A DNA stretch of 54,482 bases from Rheinheimera salexigens (GTDB taxonomy: Bacteria > Pseudomonadota > Gammaproteobacteria > Enterobacterales > Alteromonadaceae). Below are positions 1 to 54,482 of this stretch, piece by piece; position 1 is the first letter of the stretch, and every line of letters begins with the position of its first letter. The notes under the pieces were generated by a model. It searched no databases, was not told where the DNA came from, and saw only the letters and a list, made by a program, of their open reading frames with translations. Made by a program: the position numbers and the translations under genes. The stretch lies in assembly GCF_001752395.1 (NCBI RefSeq), contig NZ_MKEK01000001.1:3384442-3438923 (forward strand), read 5' to 3'.

Positions 1-352
1 AAGAAATACCATGCTGGATGGCTAACGTTTTATAGTCAGCCATTGTTACGGAGTAAGAGTCCGTCGCAAAAACAACAATATCGTTATGTTTATTGGCTTG
101 TTTGCTTACCCACTTTGCTAAAGCATGTTTCTTTAAATTACCACGGTATAAGCCGGTTGTTACGCCATGAACAGTATATTGCGGTTGTGCTAGGCTAAAC
201 ATTTTTTTCGCCGGTTGCACAATATGGCAATGCCAGCCTTGTTGGCTGAAAACATCACATAAATTTAAGATATAATTTTCGATACCGCCAAGGGTATGCA
301 TAGTGCCATCATTGGCAAACATAGCACGGTAAATAATATAAATATTAGGCAT
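1..352 (-). CDS. Glycosyltransferase family 4-like, N-terminal part only (runs off window)
   Basis: Reading the minus strand from an ATG at 352 gives an open frame of 117 codons to the window edge, beginning MPNIYIIYRAMFANDG and followed by a GGIENYILNL stretch. A Gly-Gly-[IV]-[EQ]-x-[YH] turn after the first beta strand is typical of the N-terminal Rossmann domain of GT-B glycosyltransferases (GT4 type) that build polysaccharide or LPS. The C-terminal sugar-nucleotide domain lies outside the window, so donor and acceptor cannot be judged. It may be a member of a surface polysaccharide cluster continuing to the left (inference). Confidence 0.7.
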   Translation of the reverse strand, partial: MPNIYIIYRAMFANDGTMHTLGGIENYILNLCDVFSQQGWHCHIVQPAKKMFSLAQPQYTVHGVTTGLYRGNLKKHALAKWVSKQANKHNDIVVFATDSYSVTMADYKTLAIQHGIS

Positions 353-374
353 ATAACAACCTGAAATCTAAGCT

Positions 375-704
375 TTAGTTTAAGGTAGTTGTGCCCGCTG
401 TGTCAGTTACACTTTGTAATATCACATTATTCCGAGCATCTTTAAGTACAAAACCGACTTTAAACATTTGCTTATGCACCCACTTTTGTAGCAGTTGTTC
501 AGCGCCAGACGTTTTAGCGGTTGCCAAGGCATTATCATCGGTAAATAAGCAGATTACTCGTAGGCTAGCCGGAAAATGGTTAAAGCTGGCGGTATAACTT
601 AGCGAGACAAAACCCTCTATCTCGGCCTTTGCCTGTTCTTCAACAACTGCTACGGCTTTTTGGATATAACCATCTATTTTTCTGCAGGTTTTTGTTAATT
701 TCAT
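375..704 (-). CDS. Small conserved gammaproteobacterial protein of unknown function
   Basis: 109 residues starting MKLTKTCRKIDGYIQKA, with no signal peptide or membrane segment. The middle contains SLSYTASFNHFPASLRVICLF, which resembles a family of about 110-residue proteins in Shewanella and Alteromonas that databases often mislabel as Fis-family regulators; no helix-turn-helix is obvious here. It lies 22 bp upstream of the glycosyltransferase on the same strand and may be cotranscribed with it. The function is unknown. Confidence 0.6.
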   Translation of the reverse strand: MKLTKTCRKIDGYIQKAVAVVEEQAKAEIEGFVSLSYTASFNHFPASLRVICLFTDDNALATAKTSGAEQLLQKWVHKQMFKVGFVLKDARNNVILQSVTDTAGTTTLN

Positions 705-779
705 TTAATAAGCTTCATTGAGTTAATTGTTTAAGTCGCCGCAATTATAATAAATACTATTTTGATAAGTACCGTATTG

Positions 780-1802
780 CTAAGCGATATCAGTGCGCTG
801 TTGTTGCCAGTTAGTCAGGGCATCTAATGCTGCCACCAAAAACGCTGCGCTAAACGCGCCGATGATGGTTAATATTATACGGGTAAAAGTGGCATAACCG
901 GCATCTTGTGTAGATAAAGCGCCAGCAATGAGCGCCAATGCGACTGAAAAAGCATACTGATACACCATACTTGGCTGAGAAGAGTGTAACATTTTAGTGC
1001 CAAACCATATGCCTGCTAGAAAAATTAAGCCCAACAACACCAATAGATGCTGAGAAAACGTAAAAATTAGCAATATAATTAACGCCGTTACCCCACCCAA
1101 TAAGGTGGCTCGAACGCGTTGTTTAGCTTCAAAGAATACTGCATGCCTTGTTGGAAATACCAATACCATAGCCGCAATAATGGCCATCATCATATCAGAT
1201 GGTTGCATCACTAAATAAAGCCAAAAGCTTAACATCAATAATACCGAGGCTCTAATAGCTGCACCCAACACAATATTGCCTTCGCTAGGAACAGGCTTGT
1301 CGACATGCTTCTGTTTAGTACGAGCAGGAAAAACCATATAAGCAATAGGTGCCAGTACCAATGCGACTAAGGATGCTTGGATAAAGCCATCGCGCATACT
1401 CTCTAACGTCGCATTACCATTCATGCCCATGATGGACATTAATACCGTAATAATCAGCAATAACATGCCTGCAGGTGAGCCACTTTTCAGGATCATGTGA
1501 AATCCTTTAAAGTAAATTAGCCATATTACACTGACATAAACTAAGGGCATTGGCCGCAGTTGTTCTACTAGCCAGCTAATAATTAACACCGCAACAATCA
1601 TTGTAATGGGCCCAGCTATAGCTTTAACCGGTTCAAAGGCTTTACGCTGAGCCGCAATTAAGCCTATGGGTAAAGCCGCTATCATTGACGGTAATGCCGG
1701 ATCAATAATAGGGATCATGGCATAAGCAAGCATACCAATTAAGCCTAAGCGTAATGCATATAAAGGATCGTCATTTATACTAGGTGCTGGCGTAATATAC
1801 AT
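780..1802 (-). CDS. DUF2955 inner-membrane protein (aromatic acid/fusaric acid efflux-like)
   Basis: 340 residues made of two sets of closely spaced hydrophobic helices separated by a charged loop near residue 165 (ARTKQKHVDKPVP). This is the layout of DUF2955/FUSC-type membrane components such as those paired with AaeA- or YibH-like adaptors. It starts 8 bp after the stop of the HlyD-type adaptor and so forms a two-gene unit with it. The likely role is to export small organic acids or drugs across the inner membrane, with the adaptor reaching into the periplasm. The substrate cannot be read from the sequence, and no outer-membrane partner is adjacent. Confidence 0.8.
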   Translation of the reverse strand: MYITPAPSINDDPLYALRLGLIGMLAYAMIPIIDPALPSMIAALPIGLIAAQRKAFEPVKAIAGPITMIVAVLIISWLVEQLRPMPLVYVSVIWLIYFKGFHMILKSGSPAGMLLLIITVLMSIMGMNGNATLESMRDGFIQASLVALVLAPIAYMVFPARTKQKHVDKPVPSEGNIVLGAAIRASVLLMLSFWLYLVMQPSDMMMAIIAAMVLVFPTRHAVFFEAKQRVRATLLGGVTALIILLIFTFSQHLLVLLGLIFLAGIWFGTKMLHSSQPSMVYQYAFSVALALIAGALSTQDAGYATFTRIILTIIGAFSAAFLVAALDALTNWQQQRTDIA

Positions 1803-1810
1803 GGCCTGCC

Positions 1811-2977
1811 TTAATGTAAAAAACTAGTGATAGAGCGCGCGCGTTGTAATCCATTTGCTAACCAGCTTATTGGATTGTCTTTGCCTCCGGCAAACACCAC
1901 GGTATGTACTTTACCGCCGACACGGACGCCTTTCGGCCAAGCTGCCATCCCACCTTCTAGTTCAATACGAACAGGGATATGCCGTGCTGGTTCAAACCAT
2001 CTATTAGTATGTTGGTTCACCACCAAGCCACCTTGCATACTGCGGCCAGAATCTATGCCCCAAGCAATACTTTGCACCCTGCCTACAAAAATCTTACCGG
2101 GTACGGCATCAAATAATAAATGTACCGCATCGCCAGGATTGACTAATTGTAATTGATTTTCTCGCAGATCAACTGTGACCCAAGCGGCTTCGGCATCAAT
2201 AAAGGTTAACGAGGGCGCTCCGGCATTAATAAACTGGCCGGCAGATAACAACACATTAGTTACCACACCTTTATGTGGGGCGGTAACGGTTGCTGAAGTT
2301 AAATCATATTGAGCGCGCTCTAACTGCACTGCCGCCGCTTCAATGGCGGGGTTATCTCGACCTAAAGATCCTAATTCTACTTTAGCGCTATCTAAGTTAG
2401 CCTCTGCACTGACTAAACGCGCATTCGCATCATCAACACTAGCTTTAGCGCTATCAGCTTGAGCCTGAGACACTAAGCCTCGCTCAGCCAGTCGTAAAGT
2501 GCGCTCTGCTTCTGTACGAGCATTATCTCGTGCCACGCGTGCCTGAGTTACCCCTGCTTGTGCAGCAACAATAGCGGCACCGGATGCATCAACACTTTGT
2601 AGGGTACTTTTAAAATTAGCTTCTGCTTGCCTAACCGCCAATTGAAATGGATAGGGATCTATAGTAAATAATGGTGTGCCAGCTTGTACAAAGGCATCGT
2701 CATCAATTAGCACTTGTATTACTTCACCCGATACGCGAGGCGCTATTTGCACCACATGGGCAGACACAATACCGCGTGAGCTGTTCGGCGCAATCCGATC
2801 GGTTAAGGCATATAACATTATTAATACCAACAATAAGCCCAACACAAATAGGCTCATCATTTTTGCACTATTCGACTCTTTTGGTGCCGCTATTACTTCA
2901 TCTTTAGTATCTGTTTTAACAGCAGTTTGTTCCGTTGGTTTGTCGGTGCTTTGTTGTAGCTGATTATCTTTATCCAT
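1811..2977 (-). CDS. HlyD/EmrA-family efflux adaptor
   Basis: 388 residues: a hydrophilic N-terminal tail, one membrane anchor at about residues 41-62 (MSLFVLGLLLVLIMLYAL), a biotinyl-lipoyl-like half motif (VSAHVVQIAPRVSGEV), an Ala/Gln-rich alpha-helical hairpin at about 110-215, then the second lipoyl half (VTAPHKGVVTNV) and a beta-barrel domain. This is the standard periplasmic membrane-fusion protein architecture. It is the first gene of the unit with the DUF2955 protein. A 15-bp palindrome at 3081-3095 upstream could be an operator. Confidence 0.9.
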   Translation of the reverse strand: MDKDNQLQQSTDKPTEQTAVKTDTKDEVIAAPKESNSAKMMSLFVLGLLLVLIMLYALTDRIAPNSSRGIVSAHVVQIAPRVSGEVIQVLIDDDAFVQAGTPLFTIDPYPFQLAVRQAEANFKSTLQSVDASGAAIVAAQAGVTQARVARDNARTEAERTLRLAERGLVSQAQADSAKASVDDANARLVSAEANLDSAKVELGSLGRDNPAIEAAAVQLERAQYDLTSATVTAPHKGVVTNVLLSAGQFINAGAPSLTFIDAEAAWVTVDLRENQLQLVNPGDAVHLLFDAVPGKIFVGRVQSIAWGIDSGRSMQGGLVVNQHTNRWFEPARHIPVRIELEGGMAAWPKGVRVGGKVHTVVFAGGKDNPISWLANGLQRARSITSFLH

Positions 2978-3403
2978 TTCTCATACCCAATATCATCTTA
3001 CAATGCTTAAAACTATACATAATACATAATGTTAGAATAGTCTTTATTTTATCCACTGCCTATTTAAGTTTAATAAGCATTGATACTGATTATCACTACA
3101 GCGATAGCGCAAACTAGTGTTTTCAAATTCAGCTAGCAAACATCAAGTCATCAAGCCTTGTTATTTTTAGCCAGCGATTATCTTTTTTTAGTGTGATATT
3201 AACCTAGCTTAAGCGGCGCCATACCGTAGCTTAAAGGCCAAACCACCCATTTTAAATACACTTATCGCTCGCTAACTAGATTTACTAACTTATTGCTAAA
3301 CAACGAAATTCAGGTTAATTTGCTGGAGTAGTATACAGCTAGCGCTGTGCTGATTAGCTAGCACATTGCGCTGAAATAAGTGTTAAGCAATGGAGTTGTA
3401 ATA
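2978..3403. other. Intergenic region between divergent efflux operon and TM2 gene
   Basis: AT-rich spacer with no plausible gene. It must hold divergent promoters for the minus-strand efflux pair and the plus-strand TM2 protein. It contains one 15-bp palindrome (3081-3095) and repeated GCTAGC hexamers around 3340-3362 close to the TM2 start. Nothing else is recognised. Confidence 0.5.
3081..3095. promoter_or_regulatory. Palindrome TGATA-N5-TATCA, possible operator
   Basis: TGATACTGATTATCA is a perfect 5-5-5 inverted repeat about 105 bp upstream of the HlyD-family adaptor start. It shares hexamers with Fur-like boxes but does not match the full 19-bp Fur consensus. Operator function is inference; no regulator gene is adjacent. 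Confidence 0.3.
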
Positions 3404-3847
3404 ATGAAGGGTACTATCCTAGAGTATAATGAAGTAAGCAGAAGTGGCGTAATTTCAGGTGACGATGGCCAACGCTACAGCTTAGATGTGGCAGATTGGA
3501 AAGCCAGCCAATTACCGAGAGCCGGAAATAAAGTAGACTTTAGTGTTAATGGCGACAAAGCAGAAGCTGTTTATAGCGAAGCAGCCAGCTCGGACGCTTC
3601 TTCTAAAAAAATAGCCGCAGCATTGCTAGCCTTTTTCTTAGGTGCTTTTGGTGCCCATAAATTTTATTTAGGTTACACCAAGCAAGGCGTCATTATGCTG
3701 CTAGTGTTTATCTTTGGTTTTATATTAATCGGCATTCCGTCGATGATTATCGCGCTAATTGCCTTTGTCGAGTTTATTATTTATCTGGTTAAATCAGATG
3801 CTGACTTTGAACAAACTTATGTTATCGGCCGAAAGCCTTGGTTCTAA
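3404..3847 (+). CDS. TM2-domain membrane protein with N-terminal cold-shock-like domain
   Basis: The ATG at 3404 is preferred because GGAG lies 8 bp upstream; an in-frame GTG at 3380 lacks a ribosome binding site. The 147-residue product begins MKGTILEYNEVSRSGVISGDDGQRY, which resembles a small beta-barrel of cold-shock/OB type (to about residue 58). A TM2 domain follows, with two helices from about residue 70, the GAFGAHKFYLGYTKQG turn and a second hydrophobic stretch. TM2 proteins are small inner-membrane proteins of uncertain role. It is convergent with the next gene, with a shared hairpin between them. Confidence 0.85.
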   Translation: MKGTILEYNEVSRSGVISGDDGQRYSLDVADWKASQLPRAGNKVDFSVNGDKAEAVYSEAASSDASSKKIAAALLAFFLGAFGAHKFYLGYTKQGVIMLLVFIFGFILIGIPSMIIALIAFVEFIIYLVKSDADFEQTYVIGRKPWF

Positions 3848-3865
3848 CCTTTTAGGTTAAAGCTG

Positions 3866-3903
3866 CAGCTGTGACAGCGTATAATGAATAACTGCCACAG
3901 CTG
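3866..3903. terminator. Bidirectional hairpin between convergent genes
   Basis: CAGCTGTGACAG (3866-3877) and CTGCCACAGCTG (3892-3903) form a 12-bp stem with one mismatch and a 14-nt loop. It sits between the ends of the TM2 gene and the beta-CASP gene. There is no long T run on the plus side, so the terminator role is moderate. Confidence 0.5.
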
Positions 3904-3917
3904 TTAGCTAAAAAATA

Positions 3918-5324
3918 TTATAAATCAATAATATCGCCCTTAGCCGGGATCTCTGCTTCTATACCTAACTCAGCCAACTTATGCTGCAGTGTTTGCTGGG
4001 CATTAATTTCGCCATGTACCAAATAAAACTGCGGCTGACCTCCAATTGCCTTAGCCCATGCCAACAATTCGCTTTGGCCAGCATGCGCAGAAAAGCCGCC
4101 TAACGTATGTACTTTTGCTTTAACAACAATATCTTGACCGAACATTTTTACCCGTTTTTCGCCATCAACTAATCGGCGGCCCAAAGTGCCGTGTACCTGA
4201 AATCCAACAAAAATAAGATGATTAGAGGTTTTCCACAGGTTATGTTTTAAGTGATGCACAATGCGACCACCATTACACATACCACTACCAGCAATAATAA
4301 TCGCCCCTTGGCTAATACGATTAATTGCCATTGAATCTTCAACTTTCTCGGTTAAGCGCAGCATAGGTAACAAATCTTGCAATTTCATGCCTGGTTTAAA
4401 GCCAATAGCGGATAAATCCTTTTGATCAAGTGCACTCAGATAGTGGTTGTAAACCTCAGTAACTCTAATTGCCATTGGGCTATCTAGAAAAATCATCCGT
4501 TGCGGTAATTTACCTTGATGATGTAATAACGCTAAATAATATAAAACTTCTTGAGTGCGACCTAAGGCAAAAGCAGGAATGAAAACATTACCGCCATCAT
4601 GATGGGCTTGCTCTAAAGCCTCGGTCAGTTCCTGAATAGTGTTATCGATAGTTTTATGATCACGATCGCCATAAGTGCTTTCCATTAGCACAATATCTGC
4701 TTGGCCAATATCAGTAGGGTCGTACATTAATACCGTAGCTGGATTTCCTAAGTCACCTGAGAATACTAATTTACGCATACTTTGCTGGTGTTTAAGCCAC
4801 AGCTGCACAATAGCAGAACCTAATATATGCCCGGCATCCGCAAACTCTAATTCAAGTCCCGGCATTGGAATAACCCGTTTTTTATACGGGACTTGTTGGC
4901 AAAGCTGCTCAACTCGCTCGACATCTTTTAGTGATAACTGTGGCGGTTGAATTTTCTTGCCTGCTCTGGCAGCTTTTCTATTTTGCCATTCCAAATCTTT
5001 TAAATATAAATACACAGAATCTTTTAATAAAATAGGCAATAACTCTGCCGTACCCGGCGTACAAAAAATTTTGCCGTTAAAGCCCCGCGCTACAAGCATG
5101 GGTAATAAGCCACTATGATCGATATGAACATGGGATAAAATGACGATATCGATATCTTTTGGCTTAAACGCAAATTTAAACGTATGCCACTCACGAATTT
5201 GATCGGCACCTTGCACCATTCCGCAATCGAGTAAAATCTGTTTATTATTAAGTTTAATAAGATAACAAGAGCCGGTAACTTGCTGAGCAGCACCAACAAA
5301 TTGCAAGGTTGCGTCTAGAGACAT
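3918..5324 (-). CDS. MBL-fold beta-CASP metallohydrolase, probable RNase
   Basis: 468 residues with the metallo-beta-lactamase metal site HVHIDH at 65-70, the later AGHILGSA and SGDLG motifs, a beta-CASP insert (AFALGRTQEVLYYL; SPMAIRVTEVY; SGMCNGGRIVHHL) and the C-terminal RNA-specificity segment HTLGGFSAHAGQSELLAWA plus LVHGE. These are the hallmarks of bacterial CPSF73-like proteins, which are endo- or exoribonucleases in characterised cases such as Thermus TTHA0252. All zinc ligands appear present. It stands alone, so its RNA target is unknown. Confidence 0.9.
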   Translation of the reverse strand: MSLDATLQFVGAAQQVTGSCYLIKLNNKQILLDCGMVQGADQIREWHTFKFAFKPKDIDIVILSHVHIDHSGLLPMLVARGFNGKIFCTPGTAELLPILLKDSVYLYLKDLEWQNRKAARAGKKIQPPQLSLKDVERVEQLCQQVPYKKRVIPMPGLELEFADAGHILGSAIVQLWLKHQQSMRKLVFSGDLGNPATVLMYDPTDIGQADIVLMESTYGDRDHKTIDNTIQELTEALEQAHHDGGNVFIPAFALGRTQEVLYYLALLHHQGKLPQRMIFLDSPMAIRVTEVYNHYLSALDQKDLSAIGFKPGMKLQDLLPMLRLTEKVEDSMAINRISQGAIIIAGSGMCNGGRIVHHLKHNLWKTSNHLIFVGFQVHGTLGRRLVDGEKRVKMFGQDIVVKAKVHTLGGFSAHAGQSELLAWAKAIGGQPQFYLVHGEINAQQTLQHKLAELGIEAEIPAKGDIIDL

Positions 5325-5934
5325 TAAGATATCCTTTTCTGAGTTAAGCGCAGGAAGGTATAAATTAAGTGTAGCCTAGCTTGTAGTGGTTCGCTGTTAG
5401 TCGTTCTTTATTAAAGCCTAATAAAATAAACCCTAAACTTTAATCTGGAACAGTTTATCCATAATTAGCTATAAATGTGTTTGCCAAAGTTTTCACCTGA
5501 ACTATGTGCCTTTATATATGACCAAAATATTGTATGCTTTTCAGGGTTATACATATTTATACCTGCTTACCCATAACTTATACATAACTTATGCACAGTT
5601 ATTCACAGTCAAATTACTATCTCGTAATTTTGTTTAATAGAATAAATTCTTAACACTCTTTGCTAGCGGTACAGCAGCAGATTACAAAAAAAATACTATA
5701 CTTAACGCTTCTAAGCCTAGTTGAAATGAAAACTATCTCGACGTTAACGTCATTAGCAGAAATTACCGTGTGGCTATTAAGCTTTAGCTTTAAAACGAAG
5801 TGACACTTTTAAAATCAGTATTTTTAGCTGTCTTTTTACTGCTTAAAACTCGCGGATCACTCATCTAAGTGTTGATGTCGTTTCGGCCTAAACTAATGTT
5901 TCTTCAAAAGGCCTTATATAAACGGGGCACTATC
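5325..5934. other. Long noncoding stretch with DnaA-box-like 9-mers
   Basis: About 610 bp without a convincing gene, between the beta-CASP gene and the stress-protein gene, whose promoters both must lie here. Between 5455 and 5607 there are five 9-mers on one strand that match or nearly match the DnaA box (see the separate entry). The rest is AT-rich, with no tRNA and no recognisable riboswitch. Confidence 0.5.
5455..5607 (+). promoter_or_regulatory. Cluster of DnaA-box-like 9-mers
   Basis: Same-strand 9-mers are TTATCCATA (5455), TTATACATA (5547), TTATACATA (5578), TTATGCACA (5589) and TTATTCACA (5599). The last two fit the relaxed DnaA consensus TTWTNCACA and begin 10 bp apart; the others differ at one or two positions. 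No dnaA, dnaN, gyrB or mnmG gene is nearby, so this is not an obvious oriC. A DnaA titration or regulatory site is possible, but so is chance in AT-rich DNA. Confidence 0.35.
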
Positions 5935-6861
5935 ATGAAACCGATATTAAAACATTTACTAGTGATCCAACAAAATAACGCTACCGATCTGCTCGCGCTA
6001 AGCCGGGCGATTACGTTAGCTGAACAACATCAAAGTAAGCTCACTATCTTTAAGTCTTTTTATAGAAAGTTACCACATGACAAGTTTTATCAAGCTGCCA
6101 ATCAGGCCAAACTAACAGAGTTTCTCAAGCAACAGCAGCAACTTATTCAACAACAAATTGCTAACTTAAGTGATAAAAAGCTGGCAATAGATATTGTATT
6201 TTCTTGGCTGGAACATGAAAAGCTAGCTATTCATAGATTAAGCCAAGCACGAGATATAACGCTCATTATCAAGCAGCAACAGCCTCGGCTGAGCTGGCTA
6301 CCATCGCTAACCCCTTGGCTTGAACATTATTTAATTAATGATATTGAACTGCCTGTCTGGCTGGTTAAGCCAAATACTGGGGATGGCGAAAAAAACATTC
6401 TAGCGTGTTTAAACCTAGAGCATCAGCAAACGAGCAATACCGCCATGAATCATGAGATCTTAAATATTGGCAGTCAATTAAACCCGCAGGATACTAAGCC
6501 TTTACATGTGTTGAGCTGCTATTGCCCTGACGACATCTCCATGAGCTTCCCTTACGATAATGAACAAGGCTTTAAGCCATTATCAAATGTCGCTCAGCGC
6601 CATAACGATTTGTTGCAACAGTATCTAGAGCGTCATCATCTACCTGTCGAACAATTGCATATTAATGAAGGATTACCTGACGATGTCATCCCTGAAACAG
6701 CCCTGCAATTACACAGCAGACTGGCCATCATTGGTAATTATCATTTGCATGACGCTAGCTCGCTATTACTGGGCAATACCGCCCATTACTTAAGTCAACA
6801 TACACCTTGCGATGTCTTAATCGTTAAGCCACAACCTTTAGCCAGTATTAGCCAATTTTAG
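5935..6861 (+). CDS. Tandem universal stress protein (UspE-like)
   Basis: The ATG at 5935 (MKPILKHLLVIQQ) is preferred to upstream alternatives because it starts directly with the first beta strand of the Usp fold. The 308-residue length equals two Usp domains, close to UspE at about 316. The second half ends with the typical GNYHLHDASSLLLGNTAHYLSQHTPCDVLIVKP, i.e. the nucleotide-loop-like G-N-T-A and the final CDVLIVK strand. The first domain is degenerate and very Gln-rich. The usual role is stress and DNA-damage survival in the cytoplasm. Confidence 0.85.
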   Translation: MKPILKHLLVIQQNNATDLLALSRAITLAEQHQSKLTIFKSFYRKLPHDKFYQAANQAKLTEFLKQQQQLIQQQIANLSDKKLAIDIVFSWLEHEKLAIHRLSQARDITLIIKQQQPRLSWLPSLTPWLEHYLINDIELPVWLVKPNTGDGEKNILACLNLEHQQTSNTAMNHEILNIGSQLNPQDTKPLHVLSCYCPDDISMSFPYDNEQGFKPLSNVAQRHNDLLQQYLERHHLPVEQLHINEGLPDDVIPETALQLHSRLAIIGNYHLHDASSLLLGNTAHYLSQHTPCDVLIVKPQPLASISQF

Positions 6862-6885
6862 TCTTTATACTTGCTCAATAATTTA

Positions 6886-6925
6886 ATCGGCTGCCATCTT
6901 AAACTTAACTTTAAAGACAGCCGAT
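6886..6925. terminator. Inverted repeat between uspE-like and secF
   Basis: ATCGGCTG (6886-6893) pairs perfectly with CAGCCGAT (6918-6925) around a 24-nt AT-rich loop, between two convergent genes. The large loop and lack of a T run make it a weak terminator candidate. Confidence 0.3.
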
Positions 6926-6944
6926 GACGTCAATGATTAGTCAA

Positions 6945-7892
6945 TTACAATACGGCACCGTTCGGGTCTATTTCATCGCTTGGCGGAGGCGGCGGCAACA
7001 TATCTTCGCGGCTAATCCCCAGTATTTGCGCAATAGCGCTGGCAACATAAATAGAAGAGTAAGTTCCGACTGCGATACCAAATAATAGCGCAGTAGCAAA
7101 ACCATGAATTAACGGCCCGCCTTTAAAAAACAGCACTACTAAAACTAAAGCTGTGGTTAAAGACGTAATCACCGTGCGGTTTAAGGTTGAAGTAATGGCA
7201 TCGTTAAGTACCTCTTCTGTGCTGGTGTCGCGCAACTTACGAAAACGCTCCCGTATGCGATCAAACACCACTATGGTATCGTTTATGGAATAACCAATTA
7301 AAGCCAATATCGCCGCTAACACTGTTAAATCAAACTCTATTTGTAACAATGAAAACAAGCCAACGGTTAAAATAACATCGTGGATCAAGGCGGCAACAGC
7401 CCCGACTGAAAGCCGCCATTCAAAGCGCATGGCGACGTAAGCTAAAATACCCAATAAGGCCATTAACATAGCCAAGCCTCCATCGGTTTTTAATTCATCA
7501 CCCACACTAGGGCCAACAAATTCAATTCGGCGCATAGTCACTTGCTGAAGCTCATCGCCATTGAGTGCTGCTAATATCGACTGCCCTACTTCAGCTTGTG
7601 CTTTATCTGCCTGTAATGGAATACGAATGAGTACATCACGACTAGTACCAAATAACTGTACTATCGCATCGCCATAGCCAGCTTGAGTTAACGTTTGCCG
7701 TACTGCGGGTAAGTCGGCGGGCTGCTCAAAGCTAACCTCAATAACCGTGCCTCCTGTAAAATCTAAGCCCCAGTTAACACCTTTAATGGTTACACATAAT
7801 AGCGACGCTACTATTAATATTGCCGATAACGACACCGCAATCCATTTAAAACGCATAAAATTTAGCGGTTGAGAAAAGTTAAAAACTTGCAT
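6945..7892 (-). CDS. secF: Protein translocase subunit SecF without adjacent SecD
   Basis: 315 residues with the SecF signature GLDFTGGTVIEVSF near residues 42-55, a periplasmic domain, and five further membrane helices including GYSINDTIVVFDRIRE and the ALTTALVL-type repeat region. The C terminus has a PPPPP tail. SecF normally follows secD in a yajC-secD-secF operon. Here the 270 bp upstream hold no secD, and the next minus-strand gene is a small exported protein. It is probably a second, orphan SecF copy, since Alteromonadales often carry two secDF sets (inference). Length and motifs look intact. Confidence 0.9.
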   Translation of the reverse strand: MQVFNFSQPLNFMRFKWIAVSLSAILIVASLLCVTIKGVNWGLDFTGGTVIEVSFEQPADLPAVRQTLTQAGYGDAIVQLFGTSRDVLIRIPLQADKAQAEVGQSILAALNGDELQQVTMRRIEFVGPSVGDELKTDGGLAMLMALLGILAYVAMRFEWRLSVGAVAALIHDVILTVGLFSLLQIEFDLTVLAAILALIGYSINDTIVVFDRIRERFRKLRDTSTEEVLNDAITSTLNRTVITSLTTALVLVVLFFKGGPLIHGFATALLFGIAVGTYSSIYVASAIAQILGISREDMLPPPPPSDEIDPNGAVL

Positions 7893-8166
7893 AACACCAC
7901 CTACACCAGCGGTAGTAATAAACCACCACTAGCCTTATTAATTTATACAGCGGTAGCCCAACGCTTAACGCAACTAGGCGTATTACAGCAATGGGCTAAC
8001 CCTGAAAACACCGCTATAGGCACTAAAGACTAGAAAGTAGCCAACTGATAAACACCATCAACTTAGAAGTAAATGGCAAGGGCTCGGCTATAGCGGCAGT
8101 AATTTTTTCAGGCAACTTTTTTAAGGTACTTTTTAAAGGTAACTTTGCCTGTAAATAAAATTAAGA

Positions 8167-8502
8167 TTAAATAAGTGAAGAGGTTAAGGGTGGCGCACGC
8201 GCTTGATGCTGTTGATAGAGTGTAGCTTTAATCATTTGCGCCAGCACTGTGCTGGCGTGATATTTTAGCGGAGTCGCTACGGGTAAATTGGCTGTAATTA
8301 AGCCTGTAGGCGGCTGATCATCTTGTTGCAATAAATGATCAAGCGTATACGAAGATACATTAGGCACTAGCCCTTGCAGCTGGGTTTCGGCTAGTGGTGA
8401 TAAGCGTAAATCTTGCACGGCAAAAGCTTGCGGCGTACACAATATACTTAAATAAAACACTAAGGCAAAACGACTAAGCCAGCGCATAATTTCTCGTATC
8501 AA
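8167..8502 (-). CDS. Small exported protein of unknown function
   Basis: 111 residues with a clear Sec signal peptide (MRWLSRFALVFYLSILCTPQAFA, cleavage likely after AFA). The mature part of about 83 residues has no recognisable domain. The second in-frame ATG (8487) may be the real start, as it begins directly at the signal peptide. It lies 274 bp upstream of secF on the same strand. Cysteine-poor; no lipobox. Confidence 0.5.
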   Translation of the reverse strand: MIREIMRWLSRFALVFYLSILCTPQAFAVQDLRLSPLAETQLQGLVPNVSSYTLDHLLQQDDQPPTGLITANLPVATPLKYHASTVLAQMIKATLYQQHQARAPPLTSSLI

Positions 8503-8890
8503 GAATCATAGTTTATAAGGTGTATATAAGATCGGAGCACAACCTAATAAGTATCATAACACTAAGGTGTAAGTGTATGCTCCAATCCGCTTATCTTATT
8601 TGACGATGTCCATTTCATCAAGCAGATTCTGTGCACCATCAACATACTGCATTAACCACAATACATAACGGATAATAGCGGCTACCAATATGAATTTTAG
8701 CTAAGTTATCCACGTTCATTGCCAAGGTGCAACAGCAATCGGCTTACTGGCTAAATTCGCGCTGAAGCGCTTAAAATGGGGTCGTAGCTAATTAATAAAA
8801 AGTTAACACACTGCCAAAGACAATTGCAGCAAATTGTTCTACTCTAGTGATAACAAGCATATACCCACCTTAAATAATCAAGGTAACCTC
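8503..8890. other. Intergenic region with possible small ORF or remnant
   Basis: No firm gene. On the minus strand a TTG-initiated frame at 8688-8596 would encode 30 residues ending LMQYVDGAQNLLDEMDIVK, and an overlapping frame reads NLAKIHIGSRYYPLCIVVNAV. Together they look like protein sequence split by a frameshift, but neither has a ribosome binding site. The sequence ATGGGGTC near 8776 matches the arm of the inverted repeat at 9985-10054. Confidence 0.3.
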
Positions 8891-9979
8891 ATGAAAATTA
8901 AAACCATTGCCTATAGCGCCATCTTAGTTTCTGTTAGCTGGTTTAGCCAAGCTAACAATGCACAGAGTCAAACGACGCATCATCTGAATATAACTGAAGC
9001 AAATTCCCTAGTTAGCTTGCCATTACACTGTGTTGAAACGCCCTATCCGTATAAAACCGGCTATGTGTTAGGTAGTGCTGCAGACTTACAAGAACCTGCA
9101 GTGGTTCACCCCATTTTTTATGGCTGCTTTGATTGGCATAGTGCTGCCCATGGGTATTGGTCACTTGTCACCTTACTTAGTCAATTTCCTGATTTAGCCC
9201 AAGCCGCTGAGGTTAAAGCAGTATTACAACGTAATTTAACTAAAGAAAAAGTGGCTGCTGAAGTGGCGTTTTTCAGTAAAGATATTAATGCTTCTTTCGA
9301 GCGTACTTATGGCTGGGCGTGGTTATTAAAGCTGTCGCAAGAGTTACATGCTTGGCAAGATCCGATGGCGGCAGAATTAGCAGCGAACTTACAACCTTTG
9401 GCCGATCTTATCGTCACCCGCTATAACGCTTTTTTACCCAAACTGTTATACCCCATTCGTGTAGGAGAGCACTCTAATACCGCTTTTGGTTTAAGCTTTG
9501 CTTATGATTATGCCGTTAGCCAAAAAAATACCGAGCTAAAAAAGCTAATCACACAGCGCGCTAAAGACTACTTTATGCAAGATAAAAGCTGCCCTATTAC
9601 TTGGGAGCCAAGCGGTTTCGATTTTATTTCGCCCTGCTTAGAAGAAATGGGTTTAATGCAACGGGTATTGCCAGCAGAGCAATTTTTACCATGGCTAAAA
9701 ACTTATTTGCCCCAGTTAGCGAACCCTAAATATCAATTAGCCGTAGCCCAAGTAGGCGATCGCTCAGACGGTAAATTAGTCCACTTAGACGGCTTAAACT
9801 ATAGTCGCGCCTGGAACTTATATGCGTTAGCCAATAAATACCCGCGATACGCTCATTTAACAGCCGTAGCCGACAAACATGTTGCCCATGCCTACCCTAA
9901 CCTCATAGGTGACAGCTATGAAGGCGGCCACTGGTTAGGCAGCTTTGCTATTCATGCCCTAAACACCGCCCAAAAATAA
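8891..9979 (+). CDS. DUF2891 family exported protein
   Basis: The ATG at 8891 is chosen because the N terminus MKIKTIAYSAILVSVSWFSQANNAQ is a signal peptide and AAGG lies a few bases upstream; the upstream frame start at 8834 has neither. The mature protein of about 340 residues carries the DUF2891 pattern: HPIFYGCFDWHSAAHGYW early, FERTYGWAWLLKL, RVGEHSNTAFGLS, WEPSGFDFISPCLEE and a final GGHWLGSFA. The all-alpha fold is probably a glycan- or metabolite-acting barrel (inference). No enzymatic activity is established that I know of. Confidence 0.85.
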   Translation: MKIKTIAYSAILVSVSWFSQANNAQSQTTHHLNITEANSLVSLPLHCVETPYPYKTGYVLGSAADLQEPAVVHPIFYGCFDWHSAAHGYWSLVTLLSQFPDLAQAAEVKAVLQRNLTKEKVAAEVAFFSKDINASFERTYGWAWLLKLSQELHAWQDPMAAELAANLQPLADLIVTRYNAFLPKLLYPIRVGEHSNTAFGLSFAYDYAVSQKNTELKKLITQRAKDYFMQDKSCPITWEPSGFDFISPCLEEMGLMQRVLPAEQFLPWLKTYLPQLANPKYQLAVAQVGDRSDGKLVHLDGLNYSRAWNLYALANKYPRYAHLTAVADKHVAHAYPNLIGDSYEGGHWLGSFAIHALNTAQK

Positions 9980-9984
9980 CTAAT

Positions 9985-10054
9985 ATGGGGTCAGTACACA
10001 TTAATAGAGTGTTAAATTTTTATCCTACATTTTGTTAATGCACACTGACCCCAT
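9985..10054. repeat. 70-bp imperfect inverted repeat (REP/MITE-like)
   Basis: The left arm ATGGGGTCAGTACACATTAA (9985-10004) and right arm (10035-10054) are inverted copies differing only in three central bases, with a 30-bp AT-rich core. ATGGGGTCAG-type arms are characteristic of small dispersed elements associated with REP-type (Y1) transposases in Proteobacteria. It lies exactly between two convergent genes and could also terminate transcription. Half a copy (ATGGGGTC) occurs at about 8776. Confidence 0.6.
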
Positions 10055-10069
10055 TTTATGCTTTGCACA

Positions 10070-10924
10070 TTAGTTTTGCTGCTTTTGACGCAGCTGCTCT
10101 AGGTAAGTATATAAATGCTCTGTAAAAAAACCATGCATTAAAAAGCGTTGACCTAAATTCCACGGCCCCACTAAGTAATGCGGGTATTTGTTATAAGCCA
10201 TCTCTGTAAGGTTAGGGTTACCGACTAAGTCACCAATACGCTTTGCTATTGATTGATCTAGGTTAAAACCATTAATCGCATCGCGGTACTCTTCCCTAGT
10301 GAGTAAAAAGCAAAATAAACACATAAATAGTGCATGGGCGCTTTCAAAGTCGAGCCATTGGCTGCGCTTTTTGGTTAACTGAAACTGTGCCATATCAATG
10401 GGTTGCCAATGCTGCCAATTTAACTCTGTCGGCTTTAAGGGCTGAGCGGGATGATGCCAGCTGCCTAGCTCGGCGAATAGTCTAAATAACTCCTGATCAT
10501 GATCAACAAAACTAGCCTGCTGCATCTCTGCAATACTTTTTGGATACAGCTGTACCGGCGTAAAATCATGGTTGCTATCCTGCGGGCTATTGGCTGCTAG
10601 GAAATTAAGGATATTCGATTCAGTGGCGTAATGACGCAAAATAAGTAAGCTGGCTTCTTGGCTAACAAAGTGTGTGCAAAACCAGCAAATTAACTTTTGT
10701 AAGCTAGCATGAGCGCTAAACTGCGGTAACGGCAAGCGTTTAAAAAACCAAATAATATGTAGCAATACTGCAAAGATAAACTGCAGCAGTGGCCTAATCC
10801 CCCAGCGTAACGGGTTTTGTAAATCTTTAAGCCATAAATCTAACGCGGCTTGATCAATAGGCAGTGAGTTATCGTTAGCTATCGCTTGTAAATAAGCGCT
10901 AGGCTTGGCAGATTTAGTACTCAT
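10070..10924 (-). CDS. Unknown protein, last gene of DarB-type biosynthetic operon
   Basis: 284 residues, not recognised. A hydrophobic segment at about 48-63 (QFIFAVLLHIIWFF) suggests membrane association; the rest is soluble with many Trp and His. The motif DAINGFNLDQSIAKRIGDLVGNPNLTEMAYNKYPHYLVGPW lies in the C-terminal part and is probably the conserved core. The start overlaps the end of the diiron protein gene by 11 bp, implying translational coupling and a shared pathway. Both the membrane-bound role and a tailoring or transfer function are inference. Confidence 0.65.
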   Translation of the reverse strand: MSTKSAKPSAYLQAIANDNSLPIDQAALDLWLKDLQNPLRWGIRPLLQFIFAVLLHIIWFFKRLPLPQFSAHASLQKLICWFCTHFVSQEASLLILRHYATESNILNFLAANSPQDSNHDFTPVQLYPKSIAEMQQASFVDHDQELFRLFAELGSWHHPAQPLKPTELNWQHWQPIDMAQFQLTKKRSQWLDFESAHALFMCLFCFLLTREEYRDAINGFNLDQSIAKRIGDLVGNPNLTEMAYNKYPHYLVGPWNLGQRFLMHGFFTEHLYTYLEQLRQKQQN

Positions 10925-11600
10925 TATCCACCTCTTCTAATTGCAAACAATACAATCTAGCGGTAACCCGAGCCGTGCGCACTATTGCCTTAAGTTGCTC
11001 TGGGCTTTGACATAAACGATCAATTAACTGATATAACTTTTGCATATGGTCATCATCATTGGCACCGTGATAACGCATAAATTTGGTATAACTGCCATCA
11101 CCACTGGTGCTACTGTCTATCTGCTCGGCCCAGCTTGAGGCCATTTTCTGGCCTAAACCTTCAATAATCCACATCGCACCCAGTAAATCGACAGGGTTAG
11201 TTTGTCCGGCACGATACATTAAAAAGCCATGCAAGGCTTCAGTGCCAATATTACGGCCAGCTTGCTGAATAGTAGCCAATTCACCTCCCGCGGCGACAAA
11301 ATCTCGTTCGAGCATTTCATAATCACGATGCTCTTCGCGGGCGTGACCAATAATAACCGAACGTACATCACTAAAATCGCGATCAAAACTGGACGCACAA
11401 CGGCTAATCCAACGCGAGCCTTCAATAACCTGTTGCCGCCAATTCAGTAATAATTGGCAGTAATCCGCCTTGCTAAATTGTCCTCGTTCTAAGCGTTGAA
11501 TTAACGGTACTCGTCCTAGCTGACGCTCAAATTCAAACCATACACGCATTAAGGCTTGTAAACATTGCTGGCCTTGGGGGGTTAAAACCTGTTCCGACAT
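10914..11600 (-). CDS. TenA/haem-oxygenase-like diiron protein (HDO-type)
   Basis: 228 residues, all-helical. The C-terminal half contains H178-x3-D182-x2-H185 (HGANDDDH), the ligand pattern of haem-oxygenase-like diiron oxidases such as CADD. E147 (WIIEGLG), 31 residues before it, and the REEHRDYE segment (E89, E90, H91) are candidate remaining ligands; the first-helix spacing is not identical to CADD. HDO enzymes include UndA (alkene formation from fatty acids), SznF and BesC. Here it sits between a DarB-like ketosynthase and an unknown protein, so oxidation of an acyl-derived product is a reasonable inference. Confidence 0.75.
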   Translation of the reverse strand: MSEQVLTPQGQQCLQALMRVWFEFERQLGRVPLIQRLERGQFSKADYCQLLLNWRQQVIEGSRWISRCASSFDRDFSDVRSVIIGHAREEHRDYEMLERDFVAAGGELATIQQAGRNIGTEALHGFLMYRAGQTNPVDLLGAMWIIEGLGQKMASSWAEQIDSSTSGDGSYTKFMRYHGANDDDHMQKLYQLIDRLCQSPEQLKAIVRTARVTARLYCLQLEEVDNEY

Positions 11601-11628
11601 AGTTATTCCTTCCTAGCTTTTGCTGCCA

Positions 11629-12756
11629 TTAGTTGGCTTCTACCACCGTTAGTTGCATATAGGCATTATTAAACCGACCGCTCTCTGGCACCATACATAA
11701 AATAGTATCGCCGGTGTTATAGACTTGGGTGCGCCGAAACTCATCCAGCATAATAAAAATAGAGGCACAGCCAGTATTACCGCGGCTGTACAGGTTGCTA
11801 TACCACTTGTCTTCAGCAATGCCGACACCGGCGCGCTGCATCATGTCGAAAATTTTGCCACGAAAATAATGCGATGAATAATGACACAACACATGATCAA
11901 CCTTTTCTGGTTGCACCCGACCTTCGCTAATCAGTCGCAAGTAACCATCTACACCCAGCTTGACGATATTCTCTAATAACCGAACATCTTGGCGAATAAG
12001 CAAAGCGCCAGCGGCTTCTGCTGCTGCGTAAGTGGGGTAATCCTGCCAACTTTTGGCTTCGCCATTACTCTGCTGGATGCTAGAGTCCGTGGGATAACCG
12101 ACACTCATACATACTGGGTAAGCATCAGCATGAGAAAAGCTGCGGATCCAATCAATACGAAAACACTGGCCTCGTAGCTGTTGTTCTAATAACAGCGCGC
12201 CAGCCCCATCGGATAACATCCAACGTAGAAACTCAGCGTTAAAATCAACCTCAGCACCAGCTGCCTCATAACGGCTGGCTTTAAATAAACGTGATGTCAG
12301 CTCACTTGCTACAACCAAAGCATTGCTCTGCTCACCGGCTTTTAAATTGGTGTAGGCCGCTTTTAGCGCCATCATACTGCTGGAGCAAATACCATGACTG
12401 CTATGCAGCTCGATATTACTTAAGCCCAATTCTGCTTGCACCATAGAGCCAAAACCTGGCAATACAATATCACCTTGGCTAGTAGCAGCACTGAGCATAT
12501 TAATCTGGCGTTTACCTAAAAAACTAGTGCTTAAACAATGCTCTGCCGCCCGCGCAGCCATAGCGCTGTTAGAAATTAAAGTATTATGATTAGCATCCAT
12601 AGCGTAATGCCGAGTATGAATGCCATTAGACTGCAAAATGCGCCGTTTTAAGCGGCTCGGTTTACCATGCACCAAGCCCAATAACGGCTCTATTTGCTCA
12701 TTGTTAATGGCTGGACCGGGCAAAAAGCTACCGCTACTGGTAATAAATACATTCAT
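11629..12756 (-). CDS. StlD/DarB-family beta-ketosynthase (KAS III-like)
   Basis: 375 residues. The N terminus MNVFITSSGSFLPGPAINNE followed by LLGLVHGKPS matches the StlD/DarB branch of KAS III-like synthases, which condense acyl thioesters into cyclohexanedione precursors of dialkylresorcinols. A complete thiolase-fold triad is visible: C124 (HGICSSS), H292 (CHYSSH) and N327 (RGNTGCAS). The usual partner aromatase DarA is not in the window. It overlaps the upstream His-rich membrane protein gene by 4 bp and is followed 28 bp later by the diiron protein gene. Product unknown. Confidence 0.85.
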   Translation of the reverse strand: MNVFITSSGSFLPGPAINNEQIEPLLGLVHGKPSRLKRRILQSNGIHTRHYAMDANHNTLISNSAMAARAAEHCLSTSFLGKRQINMLSAATSQGDIVLPGFGSMVQAELGLSNIELHSSHGICSSSMMALKAAYTNLKAGEQSNALVVASELTSRLFKASRYEAAGAEVDFNAEFLRWMLSDGAGALLLEQQLRGQCFRIDWIRSFSHADAYPVCMSVGYPTDSSIQQSNGEAKSWQDYPTYAAAEAAGALLIRQDVRLLENIVKLGVDGYLRLISEGRVQPEKVDHVLCHYSSHYFRGKIFDMMQRAGVGIAEDKWYSNLYSRGNTGCASIFIMLDEFRRTQVYNTGDTILCMVPESGRFNNAYMQLTVVEAN

Positions 12757-13325
12757 GCCACTGCGGCCTTATTTTTTAATGCCACCACTAAGCAGCGTAA
12801 GTTCTCTTCCATATAGGGCAGTACACACACTACCGCCATAAAGCCAAGATAATACGGCAGATAACCCTCACCACCATGGGCATAAGGCATACGAATAAAG
12901 CTAAATTCGCCTTGCCAATCTAGCGTCAGCAGCTTAATAAATACTGGGTAGTTAATCACCACTATTAGCAGCAACATATACAAGGGTAACGTGGCCAAAT
13001 AGTTATGGGCATGCATTTCCCATACACTAATATGCCGCTTCGGCGCAGCATAATGCACGTCATAATGCGCAACAGCTTCGTGCGCCAGCCAAGCTGCCGT
13101 GCAAATTAATAAAATAAGCACATTAACCTTGAATAACAGACACAACAAAATAGGTACTGCCATTTGCAGTCCCATTAAGGAGTGAATAAGGGATTCTTTT
13201 AAACCGGAGGTGTGTTCAATACGGGTGGCGCGATGGCAGCACCAGTCGACAAAGCCGGCAATACCCCATAACGGTAAATACACATATAACATTAATTGAA
13301 TTAGCAGCTGATTAGTTTGCAACAC
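12753..13325 (-). CDS. His-rich polytopic membrane protein (fatty-acid-hydroxylase-like)
   Basis: 190 residues with about four membrane helices. His and acidic residues cluster on cytoplasmic-side loops: D27-x3-H31, E37-H38, H48, H82-x4-H87-x3-H91, H98, and E103-x-H105-x-H107. This resembles the multi-His metal site of membrane diiron hydroxylases/desaturases, although the spacing does not fit the canonical HX3H/HX2HH exactly. It is the first gene of the four-gene operon, and its stop overlaps the ketosynthase ATG (ATGA). Lipid oxidation is inferred. Confidence 0.65.
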   Translation of the reverse strand: MLQTNQLLIQLMLYVYLPLWGIAGFVDWCCHRATRIEHTSGLKESLIHSLMGLQMAVPILLCLLFKVNVLILLICTAAWLAHEAVAHYDVHYAAPKRHISVWEMHAHNYLATLPLYMLLLIVVINYPVFIKLLTLDWQGEFSFIRMPYAHGGEGYLPYYLGFMAVVCVLPYMEENLRCLVVALKNKAAVA

Positions 13326-13550
13326 CTTGCTCCTTCTGGTGCAAATACAGCCACTTACTATACATTAAGGTTAACTTTTTGTAACTAGCTATCTCTATGC
13401 TTACTTAACCTAAGCATATCAAGGCTTTCAGCTTGTCCAGCGCTATGCTGATTTATATACTAGACTCCCTTTTTAAATCTTGAAATGAGTAATACTTAAG
13501 ACTAGAACTAAAGCAGCTAAAACTTAGCCAAAGTATTACTGGAGCACAAC

Positions 13551-15233
13551 ATGACTTATCGTCTATTTTTTGTATTTATATGTTTAATTAGCAGCGTAGC
13601 TTGCACGTCTGAGCCAATACCAGCCGTGCCTGCTGATACAGGTGCGGGTGCCGTCGCATCGCCCGACCAATATGGGGCAACGGTAGCAGAGCAAGTATTA
13701 CGCAGTGGCGGCAATGCGGTTGATGCGGCAGTAGCAACCGCCTTTACTTTAGCCGTTACTTACCCTGAGGCGGGTAATATTGGCGGCGGTGGCTTTATGA
13801 CCATCTGGTTTGACGGCAAACCTTACTTTTTAGATTATCGCGAAACCGCACCCGCTGCTGCGCATCGTGATATGTATTTAGATAAAGATAAGCAAGTAAT
13901 TGCCGATTTAAGCTTAATTGGCGCTAAAGCCAGCGGGGTGCCAGGTACGGTTATGGGTTTATGGCAGGCGCATCAAAAGTTTGGCAGTTTACCTTGGGCA
14001 GAGTTAGTGCAACCGGCTATTCACTATGCGCAAACAGGTTACACTGTCACTGGCAATCAGTTTAAGTACCGAGGCGATTTACTACAGCAATTAGCAGGTA
14101 AAACTAATTTTTCTCAGTATTTTGGCGACATACAGGATAATGAAAACTTTGTGCAAACTGAGCTTGCCACCACACTACAGCGCATAGCCAAAGACGGTCC
14201 AACAGACTTTTATCAAGGCAAAACCGCACAGCTTTTAGTGGCACAAATGCAACGTAGCGAGGGTCTTATCACTTTAGACGATTTAGCCTCATATCAATCC
14301 ATCTGGCGTGAACCTGTCATCACTGATTGGCAAGGCTACCAAGTCGTTACTGCGCCACCACCAAGCTCTGGCGGTATTGCACTTAGCCAACTGCTGGGCT
14401 TAAAACAACGTTTAACCAGCCACTTTAACAATGTGGAATTAAATAGTACCCAGTACGTGCATTTAATCGCTGAAATAGAAAAACGCGTCTTTGCTGATCG
14501 CGCCGATTATTTAGGTGACCCTGGCTTTACCACAGTGCCGCAAACCCAATTATTAGACTCAGCCTATTTAGATAAACGTGCCAGCGATATTAATACCGTA
14601 CAGATCTCTGCCACCGCTAACATAAAACCTGGTTTAGAAGGCTATCACACTACCCATTTTTCGATATTAGATAAAGACGGTAATGCAGTGTCCAATACTT
14701 ACACCTTAAACCTAGAGTTTGGTAGCGGCGTGGTCGTTGAAGGCGCAGGCTTTTTACTGAATAACGAAATGGATGACTTTTCGGCTAAAGCCGGAGTACC
14801 CAATGCCTTTGGTGTTGTAGGTAGTGATGCCAATGCTATTGAGCCCGGTAAGCGCATGTTGTCGTCTATGGCCCCCACCTTACTACTTAAAGATAACCAA
14901 ATTGAGTTAGTGATTGGCACCCCTGGGGGCTCAACTATTTTTACTTCTATCTTTCAGGTGATTAATAATATCTATGATTACAATATGCCATTAGCCGATG
15001 CAGTGGCCGCACCTCGCTTTCACCATCAGTTATTACCTAAAGATCAAATTACTATGGAACCTTACGCCCAACTTACCCCTGAAGTACAGCAGGCGTTAGA
15101 GCAAAAAGGCTATAACTTAGTAACTCAAGGCTGGAATTTAGGCGATATACAAGCCATAAAAATGACAGACGGTAAGGTTGAAGCTGCAGCAGATCCCCGT
15201 TCACACGGCGTCGCTAAAGTGTTTAGTTACTAG
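13551..15233 (+). CDS. ggt: Gamma-glutamyltransferase (lipoprotein form)
   Basis: 560 residues. A lipoprotein signal peptide ends at ISSVAC (Cys19), so the enzyme is probably anchored in the periplasm. The N-terminal GGNAVDAAVATAFTLAVTYPEAGNIGGGGFM block and the YRETAPAAAHRDMYLD substrate-binding Arg are canonical. The autoprocessing nucleophile is T367 in YHTTHFSILD, with GSGVVVEGAGFLLNNEMDDF and GTPGGSTIF following. It cleaves the gamma-glutamyl bond of glutathione and gamma-glutamyl peptides. A single transcription unit, closed by the hairpin at 15299-15337. Confidence 0.95.
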   Translation: MTYRLFFVFICLISSVACTSEPIPAVPADTGAGAVASPDQYGATVAEQVLRSGGNAVDAAVATAFTLAVTYPEAGNIGGGGFMTIWFDGKPYFLDYRETAPAAAHRDMYLDKDKQVIADLSLIGAKASGVPGTVMGLWQAHQKFGSLPWAELVQPAIHYAQTGYTVTGNQFKYRGDLLQQLAGKTNFSQYFGDIQDNENFVQTELATTLQRIAKDGPTDFYQGKTAQLLVAQMQRSEGLITLDDLASYQSIWREPVITDWQGYQVVTAPPPSSGGIALSQLLGLKQRLTSHFNNVELNSTQYVHLIAEIEKRVFADRADYLGDPGFTTVPQTQLLDSAYLDKRASDINTVQISATANIKPGLEGYHTTHFSILDKDGNAVSNTYTLNLEFGSGVVVEGAGFLLNNEMDDFSAKAGVPNAFGVVGSDANAIEPGKRMLSSMAPTLLLKDNQIELVIGTPGGSTIFTSIFQVINNIYDYNMPLADAVAAPRFHHQLLPKDQITMEPYAQLTPEVQQALEQKGYNLVTQGWNLGDIQAIKMTDGKVEAAADPRSHGVAKVFSY

Positions 15234-15298
15234 TGCAGAGTTAATGTTTAGTGAGGAGTGTTTAGTGATGAGTAATTACTGAATAATTTTTAATGACG

Positions 15299-15337
15299 CT
15301 TAACCCCGCCAGCATTTACTGCTGGTGGGGTGTTAAG
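15299..15337 (+). terminator. Terminator hairpin after ggt
   Basis: AACCCCGCCAGCA and TGCTGGTGGGGTGTT form a GC-rich stem with one G-T pair and a four-base loop, 65 bp after the ggt stop. There is no strong T run. Placed between convergent ggt and the RND pump gene, it may serve both. Confidence 0.55.
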
Positions 15338-15382
15338 CCGCTAGGTTACTAGCTTAATTTAGATTAAATAATAGTAATAGTA

Positions 15383-18300
15383 TTAAGCTTTGTTAATTTT
15401 AAACCATAAGCTATATAACGCTGGCACAAATAATAAAGTTATCACCGTACCCACCGCGACACCCCCTATCAATACATACGCTAGCGGTCCCCAAAAGGTA
15501 TCGGTCGTTAAAGGTATAAAAGCAAATACCGCCGCCAGTGCGGTTAAAATAACTGGCCGAGCTCTTTGTACTGCTGCTTCGACAACAGCATCAAACGCGG
15601 CTAAACCTGCGGTAAAGTTATCGGTTACTTGCTGGGTTAATATTAAGGTATTACGCATTATAATACCGGCCAATCCTGTTAACCCCAACAATGCCACAAA
15701 GCCAAATGGCTGATTAAAGATCAATAATGCCAGTACTGCGCCTATTAAACCTAACGGCGCCGTAGCAATAACCATAAAGGTACCGGCGAAAGATCGCATC
15801 TGTAACATAATGAAAATCAGCATGGTGGCTAACATTAACGGCTGTAGTTTCTGAATTGACGCTTCGCCTCGGCCAGATTCTTGTAGCGAGCCACCCATTT
15901 CTATCCGATAGCCATCCGGTAACTGCTGGCGAATACTGGCAAACTGTTGCCATAGCGCCATACTGACATCATTAGGCTGAGCGCCTTGCAACTCAGCTTG
16001 TACGGCTAGCATATTTTCACGGTTATAACGTCTTAATACAGGTTGTTCATATACTACCGCCATTTCGCCAAGCTGACTTAGCGGCATCTTCTGACCCGAG
16101 GCAGATATAATCTCAACACTGTTTAAGCGGCTAGCAAATTGTTGCAACATTTTGCCATCTGCGCTGTCGGGTGGCGCTATAATCAAAGCCTTTGCCACCA
16201 CCTCTACGGTTCTTATATCTTGGCGTAAATGCGTTACCGTAACACCGGTAAGATAAAACTGTAATTGCTGCGACACTTGCTCTGCTGTTAAACCTAATTT
16301 AAACAATCGCTCGGTGTCTAAATTAAGTTTTAAGGTTGGAATTCGCTCATCCCATTCCAGATGTGGGTCCACCACATTGCCATGTTGTAGCATAATGTCT
16401 TGTAACTGGTAGCCAATGTTGCGCAATATTTGCGGATCGTCACCCAGTATTCTAAACGCGATGGGCCACACTACCGGTGGGCCAAATAGTAAGGCTTGCA
16501 CCCGAACTCGTGCTTCTGGAAAATCGCCACGATCAATCGCTTGCTGCAGTATGGCAATCACTTCATCCCGAGTCTGGGCATCATGATTTACAATCAATAA
16601 TTTAGCGAATGCAGGGTCGGGCATTTCTGGGTTAGCTGAGATAAAAAACCGTGGTGCACCGGCACCAATATAAGATGAATAGGTTTTTATTTGTGGCAAA
16701 TCTTTTAACAGTTTTTCTAGCTTAAGTACCGTTTGCTCGGTGACGGCAATGCTACTACCTTGTGGTAAAAAAACACTGACTAGCGCTTCAGGCCGATCAG
16801 AGCTGGGAAAAAACTGTTTTTGTACCAAAGTCGCCATAGCAAATGCCGAGATAAGTAATAAGCCCACAGTGCCTAACACCACGGTTTTGCGATGGACCAC
16901 GCACCAAGTAATAACATTTCTTAGTTTGATGTATCTTTTGGTCTGGTACTGATCCGTTGGTTGATGCTGTTTTAACTGGGCCGGTAGAAACTTAACACCC
17001 ATATAAGGCACAAAAAACACTGCGACTATCCACGACACTATTAAAGAAATAGCCAACACCCAAAATATATTACCGGCATACTCCCCTACACCCGATTTAG
17101 CAAAACCTATGGGTAAAAACCCGGCCACGGTAACCAAAGTACCGAACAGCATAGGTGCAGCCGTAACGGTCCAAGCATGGGAGGCCGCCCGCACTTTATC
17201 CCAACCTGCCTCTATTTTTACCAGCATCATTTCTACAGCTATAATGGCATCGTCCACCAATAAACCTAACGAAATAATTAAGGCACCTAGGGTTATTCGG
17301 TCTAGGTTGATATTCATCGCCAACATTATTAAAAACGTTAAACCCAGGGTCAGTGGCACCGCAATACCAACAATAATCCCCGCCCTTAAACCAATAGCGA
17401 ATATGCTTACTGCTATCACTACCGCGACCGCGACTAAAAACTTAATTTGAAATAGACTCACGGCACTGGATATAGCATCAGCCTGATTAGTTAACACTTG
17501 CAGCGAGAAGCCTAACGGCAGCTGCGTTTTTTCATCACTAATAAAGCTGTTTAAGCGCTCGCCGACTTCCAGACCATTAACGCCGGGATCTAACACCACC
17601 CCCAATAACATGGCATCTTGACCAGCAGCCCGCACTAGATAACTAGCAGGCTCTTCGTAACCGGTACGAATTTGGGCAATATCGGATAGACGAATTAATT
17701 CTGAGCCAGCCTGAATAGGCACATTTTTTAGCTGTTCAATATCGGCAAGGCTATTTTCTAAGCGAATAAACAAACGAGGGCCTGCGGTTTCCAATTGCCC
17801 TGCGGGTACTAAGCGGTTACTGGCTTGCACTGCCTGAAATACCGCTTCAGCAGTAATACCTAAGTTAGTGAGTTGGTCTGGTGCAAATTCAATAAAGACT
17901 TTTTCTGTGCGCTCGCCAATCAAGATCACTTTTTTCACGCCGTCGACTCGGTTTAACCTATCCCGCAGCTGTTCAATGTCGCGGGTTAAATTACGTAACG
18001 GCAAACCCGGTGCCGTCAGGGCAATTAAACTAAAATACACATCACCAAAGTCGTCGTTTACGATAGGACCAATCACACCTTCAGGTAAGCTAGCAACCTC
18101 TTCTTGCATCCGTTTGCGCACTTGATAAAACAAATCCTGAACTTGCTCTGCCGAGGTATATTCCTCAAACTCCACTTGAATGCTGGCTTGGCCTTGGCGG
18201 ATGGTGGTGTCTAGCTTGTACAGATAATCCACTTCTTTGATCCGCTTTTCCAACCGATCAACGACTTGTAGTCTTAGCTCCTCAGGTTGTGCGCCTGGCC

Positions 18301-18460
18301 AACTAACGGAAACCACCATCGCTCGCACGGTAAAAGAGGGATCTTCAGCTCGGCCTAAGGATAAAAACGCATAAATACCACCAAATACTGACAACAGCAG
18401 AAAAAACAACGCAATATTTTTTTCGCGAACGGCCAATGCCGACAAATTAAACATGCTCAT
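15383..18460 (-). CDS. RND efflux permease (HAE1 family)
   Basis: 1025 residues with the duplicated RND layout: TM1 at residues 15-33, a large periplasmic loop, TM2-6 at about 340-480, TM7 near 530, a second loop, and TM8-12 from 870. The proton-relay pair D403-D404 (GLLVDDAIIAVEMM) in TM4 matches AcrB D407-D408. It overlaps the adaptor stop by one base, forming an adaptor-permease operon. The pump needs an outer-membrane TolC-type channel, which is not encoded here. Substrate unknown: drugs, dyes or solvents. Confidence 0.93.
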   Translation of the reverse strand: MSMFNLSALAVREKNIALFFLLLSVFGGIYAFLSLGRAEDPSFTVRAMVVSVSWPGAQPEELRLQVVDRLEKRIKEVDYLYKLDTTIRQGQASIQVEFEEYTSAEQVQDLFYQVRKRMQEEVASLPEGVIGPIVNDDFGDVYFSLIALTAPGLPLRNLTRDIEQLRDRLNRVDGVKKVILIGERTEKVFIEFAPDQLTNLGITAEAVFQAVQASNRLVPAGQLETAGPRLFIRLENSLADIEQLKNVPIQAGSELIRLSDIAQIRTGYEEPASYLVRAAGQDAMLLGVVLDPGVNGLEVGERLNSFISDEKTQLPLGFSLQVLTNQADAISSAVSLFQIKFLVAVAVVIAVSIFAIGLRAGIIVGIAVPLTLGLTFLIMLAMNINLDRITLGALIISLGLLVDDAIIAVEMMLVKIEAGWDKVRAASHAWTVTAAPMLFGTLVTVAGFLPIGFAKSGVGEYAGNIFWVLAISLIVSWIVAVFFVPYMGVKFLPAQLKQHQPTDQYQTKRYIKLRNVITWCVVHRKTVVLGTVGLLLISAFAMATLVQKQFFPSSDRPEALVSVFLPQGSSIAVTEQTVLKLEKLLKDLPQIKTYSSYIGAGAPRFFISANPEMPDPAFAKLLIVNHDAQTRDEVIAILQQAIDRGDFPEARVRVQALLFGPPVVWPIAFRILGDDPQILRNIGYQLQDIMLQHGNVVDPHLEWDERIPTLKLNLDTERLFKLGLTAEQVSQQLQFYLTGVTVTHLRQDIRTVEVVAKALIIAPPDSADGKMLQQFASRLNSVEIISASGQKMPLSQLGEMAVVYEQPVLRRYNRENMLAVQAELQGAQPNDVSMALWQQFASIRQQLPDGYRIEMGGSLQESGRGEASIQKLQPLMLATMLIFIMLQMRSFAGTFMVIATAPLGLIGAVLALLIFNQPFGFVALLGLTGLAGIIMRNTLILTQQVTDNFTAGLAAFDAVVEAAVQRARPVILTALAAVFAFIPLTTDTFWGPLAYVLIGGVAVGTVITLLFVPALYSLWFKINKA

Positions 18461-19545
18461 TATTTTTTCACCTGTACTGCCATATCGGCTTTTAACAAGT
18501 GAGTTCCGGTGGCAACAATCAAGTCACCCGGCGCAAGCTCGGCGCGGATCAGGGCATACTCTTCACTCATGCTAACAATTTGTACCGCCACGGGTTGCAC
18601 TTTATCATCTGCAATTTGCCACACTTGGGCTTGCGTACCACGCTCACTCAACGCACCTAATGGCACTTGAAATTGCGAATCCTGCTGAGAATTAACACTA
18701 AATACTGCCCTAACAATACTGCCAAGCCGCAAGGGCTCTGGGGCATCTTTTATACGATAACGCGCCCTTAGTACTCGTCCCTCTTGCTGTACCTCGCCAT
18801 CAGCCTCACGAAAGCTTAAGGTTAAACTGCTATCTGCCAGTAACAGTTTGCCCGCTTTAGGCGGGGTTAACTGCTCAGGAAAAAACACCTCTACCTCACG
18901 GGCGCCAGCGTAAGCAAATCTCAACACGGGTTGGGCGACAGCCACTACCTGACCGGCTTCGGCAATTAACGACAAAACTTGGCCAGCTGCTGGCGCTTTT
19001 AGCTCAGCATAACCTAAAGCATTTTTTGCTTGGCTTAATCGGGCAGCACTTAAATCAAGCCGACTCTGGGCTTCTGCCAACTGTAATTCAGCGCGCTCTT
19101 TAGCAAAGGCGCTCGATATAGAAGCCGTAAATAATTCGGTCTGGCGTTTTACATCCGCTTCGGCAATAGCCAAGGCGGATTCAGCAGCCTTATGCTCAGC
19201 CGTAACGGCTTGATATTGCTGTTGTAAATCTCGGCTATCTAGCGTAAACAGCACATCATCCTGCTTAACTTGCTGGCCAGAGTTAACATGTCTGGTGGTA
19301 ATTTGGCCACTAACTTGAAAAGCTAACGCAGTTTCTGTTTCAGCCCGCACCACACCCGAGACTGAAAATATATCTGTCGATGTTGTCGTTAACTCATACG
19401 CCTTAACGTAAGGGGTATTGGCCTCAGATAAGCTTTCTGGTTCGCTACAAGCAGACAGCATTAGTGCTGGTAACAGTACCCACGCTAGAGTGGTTTGTTT
19501 CATCACATGTTTTATTGCGGTCAAGCTAGGGCGGCGCTGTTTCAT
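18460..19545 (-). CDS. RND efflux periplasmic adaptor, lipoprotein
   Basis: The ATG at 19545 is preferred, with GGGA 8 bp upstream; an in-frame TTG at 19557 is also possible, as is the inner ATG at 19503. The N terminus leads to a lipobox LMLSAC, so the mature protein is a lipid-anchored membrane-fusion protein. The lipoyl half motifs VSGQITTRHVNSGQQVKQDDVLFTLD and LKAPAAGQVLSLIAEAGQVV flank an alpha hairpin. It is the first gene of the pump operon. Confidence 0.9.
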   Translation of the reverse strand: MKQRRPSLTAIKHVMKQTTLAWVLLPALMLSACSEPESLSEANTPYVKAYELTTTSTDIFSVSGVVRAETETALAFQVSGQITTRHVNSGQQVKQDDVLFTLDSRDLQQQYQAVTAEHKAAESALAIAEADVKRQTELFTASISSAFAKERAELQLAEAQSRLDLSAARLSQAKNALGYAELKAPAAGQVLSLIAEAGQVVAVAQPVLRFAYAGAREVEVFFPEQLTPPKAGKLLLADSSLTLSFREADGEVQQEGRVLRARYRIKDAPEPLRLGSIVRAVFSVNSQQDSQFQVPLGALSERGTQAQVWQIADDKVQPVAVQIVSMSEEYALIRAELAPGDLIVATGTHLLKADMAVQVKK

Positions 19546-20023
19546 ATTTATTCCCAAGATTTCATAACATTACAACCAAAGCCCCTGACTACACAGCGAC
19601 ATTACTCTTTACTATATTTACTTTTACTATTCACTTTATTTTGCGGCAAAAAACACCCAGCGCCAGTACTGCTTTATCGATTAAATCGCCACGTCTGACA
19701 GGAAAATAGGTAACTATAACCTTCTGCCTATTCTGCGTTAAGGTTACAAGCTATTAATAAAGTCTAGTTGATATACTACTTTAAACATATTTAAAAAGCG
19801 CTAGCTCTCGCTTAACTGCTCTGGTTATCGCTTTATCAAATCTTTTTTTACGGTCTTGAAAACCAGCTTTAAATAACAACTAAAATAGCTTTTAATTGCC
19901 TTATGCACGCTGCCGCACCGATCAAATATAAATATCAGCCTACAGTGTTCTTCCTGCCAACAGGCAAATTAAGCAAGCACGTATAAGATATTAGCGTTTT
20001 AGCACATACACCAGGAGGCCATT
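19546..20023. other. Intergenic region, divergent promoters
   Basis: 480 bp, AT-rich, no supportable gene. It must carry promoters for the RND operon (leftwards) and the GGDEF gene (rightwards). A small inverted repeat AAGCG...CGCTT occurs near 19796. No other signal recognised. Confidence 0.4.
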
Positions 20024-20770
20024 GTGATTAAACCTCATTATGCCAACTCGGACCAATTACAAAATACAGTGTGGCAAGTGCTCTTTAATGAACTGAGTGC
20101 CGACATGGTGCAAATGCGCTGCGAGGTACTGCTGCAACAACATATTTGGTTTCAACAGCAGCAGCAATTACTCGCAAACAATCAGTTTCTGTTAGATAGT
20201 TTGTTGCAGATGGAATTAAAAGACAGCTTTAGCCAAGCGCAACTGCTGCAACTTAAGCAAGATTACCAACACGATGCACTGACCCAAGCCCTTACTCGTA
20301 CTATTATGCTGGATCGCATTAACCATGCTATTAGTGTTGCCAAACGACAACACAGCCAATTTGCCTTGTTGTTTATTGATCTTGATAAGTTTAAACCGGT
20401 TAATGATCAATATGGCCATGCCGCGGGTGACGCCATACTGCAACAGGTTAGTCAGCGCTTAACTTCAGCTATCCGCGCCAGCGATTCTATTAGCCGCCAT
20501 GGCGGTGATGAATTTTTACTGTTATTAACTGATATAAAATGCCGGCAAGATGTAGCAACTTTTGCCCTTAAGCTATTGCATAACTTAACCCAGCCATATC
20601 AGGTAGCCGATAGCCGTATTTTATTATCTGCTAGTATTGGTATCGCCTTATATCCAGAACACAGCCCAACAACTAGCTCTAAACATAGCGAAGTAGCAAA
20701 ATCATTAATAAGTTATGCCGATGCCGCTATGTATCGCGCCAAACAGCAAGGTGGCGCTGCAATTTGCTAA
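20024..20770 (+). CDS. Diguanylate cyclase, GGDEF domain without sensor domain
   Basis: Starts at GTG 20024 with a strong AGGAGG 6 bp upstream. Of 248 residues, the first 80 are Gln-rich helix with no known sensor; the GGDEF domain follows from about 82 (DALTQALTR). The active site GGDEF is at 160-164, and the inhibitory I-site R151-A-S-D154 lies five residues before it, so both catalysis and product inhibition should work. It makes cyclic di-GMP in the cytoplasm. The EAL-like protein at 23134 is on the other strand and unlinked by operon. Confidence 0.93.
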   Translation: MIKPHYANSDQLQNTVWQVLFNELSADMVQMRCEVLLQQHIWFQQQQQLLANNQFLLDSLLQMELKDSFSQAQLLQLKQDYQHDALTQALTRTIMLDRINHAISVAKRQHSQFALLFIDLDKFKPVNDQYGHAAGDAILQQVSQRLTSAIRASDSISRHGGDEFLLLLTDIKCRQDVATFALKLLHNLTQPYQVADSRILLSASIGIALYPEHSPTTSSKHSEVAKSLISYADAAMYRAKQQGGAAIC

Positions 20771-20893
20771 AAAGCTAAGTCATTAACAGTCAATTTTGGC
20801 TATGCACGCTAGCGTACCGACAGTAAAATTATTAACTCCTATATTAACTTAGTGGTATCTATTAATGCAGCCTAGGTTTATCAGGAGCTAACA

Positions 20894-21325
20894 ATGAAAA
20901 CACCCCTTCCAAACAATATTTTTATAACCAAGCCATCCTCGTTAATACGTTCCGGTAAACGCTGGTTATTACTCAGTAGTGCAACTGCATTATTAATCGC
21001 CTGCTCTGCAACCCCTGAAATACCCTCAGCCGAATTACAAGCGGCGGAGCGCGCTATTAGTCAGGCTGAACGCGCCCAAGTTATCCGCTATACCCGAACA
21101 GAACTAAATACCGCCCGAGAAGAGCTCACCGCCGCTCGCAGTGCCGTTACAGCAGAAAACATGGTACAAGCACAGCGGCTAGCGCGGCAGGCTCAGTTAA
21201 GTGCTGAACTTGCCCTAGCCCATGCCGACTTACTTAAAGCCCAAAAAATTAACCGAGATATGCAAAATAGCATTCAAGTGTTAGAGCAAGAAGTGCAACG
21301 CAATCAGTCAGGAGGTAAACCATGA
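20894..21325 (+). CDS. DUF4398 lipoprotein
   Basis: 143 residues with a lipobox ALLIAC (Cys37), then an almost entirely alpha-helical Ala/Glu/Gln-rich body (AERAISQAERAQVIRYTRTELNTAREEL) typical of DUF4398. Its stop overlaps the ATG of the OmpA-family gene, so the two are coupled. The probable role is a periplasmic, outer-membrane-anchored coiled-coil partner of the OmpA-like protein. Confidence 0.85.
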   Translation: MKTPLPNNIFITKPSSLIRSGKRWLLLSSATALLIACSATPEIPSAELQAAERAISQAERAQVIRYTRTELNTAREELTAARSAVTAENMVQAQRLARQAQLSAELALAHADLLKAQKINRDMQNSIQVLEQEVQRNQSGGKP

Positions 21326-22179
21326 GTAGCCTTAAACATTTCAACAAAACGCTGCTCAGCTTGAGCCTAATTAGCATTTTTGTAACCGGTTGCGCTGCAC
21401 CTGCAAAAGCCCCAGAAGAAGCAGCCAATGTGCGCTTACAGCTCACCCAATTACAAGGTGAGCCACAACTTGCTATGCAAGCACCGCTAGAAATACAAGA
21501 AGCAGAACAAGCGGTTATTGCCGCTGAAAAGCCAGAAAAAGATCCTTTACTGGCCGATCACAAAATAATCATGGCCGAGCGTAAAATCACCATGGCAAAA
21601 ACCTTAGCACAGACTCGGCTATTAGAAATGCAGCGTGATGAGCTAAGCCAGCAGCGTGATGAAGTAAGGCTTAACGCCCGTACGCGCGAAGTCGCGACAG
21701 CTAGAGCAGATGCCAATGCAGCGCGTAGCCAAGCACAACAAGCCAGAATGCAAGCCGAAGCAGCACAAGCTAAGGCTGAAGAGTTACGTATGCAAATTGA
21801 AGAACTTAACGCCCGCCCAACCGACCGGGGCTTAGTAGTGACCTTAGGTGATGTGTTGTTCAATACCGGTAAAGCTAACCTTAAAAATGCTAGCAGTAGC
21901 CATTTAGATAAATTGGCTGTGTTTTTAAATACTTACCCAAATAGAACTGCGCAAATTGAAGGTCATACTGATAACGTAGGTTCCGATGCTTCTAATATGC
22001 TGCTAGCGCAAAACAGAGCAGAAACAGTAAAATCCTACTTAATGGCTCAAGGTATTATGGGCAGTCGATTAGAAGCTGTGGCTAAAGGTGAAACTAGCCC
22101 AATAGCTACGAATGAAACGGCTGAAGGTCGGCAGCAAAACCGCCGAGTAGAAGTCATCATTGATGACGCTGACCAATAA
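21322..22179 (+). CDS. OmpA-family lipoprotein with coiled coil
   Basis: 285 residues: lipobox FVTGC (Cys25), a DUF4398-like N-terminal helix, a long coiled coil of Arg/Ala/Gln repeats at about 100-165, and a C-terminal OmpA peptidoglycan-binding domain (DVLFNTGKANLK; IEGHTDNVGSDASNMLLAQNRAETVKSYL; ETAEGRQQNRRVEVII). The Asp and Arg that hold diaminopimelate are present. It links the outer membrane to peptidoglycan. Second gene of the DUF4398-OmpA operon. Confidence 0.92.
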   Translation: MSSLKHFNKTLLSLSLISIFVTGCAAPAKAPEEAANVRLQLTQLQGEPQLAMQAPLEIQEAEQAVIAAEKPEKDPLLADHKIIMAERKITMAKTLAQTRLLEMQRDELSQQRDEVRLNARTREVATARADANAARSQAQQARMQAEAAQAKAEELRMQIEELNARPTDRGLVVTLGDVLFNTGKANLKNASSSHLDKLAVFLNTYPNRTAQIEGHTDNVGSDASNMLLAQNRAETVKSYLMAQGIMGSRLEAVAKGETSPIATNETAEGRQQNRRVEVIIDDADQ

Positions 22180-22213
22180 CTACTTTTAATAAGTACTTTT
22201 TTTAACTACTTTG

Positions 22214-22263
22214 AAAGTTAAATGCATTAATGGTTTAAACGCTAGTGCATTTGACTTTTTTTA
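22214..22263 (+). terminator. Rho-independent terminator of DUF4398-ompA operon
   Basis: AAAGTTAAATGCA (22214-22226) pairs with TGCATTTGACTTT (22246-22258) with one mismatch, followed by a run of T. It starts 35 bp after the OmpA-family stop and ends immediately before the converging Crp-like gene. Confidence 0.7.
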
Positions 22264-22266
22264 TTT

Positions 22267-23004
22267 TTAATCTTTATTAAACGCTAATAATCGATCACTT
22301 TCCGCTTTTACCACCTTATAGCACTCACAACTGAGCTGCTCTAGTTTCAGCCTATTTGTTACGATGATATGGCCACGACTATAATCAATCACGCCTTGTT
22401 CATGCAGTCGTCCAGCCGACTCGGTGACACTACCACGACGCACACCTAACATATTAGCAATTAATTCCTGGGTCATAATCACATGGTTATCTGGCAACCT
22501 ATCTAAAGTTAACAATAACCAACGGCACAGCTGCTGTTCAATACTATGATGCCGATTACATACTGCCGTTTGCGCTATCTGAGTAAGCAATGCCTGTAAG
22601 TAGCGCAACATTAAATTCAACAATTCGCCATGACGATTAAACTCGTCTTTTATCCTCTGCGCCAATAGCCGATAACCATAACCAGCACTTTGCACTAGTG
22701 CTCTGCTAGTTGTGCTCTCCCCGCCCATAAATACACTGACGCCTATCATGCCATCACGGCCAACAACGGCTATTTCTGCAGAAGAGCCGTTGTTCATAAC
22801 ATTTAATAGCGAAACAATGCTGTTGGTAGGAAAATACACATAACGCAAAACATCACCTGATTCATACAATATTTTACCCAGCGGCAGCTCAACTAACTCT
22901 AAATGCGGAAATAGTCGCTGCTGAACCTCGGTAGAAAGCATACGCAGTAAGTGGTTTTGGGTAGGATTATGCTGGGTAGTAACGGGTGAGGCCGATTCAG
23001 ACAT
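22267..23004 (-). CDS. Crp/Fnr-family transcription regulator
   Basis: The ATG at 23004 (MSESASPVTTQ) is preferred to a TTG at 23016. 245 residues: cyclic-nucleotide-binding beta-roll at about 30-145 (LGKILYESGDVLRYVYFPTNSIVSLL; AEIAVVGRDGMIGV) and a C-terminal winged helix (TQELIANMLGVRRGSVTESAGRLHEQGVIDYSRGHIIV). It lacks the N-terminal cysteines of FNR, and the usual cAMP-contact residues of CRP are not obvious, so the ligand is unknown. This subgroup is common in Proteobacteria and often ligand-free. Confidence 0.88.
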   Translation of the reverse strand: MSESASPVTTQHNPTQNHLLRMLSTEVQQRLFPHLELVELPLGKILYESGDVLRYVYFPTNSIVSLLNVMNNGSSAEIAVVGRDGMIGVSVFMGGESTTSRALVQSAGYGYRLLAQRIKDEFNRHGELLNLMLRYLQALLTQIAQTAVCNRHHSIEQQLCRWLLLTLDRLPDNHVIMTQELIANMLGVRRGSVTESAGRLHEQGVIDYSRGHIIVTNRLKLEQLSCECYKVVKAESDRLLAFNKD

Positions 23005-23133
23005 AATATTGACCAAGACTTATGATAAACACCCATAAGTATAGTCAAAATTTTTAAATTTACTTTTGCCGCTAGCGAGCTCAACTCTGTAATTTAACGA
23101 GCGCACTAGGTCTAACTATGACTGAAGGTGTAA

Positions 23134-24345
23134 CTATGACTGAGTTAGAATATTATCGGCCCAGCGCACTGCATCTTGATACACATCAGCTAGCTCAGCA
23201 ATACCACTTATTTGCTGCTCTAAACTGATAGTGCGTTCCCAATCGCCGCGCTCAAATGCCAGGGTTAGCTGCAATATCTTACCCAATAAACCACTTTGCG
23301 CCAGCAAGGCCTGTTTAATCTCAGTTTGTAAGGGTAATTGCTCGAGCATAAATTGCTGTGGTTGCTCAATAATTTCATGCACATTAGAAAATAAGCCGGT
23401 TAAAAAAGCACTAGGCGGATTACTCGACAAGCGCTTTTGTACCGCAAGCAAATCACAAAAGCGGGCCCTAACTAATGCTAAGGTTAGCCTATCGTCTTGC
23501 ACGCCATCGGCTAAGTTAGCCAGCGCCAGAAGGGCAATAAACTTTTTCAGTTCAGGCTCGCCCATCGACACCATCGCCAGCTTTAATGAGCTAATGGGCT
23601 GACGAGCGGCAAACTGGCTATTATTAACAAAGCGCATTAATTTGTACGATAAACCAACATCGCGCTGACAAATACCCGCCAGTAATTCAAAGTCTAATTC
23701 GATTTTTGACGCTTCAGTGATCAAGGCTAATAAATTAGCTTTACTTGAACTTAATTGTTTTTGTTTCAGCATTTCCGGCCGTGCGAATAAATAGCCCTGA
23801 AACAGATGAAACCCCATCATTTTTAGTTTTTCAAATTGCTCGGCGGTTTCGACTTTTTCGGCTAACAGCACTAAAGGATAATCGGCTATTCGCCGCAGAT
23901 AGCGACTTATTTGCAGTATATTAAACTGCAACACGTCTATTTTTACGTAGGTAATATAAGGCAAAAACTGGTCCCACTTCGGATCAAAGTCATGATCATC
24001 CAGCGCCAGTTTATAGCCCTGGCTGTGCAGACTTTCGCACACCGCTAATAATTCGGGAGTGGCCGGCACCGTTTCTAGTATTTCTATAACCGTACTGGCA
24101 GGATTAATTGAAGTAGGAAAACGATGCAATAACGTATCAGCAGAAAAGTTAATAAAAGCCGGTTTATTGTCGGTAATACTTTCTACACCCATTAATAAAT
24201 GGTGCTGCATTAACAACTTACTGGTAGCTTCATCAGCGTCTATATTAGGAAAACTATTTAATTCGCCGTCACGAAATAACAGTTCATAACCATAAACGGT
24301 TTTATCAGCAGAGAAAATCGGCTGGCGGGCAACATATCCGTAAAT
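23134..24345 (-). CDS. EAL-HDOD signalling protein with apparent ATT start
   Basis: The frame reads from ATT at 24345 as (I/M)YGYVARQPIFSADKTVYGYE, the normal N terminus of YuxH-type EAL-HDOD proteins, preceded by AAGGAG 9 bp upstream. An in-frame TAA at 24372-24370 leaves no ATG, GTG or TTG before the domain, so the next usual start (TTG 24216) would cut about 43 conserved residues. Length from ATT is 403, standard for the family. The EAL part is degenerate (ELLFR in place of EALLR), so c-di-GMP hydrolysis is doubtful. The HDOD domain runs from about 205 (LLALITEASKIELDFELLAGICQRDVGLSYKLMRFVNN). Confidence 0.85.
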   Translation of the reverse strand: MYGYVARQPIFSADKTVYGYELLFRDGELNSFPNIDADEATSKLLMQHHLLMGVESITDNKPAFINFSADTLLHRFPTSINPASTVIEILETVPATPELLAVCESLHSQGYKLALDDHDFDPKWDQFLPYITYVKIDVLQFNILQISRYLRRIADYPLVLLAEKVETAEQFEKLKMMGFHLFQGYLFARPEMLKQKQLSSSKANLLALITEASKIELDFELLAGICQRDVGLSYKLMRFVNNSQFAARQPISSLKLAMVSMGEPELKKFIALLALANLADGVQDDRLTLALVRARFCDLLAVQKRLSSNPPSAFLTGLFSNVHEIIEQPQQFMLEQLPLQTEIKQALLAQSGLLGKILQLTLAFERGDWERTISLEQQISGIAELADVYQDAVRWADNILTQS

Positions 24346-24562
24346 AACCTTGTACTCCTTTACAGCTTTTTAAGTCTTTACTTTGTAAAGCCAGTATATT
24401 CAGATTTCCTAGAATAACAACTTAATACTTAAACACTTCCCGCGTACAATTCATCATATTTAACCACTGCCAACAGGGTACTTAAACAGCTATGGCATGA
24501 AGTAAACGACTCAAATTAAACTTAGTACTCTAAAAGGATCTATCCTTCTAGAGCACGTTGAT

Positions 24563-25615
24563 TTAGCGTATTTTAGTTTCAATATCAAAGTAACCTTCAC
24601 CTTTGTACTGCTGAACTATTTCATGAAGATTGCTAGTTTTATTACCTTTTTGCAGTAAATACTTTAAGATCGCACTTAACGTGGCAAGTACAGACTTACA
24701 AGCCCTATTCGCTTCACTCTGATTTTTAGTAGCAATAATAAATATTTGGGCATAATACTTAACTGCTGAATCATAAGTACCAAAAAGCAGCTGTTGAAAG
24801 GTCTGACTGATCAAATCACTCATTTCTTCACTCAACTCTTTATCATTATCTAAAAACATTAGGGCTTCTTTAAACAGCTCCTTTTCTTCATTATCAACAA
24901 AGCTTTTAGTCCATTCGTAATAATCCAGGTCTAAAACAATAGACATTGTATGTTTACGTAGTTCTGAATAAACCTGTTCATCATTGCTTATAAGCTTTAT
25001 TAAATCGTCTTTGCTTAATACACTATGCTCTTCAGAGATTTTATCCATTACATCTTTTAAAGCTTTAAGCTCTTTAATCAGTGCAACCGTAAAACCTGAC
25101 TGTTTGTTATAGCTATCAGCAATAGCGTCTAGTTGTTCATTAAACTGCTCTACTAAATCTGAATTATCTTCGATGGAGTCTATTACAGGTATGATATTGA
25201 ATTTTTCAATATGCAGTTTTTCATAAAAATCCCCTACTGCATTTTGAGCGTCATTTAGCGTTACCAAAGCTGAATCTAGCTTTTTCGGATCACTTAATGC
25301 ACGTATTTCTCTTTCAAAATTAGACTCTCTAGATAAATTTATTTTTCTTTTTAACTTTTCAGAGTGCAATATCACTTCATTGATATAGAGTTCGCTTAAG
25401 GCTCCATTTGAGTTTTTAAGCTGCTCAGCCGCAACGGCTCGAGCTTGCTTATCAAAACGCTCAGACTTTTCATTTTGAATATTTTTTCTCATTGTATAAA
25501 GAAAAAACATTAAAGAACCAATTATGGTAAGAGATGTAGCGATATCGAAACCTAGCTGGACCGGGACACTGAAGTAATCTAATAAATTTGACATAATTTC
25601 AACCATATTTTTCAT
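24563..25615 (-). CDS. Unknown membrane-anchored coiled-coil protein
   Basis: 350 residues, not recognised. One membrane segment near the N terminus (residues 20-42, GFDIATSLTIIGSLMFFLYTM) is followed by a long charged helical cytoplasmic part rich in Lys, Glu and Asp. No enzyme motif is visible. Several starts are possible (ATG 25615, 25606, 25594). The gene is more AT-rich than its neighbours and sits in a variable-looking stretch, so it may be acquired. This architecture occurs in several defence and stress proteins, but nothing here proves such a role. Confidence 0.65.
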   Translation of the reverse strand: MKNMVEIMSNLLDYFSVPVQLGFDIATSLTIIGSLMFFLYTMRKNIQNEKSERFDKQARAVAAEQLKNSNGALSELYINEVILHSEKLKRKINLSRESNFEREIRALSDPKKLDSALVTLNDAQNAVGDFYEKLHIEKFNIIPVIDSIEDNSDLVEQFNEQLDAIADSYNKQSGFTVALIKELKALKDVMDKISEEHSVLSKDDLIKLISNDEQVYSELRKHTMSIVLDLDYYEWTKSFVDNEEKELFKEALMFLDNDKELSEEMSDLISQTFQQLLFGTYDSAVKYYAQIFIIATKNQSEANRACKSVLATLSAILKYLLQKGNKTSNLHEIVQQYKGEGYFDIETKIR

Positions 25616-25991
25616 TGAAAATCATAGTAATACATCGTTTTCCATAAAAAAACCCTGCAACTTAAAAAACAATATAAATGTCATCCATTATTAATATAAG
25701 TCAAATTGATTGAAATGAGTTTTTGGCTAGCTGTTTAGATTAATCGCGCATAGCTAATAAAGGCGGGTTATTATATCTCTTCGATTGTGGTATTAACACT
25801 AAAACTAAAGATAGAGCTTCCAGCTCTCGGTCTTTAGATTAGTGAATACTGGTCAATTTTAATAGCACTTTACCCATAATGTTGAATTATGTTGCCACAG
25901 ATATCGGCTTGCGTATCTTCTGCTGTTAAGTACTCTTATACTGTCGTGAAAAATCTGATTGTTATTGAAAGAGAGATTAGCCGTAATCTAA
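25616..25991. other. Intergenic region with one strong stem-loop
   Basis: No gene supported. Divergent promoters for the unknown membrane protein and the Cys-rich protein must be here. One hairpin stands out (25805-25837, listed separately). Confidence 0.4.
25805..25837. repeat. Stem-loop CTAAAGA-GAGCT/AGCTC-TCTTTAG
   Basis: CTAAAGA (25805) pairs with TCTTTAG (25831) and, inside, GAGCT with AGCTC around a three-base loop, with small internal bulges of 2 and 4 bases. It is not followed by T's, so it is not a standard terminator. It could be an RNA structure or operator. Confidence 0.4.
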
Positions 25992-26795
25992 ATGGACGAC
26001 TTAATGAAACAAGGTTTGGAATATCATGTCTTAATACCCACGCACAGCAGCCATTTTAATTGTTGCTATTTTTGCGGCTGTATTGCTACTGAATATGACT
26101 TTTCGCCACCGAAAAAGTATTTAGCATTTTATCTGGCAACAAAAGAGGCCGCTGACTTTTTACAAGTACCGTGCTGTTATGAATGCTTAGAGCATTTAAA
26201 AGCCTGCAAAGCCGGATCGTTGGAAGAGCGCCGTGATTTCGCCAAAAAGAAATTAGCCAAGAAATACCAAAAAGCACTGACGATCTATGAAATGTGGACA
26301 ACTGAAGAATTAGCCGGTTTAGACTTTAGCTTGCGCCATAGTATTGCTGCAGGTTTACAATTGGGTGAAGAAACAACTAACAGAATTACTTTCCCTGGTT
26401 TTACTTTTGAAGCAGCAGGGTTTGAGCAAAAAGTAAGTTATCAGCCGCCACAGTATTTTGCCGTCTTTGGTGAACAATTTACGACCTTTAGAGATGCCTT
26501 AGACTTTGCCAGTAAAGCCTATCGAATTCCCAAAATTACCCTTAAAGAATACTTTGCTGATCATCAAAATAGCTTTGAAAAAGCCATTAATGCTATCCAT
26601 AAAGAAACGGCTGATAAAGAGTTTCAAAAACAGCTAAAAACATTGTGCGGACAATTCGCAAAACAACATAAACAAGCGGTTATATTTGTGCACAAACAAG
26701 TCGACCGTTACTTGAGCGAAAATGAAGATATGACCATTGCTGAAGCGTTAACCCAGCTTTATGAGACTAGAGTTAAGCCTAGTTTAAGCCGGTAG
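25992..26795 (+). CDS. Unknown protein with two CxxC zinc-binding pairs
   Basis: 267 residues, not recognised. C25-x2-C28 (HFNCCYFCGC) and C62-x2-C65 (PCCYEC) form a treble-clef-like zinc site near the N terminus, resembling HNH or HNH-derived zinc fingers but lacking a visible catalytic His-Asn-His. The rest is helical and basic. The start could be the ATG at 25992 or at 26004; neither has a clear ribosome binding site. A nucleic-acid-binding role is inference. Confidence 0.65.
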   Translation: MDDLMKQGLEYHVLIPTHSSHFNCCYFCGCIATEYDFSPPKKYLAFYLATKEAADFLQVPCCYECLEHLKACKAGSLEERRDFAKKKLAKKYQKALTIYEMWTTEELAGLDFSLRHSIAAGLQLGEETTNRITFPGFTFEAAGFEQKVSYQPPQYFAVFGEQFTTFRDALDFASKAYRIPKITLKEYFADHQNSFEKAINAIHKETADKEFQKQLKTLCGQFAKQHKQAVIFVHKQVDRYLSENEDMTIAEALTQLYETRVKPSLSR

Positions 26796-26805
26796 TACCA
26801 CACAA

Positions 26806-28941
26806 CTAGGGCCCAATGGCCACCATTTTAGGCCAATTGGGATAAGTATTAGCTAAGTAATCAGACGCCTGTCGTTGAAATTCAGGATAGCTGTGCAGCA
26901 TGTGAAAATGTGGTCCGGTTAGCGCATAGCGCTCGACACCAATAAAACCTGGGTTAATCATGCCAAAAGAATTAGTCGCCTGAGTTAGCAGCAACTCTAA
27001 ATCAGATTCACCACTGGCCGCTAATGCAAAAGCACATAACTCATTAAACCTGCCCGCTGTTTTTCGGCATACCTTAGGAATTTTACTCAGGTACGGATAG
27101 CGCGCTAAATATTGGCTGTAGCCGCCGTTATATTTAATCATGGCGTAAAGCAGCATAAATGGCTGCTCTAGCGGGAACGCTTTAAAAATGTCGGCACTGG
27201 CAAAGCGTCGATCCATGCTATCGACAAAAGGCTGCACATTGCCGCTTAGGGCTTGCTGCGCCTGTAAGTAATAGTTGTAATCCGGCTCACTTAGCTTTAA
27301 TACGCTGCGTACATCTTGCAATTTATCGGCCATAGAAGCTGCATTGCTCTGATAAGCCAGTAGGTTTACGATAGAAAAGCCGTAATGCTGATGGTATTGG
27401 CCATACTCTCCTAAGTATCGGCCTAGGGTATTGAGCGCCTTCTTAAACTGATGAGTATCTATTAATAACTCTACATGTAAGCTTTTGCTGTACGAGTTAA
27501 GTTCGCCGGTAAAACTCTGTAAATATTCCAGCGCTTGTTGCGGTTGTTTTTGTTGGAAAAGTAACTGCATGGTCACTATGTTAGCGGTTAAGGAATGGGT
27601 TGGCGCAGTTTCTTGTAATATCTTGATATAATGATCCGCTTTTTCTGGCTGATTTAACCAATACAGCACCCTAATAAGATTATAAAGATTAACTTGATCT
27701 AAAGGGTTTATTTTATAAAAAGCCTCTCGCGCTTGAATTGCCGCTTCTAGTTCTCCCGCTTCAACTAAGGCTAATAAACGCCAGTTCTGGATAATAGAGT
27801 CTGAAGGGGCCTGCATGGCCGCGCGCTCATATAACGCCATCACCTTATCGGGTTTGTTTTCCGTTCGTTCAATATGATTAGCAATGACCGTCAGCTTAAG
27901 CGGAAACACTGACTCACTGACTAACAAGTCACTGAATAAATCTTTGATGGCTGGGTTAACTTTTTCTGCCGATAATTCACCGTAAAACTCACTCAACACA
28001 TAAACGACATAAAGCTGAGCTTTAGCTAAAGCAAAGTTAGCATCTAAAGCAATGGCTTGTTCAAGAAATGATATCGCCCGTTGCAAGGCTTGCGGGTTGC
28101 GTTGGTAACTGAGGTCTCTACCCTGCAGAAATAAATCATAGGCCTGCTGATTGCTGCTCATGCCTTGTTCCACCCTCACTTGCTCGGGTAGCAGGTTAAG
28201 CTTTAACGCTTGAGTAATGGCAAAGGTTAGCTCATCTTGTAAGGCAAAAATATCTGCCAGTTTGCGATCATAAGTTTCTGACCAAATGGGTGAGCCTGTC
28301 GTCGCATCGATTAACTGCGCCGTCACTCTTAGCGCTGATTTATCTTTACGCACACTGCCTTCGAGCAAGTAATTAACGCCTAACGTTGTCGCGATACTGC
28401 GAATATCTTGTTTGGCGTCTTTAAACTGAAACGACGAGGTTCTAGCGATAACTTTTAACTGTTGTAAGCTAGCTAGCGAATTTAAAATTTCCTCAGCAAT
28501 ACCATCAGAGAAATACTCCTGAGACTTATCTGGGCTCATATCGGCAAAAGGTAGCACGGCTATAGTCAAAGCCTTGCTTGCATCAATTGACTGGCTAAAC
28601 ATTTTATCGTAGCTGATATACGCCAAGGCCAATAACAATGACACCATAAGGATATAATTAATTTTGCTGCCGGTTTCATGGCGAATAGACTCATCACGAT
28701 CTACGTTTTTACTTAACTTCACCCCGTCTGGAGTCAGCTCAAACACCCAAGCAAAGATACAAGCAAACGGAAAAGCCACAATCAGCACTACTGTCACTAT
28801 AGTGCCAAACAAAGCAGGTAACTTTAAGTAAGGCGTCAACACGGTAATAATTTGCAGCACTAACCAAGACGCGATTAAATACACACTAGCGACTTTAAAA
28901 ACATTACGGCGTTTTAGTTCTGCAAAGATGGAATTATCCAC
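26806..28941 (-). CDS. TolB-like/TPR inner-membrane protein
   Basis: 711 residues. N terminus FAELKRRNVFKVASVYLIASWLVLQI with two membrane helices (19-35, 47-68) and a third at about 95-112, then a TolB/FlgO-like domain (LTIAVLPFADMSPDKSQEYFSDGIAEEILNSLASL; VNYLLEGSVRKDKSALRVTAQLID), then about 400 residues of degenerate TPR helices. This arrangement is common in Alteromonadales and often annotated as adenylate-cyclase-like, but there is no cyclase domain here. Likely an envelope signalling or scaffold protein (inference). Confidence 0.85.
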   Translation of the reverse strand: MDNSIFAELKRRNVFKVASVYLIASWLVLQIITVLTPYLKLPALFGTIVTVVLIVAFPFACIFAWVFELTPDGVKLSKNVDRDESIRHETGSKINYILMVSLLLALAYISYDKMFSQSIDASKALTIAVLPFADMSPDKSQEYFSDGIAEEILNSLASLQQLKVIARTSSFQFKDAKQDIRSIATTLGVNYLLEGSVRKDKSALRVTAQLIDATTGSPIWSETYDRKLADIFALQDELTFAITQALKLNLLPEQVRVEQGMSSNQQAYDLFLQGRDLSYQRNPQALQRAISFLEQAIALDANFALAKAQLYVVYVLSEFYGELSAEKVNPAIKDLFSDLLVSESVFPLKLTVIANHIERTENKPDKVMALYERAAMQAPSDSIIQNWRLLALVEAGELEAAIQAREAFYKINPLDQVNLYNLIRVLYWLNQPEKADHYIKILQETAPTHSLTANIVTMQLLFQQKQPQQALEYLQSFTGELNSYSKSLHVELLIDTHQFKKALNTLGRYLGEYGQYHQHYGFSIVNLLAYQSNAASMADKLQDVRSVLKLSEPDYNYYLQAQQALSGNVQPFVDSMDRRFASADIFKAFPLEQPFMLLYAMIKYNGGYSQYLARYPYLSKIPKVCRKTAGRFNELCAFALAASGESDLELLLTQATNSFGMINPGFIGVERYALTGPHFHMLHSYPEFQRQASDYLANTYPNWPKMVAIGP

Positions 28942-29086
28942 TCAGATCCCTTTGACCATTAATTTTTGCTAGTAAAGTGTAGGTAAATTGAGCAATTTGC
29001 GCCAATTGTTAACACTTATCCAAAGCATTATTTAAACACCCTAAGTTTTACGCTGTGCATATTACTTTAAAGTTGAGAGCGCGGTT

Positions 29087-30628
29087 TTATTTAACAACCA
29101 CCTGTTTTAACCTCGCAAAAGTGTGCATATCCGCTGTTGCTAACTCAACTTGATAGTCAGGGTTATGGGCTATTAACTCATAGTGCCCTTCGGCCACTTT
29201 ATTAACCTTGCGTAGTAAATACTGGCCCTCCCCGCCTATACCATAGCGCTCTATTGCAACAACTTGCCCGCGCAACGATCCGGCTTTTTCTGGTTTTATC
29301 CACTCTAATAGCAATAAATCGCCATCTTGAATTGGGTTTTTACCACCATTCATTGAGTTACCCGATGCAAGAGCTAAAAAGTGTGTTTTTGCATCTAGTT
29401 TTCCCGCGCCAAGTGGCGCATCTAGATATTCAACGTCGCTATCATCACCTGTTTTAAAATGGCCACAGGCTATTTTTATATTCGGGAAGTAAGGTAACTT
29501 TACGGCATCATCGACTGGTTCACTTTTCTTAGCTGGCTCTGATGACTGAAATACAGTCGACTGTTCTCGTTTAGACACAGGTAAAATGAATACTTCAGCG
29601 GTAGGCTTAGCTTGTTCAAAACTATTTTTCGCTAGCCATAGTTTAGCGTTACTAGCTTCTGCCACTTGATACGCCCAATTGCTCACTGCAAGTGATTTAT
29701 CTGCATCACAATAGAAATAATCGCTTAGCTCGTTAGTAATCAACTGACCATTAACTACTAAGTTTTGCTCTTGCCAACGTTCGCGATGTGACTGCGCCGC
29801 TAAAAAGTCACGTTTGTTATTATTACACGCTCGGTGAGTTGCGACAAAATTATGGCCTAGGTCGTTTGCATAACGCGCAAATGGAATAAAGTGATCAACT
29901 TCAACCTCGTTGTTCATTGGCTTTCGGCAGTAAAAGCAACGATTTGCTTGCAGTTCAACTAAAACAGGCTTGGCCTTTGTTAAGGCATTGCGATCTGCGC
30001 CAAATAAAAACTCTTGTAGTTGGCTTTGCGGACCTATTAGCGCTTGGTTATGTTTGATACTTTGAATTTTTTGTAGCCAGGCATTTCGTGCCAGATACAC
30101 AACCAAATCATAAAAGCGCCTAAAGCAGTTTGCTATGCCAGCATTTAAGGTAATAAATTGAGTGCTTCGGGTATGTGGATATAAAAAGCATTCTTCTTGT
30201 TTGGCCAGTATTTGTAAACGCCACAGAGGACCGCTTTTAAGAGTTGCCATAGCGGCGCTAAATGTTGGCTTATAAAATATGCTTTGTTTAAGCTGGCGAA
30301 TGTTACGAATGTTACTTTGTTGGCACTGAAACAGCACACTAATCACTTTTGATTGCGCGCCTGCATTTTGTTTTAGCAAAGCGCTCTCGCCTGTATGTTC
30401 TGACGAAAACGGCATCGCATGATGCCAATATAAAGTAATTAGCTTATCAGCAAGCGTGGGTAGCTCTATAATTAACTCACTTTGCTCTGATAACAACGGC
30501 TGCTCTACACATACATCGGCAATAGCATGCAAAAGAGCAAATTTGTAAGTTGCTACAAACTCCCCTTCAACCAACATGCGCTGAATATAAGCAACAAAGT
30601 CCAATTGCTGTTGCATTACACTCTTCAT
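29087..30628 (-). CDS. HNH nuclease fused to S24/LexA-like peptidase
   Basis: 513 residues in three parts. Residues 1-220: helical domain not recognised. 231-275: HNH/treble-clef nuclease with C231-x2-C234, D245-H246 and H265-x2-C268-N (CFYCRKPMNN...VDHFIPFAR...HRACNNNKRD). About 380-513: S24 peptidase with Ser425 (ASGNSMNGG) and Lys474 (YLLRKV), the LexA/UmuD dyad. No Ala-Gly cleavage site is obvious. It overlaps the methyltransferase stop (ATGA) and is therefore coupled to it. A DNA-damage-regulated or anti-phage nuclease-modification pair is plausible but unproven. Confidence 0.8.
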   Translation of the reverse strand: MKSVMQQQLDFVAYIQRMLVEGEFVATYKFALLHAIADVCVEQPLLSEQSELIIELPTLADKLITLYWHHAMPFSSEHTGESALLKQNAGAQSKVISVLFQCQQSNIRNIRQLKQSIFYKPTFSAAMATLKSGPLWRLQILAKQEECFLYPHTRSTQFITLNAGIANCFRRFYDLVVYLARNAWLQKIQSIKHNQALIGPQSQLQEFLFGADRNALTKAKPVLVELQANRCFYCRKPMNNEVEVDHFIPFARYANDLGHNFVATHRACNNNKRDFLAAQSHRERWQEQNLVVNGQLITNELSDYFYCDADKSLAVSNWAYQVAEASNAKLWLAKNSFEQAKPTAEVFILPVSKREQSTVFQSSEPAKKSEPVDDAVKLPYFPNIKIACGHFKTGDDSDVEYLDAPLGAGKLDAKTHFLALASGNSMNGGKNPIQDGDLLLLEWIKPEKAGSLRGQVVAIERYGIGGEGQYLLRKVNKVAEGHYELIAHNPDYQVELATADMHTFARLKQVVVK

Positions 30629-31224
30629 AAAGCAGTTTCTTTTTTAATCAACGCATTAAGCCACACTTCGCTTTCACGTCCTGGCCGTTGATCAACACTT
30701 TGCCAATACTTTACAAGCTGCATTTGTTTGTACTTATTCACTAAAGCCCTCAAGCCACTTTCATTTAGATCAGTAAATTTCCGGCCATTATGAAGCCGTT
30801 CTTGCCTACCATATTTAAACGATACATACAAAATGCCGTTTGGTTTAAGTGCATTTTGTAGCTTTAAAAATGTCTGCGGCAACTCATTTTTAGGAATATG
30901 TAATAAACTAGCGCAGCACCAAATACCATCGTAATGATTTTTATCCGCCAATTGCTGAAAGGTTTTAACTTCTACAGGTTGCTGTAAGTGATCACTTGCT
31001 AAGGCAGCAAGCTGTTCGCTGGCATCAAACGCACTTACGATAAAACCTTGCTGCTTAAAATACGCAGCATCGCGGGCACTGCCGCAGCCTGCATCTAGAA
31101 TATGACCTTGCGGTGTTATCAGCGGTAAAAACTCAGCATACAGCGCTGACATATCAACATTAAGGGTTGAGTCGCTAAAGCATTTCGCGTTTTGATTATA
31201 ATAAGCGAGTGTAGAATTGGTCAT
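30625..31224 (-). CDS. Class I SAM-dependent methyltransferase
   Basis: The ATG at 31224 is chosen: AAGGAG lies 11 bp upstream, whereas an in-frame GTG at 31233 is only 2 bp from it. About 199 residues with motif I ILDAGCGSARDAAYF, acidic residue at the end of strand 2 (AFDASEQL), motif IV-like GIWCCASLLHIPKNEL and NGILYVSFKYG. This is TehB/UbiE-like and lacks DNA-methylase NPPY/DPPY motifs, so the target is more likely a small molecule, RNA or protein than DNA bases. First gene of the pair with the HNH-S24 fusion. Confidence 0.85.
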   Translation of the reverse strand: MTNSTLAYYNQNAKCFSDSTLNVDMSALYAEFLPLITPQGHILDAGCGSARDAAYFKQQGFIVSAFDASEQLAALASDHLQQPVEVKTFQQLADKNHYDGIWCCASLLHIPKNELPQTFLKLQNALKPNGILYVSFKYGRQERLHNGRKFTDLNESGLRALVNKYKQMQLVKYWQSVDQRPGRESEVWLNALIKKETAL

Positions 31225-31660
31225 AAAACTCACCGCTCCTTGGTTTATTAATTAATCACTTACATGCAATTAATTTAATAGTTAGCTAGCAGCAATTTAA
31301 CTGATATAAGTTTAAAACTCTAGGAGAATTAGCTATTTGCAAAATACCACCTCGCCGGATTACTCGGGCTATCCTGCCCTCGCCCTTCGGGCCAGCTGAA
31401 GCTGTTCAAAAACATTCCTGACGTTTTTGTACTCGGGCTAACCATGCCCTCACCCTTTAAATAACACCATTTAGGCACATTTTTGGTCACAATGAATGAG
31501 GGAATAAGATCGTCAAAACTGACACTTTCCCGTTACCAAATTTTATAGTTGATTAAATAAACCTGAGTTTTAATGTCGAAAATCATCGACAGTTTTTAAG
31601 CAGATGCTGATACTATTTACGCGAAACAAATTAAGATTATGCGTCTGTTAAACCAAAAAC
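31225..31660. other. Intergenic region holding a copy of the tRNA-linked repeat
   Basis: No gene. About 1.3 units of the 68-bp repeat found next to tRNA-Arg lie at 31352-31455. The remainder is AT-rich and contains the promoter of the methyltransferase pair. Confidence 0.5.
31352..31455. repeat. Partial copy of the 68-bp tRNA-Arg-linked repeat
   Basis: TACTCGGGCTATCCTGCCCT begins at 31361 and TACTCGGGCTAACC at 31430 (69-bp step). The GCCCTTCGGGCC hairpin and the CAAAAACATTCCTGACGTTTTTG hairpin-forming part lie between. This copy and the array at 33664-33867 flank the hipA/hipB-like module in direct orientation. Confidence 0.75.
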
Positions 31661-31996
31661 TTATTTCACTTTATCTGCAACATTCGTTAGTTTGGATAAT
31701 GTGCTTTCAACGGCGACTATCTCACTGCGTTCTCGTGGCAGGACAGCTAACTCAAGCCCCATTAACTTAAAGTAAGCCTGCATGCTGTCTAATCTAGGAT
31801 TGCCCATGTCATTTTCAATATCACTTACGACTTGTCTACTTAAACCGGTTAGTTTGCAAACATTAGTCTGTGACATTTGAAGAGCATCCACTCTAAGTGC
31901 TCTACCAACCTCACCCATCGTTTTAGTGCCAGCTAGCATATCACTCACTAGCTTTTCTTTAACTTCAAACCGATCAACATCAACTTTGCGTTTCAT
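31661..31996 (-). CDS. HTH (XRE-type) antitoxin-like regulator, HipB-like
   Basis: The ATG at 31996 is preferred because GGGAG lies 8 bp upstream and the ATG overlaps the hipA stop (ATGA); an upstream GTG at 32011 is possible. 111 residues with the helix-turn-helix QMSQTNVCKLTGLSRQVVSDIENDMGNPRLDSMQAYFKLMG typical of HipB/XRE proteins. It probably binds and inhibits HipA and represses the module through the three 20-bp repeats at 33333-33436. The gene order hipA-hipB is the reverse of E. coli hipBA. Confidence 0.85.
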   Translation of the reverse strand: MKRKVDVDRFEVKEKLVSDMLAGTKTMGEVGRALRVDALQMSQTNVCKLTGLSRQVVSDIENDMGNPRLDSMQAYFKLMGLELAVLPRERSEIVAVESTLSKLTNVADKVK

Positions 31997-33312
31997 GGTA
32001 ATAACTCCCACTTTTCCAAGGTGACTCGTAAATATGCAAAACCCATTACTGGCATATTTAAAATGCCATCAGGAACACCACGCTTTGCTAACCGCTCAGG
32101 TAAATCTACAAGTTTAACTGCTAGCTCGCATAGTTCATTTTTAAAGTAAGACGGATCACCGTAAGCAGATAATGAATCACACAAAGCTAACCAATTTATA
32201 TTTCCTCCCTGTTGAAACTGATTGCTCCAATTTATTGTTCTTGAAATGCTTTCAGGATCGGCTTTCATTGGGGCAAAGTCGTAAATTGGCGCTAAATATA
32301 TTTTGTTATCTTTTTTCAATACTGACGTATTTCGGCCATGATTATCTGAGTTACCAAACACTATATTTAAGAAATCACGTTTAAGGTATTCCGCAGCAAG
32401 CTCTGTTGCTGTCATTGTATTTATTACCGTAGTTAATTTTGCTAGTACATCTTCATGTTTAAGATAGCTACCAGATGCCGCGTTTACTAACGAATAGACA
32501 GATTCAACACCATAGCGATTAACCGTGCCTTCAACCATCTCCCTATCGAATCGGGGTAGCCAGAGTGAAGGGTTTCGAATCCCTTCATGTAATTCCATAC
32601 CATTACTGCTTATGGTATTAAATCCAAGTGATGCCAACTCATGGTAATAATGATATTCAGTACGTAAAATATCCTTATCTATTTGCCCTTGATTACGTGG
32701 AAATTTAACTAAGTAATGCCGATCCGTTGTGTTGTCATTTTGTTCAGTATCTACCCAAACTTCATTCAAATCATTTTGTCTTAATAGCAGCTTAGGGGCG
32801 GCACCGCCAGCACCGGTTGCGCCACCTGATACTGCACCACGCTGACGTGCGTAATCTAGAAAGTCAGTATCTCGCTCAATAGCTTTATCTTTAACAAAGC
32901 GCATCTGAACTAATTGTCCCACTTGATCTTTTAGAGCATGTTCAATTGATTCCTTTATTCGCATATTACCTATTGGTGCAATCGTACCTAGCCTTAATAG
33001 CGCTACATCTTGCTCAGGTGTAGGGCTGTTTTGCATGTTAAGCATGTTTAACCATTGGTTTTGCGCATATCCCATTGGCATAATGTCCTCAAAAAGGGCA
33101 GGCCAACTTGAATATGTTTTAATGTCCATGAGATTTACAGCAGTTTCTGTTGTGAAGCTACGCGATCCTTTATCATCAAAATATTTTTTGGCATATTCTA
33201 ACAAGGGCTTTAAAGATACTTTGCTGCGTTTACCTAGTTCAGGCGACTCAATGACAATATCAAATGCGTCATGCCACTGATTATCATTAAACAGCTGTAG
33301 GGTTAGTTTCAT
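31993..33312 (-). CDS. HipA-family Ser/Thr kinase toxin
   Basis: 439 residues. N-terminal subdomain about 1-150, a Gly-rich loop GGATGAGGAAPKLLL (163-177), Lys203 (LVKFP), Glu219 (RTEYHYY), catalytic Asp323 in NSDNHGRN, and Asp345 in YDFAPM. All kinase residues are present, so it is probably active. E. coli HipA phosphorylates glutamyl-tRNA synthetase and causes persistence; the target here is unknown. It overlaps the HTH gene by 4 bp and has AAGGTGA upstream of its ATG. Confidence 0.9.
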   Translation of the reverse strand: MKLTLQLFNDNQWHDAFDIVIESPELGKRSKVSLKPLLEYAKKYFDDKGSRSFTTETAVNLMDIKTYSSWPALFEDIMPMGYAQNQWLNMLNMQNSPTPEQDVALLRLGTIAPIGNMRIKESIEHALKDQVGQLVQMRFVKDKAIERDTDFLDYARQRGAVSGGATGAGGAAPKLLLRQNDLNEVWVDTEQNDNTTDRHYLVKFPRNQGQIDKDILRTEYHYYHELASLGFNTISSNGMELHEGIRNPSLWLPRFDREMVEGTVNRYGVESVYSLVNAASGSYLKHEDVLAKLTTVINTMTATELAAEYLKRDFLNIVFGNSDNHGRNTSVLKKDNKIYLAPIYDFAPMKADPESISRTINWSNQFQQGGNINWLALCDSLSAYGDPSYFKNELCELAVKLVDLPERLAKRGVPDGILNMPVMGFAYLRVTLEKWELLP

Positions 33313-33332
33313 AGCTCACCTTGCAAAGAGTA

Positions 33333-33436
33333 ATGTCTACTATAAAGTACATTCTATGCTATAAATATAAAGAGATGTCTAACATAGCGTACATATTGTT
33401 ACGTTTCAATATAATCATGTCTAGTATAGTGTGCAT
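33333..33436. promoter_or_regulatory. Three 20-bp operator repeats at exact 42-bp period upstream of hipA
   Basis: ATGTCTACTATAAAGTACAT (33333), ATGTCTAACATAGCGTACAT (33375) and ATGTCTAGTATAGTGTGCAT (33417) share ATGTCTA-N2-ATA with a GT-[AG]-CAT end. The repeats are 42 bp apart, four DNA turns, so the copies face the same side. The outer ATGT...ACAT is an imperfect palindrome. On the minus strand TATAGT within the first copy could be the hipA -10 box, so binding there would repress. The binding protein is inferred to be the HTH partner. Confidence 0.75.
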
Positions 33437-33648
33437 TGCTTATTTGGTATCAATACGTCAATTATCATAGTCGGAGAAGTTCTGAGCGTGCTAATCCCGT
33501 ACCATCACAGCTTTTATTTTAATTAGTTGGTCCTGAATTAACCGCTAATAATAAAACACACTTTTATATAGTCGGGATTTTTTAACACCAATGTTATTTA
33601 GTAGAAATAAAATTTCTAGATTTTGATACTGAAGATTTTAGTGAGATA

Positions 33649-33664
33649 GCGCACCCGCCGGATT
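33649..33664. repeat. Fragment of tRNA-Arg 3' end at the array border
   Basis: GCGCACCCGCCGGATT matches GCGCACCCGCCGCGATT of the tRNA-Arg 3' end (33943-33959) except for one deleted base. It abuts the first 68-bp repeat. It resembles an attachment site or the tRNA-end copies of the E. coli tyrT repeats. Confidence 0.6.
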
Positions 33665-33867
33665 ACTCGGGCTATCCTGCCCTCGCCCTTCGGGCCAGCA
33701 GAGCTGTTCAAAAACGCTCCCAACGTTTTTGTACTCGGGCTATCCTGCCCTCGCCCTTCGGGCCAGCAGAGCTGTTCAAAAACGCTCCCAACGTTTTTGT
33801 ACTCGGGCTATCCTGCCCTCGCCCTTCGGGCCAGCTGAAGCTGTTCCAAAATGTTCCTGACATTTTG
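33664..33867. repeat. Tandem array of three 68-bp repeats downstream of tRNA-Arg
   Basis: Units start at 33664, 33732 and 33800 (exact 68-bp steps); the third diverges towards its end. Each unit contains two hairpin-forming parts: GGGCTATCCTGCCC/GCCCTTCGGGCC and CAAAAACG-CTCCCAA-CGTTTTTG. On the minus strand the array lies downstream of tRNA-Arg and its terminator. There is no ORF across it. Confidence 0.85.
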
Positions 33868-33907
33868 GTCGAACGACGCGTTCTCACTGGGCTGGGGGCT
33901 AAAACAC

Positions 33908-33931
33908 AAAAACCACCCTAAAGGTGGTTTT
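33908..33931 (-). terminator. Terminator of tRNA-Arg
   Basis: On the minus strand AAAACCACCTTTAGGGTGGTTTT forms a 9-bp stem with U-rich tail, 10 bp after the tRNA 3' end. Classic rho-independent shape. Confidence 0.8.
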
Positions 33932-33940
33932 GATGTTTTA

Positions 33941-34017
<77 letters not shown>

Positions 34018-34043
34018 ATATTCTGCTTTAACAGAAGCTGCGC

Positions 34044-34072
34044 ATTATAGTCAGGCTTTGGCTGTAAGTCTA
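34044..34072 (-). promoter_or_regulatory. Sigma70 promoter of tRNA-Arg
   Basis: On the minus strand TAGACT (34072-34067) and TATAAT (34049-34044) are separated by 17 bp. GCGC follows the -10 box, a GC-rich discriminator as at stringently controlled stable-RNA promoters. The start would be about 20 bp before the tRNA. Confidence 0.7.
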
Positions 34073-34170
34073 TTGCTTAACTGTGCGTTTTTTCTGCAGT
34101 TAGATTTTTCGGCTTTGGTTTGCAACTTTTCAGGCTTACCGTTACAGTGATATTCGCCTCCATTTGGAAG

Positions 34171-36129
34171 ATGCTTTTGAAATATATGCTGAATAAATTT
34201 ATTTTGCCTGTTAGCCAATGGCTGTTGTTAATAGTTTTACTAGGCGCGCTTATATTTGCGACGGAAAAAGCAGTTCAACATCAGCAACAGTTAGCTCGCG
34301 GTGAACAGTTAAAGCATGAAATTGCTAGTGCAGATCCGATACGGTCTTTAATTGAGACAGAATTAAACACACCTTTGTATTTAAGCACTAGCCTTAGTGC
34401 TTATATTAAAGCGAATAAAGGTGAAGTTTCTGCTACTGAAATAAATTTATTACTGCAAGGTTTAATTAACCAAGCCCAGCATATTCGTAATATTGGCGTT
34501 GCCCCCAACAATACGCTGCTTTATTTATACCCGCTAAAAAATAACGCTAAAGCTTTAGGCCTGTATTATCCCGATCTTGAGAGTCAGTGGCCGGATATTC
34601 GCGATATTATTACTCAGCGCCAAGAGAAGTTAGTAGGACCGGTATCTTTAGTCCAAGGCGGTAATGCTTTTATTTATCGGATACCGGTATATTTAAGTGG
34701 CACCGATACTTATTGGGGCTTAATTAGCACCGTGGTGAATATTGACTCTATTTGGCAACTTGTCGCAGCCCGTGCAGCTGAGCAAGGCGTAGTAATTGCC
34801 GTTAGGCCAGCTATTAATGGCGACTATGCCGACCCGGCTTTTTATGGTGATAACAGTTTATTTTATGATACGAGTTTATTATTAGATATTGAGTTACGTG
34901 GCGCTAAGTGGCAACTTGCTGTGAGATCTATAACGCCTCCGACCGATTATAGCGGCATTATCCGCGCCCTTTGTTATTCTGCTAGTGGCTTAATTTTGCT
35001 GTTGTTGTTTTGGTTATTATTATCTAAGCAACATTTACGCAGCAGCATGCAACAGGTACAACGTAGTAAACAGTATTTACAGACCGTAATGGATAATGTT
35101 GGCGACGCCATTATCACCGCTGATTTTAACGGCGTTATAGAACAAGGCAATCTGCCTTGTTATAGTATTTTTGGTTATATTAAAGCGTCTTTGCCTGGCA
35201 TGCACTGGTCTATTCTACTGGCAGAGCCAAGTTTAGCTGCGGAAATCATTCGGACTATTTCAGATCAAAAAACCGAATATGAAACCTTTGGCCAACGCTA
35301 TGATGGTTCAACCTTTCCGCTGGCTATTCGGCTTAGCTCTATTACCTTACAGCAGCAACCACGACAGTTAATTGTATTGCGCGACTTATCTGAGTGGCAT
35401 AAAACAGAACAATTAAAACAACAATTTATCTCTACTGTTAGTCATGAATTACGTACCCCTTTAACCTCTATCACCGGCGCACTGGGCCTTATAGTGGGTG
35501 GTGCATTAGGCAACTTAGCGCCAGCACAAGCCCGAGTTTTGCATTTGGCTCACAATAATAGTCAGCATCTTAGCCAATTAATTAGCGATTTATTAGATAT
35601 GGAGCAACTAACTAACCAAAGCATGGTGTTTAATATTAAACCGGTAACGCTGTCTAATGTGTTAAAGCAATGCGCTGAGGGGGTTACCGCTAATTGGCAA
35701 CAGAAAAATCAAACGATTAACATCGAAACACCTGATAAGTTAAAAGCGGTACAAGTATTAGCAGACAAGCAGCGTTTAGCCGATGTAATACTGCATTTAC
35801 TGACTAATGCCTGTAAGTTTTCTCCGCCAGAAAGCAGCATTATTATTAAGGTGACGGCCGAGTTAACACGAGTGCGTATTACAGTTGCTGATAAAGGAAA
35901 AGGCGTAAACGAAGACTTTGTACCAAAACTGTTTGACCGCTTTACCCAGGCCGATAGCTCAGATACCAGAGATGATGCCGGCACAGGTTTAGGCTTGGCA
36001 ATAAGTAAAGCCATGATCAGCCATATGCATGGCAGTATTGGCTATTTGCCGAATAAAGACCAAGGCAGCTGTTTTTATATCGAACTGCATTTACATGAGC
36101 CGCAATCTCATCAAGCAGATGAAACTTAG
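34171..36129 (+). CDS. CHASE-PAS sensor histidine kinase
   Basis: About 652 residues from the ATG at 34171; the ATG at 34186 (MLNKFILPVSQWLLL) is equally possible and a TTG at 34120 less so. Order: TM1, periplasmic CHASE-like domain (SLSAYIKANKGEVSATEINLLLQGL...NIGVAPNNTL), TM2 near 270, PAS (VGDAIITADFNGVIEQGN), HisKA with phosphoacceptor His in STVSHELRTPLTSITGALGL, and HATPase (N box LLTNACKFSPPE, G1 ADKGKGV, F box FDRFTQAD, G2 GTGLGLAISK). No receiver domain is fused and no response regulator is adjacent. Confidence 0.9.
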   Translation: MLLKYMLNKFILPVSQWLLLIVLLGALIFATEKAVQHQQQLARGEQLKHEIASADPIRSLIETELNTPLYLSTSLSAYIKANKGEVSATEINLLLQGLINQAQHIRNIGVAPNNTLLYLYPLKNNAKALGLYYPDLESQWPDIRDIITQRQEKLVGPVSLVQGGNAFIYRIPVYLSGTDTYWGLISTVVNIDSIWQLVAARAAEQGVVIAVRPAINGDYADPAFYGDNSLFYDTSLLLDIELRGAKWQLAVRSITPPTDYSGIIRALCYSASGLILLLLFWLLLSKQHLRSSMQQVQRSKQYLQTVMDNVGDAIITADFNGVIEQGNLPCYSIFGYIKASLPGMHWSILLAEPSLAAEIIRTISDQKTEYETFGQRYDGSTFPLAIRLSSITLQQQPRQLIVLRDLSEWHKTEQLKQQFISTVSHELRTPLTSITGALGLIVGGALGNLAPAQARVLHLAHNNSQHLSQLISDLLDMEQLTNQSMVFNIKPVTLSNVLKQCAEGVTANWQQKNQTINIETPDKLKAVQVLADKQRLADVILHLLTNACKFSPPESSIIIKVTAELTRVRITVADKGKGVNEDFVPKLFDRFTQADSSDTRDDAGTGLGLAISKAMISHMHGSIGYLPNKDQGSCFYIELHLHEPQSHQADET

Positions 36130-36440
36130 ACAGTAGCTGTTTAAAAATTAGCTTGCTGATAATTGATGTATCGTCATGCTAAGCTGGAGTACACCAATAC
36201 AGCTAAACGGCAGCATTTGTTTGATTTATTTTTTTCGATTAACCTGTCGATTTACCTTAGATGGCGCTAAAACAGCGACATCTGGTGCCTAAAACTGGCT
36301 TTTATCTTAATTTGCCTACAACTGGCTGCAAATTAGCTGATTAGTCAGTATATTCTGGCATATTAAATCATTAGCTGCGCAACCGCGCTTTGCTCACTTT
36401 TAACCACTAACAACAATAATAAACTTATTTAGGGGATACA
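36130..36440. other. Intergenic region before M3 peptidase gene
   Basis: 311 bp, AT-rich, containing the promoter of the dcp-like gene. No RNA or repeat recognised. Confidence 0.4.
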
Positions 36441-38621
36441 ATGCGTAAAACTCTTATTGCCTCTGCAGTAGGTATTGCTCTGGCACTAACCGCCTGTTCT
36501 GATAACACTGCACCGCAACAACAAACCACATCACAACAATCTGCAGCTGAAGCAGCCACAACTGCAGAAGTCACCTTGAGTAACCCATTAATGGAAAAAA
36601 GTAGCTTACAATACGAAGCGCCAAATTTTACTGATATAAAAGACTCGCACTTTTTGCCTGCTTTTGCCGAAGGTATGAAACAGCACATGACTGAAGTACT
36701 AGCCATTGCTAATAATCCGGCGCCAGCTACTTTTGAAAATACCTTAGTCGCATTAGAAAAAAGCGGTGAATTGCTAACCCGTACATCACGTGTTTTCTAT
36801 AATCTTGCAGGGTCTAGCTCTAACCCTGAACGACGCGATATTCAATCTGAACTCGCGCCGGTACTTGCCGCTCACTCGGACGACATTAACTTAAATCCGC
36901 AATTATTCGCGCGGGTTAAAAGCCTATACGAGCAACGTAATGACCTTAAACTAGATGGTGAGTCGGTACGCTTAATTGAAGTGTATTACGAACGCTTTGT
37001 ACGTGCTGGTGCTCAGCTAACTGAAGAGCAAAAAACCGCTATTCGGGCACTTAATGAAGAGCACTCTAAGCTCACTAACCAGTTCTCACAAAATTTACTG
37101 GCAGAAACAAAAAACATTTCGGTAATAGTGGATACTAAGGCAGAGCTAGACGGCTTATCTGATAGTCAGATCACGGCGGCTGCCGCTGCAGCAACAGAGG
37201 CTGGTCAAGATGGCAAATACTTGTTAAGTATTACTAATACCACGCGCCAGCCGGTATTAAGCCAGTTAAGTAACCGTGAATTGCGCAAGAAAGTATGGGA
37301 AGCCTCGGCCTACCGTAACCAAAGCGGTGAAACTGACAACCGCCCTATCGTATCTCGTTTAGCGCAGTTGCGTGCAGAGCGCGCTCGTCTGTTAGGGTTT
37401 GATAACTGGGCTACTTATGGCTTAGATTCACAAATGGCGAAAACGCCTCAGGCCGTATTCGATATGCTGGGCTCTATGGTACCGGCGGTAATTGCTAACA
37501 CCAAGATCGAAGCCACTGCTATTGAGCAAATGATTAAAGAAAAAGGCGGCGACTTTGAATTACAGCCGTGGGATTGGGAATACTATGCTGAGTTTGTACG
37601 CCAAGCTAAATTCGATTTGGATGAAAACGAAGTAAGTCAGTATTTTGAATTTAACCGCGTATTAAACGATGGTGTGTTTTATACCTTTAAACGTTTGTAC
37701 GGCGTAAGCTTTGAACCACGCCCTGATTTACCTACCTATCACCCAGACGTTAAAGCGTACGAGCTGTTTGATGTTGACGGCAGCAGTATTGCTATTTTTT
37801 ATGCCGACTACTTTGCTCGTGAAGGTAAACGTGGCGGCGCTTGGATGAGCTCGTTTGTCGGTCAATCAAAACTAACGGGCCAAAAGCCTGTCGTTGTAAA
37901 CGTAATGAACATTCCTAAAGCGCCAGCAGGCGAGCCTACGCTGGTAAGCTATGACAACGTAACCACGATGTTCCACGAGCTTGGCCATGGCTTACACGGC
38001 ATGCTGTCTGACGTTAACTTCCCTAGCTTAGCGGGTACCTCTGTCTCGCGTGATTTTGTTGAGTTTCCGTCAACGTTTGAAGAAGACTGGGCGGCACACC
38101 CAGAAGTGATAGCTAACTATGCTAAGCACTATAAAAGCGGTGAGCCCATTCCAGCTGCCTTGCTAGAAAAAGTAATGAAGTCACGTAGCTTTAACCAAGG
38201 TTATGACACTTTAGAATATATGTCAGCCGCCTTATTAGACATGGAATGGCACTCAATAAGCGCTGACGAAGAATTACAAGACGTTAATGAGTTTGAAGCG
38301 GCGGCACTGAAAAAACACGGCGTTAATTTAGCCGCAGTACCACCACGTTATAAATCGACCTTCTTCTCGCACTCTATGGGCGGTGGCTATTCTGCCGGTT
38401 ATTACGCTTATATGTGGAGTGAAATTTTAGCAGCCGATGCCTTTGCTTATGTGCAACAGCAAGGTGGTTTAAAACTAGAAAATGGTCAGAATTACCGTAA
38501 GCACATTTTATCTGTGGGTAACTCACGCGCGCCAATGGAATCGTACAAAGCATTCCGTGGCCAAGAGCCAACAACAGATGCATTGTTAATTCGCCGCGGT
38601 TTAAAAACCAAAGTAGATTAA
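36441..38621 (+). CDS. dcp: M3 family peptidase, Dcp-like dipeptidyl carboxypeptidase (lipoprotein)
   Basis: 726 residues; AGGGG upstream. Lipobox LALTAC (Cys19) and a Gln/Thr-rich linker show export and lipid anchoring, unlike cytoplasmic E. coli Dcp. Zinc site HELGH at 512-516 (TMFHELGHGLHGM) with Glu ligand in the following FVEFPSTFEEDW helix. The C-terminal SHSMGGGYSAGYYAYMWSEILAADAF is the family's conserved end. It likely degrades oligopeptides in the periplasm. Confidence 0.93.
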   Translation: MRKTLIASAVGIALALTACSDNTAPQQQTTSQQSAAEAATTAEVTLSNPLMEKSSLQYEAPNFTDIKDSHFLPAFAEGMKQHMTEVLAIANNPAPATFENTLVALEKSGELLTRTSRVFYNLAGSSSNPERRDIQSELAPVLAAHSDDINLNPQLFARVKSLYEQRNDLKLDGESVRLIEVYYERFVRAGAQLTEEQKTAIRALNEEHSKLTNQFSQNLLAETKNISVIVDTKAELDGLSDSQITAAAAAATEAGQDGKYLLSITNTTRQPVLSQLSNRELRKKVWEASAYRNQSGETDNRPIVSRLAQLRAERARLLGFDNWATYGLDSQMAKTPQAVFDMLGSMVPAVIANTKIEATAIEQMIKEKGGDFELQPWDWEYYAEFVRQAKFDLDENEVSQYFEFNRVLNDGVFYTFKRLYGVSFEPRPDLPTYHPDVKAYELFDVDGSSIAIFYADYFAREGKRGGAWMSSFVGQSKLTGQKPVVVNVMNIPKAPAGEPTLVSYDNVTTMFHELGHGLHGMLSDVNFPSLAGTSVSRDFVEFPSTFEEDWAAHPEVIANYAKHYKSGEPIPAALLEKVMKSRSFNQGYDTLEYMSAALLDMEWHSISADEELQDVNEFEAAALKKHGVNLAAVPPRYKSTFFSHSMGGGYSAGYYAYMWSEILAADAFAYVQQQGGLKLENGQNYRKHILSVGNSRAPMESYKAFRGQEPTTDALLIRRGLKTKVD

Positions 38622-38632
38622 TTTTATTAGAT

Positions 38633-38668
38633 AAAAAAAAGCCCTGATTAATCAGGGCTTTTTTTCTT
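38633..38668. terminator. Bidirectional terminator between dcp and pmbA
   Basis: AAGCCCTGATTAATCAGGGCTT (a perfect palindrome at 38639-38660) is flanked by A's on the left and T's on the right, so it works on both strands for the two convergent genes. Confidence 0.9.
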
Positions 38669-38708
38669 TTTTCAACTCAGCACTGACAACTCAACATTCA
38701 ACACTCAG

Positions 38709-40055
38709 TTAGCTACCTGCAACCTGCATTTGGCTGATCAATATCGAGCCAGTGTGCACGCCGCCACGACGGTCAACATCGCTACCTACGGCTTGAATTT
38801 GCATAAACATATCTTTTAAATTACCGGCAATGGTGACTTCTGATACTGGGAACTGTATTTCACCGTTCTCAACCCAGAAACCTGCCGCGCCGCGTGAGTA
38901 GTCGCCTGTTACGGTGTTAACGCCTTGGCCCATTAATTCGGTAACCAATAAGCCTTTGCCCATAGTACGGCATAGTTGGGCTAAGTCTTCATCACCATGT
39001 TGTATCAACCAGTTATGAATACCGCCAGCATGGCCAGTACTTGCCATACCTAATTTACGTGCCGAGTAGCTAGTGGTTAAGTAAGTATTTAACACACCTT
39101 GTTCAATAACGGCTAAATCGCGGGTTTTTACGCCTTCGCCATCAAACGGGCTAGACGCTAACGCTTGCTTTAAATGCGGTTGCTCTAAAATAGTAATGGT
39201 TGGCGACATTATTTGTTGGCCAACTTTGTCTAATAAAAAGCTCGATTTACGGTAAATACTGCCGCCACTAATAGCTGACACTAAATGGCCAAATAAGCTG
39301 CTGGCAATATCGGCTCTAAAAATTACCGGTACTTTTTGCGTAGCCACTTTACGGGCATTCAAACGGGCGATAGTTTCTATAGCCGCTTCACGACCCACTT
39401 GTTTAGGATCAAGCAATTTTTGGTACTGTCTAGCAACGGTAAAGCTATAATCGCGCTGCATATCATCGCCATCTTCGCCTATTACTACACAGCTAAAGCT
39501 ATGGCGTGAACTTGGGTGCCCCACTAGTTGGCCATGGCTATTGCCATACACTTTTAAACCTTGATGCGACGAAAACGAGGCGCCTTCAGAGTTGGTTATA
39601 CGCGGATCAACAGCAAAAGCTGCTTCTTCTGCGCCAGCACATAATCGAATGGCTTCTTCTGTGCTAATGCTATCGGGGTAGAATAAATCTAAATCGGGTG
39701 GCGACATTTCTAGCCAGCTAGCGTCAGCTACGCCGGTGTGCGGATCTTCCGAAGTATAACGGGCAATATCTGCAGCGGCTTCTACCGCACGGCGCAAGGC
39801 TTGTGGGCTTAAGTCTGCCGTTGAGGCCGAGCCTTTGCGCTGACCAAAATACAGGCTAATACCTAGGCCGCCGTCTTGATTAAATTCGACAGTTTCTACT
39901 TCACCATGGCGTGTTTCTACGCTTAAGCCTTTGGTTCGGCTCATGGAGGCTTCAGCTGTGCTAGCGCCTAATTGCTTGGCATGGCTTAATACTTCGGCCA
40001 CAGCTTGTTTTACTTCATCTATTTCTTGCCAAATAGTCGGTTGGGTTACTTGCAT
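38709..40055 (-). CDS. pmbA: Metalloprotease PmbA/TldE
   Basis: 448 residues: N-terminal [44 protein letters not shown], middle [34 protein letters not shown], and the C-terminal [41 protein letters not shown]-type block are canonical TldE. TldE pairs with TldD (41944-43383 here) into a heterodimer that degrades unfolded or short peptides and processes microcin B17 and CcdA in E. coli. Divergent from yjgA. Confidence 0.95.
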   Translation of the reverse strand: [448 protein letters not shown]

Positions 40056-40173
40056 AATTCATCTTAAGAAAATTATTTTCACTAAGTTTACCATAGTCTG
40101 GGTATGGTGACTGCTGTCGTGCGGCAGGATCATGTATACTTACCACAATATTTGCTAAAGCGAACTGAAAAAA

Positions 40174-40692
40174 ATGACTGATTTTATAAATGGCGATACT
40201 TGGGATGAAGAAGAAGGTAAAAGTAAATCGCAAATTAAACGCGAAATGCATGCCTTACAAGATTTAGGTGAAGAGTTAGTAGCATTAAGCCCAGCGGCTC
40301 GGGCTAAGCTACCGTTAGATGAAGAGCTACTTGATGCATTAGAGCTGGCTGATAGGCTAAGCAAAAAGCGTGAAGCCTTACGCCGCCATATTCAATTTAT
40401 TGGTCGCTTAATGCGTGATCGTGATTTAGCTGAATTAGAGCGAGGCTTAGCGGTGTTGCGCAATACTAATCAAGCGGCCACGCGGCAGTTTCATAGAATT
40501 GAGCAGTTACGTGACAGAATGCTTGAAGACAACGATGTGGTTACCGAGTTTATTGCCGAGCACCCTAGCGTGAACACACAGCAATTGCGCCAACTGATTC
40601 GTAATGCGAAGAAAGAACAAGAAAAACAGCAACCGCCAAAAGCGTACCGTGAGTTATTTCAATTAATTAAACCCTTAATTCTTGAAGATTAG
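40174..40692 (+). CDS. yjgA: Ribosome-associated protein YjgA (DarP)
   Basis: 172 residues, highly charged: DEEEGKSKSQIKREMHALQDLGEELVALS, then LPLDEELLDALELADRLSKKREALRRHIQFIGRLMRD, with a basic helical C-terminal half. This is the DUF615/YjgA family associated with late 50S assembly. It is divergently placed to pmbA, the same neighbour arrangement as in E. coli. Confidence 0.95.
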   Translation: MTDFINGDTWDEEEGKSKSQIKREMHALQDLGEELVALSPAARAKLPLDEELLDALELADRLSKKREALRRHIQFIGRLMRDRDLAELERGLAVLRNTNQAATRQFHRIEQLRDRMLEDNDVVTEFIAEHPSVNTQQLRQLIRNAKKEQEKQQPPKAYRELFQLIKPLILED

Positions 40693-40739
40693 CAGCGAGG
40701 ATAGCTGATAGCTTTCAGTATTTAGGTCGCATCAGATTT

Positions 40740-40817
40740 ACCCTCACCAACACGTCGTGAACCCATCCTTGGGGACTCGACTTAACCCGTCCAGGGCTTA
40801 GACGGTTGGTTTAGGGT
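40740..40817. repeat. 78-bp inverted-repeat element (MITE/REP-like)
   Basis: ACCCTCACCAAC at 40740 and GTTGGTTTAGGGT ending at 40817 are inverted ends (ACCCT and CCAAC conserved). Inside are two small hairpins, CCCATCCTTGGGG and CCCGTCCAGGG. The pattern ACACGTCGTGAACCCATCC resembles an intergenic repeat I recall from Alteromonadales genomes; only one copy is in this window. Confidence 0.5.
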
Positions 40818-40881
40818 ATCTCTGTTGCTAGTTTAGCTAAACTGATTACTTAGCCGAGATTAAACTAACTAGCGGTTTTTA

Positions 40882-41877
40882 TTAACAGACTTTAGTTAAC
40901 CAGCCGTGCTTATCTGCCGTTTTACCCCATTGAATATCATTTAACGCTTGGCGCAGTGCATTCGTAGTTGGCCCTGCTTCGCCATTACCTACCGTATATT
41001 CTTTACCATCATGAATTAAGGTGCCAACCGGCGTTAATACCGCAGCTGTACCTGACAAGGCGGCTTCTGCACCTGGCTTTTGTGAGCGCTGTAACAATTC
41101 GTCTACGCTTAACGCGCGCTCGGATACAGTCATACCGCGATCACGTGCTATCGCCAGAATAGAGTTGCGGGTAATACCATGTAAAAACGAGCTATCTAAC
41201 GACTTAGTAATAATCTCGTTGCCGTCGATTAAGATAAAGTTAGCAGCACCGGTTTCTTGCACGTCACCTGCTGGGCAGAATAATACTTGATCAGCTTGCA
41301 CTGATTTACGCGCTTTTAATATTGGCTGTAAAGCACTGGCGTAGTTACCACCACTTTTTACCATACCCATATGTGACGCACAGCGAGTCTCGTCGGCTAA
41401 TAACAAGCGTAATGGCTTGCTGCCACCTGAAAAGTAATCACCCACTGGCGACAGTAATATATACAGCATAGAAGCGCTACTTGGCGCTGCGGCTTTACCA
41501 ATAGAGGCTTCAGTACCAATATGAGTAGGTCGAATATACATAGAGCCCGGTGGAAGCGGTACATCAGCGGCAAAACGCTTAACAATATCTACAATCATCT
41601 GCTTTAGCTGCTCAGCATTCACTGGCGGTAGCGATAATAATTCACTGCTTTGAATTAAACGGGCAATGTTTTGATCCATACGGAAGATATTGATCGAGCC
41701 ATCTTCGTGCTTAAATGCCTTTAAGCCTTCAAAACAGGTACTTGAGTAATGCAGCACATGGGCACCTGGGTGCAAACTAATGCTGTCGGTTTTAACTATT
41801 TGAGCTGCACTCCACTGGCCTTGCTCATAACTGGCTAGGCTCATTTCAGGGGCAAATACGGTACCAAATGCTGACAT
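40882..41877 (-). CDS. ilvE: Branched-chain amino acid aminotransferase
   Basis: 331 residues of the longer BCAT class (class IV fold). Motifs: HYSSTCFEGLKAFKHEDG, FRMDQNIARL, MYIRPTHIGTE, PLP Lys in MVKSGGNYASAL, QETGAANFILI, LDSSFLHGITRNSILAIARD and GTAAVLTPVG. It transfers the amino group between Glu and Leu, Ile or Val. It lies 66 bp downstream of tldD on the same strand and may be read through from it or have its own promoter. Confidence 0.95.
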   Translation of the reverse strand: MSAFGTVFAPEMSLASYEQGQWSAAQIVKTDSISLHPGAHVLHYSSTCFEGLKAFKHEDGSINIFRMDQNIARLIQSSELLSLPPVNAEQLKQMIVDIVKRFAADVPLPPGSMYIRPTHIGTEASIGKAAAPSSASMLYILLSPVGDYFSGGSKPLRLLLADETRCASHMGMVKSGGNYASALQPILKARKSVQADQVLFCPAGDVQETGAANFILIDGNEIITKSLDSSFLHGITRNSILAIARDRGMTVSERALSVDELLQRSQKPGAEAALSGTAAVLTPVGTLIHDGKEYTVGNGEAGPTTNALRQALNDIQWGKTADKHGWLTKVC

Positions 41878-41943
41878 GCTGCTATTCCTGTAATGGGTAA
41901 TAAATAAATTTTATTAGGCTAATCTAAAACGGCGCATACTTAA

Positions 41944-43383
41944 CTACTGCGTACCGCCTACTGTCATGGCGTCTAATTTTAAGGTTGGCTGGCCAACACC
42001 AACCGGTAAACTTTGACCTTGCTTACCACACACACCAACACCGCTATCTAGCGCTAAGTCGTTACCAACCATAGACACTTGCTGCATGGCTTCTGGGCCG
42101 CTACCAATTAAGGTTGCGCCTTTAATTGGCGTGGTAATTTTACCATTTTCAATTAAATATGCTTCTGAAGCTGAGAATACAAACTTGCCGGAAGTAATAT
42201 CTACTTGGCCACCGCCAAAATTAGGCGCATAAATGCCTTTTTTCACGCTAGCAATAATTTCTGCCGGATCACTCTGGCCAGCTAACATATAGGTGTTGGT
42301 CATACGTGGCATAGGTAAATGGGCAAAAGACTCGCGACGGCCATTACCGGTAGCGGCAACACCCATCAACATAGCGTTATGCTTGTCTTGCATATAGCCT
42401 TTTAAAATGCCGTTTTCTATTAGCACATTGTGCTGGCTGGGTACGCCTTCATCATCGATATTTAATGAACCGCGACGATTAGCTAAAGTGCCATCATCAA
42501 CAATAGTACACAGCTTAGATGTGACTTGCTCACCAATACGGCCCGCAAACGTAGACGAGCCTTTACGGTTGAAGTCGCCTTCTAAACCATGGCCAACGGC
42601 TTCGTGCAGTAATACCCCCGGCCAACCTGAACCTAATACCACCGGCATAGTGCCAGCAGGCGCATCTATAGCGGTTAAATTCACTTGCGCCATACGAACG
42701 GCTTCGCGTGCATATTGCTGCCAACGTGGTTGGCCATCTACTAACTCAGTAAAATAAGCATATTCGGTACGTCCACCGCCGCCGGCACCACCGCGCTCAC
42801 GTCTATCACCCTGTTGTAATAACACAGAGCAGTTTAAGCGTACTAATGGCCGAGTATCACTAGCAAAGGTGCCGTCACTGGCGGCAACTAATATTTCTTC
42901 GTACACTGCGGTTATGCTTACCATTACTTGTTCAGCGCGGCTGTCTAAAGTACGAATGTACGCTTCAATTTGATGCAACAAAGCCACTTTCTCGGTATTT
43001 GATAAGCTTTGTAGCGGCTCGCACGGTAAGTAAATATTGCTATTACTGCTTTTACTAAAAGCTTTAACTTGGCCTTGTTGACCACTTGCGGCAATACCCC
43101 GTGCTGCCGTTGCCGCTTGTTTTAATGCTGCGGCATTAATAGTATCGGCATAAGCAAAGCCGGTTTTTTCACCGCTAATGGCGCGAACACCGACGCCACG
43201 CTCAATATTAAACGAGCCGTCTTTAACTAAGCCGTCTTCTAGTACCCACGATTCATGGACACTTGATTGAAAATATAAGTCAGCATAGTCCAGCTTATGC
43301 TCAAATAAATAGCCCAGCGTACGCTGTAAGTCGTTGGCATTAAGATCTGATGCGCTGATCAGGTTCTGCTCTACTGCAGTCAT
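41944..43383 (-). CDS. tldD: Metalloprotease TldD
   Basis: 479 residues. Metal site HEAVGH at 260-265 ([29 protein letters not shown]) and the C-terminal [31 protein letters not shown] block are TldD hallmarks. It forms the active heterodimer with PmbA. It overlaps the nitrilase-family gene by 4 bp (ATGA), as in the yhdP-nitrilase-tldD order of Alteromonadales. Confidence 0.96.
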
Positions 43384-44213
43384 GGTTTAAGCTCACTGTT
43401 AAATCGGTTATGGCTGGCTACCGGCATGCGTTGTCGCACGCGGGTTATTTCTGCCAGATCTATTTCGCTGGAAATCCAGCCAGGCTCGGTGCCTGCATCT
43501 GCTAAAATGTCGCCCCAAGGGTCAATAATTAAGCTGTGGCCAAAGGTTTCTCGGCCATTCTCATGCACGCCAGTTTGATTAGGCGCGATTACAAAGCATT
43601 GATTTTCAATCGCTCTTGCTTTGAGTAAGGTATGCCAATGGGCTTGACCAGTGGTACGTGTAAACGCTGCTGGCACACTTAATACATTCATGCCTTTGGC
43701 GAGTAATGCCTGCGCCAACCCTGGGAAGCGCACATCATAACATATGCTAAGCCCTAGCCTTAACTGTTCCAGTTCAGCCAGCACAACTTTCTGTCCGGGC
43801 TTAGTGGTCGCAGACTCACGATAACTGCCAATATTATCGCCGACATCGACATCGAACAAATGCATTTTCTGATAATCAGCCACAATAGAACCATCGGGGG
43901 CAAACAGCACACTGGATGCAGCAAAGCGCTCTGGATCATCAGTGATGGTGGGCAAACTACCGGCTAACAGGTACACCGCGAACTGCTTAGCTAACGCGGC
44001 ACAGCCTTGCATAATAACCCCTTCACCTAATGCCGCTTGATATTGCTTATTTAAACTGTCGCGACTACCAAAAATAGCAAAGCATTCCGGTAACACCACT
44101 AGGTGTTGCTCAGCTACGGGTAACTCAGCTAAATACCCGGCTACTTGGGCTAAATTATGCTCAGGAGAAGGCGTACTGGTTAATTGAATTGCACTTAAGC
44201 GCCATTTAGCCAT
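43380..44213 (-). CDS. Carbon-nitrogen hydrolase (nitrilase superfamily)
   Basis: 277 residues with the full Glu-Lys-Cys triad: E43 (LVVLPECF), K116 ([11 protein letters not shown]), C158 ([16 protein letters not shown]). The group is closest to NIT1/omega-amidase-type enzymes such as deaminated-glutathione amidase (inference). It overlaps yhdP by 8 bp and tldD by 4 bp, so it is embedded in the operon. Confidence 0.92.
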
Positions 44214-47200
44214 GTGATTGTTGCTCCTGCGGTTGCTGTGACTGCAAATTAACGCTAGTGCCTGGCTCTAGTTCTGGCTTTGTTTCAGGCAGATGTTCGG
44301 GCTTATATTCAGGTTTATGATCTGGTTGATGATCAGACTGATGCTCGGGCTTAGCGATGCGCACTGGCACCGGTACTTCAGTACTGTGCCGGTTAACCTC
44401 GGTAACAATAGGATCTTCAATAGTGCCGGTTATAGTAAAGTTAATTTTCGAAATTACTTCAGCACTTTGAAATACTTCATCTAGCGCCAGCGCAGCTAAC
44501 CCTGTTGCGGGGTTGACCATCCAAGCAATGATAATTGGTAAACTGGAAGTCACTTTAGGCGCAAAAGACATTTGATAGTCCAGCTTGCTGCTGACTAAAT
44601 CAGCATAACCTTGAATCGCTAAGTTGCCCGGCACGCCATCTATTGCAGCATTACTGGTTTGTGCCACCCCTTTAGTTAGCGCTAGATTGCCGGTCATTTT
44701 GTTATAAAAGAAGCCTTTAGAAAATACATCACGAAAATCTAAGCGCAGTTTTCGTAATAATGAATCTAAACTAAAAATTGAAAATAACCGAGAACCTTTA
44801 TCACTCACTTCAGTGAGTGAGCCCTCACCTAACTTATAGTCTACTTCACCATTTAGTGCGGCTAATGCAAATTGATTCGGTGCGGCTGGCCAGTTCAGGT
44901 TAAAATTAATGTCGGCACTGCTGCCGGAAATTGCCGAGGTTAGTTGGAATTCATCTAATAAGCCACCAAAGTTAGGGCTAGTTAAACCGCCGCTAAACTG
45001 GCTAATGCCATTGCCACTACCTTCATTAGAGACACTGTTATTGCCGCGCTGCCACGAGCCGGTTAAATCTAATTGGTGCTTTTTATAGCGCGCCGTCAAG
45101 CTATCTAATTGCCAGCTGTTGGCGTCACTATGCGCTTGCGCATTAACTTCGCCAAAACGATACGAACCAATAGAGCAATCAGCACACTTAACGCTTATCG
45201 GAGGTAATTGTAATAACCACAATTGTGGCTCTAGCACATTTTGCTTAGCGTTAGCTAATATGGCGATTTCGGCCTCGGTCATTGCCCGCAGTGGCCAGGG
45301 TAACCTTAAATAATCTAGCTCAGCGTTAATGCCTTGTTGCTGCCAGTCTTTATGAAAGCGCCAGCGGCTAGCCACTTCGATTGCATTAAGCTGCAACTGC
45401 CATTGTTCGGCAAATTGGTTAACTTCAAATACGCTATTATTTAAAGTGATATCGCCAGGGAGTTGCAGTTGACCTATTTTGCCCCGAATGTAACTTAAAT
45501 AAGGCAACATGGCGGGTTCATCGCTGGTTTCAACATCGAGTTGTTGTTGAATAAGCTCGAACCAACTCAGAAAGTCGGCCTGGGCTAAATTAATACTGAT
45601 CGTAAAATCATCTGTGGGGATAACTTCATCTTGCGGCCCAAGTACTAAGTGCGCACGTTTAAAGTTATGCTGCAGTCTGTCTATATCGGCATGTAAATAT
45701 AAGTTACTGGCATAATTTAGCGCCAATTTGCTATCGGCGTCATGTTCATTACCATACACAGTGACACTTAACTCGCGGCTTTCTGCAGCCGTTTTGTTAT
45801 AAGGTTCCGGTAACAATAATTCGGTATTAGCTAAGTCGCTATTAAGCTGAGCATGATAACTAAAGCCGGTATCGGCTAAACTCAATGCTAGCTGCAATTG
45901 CCAAGCACTCGTGCCCTCGACTAAGGGCTCTGCAGCTGGATACAAGGCTAAAGCCAGTTGCTTTGCTTGCTGCTGGCCATTCAGGCGTAACGATAACTGA
46001 TAACCAGCATCGGTATCTTTGCCATTTAAGTTGGCTAGAATAGGCAAGCCCCGCCACTGTAATTGCAGCTTATTGGCAGTAATTATATCATTGTCAAATG
46101 ACAACTCGCCTGTGAGTTGTTCAATGATCATTTCGGGTGCTTGTAACCCTAAGCTGGCTTGGTTGAATGCAATATTACCCGAAGCGACAACCTCAGCATG
46201 ATCTAAACCAATTTGTAAATTCACATCCCCACTAACTAACCCTGAGGCACCTAAATGCTGTAAAGTTGCGCCCAAACTATTAGCTAATGGTGATTGCTGC
46301 ATTAATGCTGTTACGGCGCCAGCTGGTACTTGACGCTGAATATGAATGTCTAAATGCTCGGCATGAAATAAGTCTGTAATGCCAGCGCTAACGCCTTGCT
46401 CTACGTCAATATCCAGTAACTTACCGCTTTTTGACGTGATCAGCATTGCCTCATTTTCAAACCATAATTCTACTGCTAACTCGGTTAATTGTGGCCAGTC
46501 GGGTTGGAAGGCGAACACACCTTGCTTAAGGTCGGCTTGCACTTGAAACACACCTTGCTGCTGGGAAAAAGGAAACTCGCTGGCGATGCCATGCCACAGC
46601 ACCGTCGCTTGTTCAAGTTCACCAGCTTTAATAGCTTCAGTCAGATAGCTTGCTACTGTCTCAGGCATATAACGGGTTGGAAAATAATGCTTAGCTTTAG
46701 CCGCATCTAAGTGGCGTAATTGCGCTAACATTTTTAATTCACCGTCAAATTGAATAGCAGCATCAATTTGTAAGTCGTCATTTTGTAATGCTAACGCTGG
46801 CATAATCAATTGCCAGTGCTGTTGCGGCGCGTAGTGTAAGTAAGCAGTAGCATCTAAACTAATGTAGTTGGTTGGCTTAGCAAATAAACCGGCCCATTCT
46901 AAGCGGCCATCGGTGCCTTGTAGGCTAATTTTAGCTAGCTCAGAATCAAACACAAAGCTGCCTTGAATATCGTTAACACCAGGAATATCTTGCACTGCAC
47001 TACTAGCCAATTGGCTAAACTCACCTGAGCCTTGCCATAGACCTTGGCTCAACTGCCAGTTCAGATGCTGTAAGTAGCCAGACGGCTGATACCTAACGAG
47101 TTGCTGTAACAGTTGAATATCTTCTGCAAACAAATTTGCTAATGGCGTGATGGCATCTAATTGAAATTGATTAATACCGCCTTGCCAAAGCTCATCTTGC

Positions 47201-48186
47201 TTTTGCAGCGAAAAACTAATTTCTGGCCAGGTTTGTTGTTGATCCGATAAGGTTAAATAACCAGAAGCTAATGACCAACCGTCGGCAATAGGTTGCCATA
47301 ATAATTGCCCTGCCCCCAATTGCAAAAACTGTGGGCCGCCACGCTGCCAAGCTAAGCTATTTTCTGCTAATTCTATTTGTAAGCGTTGCAAAGTACCTTG
47401 TTTTACCGCACCCCAAGCTTGAAAATTTACTTTAGCGTAATCTAGTTTTTGCGTGGTGGGGACTAAGCGGCGAAACCATGGCAGTACGTCTAGCTTATCG
47501 CTTTGTAAATACAGTTGCCCCTGTGCTTTGGCCCATGATTCACCATGCAAATCTAATATAAACGATACGGTATTATTAGTGACACCGGCCACAGATAACT
47601 CGCCATTACCTTGGTGCCGTTTATCATGGTTTGCCCAGTCTAACTGGCTAATGTTTACCACGACATCGTCACTGCTATCATCTTGTAAGATAAATTGGCT
47701 ATCGACGACTGAAAAATAGGTTAATTGATGAAAAAACAATTGCTCAAGCGCGGTTAATATTGGGGTGTCGCTTAAATCAGTGGTATTTTCAACACTAAAT
47801 AAGCTATCGGCATCAACATAGTATTTTAAGCGGCTAAGCTCAAAGTGCTGCGCGGTAAGTTTAAAACTGGTTAAGCTGCGCCAAAAGTCTAATCGAACGC
47901 GGGTTTCACCAATATAGAGTTGGGTTTGCCCCTGATGCTCTAAGCGTAAATCTTTAACCAATAACGCCGGACCAAACTTTTGCCAGCCGGCACTTAATTC
48001 TCCAATTTTCACTTCAGCTGAATATTTCTCAGCAATAAATTGCTCGAGTTGCAGCTTATAATTATCTGCATATGGCAAGCTATAGCGTAAAACAGAAATT
48101 ACTACCGCCAACAACACTACACTGATAGCTAACGCCAACCAGAGCTTATGTAAGCAGAAGAAAGAAAACTGTTTTATTTTAGACAC
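44206..48186 (-). CDS. yhdP: YhdP (AsmA-like lipid transport protein)
   Basis: 1326 residues: N-terminal membrane helix (LALAISVVLLAVVISVLRYSL), then a very long beta-rich periplasmic body with the DUF3971 core and AsmA-like C-terminal region (YKLGEGSLTEVSDKGSRLFSIFSLDSLLRKLRLDFRDVFSKGFFYNKM; IAWMVNPATGLAALALDEVF). YhdP, TamB and YdbH are thought to carry phospholipids to the outer membrane. The last 50 residues are an unusual His/Pro/Lys/Glu tail (see finding). It touches rng by one base. Confidence 0.93.
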   Translation of the reverse strand: MSKIKQFSFFCLHKLWLALAISVVLLAVVISVLRYSLPYADNYKLQLEQFIAEKYSAEVKIGELSAGWQKFGPALLVKDLRLEHQGQTQLYIGETRVRLDFWRSLTSFKLTAQHFELSRLKYYVDADSLFSVENTTDLSDTPILTALEQLFFHQLTYFSVVDSQFILQDDSSDDVVVNISQLDWANHDKRHQGNGELSVAGVTNNTVSFILDLHGESWAKAQGQLYLQSDKLDVLPWFRRLVPTTQKLDYAKVNFQAWGAVKQGTLQRLQIELAENSLAWQRGGPQFLQLGAGQLLWQPIADGWSLASGYLTLSDQQQTWPEISFSLQKQDELWQGGINQFQLDAITPLANLFAEDIQLLQQLVRYQPSGYLQHLNWQLSQGLWQGSGEFSQLASSAVQDIPGVNDIQGSFVFDSELAKISLQGTDGRLEWAGLFAKPTNYISLDATAYLHYAPQQHWQLIMPALALQNDDLQIDAAIQFDGELKMLAQLRHLDAAKAKHYFPTRYMPETVASYLTEAIKAGELEQATVLWHGIASEFPFSQQQGVFQVQADLKQGVFAFQPDWPQLTELAVELWFENEAMLITSKSGKLLDIDVEQGVSAGITDLFHAEHLDIHIQRQVPAGAVTALMQQSPLANSLGATLQHLGASGLVSGDVNLQIGLDHAEVVASGNIAFNQASLGLQAPEMIIEQLTGELSFDNDIITANKLQLQWRGLPILANLNGKDTDAGYQLSLRLNGQQQAKQLALALYPAAEPLVEGTSAWQLQLALSLADTGFSYHAQLNSDLANTELLLPEPYNKTAAESRELSVTVYGNEHDADSKLALNYASNLYLHADIDRLQHNFKRAHLVLGPQDEVIPTDDFTISINLAQADFLSWFELIQQQLDVETSDEPAMLPYLSYIRGKIGQLQLPGDITLNNSVFEVNQFAEQWQLQLNAIEVASRWRFHKDWQQQGINAELDYLRLPWPLRAMTEAEIAILANAKQNVLEPQLWLLQLPPISVKCADCSIGSYRFGEVNAQAHSDANSWQLDSLTARYKKHQLDLTGSWQRGNNSVSNEGSGNGISQFSGGLTSPNFGGLLDEFQLTSAISGSSADINFNLNWPAAPNQFALAALNGEVDYKLGEGSLTEVSDKGSRLFSIFSLDSLLRKLRLDFRDVFSKGFFYNKMTGNLALTKGVAQTSNAAIDGVPGNLAIQGYADLVSSKLDYQMSFAPKVTSSLPIIIAWMVNPATGLAALALDEVFQSAEVISKINFTITGTIEDPIVTEVNRHSTEVPVPVRIAKPEHQSDHQPDHKPEYKPEHLPETKPELEPGTSVNLQSQQPQEQQSHG

Positions 48187-49652
48187 TACATCATCACCAC
48201 ATCAAATTGCTCTTGGCTATACAGCGGTTCAGTATGGATACTAATTTGCTTGCCAATAAATACCTGTAATTCTGCTAAGTTATGAAACTCGTCATTGGTT
48301 AGTGCATCTTTCACTGCCGGTGATACATAAACCACAAACTTATCTGCAGCATAAGCCCGATTAACGCGGACTATTTCACGTAGCACTTCAAAGCACACGG
48401 TTTCAACGGTTTTTAAACTGCCACGACCTTCACATACCGGACATTCTGAGCAAAGTATATGCTCTAAACTTTCTCGGGTACGTTTTCGGGTCATTTCAAC
48501 TAAGCCTAACGCAGAAAAGCCATGAATGTTAGTTCTGGCCCGATCTCGTGCTAGCGCCAGTTCTAAGCTATGAAACACCCGTTTTTGATGCTCGGTACTT
48601 TGCATATCAATAAAGTCGATAATAATAATACCGCCTAAATTTCGTAAGCGTAATTGCCGAGCAATAGCCTGAGTTGCTTCGGCATTAGTATTAAAAATAG
48701 TATCTTCTAAATTGCGATGGCCAACAAAAGCACCGGTATTAATATCAATCGTGGTCATGGCTTCTGTTTGATCGATAATTAGGTAGCCGCCACTTTTAAG
48801 CGTGACTTTACGCTCTAATGCCCGTTGAATTTCATTTTCAACATCAAACATATCAAATATGGGCCGCTCGCCTGGATAATACTCCAGCAAAGGTGAGATA
48901 TGCGGCATAAACTCTTCGCAAAAAGCGGTAAGCTGCTGGTAGGTTATTTTAGAATCGACTCTTACGCGTTCTAAATCAGCGCCAACAAAGTCACGTAAAA
49001 TGCGATAGGCTAGGGTTAGGTCTTCGTAAACCACACCTTCTTTACGGGTCTTTTGTTTTCTTTTGATAATTTTTGCCCAAAGCTTTTTTAAAAAGCGGGC
49101 ATCTTGAGCCAGTTCTTCTTCTTTAGCACCTTCAGCAGCCGTGCGGACAATAAAACCACCGCTGTCATCATTAAATTGGCTAACAATGTCTTTTAAACGC
49201 GTGCGCTCTTCATCACTTTCTAAGCGTTGTGAAACACCAACATGAGCTGAGCCAGGCATAAAAACTAAGTAGCGCGACGGTATGGTAATATCAGTGGTTA
49301 AACGTGCACCTTTAGTACCTAGCGGATCTTTCACCACTTGAACCAGTAAATATTGGCCTTCATGTACCAGCACCCGAATATCTTTGCTGGTTGCGGTTCT
49401 GTTATCAAGATCAGCTAAATTGTCAGGCTGCACGATATCTGAGGCATGTAAAAATGCGGCTTTATCTAAACCGATATTAACAAAAGCGGCTTGCATACCC
49501 GGTAACACACGGCTGACTTTGCCAACGTAGATATTACCGACTAATCCGAGTTTTGCTTGGCGTTCAATATGCAGCTCTTGTAAAACGCCATTTTCAATTA
49601 ACGCTACCCGGGTTTCGCTTGGTGTCACGTTTAGCAATAATTCTGCGCTCAT
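48186..49652 (-). CDS. rng: Ribonuclease G
   Basis: The ATG at 49652 ([22 protein letters not shown]) is chosen; it matches the family's N terminus and overlaps the maf stop (ATGA). The frame itself extends 14 codons upstream. 488 residues: S1 domain ([35 protein letters not shown]), RNase-H-like DNase-I subdomain with catalytic acids in [11 protein letters not shown] and [11 protein letters not shown], and the zinc link CSECPVC. It matures 16S rRNA 5' ends and degrades mRNA. Confidence 0.96.
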
Positions 49653-50233
49653 ACCTGCTCCTGCCATCGTTGTAATAAACGTTCTGTTTGACACAAGGGT
49701 AAGCCAACTACCGCGCTATAGCTGCCATTAATTCGTTCGACGAAACGGCCAGCTAAGCCTTGAATACCGTATCCTCCCGCTTTATCTTGAGGTTCGCCAC
49801 TTTGCCAATAATGCAATATTTCAGCGGGGTTTAATAATCGGAAATGTACTTCTGTTTGCACTAGCGTACTTAAGCTGCGCTGACTGTCTACTAAGGCAAC
49901 AGCCGTCATCACTTGATGCACACTACCCGACAGCATGGCCATCATGCGCTGAAAGTCAGCAAAGTCGGTTGGTTTGCCTAAAATTTGTTGTTGCACCACC
50001 ACGATGGTATCCGAGCCTAAGGTTGGTAACTCTGCGCTTAATCGGGCTAAGCCAGCTTGCGCTTTGGCTAACGCCAAACGCTGGACATAATCTGCCGGTA
50101 TTTCATCAGTATAAGGGGTTTCATCAATATTGGCTGCGATAAGCTGAAACTCAACACCGAGCTGAGTTAATAGTTCACGTCGCCGAGGAGAAGCCGAGGC
50201 AAGTGCTATTTTTGGATACATGTTTGGTTGCAT
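49649..50233 (-). CDS. maf: Nucleoside triphosphate pyrophosphatase Maf
   Basis: The ATG at 50233 overlaps the mreD stop by one base (TAATG), suggesting coupling; an ATG at 50221 (MYPKIALAS) is also possible. About 194 residues with [36 protein letters not shown] and [30 protein letters not shown]. Family members (YhdE) hydrolyse dTTP/UTP and modified pyrimidine triphosphates. Confidence 0.95.
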
Positions 50234-50715
50234 TACTGGATCTTTAATTGACGACGATAACGCCTTAATAGCCAGAATAACCAAGGCCACGCTAACATAC
50301 CAGTTAACACTGGCCATAAATATTCAGCTAAAAAATATACGCCGACTAAAAAGTGACTTAACCAAAATAAAAACAAGTGATAAAAGGCTAATAATATACT
50401 CAATAATAGTGCTTGCTGAATAACTGAAAAGTTGCGTATTTTTAGGTAATTAGAGGCCACTATATAAATTACGACTGAATACGTTAAAGCATTGACGCCT
50501 AATACGGTGCCCACTAACACATCTACCATAAAGCCAAACACGAAGGCCGTACCTATACTGACCCGATGCGGCATCGCTAGTGTCCAATACATTAATACCA
50601 GCAAGGTCCAATCTGGACGAGCTAGCTTAACCACTTGTGGCAGCGGCATGACGGTAAGTATTAAGGCAATAAATAGCGATAAGTAAACGAAGCCAATTCC
50701 TTGTGCTTTACGCAT
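50233..50715 (-). CDS. mreD: Rod-shape protein MreD
   Basis: 160 residues, five to six membrane helices, start [36 protein letters not shown], with the conserved [44 protein letters not shown] segment. It overlaps mreC by 8 bp. Works with MreB/MreC in the elongasome. Confidence 0.95.
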
Positions 50716-51583
50716 CGGGCTGCTCCTGTAGTGGTACTGGCAAGGCTATGGGCAAAGTTACTGCCGGAATAGCAGACAATAACAACACATGCCGCACCCG
50801 ATCTAGCTGAGCAAAAGGCTCGGCATACACCAACATAAACGGCTGACTGGCATCTTGGTTAATTCTAATCACTTTAGCTACCGGATATCCCTCGGGAAAT
50901 ACACCATCTAAGCCAGAAGACAATAAACGGTCTCCTTCACGAATATCAGTACTGTGAGGTAAATGTACTACACGCAGTTGGTCCCACTGGCCAAGGCCTT
51001 CGACTACAGCACGCACGCCGGTGCGCTCGGCACGTACTGCAATGGCATGAGTATTATCAGAAATTAACAGTGCTCTGCTCGTATTGGGGCCAACACTCAC
51101 AATTTGCCCTACAATACCTTTTTCATCAATAATGGCTTGCTGCTCGGTCACGCCATCGCTGCGGCCTTTATTTAACACCACTTGATGACTAAACGGATGA
51201 CTATAAACGGCTAAAACTTCTGCAATTAAATGCTGGCCATCTTTAGACGGCGAAGCGCCCAATAACGCCCGTAATTTAGTGTTTTCTTGTTGCAGGTAAT
51301 TTAGTAATTGCAGCTGGCCACTCTGTTGCAAAAGCTTCTGCTTTAAACGGCCGTTTTCTTCTAATAACGCATGTTGCGACATAAATTGCTCTGAGGCACC
51401 CGAAAATAAGGTCTCAGGTAAGCTGGCAATATAAAATAATGGGCTGGCTGCAGCAGTAAGATAGCTGCGCAGTTGGGTGGAGCTATCGGTGTAGCGATCA
51501 ACAAACATTAAACCTACGCTACATAGCACTGCTAAAAATAAGCGTAGGAATAATGACGGGCCTCGACGATACATAGTATTCAT
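50708..51583 (-). CDS. mreC: Rod-shape protein MreC
   Basis: 291 residues: one membrane helix (LFLRLFLAVLCSVGLMFV), a coiled coil at about 68-105, and the MreC periplasmic barrel (VLAVYSHPFSHQVVLNKGRSDGVTEQQAIIDEKGIVGQIVSVGPNTSRALLISD). The start may be the ATG at 51583 or 51574. Second gene after mreB. Confidence 0.95.
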   Translation of the reverse strand: MNTMYRRGPSLFLRLFLAVLCSVGLMFVDRYTDSSTQLRSYLTAAASPLFYIASLPETLFSGASEQFMSQHALLEENGRLKQKLLQQSGQLQLLNYLQQENTKLRALLGASPSKDGQHLIAEVLAVYSHPFSHQVVLNKGRSDGVTEQQAIIDEKGIVGQIVSVGPNTSRALLISDNTHAIAVRAERTGVRAVVEGLGQWDQLRVVHLPHSTDIREGDRLLSSGLDGVFPEGYPVAKVIRINQDASQPFMLVYAEPFAQLDRVRHVLLLSAIPAVTLPIALPVPLQEQPDA

Positions 51584-51644
51584 TTATATAAAATATTCAT
51601 GATGTAAGGTATTCATTTAGCAAGGCCGCGCAGTGCCATTCCCA

Positions 51645-53058
<1,414 letters not shown>

Positions 53059-54003
53059 ATGCTCGATGATTGTACGTTATTTACCATTAAAAAACCGTCG
53101 TGGCAGCAAGTAAAACATCCTATTCTTATAAAAAATAATATAGATCTCTGGCTCTGCCATCTGCAAACTAGACCCGCTCAGCTTTCAGGTAATAAATGGC
53201 TAAAGCTGAAACACCATATTGCTAAAGTTAAGGCTGAGCATAAACACGGTATCGTTACCTTTGGTGGTGCATTTTCGAATCATATAGCCGCAGTTGCCGC
53301 TGCATGTGCCCAGCTTGGTTTAAAAAGTCTAACTTATTTAAGAGCTGATAGCGTAGATCTAAACAATCCAACCATCCAATTTTGTTTACAACACGGCATG
53401 CGTTTTCATTTATTAAATCGAGCAGAATACCGTTTACGCAATGATGACACATTTTGCCAAGTTATTACGAACTCACACCCTGAATTATTATTAGTAGCCG
53501 AAGGTGGCTCTTCTAGCGAAGGAGCAAAAGGCGTAGCAGAGCTTAATTTAACAGATACGCCAAATGGTAAGGCAAGTTTAGTCGCATTAGCCACGGCTAG
53601 TGGTGGTACATTAGCCGGCGTTATTACCGCAAATAAAAGCCAAGTACTAGGTATAGCCGCAGTCAAAGATTCTTCTATTGCGGATCGAGTTAAACAATTG
53701 TTACCTCAGGAAGTTAACGCGACAAGTTGGTCTATTAATATGGATTATACTGATGCTGGTTATGCTAAATTTAGCCCTGAACTATTAGCTTTTTGTCGAG
53801 AAATGGCGAGTTATAATGTTCATGTAGAGCCGATATATAGCGGTAAAGCCTTATATGGATTATTTAAGTTGATCGAACAAGGCCAGCTAAACAAACATAA
53901 GCGGATTTGTTTTTTTCATACCGGTGGCTTACAAGGTTTGGATGGCTTGTTATACCGTAATTTAATTAGTGCTAATGACTATAAAATCTTAATGGGTGGC
54001 TAA
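53059..54003 (+). CDS. PLP-dependent enzyme, ACC deaminase/D-cysteine desulfhydrase family
   Basis: 314 residues, tryptophan-synthase-beta fold. PLP Lys46 in LSGNKWLKLKHHI, substrate loop FGGAFSNHIAAVAAACAQLG, a GGSSSEGAKGVAEL loop, a phosphate-binding ALATASGGTLAG segment and C-terminal CFFHTGGLQGLDGLL. D-cysteine desulfhydrase (pyruvate, H2S, NH3) is more likely than ACC deaminase in this kind of host (inference). The start has no clear SD; possible leaderless or weak initiation. Confidence 0.85.
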   Translation: MLDDCTLFTIKKPSWQQVKHPILIKNNIDLWLCHLQTRPAQLSGNKWLKLKHHIAKVKAEHKHGIVTFGGAFSNHIAAVAAACAQLGLKSLTYLRADSVDLNNPTIQFCLQHGMRFHLLNRAEYRLRNDDTFCQVITNSHPELLLVAEGGSSSEGAKGVAELNLTDTPNGKASLVALATASGGTLAGVITANKSQVLGIAAVKDSSIADRVKQLLPQEVNATSWSINMDYTDAGYAKFSPELLAFCREMASYNVHVEPIYSGKALYGLFKLIEQGQLNKHKRICFFHTGGLQGLDGLLYRNLISANDYKILMGG

Positions 54004-54027
54004 ATCTATTCCCATTTAAACAATATT

Positions 54028-54054
54028 AAAGCCTCGCTTTGTAAGCGAGACTTT
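54028..54054. terminator. Hairpin between convergent genes
   Basis: CTCGCTT-TGT-AAGCGAG forms a 7-bp stem, extended to AAAG/CTTT with one mismatch on each side, 25 bp after the PLP enzyme stop and before the converging DUF4282 gene. Good candidate terminator. Confidence 0.75.
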
Positions 54055-54072
54055 ATTAAACCTATGAGTTAC

Positions 54073-54315
54073 CTATTCTTTATCTGCAATGTTTTTTAAA
54101 TTGTCATTTATTTTAAATAGTACAATAAGCAATTCACACCAGATCCGCACACCGATGCAACCAAACACAATTATCACCAACGACTGCCAAAAACCAGCAA
54201 AACCGGTAAACATAGTACCCAGTCCACTAATAATTACTGATATTAGTAATAACCAATATACAACGGTAATTATCTTAGGTGTCAGCATCGAGTTAAAAAA
54301 GAATACGTCTTTCAT
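54073..54315 (-). CDS. DUF4282 small membrane protein
   Basis: 80 residues: FFFNSMLTPKIITVVYWLLLISVIISGLG then a second helix (LVIIVFGCIGVRIWCELLIVLF) and NDNLKNI. The pattern of two helices joined by a Gly-rich loop, plus the RIWCELLIVLFKINDNL end, is typical of DUF4282. GGGACTT upstream of ATG 54315 gives weak SD support. Function unknown. Confidence 0.85.
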   Translation of the reverse strand: MKDVFFFNSMLTPKIITVVYWLLLISVIISGLGTMFTGFAGFWQSLVIIVFGCIGVRIWCELLIVLFKINDNLKNIADKE

Positions 54316-54482
54316 TGTAAGTCCCTTACATTTTTAATAGTTTTAAATAGTTCAAAGTTAACTATCAGCACCACATTAGGACACAAAGATCGAGTTGGCA
54401 ATTCTATTTTATTAATATCCATGTAATTATTTAACAGAATTTTTATTTAGATTTGCTAGCGATCTATTTGCATTGGGAGCCT

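Follow-up and report, generated by a model that had tools for sequence, protein, structure and literature searches.

The window analysed here was a stretch of 54,482 nucleotides from Rheinheimera salexigens. It contained four adjacent open reading frames on the minus strand.

13325-12753, minus strand: MEM, a small His-rich membrane protein; open reading frame with a GTG start, 190 aa.
12756-11629, minus strand: ketosynthase (KS); open reading frame of 375 aa, overlapping MEM by 4 bases.
11600-10914, minus strand: putative haem-oxygenase-like dimetal oxidase (HDO); open reading frame of 228 aa, starting 28 bases past the end of KS.
10924-10070, minus strand: DUF6999 (PF22523) protein; open reading frame of 284 aa, overlapping HDO by 11 bases.

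An earlier note on this DNA had described four overlapping or nearly touching genes at 10070-13325, and this layout was confirmed from the minus-strand open reading frames. It had also treated the four genes as a unit that should co-occur. From 200 HDO relatives, 80 loci were retained, and in 77 of these, from other records, the four genes were all present with order and strand unchanged. The remaining three were interrupted by contig ends. The four-gene operon is conserved. The note had proposed a neighbourhood search in Gammaproteobacteria, and co-occurrence was found there; the taxonomic limit did not hold, since Poseidoniales archaea carried the cassette besides marine bacteria. Split cassette genes were seen in two draft genomes. 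The system had been called unreported, and a literature search at listing level agreed, finding no description of the MEM-KS-HDO-DUF6999 unit.

KS had been assigned to the StlD/DarB family. Its best NCBIfam model was StlD/DarB NF005293 with 366 bits (cut-off 450), against 92 bits for the general KASIII models. With the DarB exception model NF053539 it scored 331 bits (cut-off 550). NF053539 is a narrow model, and the genome's own DarB, which passed NF005293 with 585 bits, also missed the 550-bit cut-off with 475 bits. KS matched StlD in the PDB with E=3.4e-69 and 237 bits, versus 457 bits for the genome's own DarB. The Cys124-His292-Asn327 triad was intact. It was kept in 27 of 27 cassette KSs and 7 of 7 other KSs that were aligned, and in all 43 KSs of a larger alignment. 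Among HDO-linked KSs, 21 of 23 carried Cys at residue 291, beside the catalytic His, a position at which 18 of 20 others had Pro. Two trees were examined, and StlD itself was in neither. Sixteen DarBs clustered apart from KS with support of 99/100 in one tree, and DarBs and two Bacteroidota KSs did so with 99/99 in the second. KS fell in a group with KSs that are linked or fused to HDO. A KS from Streptomyces that has a DarA-like gene as its partner branched beside the HDO-linked group, weakly (84/75), and a single clade of HDO-linked KSs was neither rejected nor established (p-AU 0.339). KS shares with DarA/DarB and StlD the family relationship, the triad and, presumably, the condensation of two acyl groups, but it lies below both curated cut-offs and, in the trees lacking StlD, outside the DarB clade. 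Because of these scores, its ability to cyclise is not assured.

HDO matched PF14518 with E=8.6e-8 and 32.6 bits (cut-off 28.9). The H178-x3-D182-x2-H185 motif of a haem-oxygenase-like protein was found as the earlier note had written it. Together with E147 it was present in all 36 aligned sequences, and this helix, the Glu at 147 and PF14518 were shared with the UndA, MboA, SznF and CADD HDOs. One difference from those enzymes was the occurrence of HDO together with, or fused to, a ketosynthase. Another was located in the first ligand helix, where E90-x2-D93 replaced E-x2-H (36/36) and where MboA has Glu86 and His89 as ligands, as given in part of PMC13185094. H86 and E60 were additional invariant residues. 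E-x2-H was kept by three plasmid HDOs within the same alignment. The note had named loss of the metal site as a possible refutation; most ligands were kept, but the other metal-binding helix was non-canonical. Among the matches listed in a profile search of the PDB, the closest was 3dde (6e-9), a protein without an assigned function, and MboA (E=0.003), an acetylenase and not a decarboxylase, was the only one with a known function. From its sequence, HDO is a candidate haem-oxygenase-like dimetal oxidase with an altered ligand set. Its reaction may differ from that of UndA because this set departs from the canonical one.

MEM gave no match in Pfam or NCBIfam at E up to 1. Its AlphaFold2 model was a helical bundle (pLDDT 95.5) whose invariant His and Glu residues lie at the ends of helices, and 11 His, Glu and Asp residues were invariant among 27 sequences. 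A total of 704 relatives was found, many of which carry the NCBI name 'diguanylate cyclase'. In fused-type clusters the place of MEM is occupied by PF00487 desaturases or PF04116 hydroxylases. MEM resembles these in its place and its invariant His and Glu, but it showed no profile similarity to them (hhalign probabilities of 1.0% and 0.2%, respectively). The proposal of two iron enzymes was thus borne out in part. It was fair for HDO, whose ligands are altered, whereas for MEM it is suggested by the conserved His and Glu, with no profile match and no clear fold match. The 284-residue protein had been called unknown, but its family already had a name: DUF6999/PF22523 was matched over residues 7-279 with E=2.4e-90 and 302.8 bits (cut-off 27). 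The protein was mostly helical, and 1018 database proteins of this kind were found.

The absence of DarA, also claimed earlier, held beside the cassette but not genome-wide. No homologue of the DarA candidate was found in the window. The single match in the genome, which we take to be DarA, adjoins the true DarB in a locus of its own on contig C1 near 355 kb, versus 3396 kb for the cassette. This locus contains DarB, the DarA candidate and DarH, with ACP-like and acyltransferase genes around them, and represents an aryl-polyene/dialkylresorcinol (flexirubin-like) cluster in the same genome. The cassette, in contrast, has no ACP or acyltransferase gene, and the partners of its KS are HDO and DUF6999 instead of DarA. 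A homologue of the DarA candidate was present in 4 of 22 cassette-bearing members of the genus and in none of the other 18; the cassette therefore does not require the DarA candidate.

Among nine non-cassette loci from other Pseudomonadota, KS was fused to HDO in seven and DUF6999 was adjacent in all nine. When the search was started from KS, HDO and DUF6999 adjoined all four KSs scoring 300-450 bits, whereas none of the 16 DarBs above the cut-off had them within about 1.5 kb. Genes for lipid enzymes (desaturases, hydroxylases, a cardiolipin synthase, DAGK and an acyl-ACP-phospholipid acyltransferase) neighboured fused/core and archaeal loci, not the cassette of this window. Hydroxylase and desaturase genes were both present at five of the seven loci L136-L142. 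The standard acyl carrier protein model matched in none of six archaeal carriers, and acyl-CoA dehydrogenases were found in all six.

Taken as one biosynthetic cassette, the four genes would give a fatty-acyl-derived and probably membrane-resident product; we hold this tentatively, at somewhat less than an even chance. DarB was reported, in part of PMC5515871, to form 4-carboxy-2,5-dialkylcyclohexane-1,3-diones, and DarA was listed as a DAR-aromatase in part of PMC3949708. Our preferred reading, which we think possible though not probable, is that KS makes such a 4-carboxy-dialkylcyclohexanedione and that HDO replaces DarA, yielding a resorcinol-type lipid by oxidative decarboxylation. Like DarB, KS would join a beta-ketoacyl thioester to an enoyl thioester, and acyl-CoA would be the likely donor; the family, the intact triad and the archaeal hosts suggested this. 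HDO would act straight on the KS product, which would account for the KS-HDO fusions. Its likeliest reaction would be of the UndA type, in which a hydrogen is removed from the position beta to the ring carboxylate and CO2 is lost. The new C=C and tautomerisation would then lead to a 2,5-dialkylresorcinol or a close analogue. HDO would do the job of DarA, to which it is unrelated. MEM would further oxidise the lipid or position it in the membrane, a role that may be filled by a fatty-acid hydroxylase and a desaturase in most fused-type clusters, and DUF6999 would be a constant partner. This preferred reading is favoured by the conserved gene order, the fusions, the result of the search started from KS, the invariant triad, the rarity of the DarA candidate among cassette carriers, the gene content of the archaea, the lipid-enzyme neighbours and, weakly, the position of the Streptomyces KS. 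Against it count the sub-threshold KS scores, the altered HDO ligands, the PDB matches of HDO, the fact that the lipid-enzyme neighbours belong to other loci and the single clade that was not established. The fused-type genome G429, which holds both a KS-HDO fusion and a DarA-candidate homologue, also counts against it.

Other readings were weighed against the same data. HDO might instead hydroxylate or rearrange the DarB-type ring acid made by KS, giving a hydroxyquinone-like or ring-modified lipid and not a resorcinol. The ligand helix altered in all 36 sequences makes a new reaction plausible, HDOs are described in part of PMC13108848 as catalysing N-oxygenation, desaturation and rearrangements, and the hydroxylase and desaturase at L136-L142 point the same way. 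However, no precedent was found for an HDO acting on such rings, and an aromatic product would require a second, undefined aromatising step; we consider this outcome rather unlikely. The sub-threshold scores of KS and its Cys at residue 291 would also suit a simple Claisen enzyme, which would elongate or couple acyl chains but form no ring. HDO would then act on an open-chain beta-keto acid, converting it by decarboxylation or desaturation into a ketone, an enone or a hydrocarbon, and free fatty acids are given as UndA substrates in part of PMC13108848. The large excess of the StlD/DarB score over the KASIII score, and tree neighbours consisting of DarB and the KS beside a DarA-like gene, argue against this, and we judged it unlikely.

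The cassette might, in place of a natural-product pathway, serve to modify membrane lipids or fatty acids that the cell already has, such as for homeostasis; this was judged improbable. Some fused/core loci adjoin cardiolipin synthase ClsB, DAGK or the acyl-ACP-phospholipid acyltransferase, desaturases or hydroxylases also occur as neighbours, and the cassette is strongly conserved across long distances. These neighbours vary between loci, however, and we know of no role for a DarB-like KS in phospholipid remodelling. A chance grouping or decaying remnant, to which the split genes of the two draft genomes might point, is scarcely conceivable. It was refuted by conservation: the triad is intact, most metal ligands are kept and 77 of 80 loci are complete and in order.

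Returning to HDO as a substitute for DarA, its widest form is an undescribed lipid pathway common to marine Gammaproteobacteria, other Pseudomonadota and Marine Group II archaea. Here HDO, with a new ligand set of E-x2-D and an extra His, would be an oxidative decarboxylating aromatase that is often fused to KS. The archaea would make the ring lipid from acyl-CoA without ACP, aided by MEM as a new small membrane metalloprotein and by DUF6999. This composite proposal is doubtful. To our knowledge, Marine Group II archaea have not been recognised as makers of such lipids, and the cassette points to an acyl-derived product in these uncultured organisms. If the proposal is true, DUF6999, the widespread MEM, often named 'diguanylate cyclase' at NCBI, and an HDO group with an unusual ligand signature would each gain a role in a genomic setting and a reaction that can be tested. 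Ketosynthase products would also join the substrates of HDOs, which according to part of a 2026 review (PMC13108848) are mainly fatty acids and amino acids.

The window lies in a genome of 3.44 Mb, probably from the Rheinheimera/Arsukibacterium group, as its named near relatives suggest. The cassette was composed of four minus-strand genes.

13325-12753, minus strand, His-rich membrane protein (MEM), GTG start, 190 aa
12756-11629, minus strand, open reading frame of the ketosynthase (KS)
11600-10914, minus strand, open reading frame of the haem-oxygenase-like dimetal oxidase candidate (HDO)
10924-10070, minus strand, open reading frame of the 284-aa protein, full-length Pfam DUF6999 member

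The junctions in this order were a 4-base overlap, a 28-base gap and an 11-base overlap. Both flanking genes, a DUF2891 gene and a gamma-glutamyltranspeptidase gene, were on the opposite strand. The earlier note had called the 284-residue protein unknown; the full-length Pfam match placed it in a named family. An inverted repeat (9986-10053, arms TGGGGTCAGT) was located in the stretch that separates the cassette from the DUF2891 gene. One arm had 3 near matches in the window against 0.29 expected, and the paired form occurred at this site only, genome-wide.

Public genome contigs were scanned using the HDO, and the best 80 of 200 relatives were kept. Since these were the closest HDOs, the sample was skewed to near kin. 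The complete four-gene set was found in 77 of the 80 loci, always in the same order and on one strand, and in the remaining three (L107, L118 and L125) the sequence stopped inside the unit. This neighbourhood search, of a kind proposed in the earlier note, bore out a conserved co-occurrence of the four genes. The bacterial hosts included Halomonas, Nitrincola, Alkalimonas, Endozoicomonas, Shewanella, Colwellia and Vibrio rumoiensis; Pseudoalteromonas, Thiomicrorhabdus and Candidatus Poseidoniales were further hosts. In one Pseudoalteromonas, the unit was on an 801-kb replicon, a plasmid by its record, and MEM scored 340 bits. Sessilibacter corallicola (L116:4480-5873) had about 830 bases between MEM and KS. 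Within the genus, DUF6999 was present in 22 of 31 genomes, counting that of the window, and all four genes were present in 18/18 relatives fetched at length. Two draft genomes carried a gene split into two pieces, HDO in genus member G004 (L034:6017-6701) and DUF6999 in Rheinheimera G009 (L046:5676-6530).

To escape the bias of the HDO search, the NCBIfam StlD/DarB model (NF005293) was run against 274 Gammaproteobacteria genomes. It gave 20 matches over 300 bits, 16 above the 450-bit cut-off and four below (the window, G518, G462 and G137); all others were at or below about 61 bits, the level of general KASIII enzymes. The four KSs below the cut-off all adjoined HDO and DUF6999, and the 16 above it had neither gene in the stretch examined, about 1.5 kb per flank or as far as the contig reached (the 19-kb L028 for the genome's own DarB). 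Against the PDB StlD entry, that DarB scored 457 bits, whereas the cassette KS scored 237 bits. A tree of 61 rows placed the 28 cassette KSs in a single group (support 99/98), which was joined by eight fused-type rows, two of them from one genome (98/95), and less firmly by the KS of L142 (95/75). The DarB group of 16 rows was separate (99/100), and the G518 KS had no firm position (82/36). A second tree had 46 rows. Here a single clade of all 23 HDO-linked KSs was not rejected (p-AU 0.339), which is no proof of a clade. A Streptomyces KS followed by a DarA-like gene joined these KSs at low support (84/75). A Streptomyces plasmid cluster (L189:6718-14364) encoded a KS of this superfamily together with ACPs, a DarA-like protein, an FAD monooxygenase, FabF and a P450.

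DUF6999 was found in 9 of 398 Pseudomonadota genomes. Two of these, the window genome and one relative, G418 (L143), had the four-gene form. In the other seven (L136-L142), KS adjoined DUF6999 in every case, and HDO was the C-terminal domain of KS in six, giving fusions of 626-655 aa that matched the cassette-protein profiles with 383-434 bits (KS part) and 155-167 bits (HDO part). L142 was the exception, with separate KS and HDO genes. The KS search added two loci that also had DUF6999, the fused G462 and, with separate genes, G518, so that 7/9 non-cassette loci carried the fusion. MEM was absent from the stretches fetched for these nine. By profile, fatty-acid hydroxylase and desaturase genes were just upstream in 5/7 of L136-L142; L141 had the desaturase without the hydroxylase and L142 had neither. 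Pfam agreed for the genes checked in L136, L140 and L141. Lipid genes for an acyl-ACP-phospholipid acyltransferase, ClsB and diacylglycerol kinase were beside fused or core clusters (L142:5697-9098, L136:4478-5635, L141:9171-9557), and in one cluster the kinase gene overlapped the end of DUF6999.

The genome of the window also has a second, aryl-polyene-like locus.

L028:6955-10496 (C1, about 354-357.5 kb), DarB, DarA candidate and DarH

Its DarB was above the NF005293 cut-off (585 bits), and DarH scored 483 bits (cut-off 300). A 305-aa protein, a DarA candidate by its position, matched no NCBIfam or Pfam model. Homologues occurred in 6 of 41 genomes searched, namely one genus member without the cassette, one fused-type genome and only four of the 22 cassette-bearing genus members; the cassette is therefore independent of the DarA candidate.

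Most HDOs are thought to employ three His and three carboxylates (PMC13108848), which in MboA are Glu86, His89, Glu143, His172, Asp176 and His181 (PMC13185094). The PDB chain numbering of MboA was taken as 25 ahead of that of the paper, as inferred from the matching motif. In a profile alignment, Glu86, His89, Glu143 and His181 corresponded to E90, D93, E147 and H185 of HDO, and His172 and Asp176 were two positions off H178 and D182. We aligned 36 KS-linked HDOs (27 from cassettes, seven from L136-L142, and those of G518 and G462). E60, H86, E90, D93, E121, E147, H178, D182 and H185 were present in 36/36, and H91 was Q in six. By sequence, the first ligand helix is thus E-x2-D with an additional His four residues before the Glu, and H86 would be a candidate ligand. 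In contrast, three other HDOs, on plasmids, had E-x2-H without H86. Three distant HDO relatives were located in another recurrent cluster with a 'thermostable hemolysin', an AMP-binding protein and an SDR oxidoreductase (L186:693-4526, L187:828-4508, L188:690-4225).

DarB was reported to yield 4-carboxy-2,5-dialkylcyclohexane-1,3-diones (PMC5515871), and DarA is listed as the DAR-aromatase in PMC3949708. For such a ring acid to become a 2,5-dialkylresorcinol, C4 would have to lose CO2 and C5 would have to lose hydrogen. UndA converts a fatty acid to a 1-alkene and CO2 (PMC13108848), which is the open-chain equivalent of this step. By this analogy, an HDO fused to KS would be a fitting substitute and could stand in for DarA. 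Another oxidation is possible because the ligand set is altered. No description of the four-gene unit was found among the paper titles that searches of an open-licence library listed. The components are known enzyme types; the combination, the KS-HDO fusion, the ligand signature and the spread over bacteria and archaea appear to be new.

MEM matched no family in Pfam or NCBIfam, and no relationship to the clusters' own desaturases and hydroxylases was detected. Its predicted fold (pLDDT 95.5) had four long helices, one short helix and one long C-terminal helix. H31, E37, E44, H48, H82, E83, H87, D89, E103, H105 and H107 were invariant in 27 sequences. These were near the end of helix 1, the start of helix 2, the end of helix 3 and the start of helix 4, so in the model they are probably at a single membrane face, as such residues are in membrane diiron enzymes. 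Many MEM relatives (e.g. P0123, P0130 and P0131) were named 'diguanylate cyclase' by NCBI, an apparent misannotation since the MEM of the window (12753-13325) had no such domain. The DUF6999 structure was predicted with pLDDT 88.1. D18, R40, R97, H98, H142, D143, D192, N218, D223, R260, H264 and E269 were kept in 27/27 cassette and 7/7 other members aligned. DUF6999 could be an enzyme.

DUF6999 was found in 9 of 145 sampled genomes of the phylum of the archaeal carriers, the centre genome counted, and KS and HDO were beside it in all nine. The standard acyl carrier protein model matched none of six archaeal carrier genomes and two of two bacterial carriers searched; acyl-CoA dehydrogenases were present in 6/6 archaeal genomes. 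These results suggested acyl-CoA donors in the archaeal carriers. The archaeal records were metagenome-type assemblies of unknown completeness, and missing data are an unlikely explanation for the absence in all six. A desaturase gene directly followed the unit in L121, L123 and L126, and by profile, which missed the L121 type, in 4/9 archaeal DUF6999 genomes.
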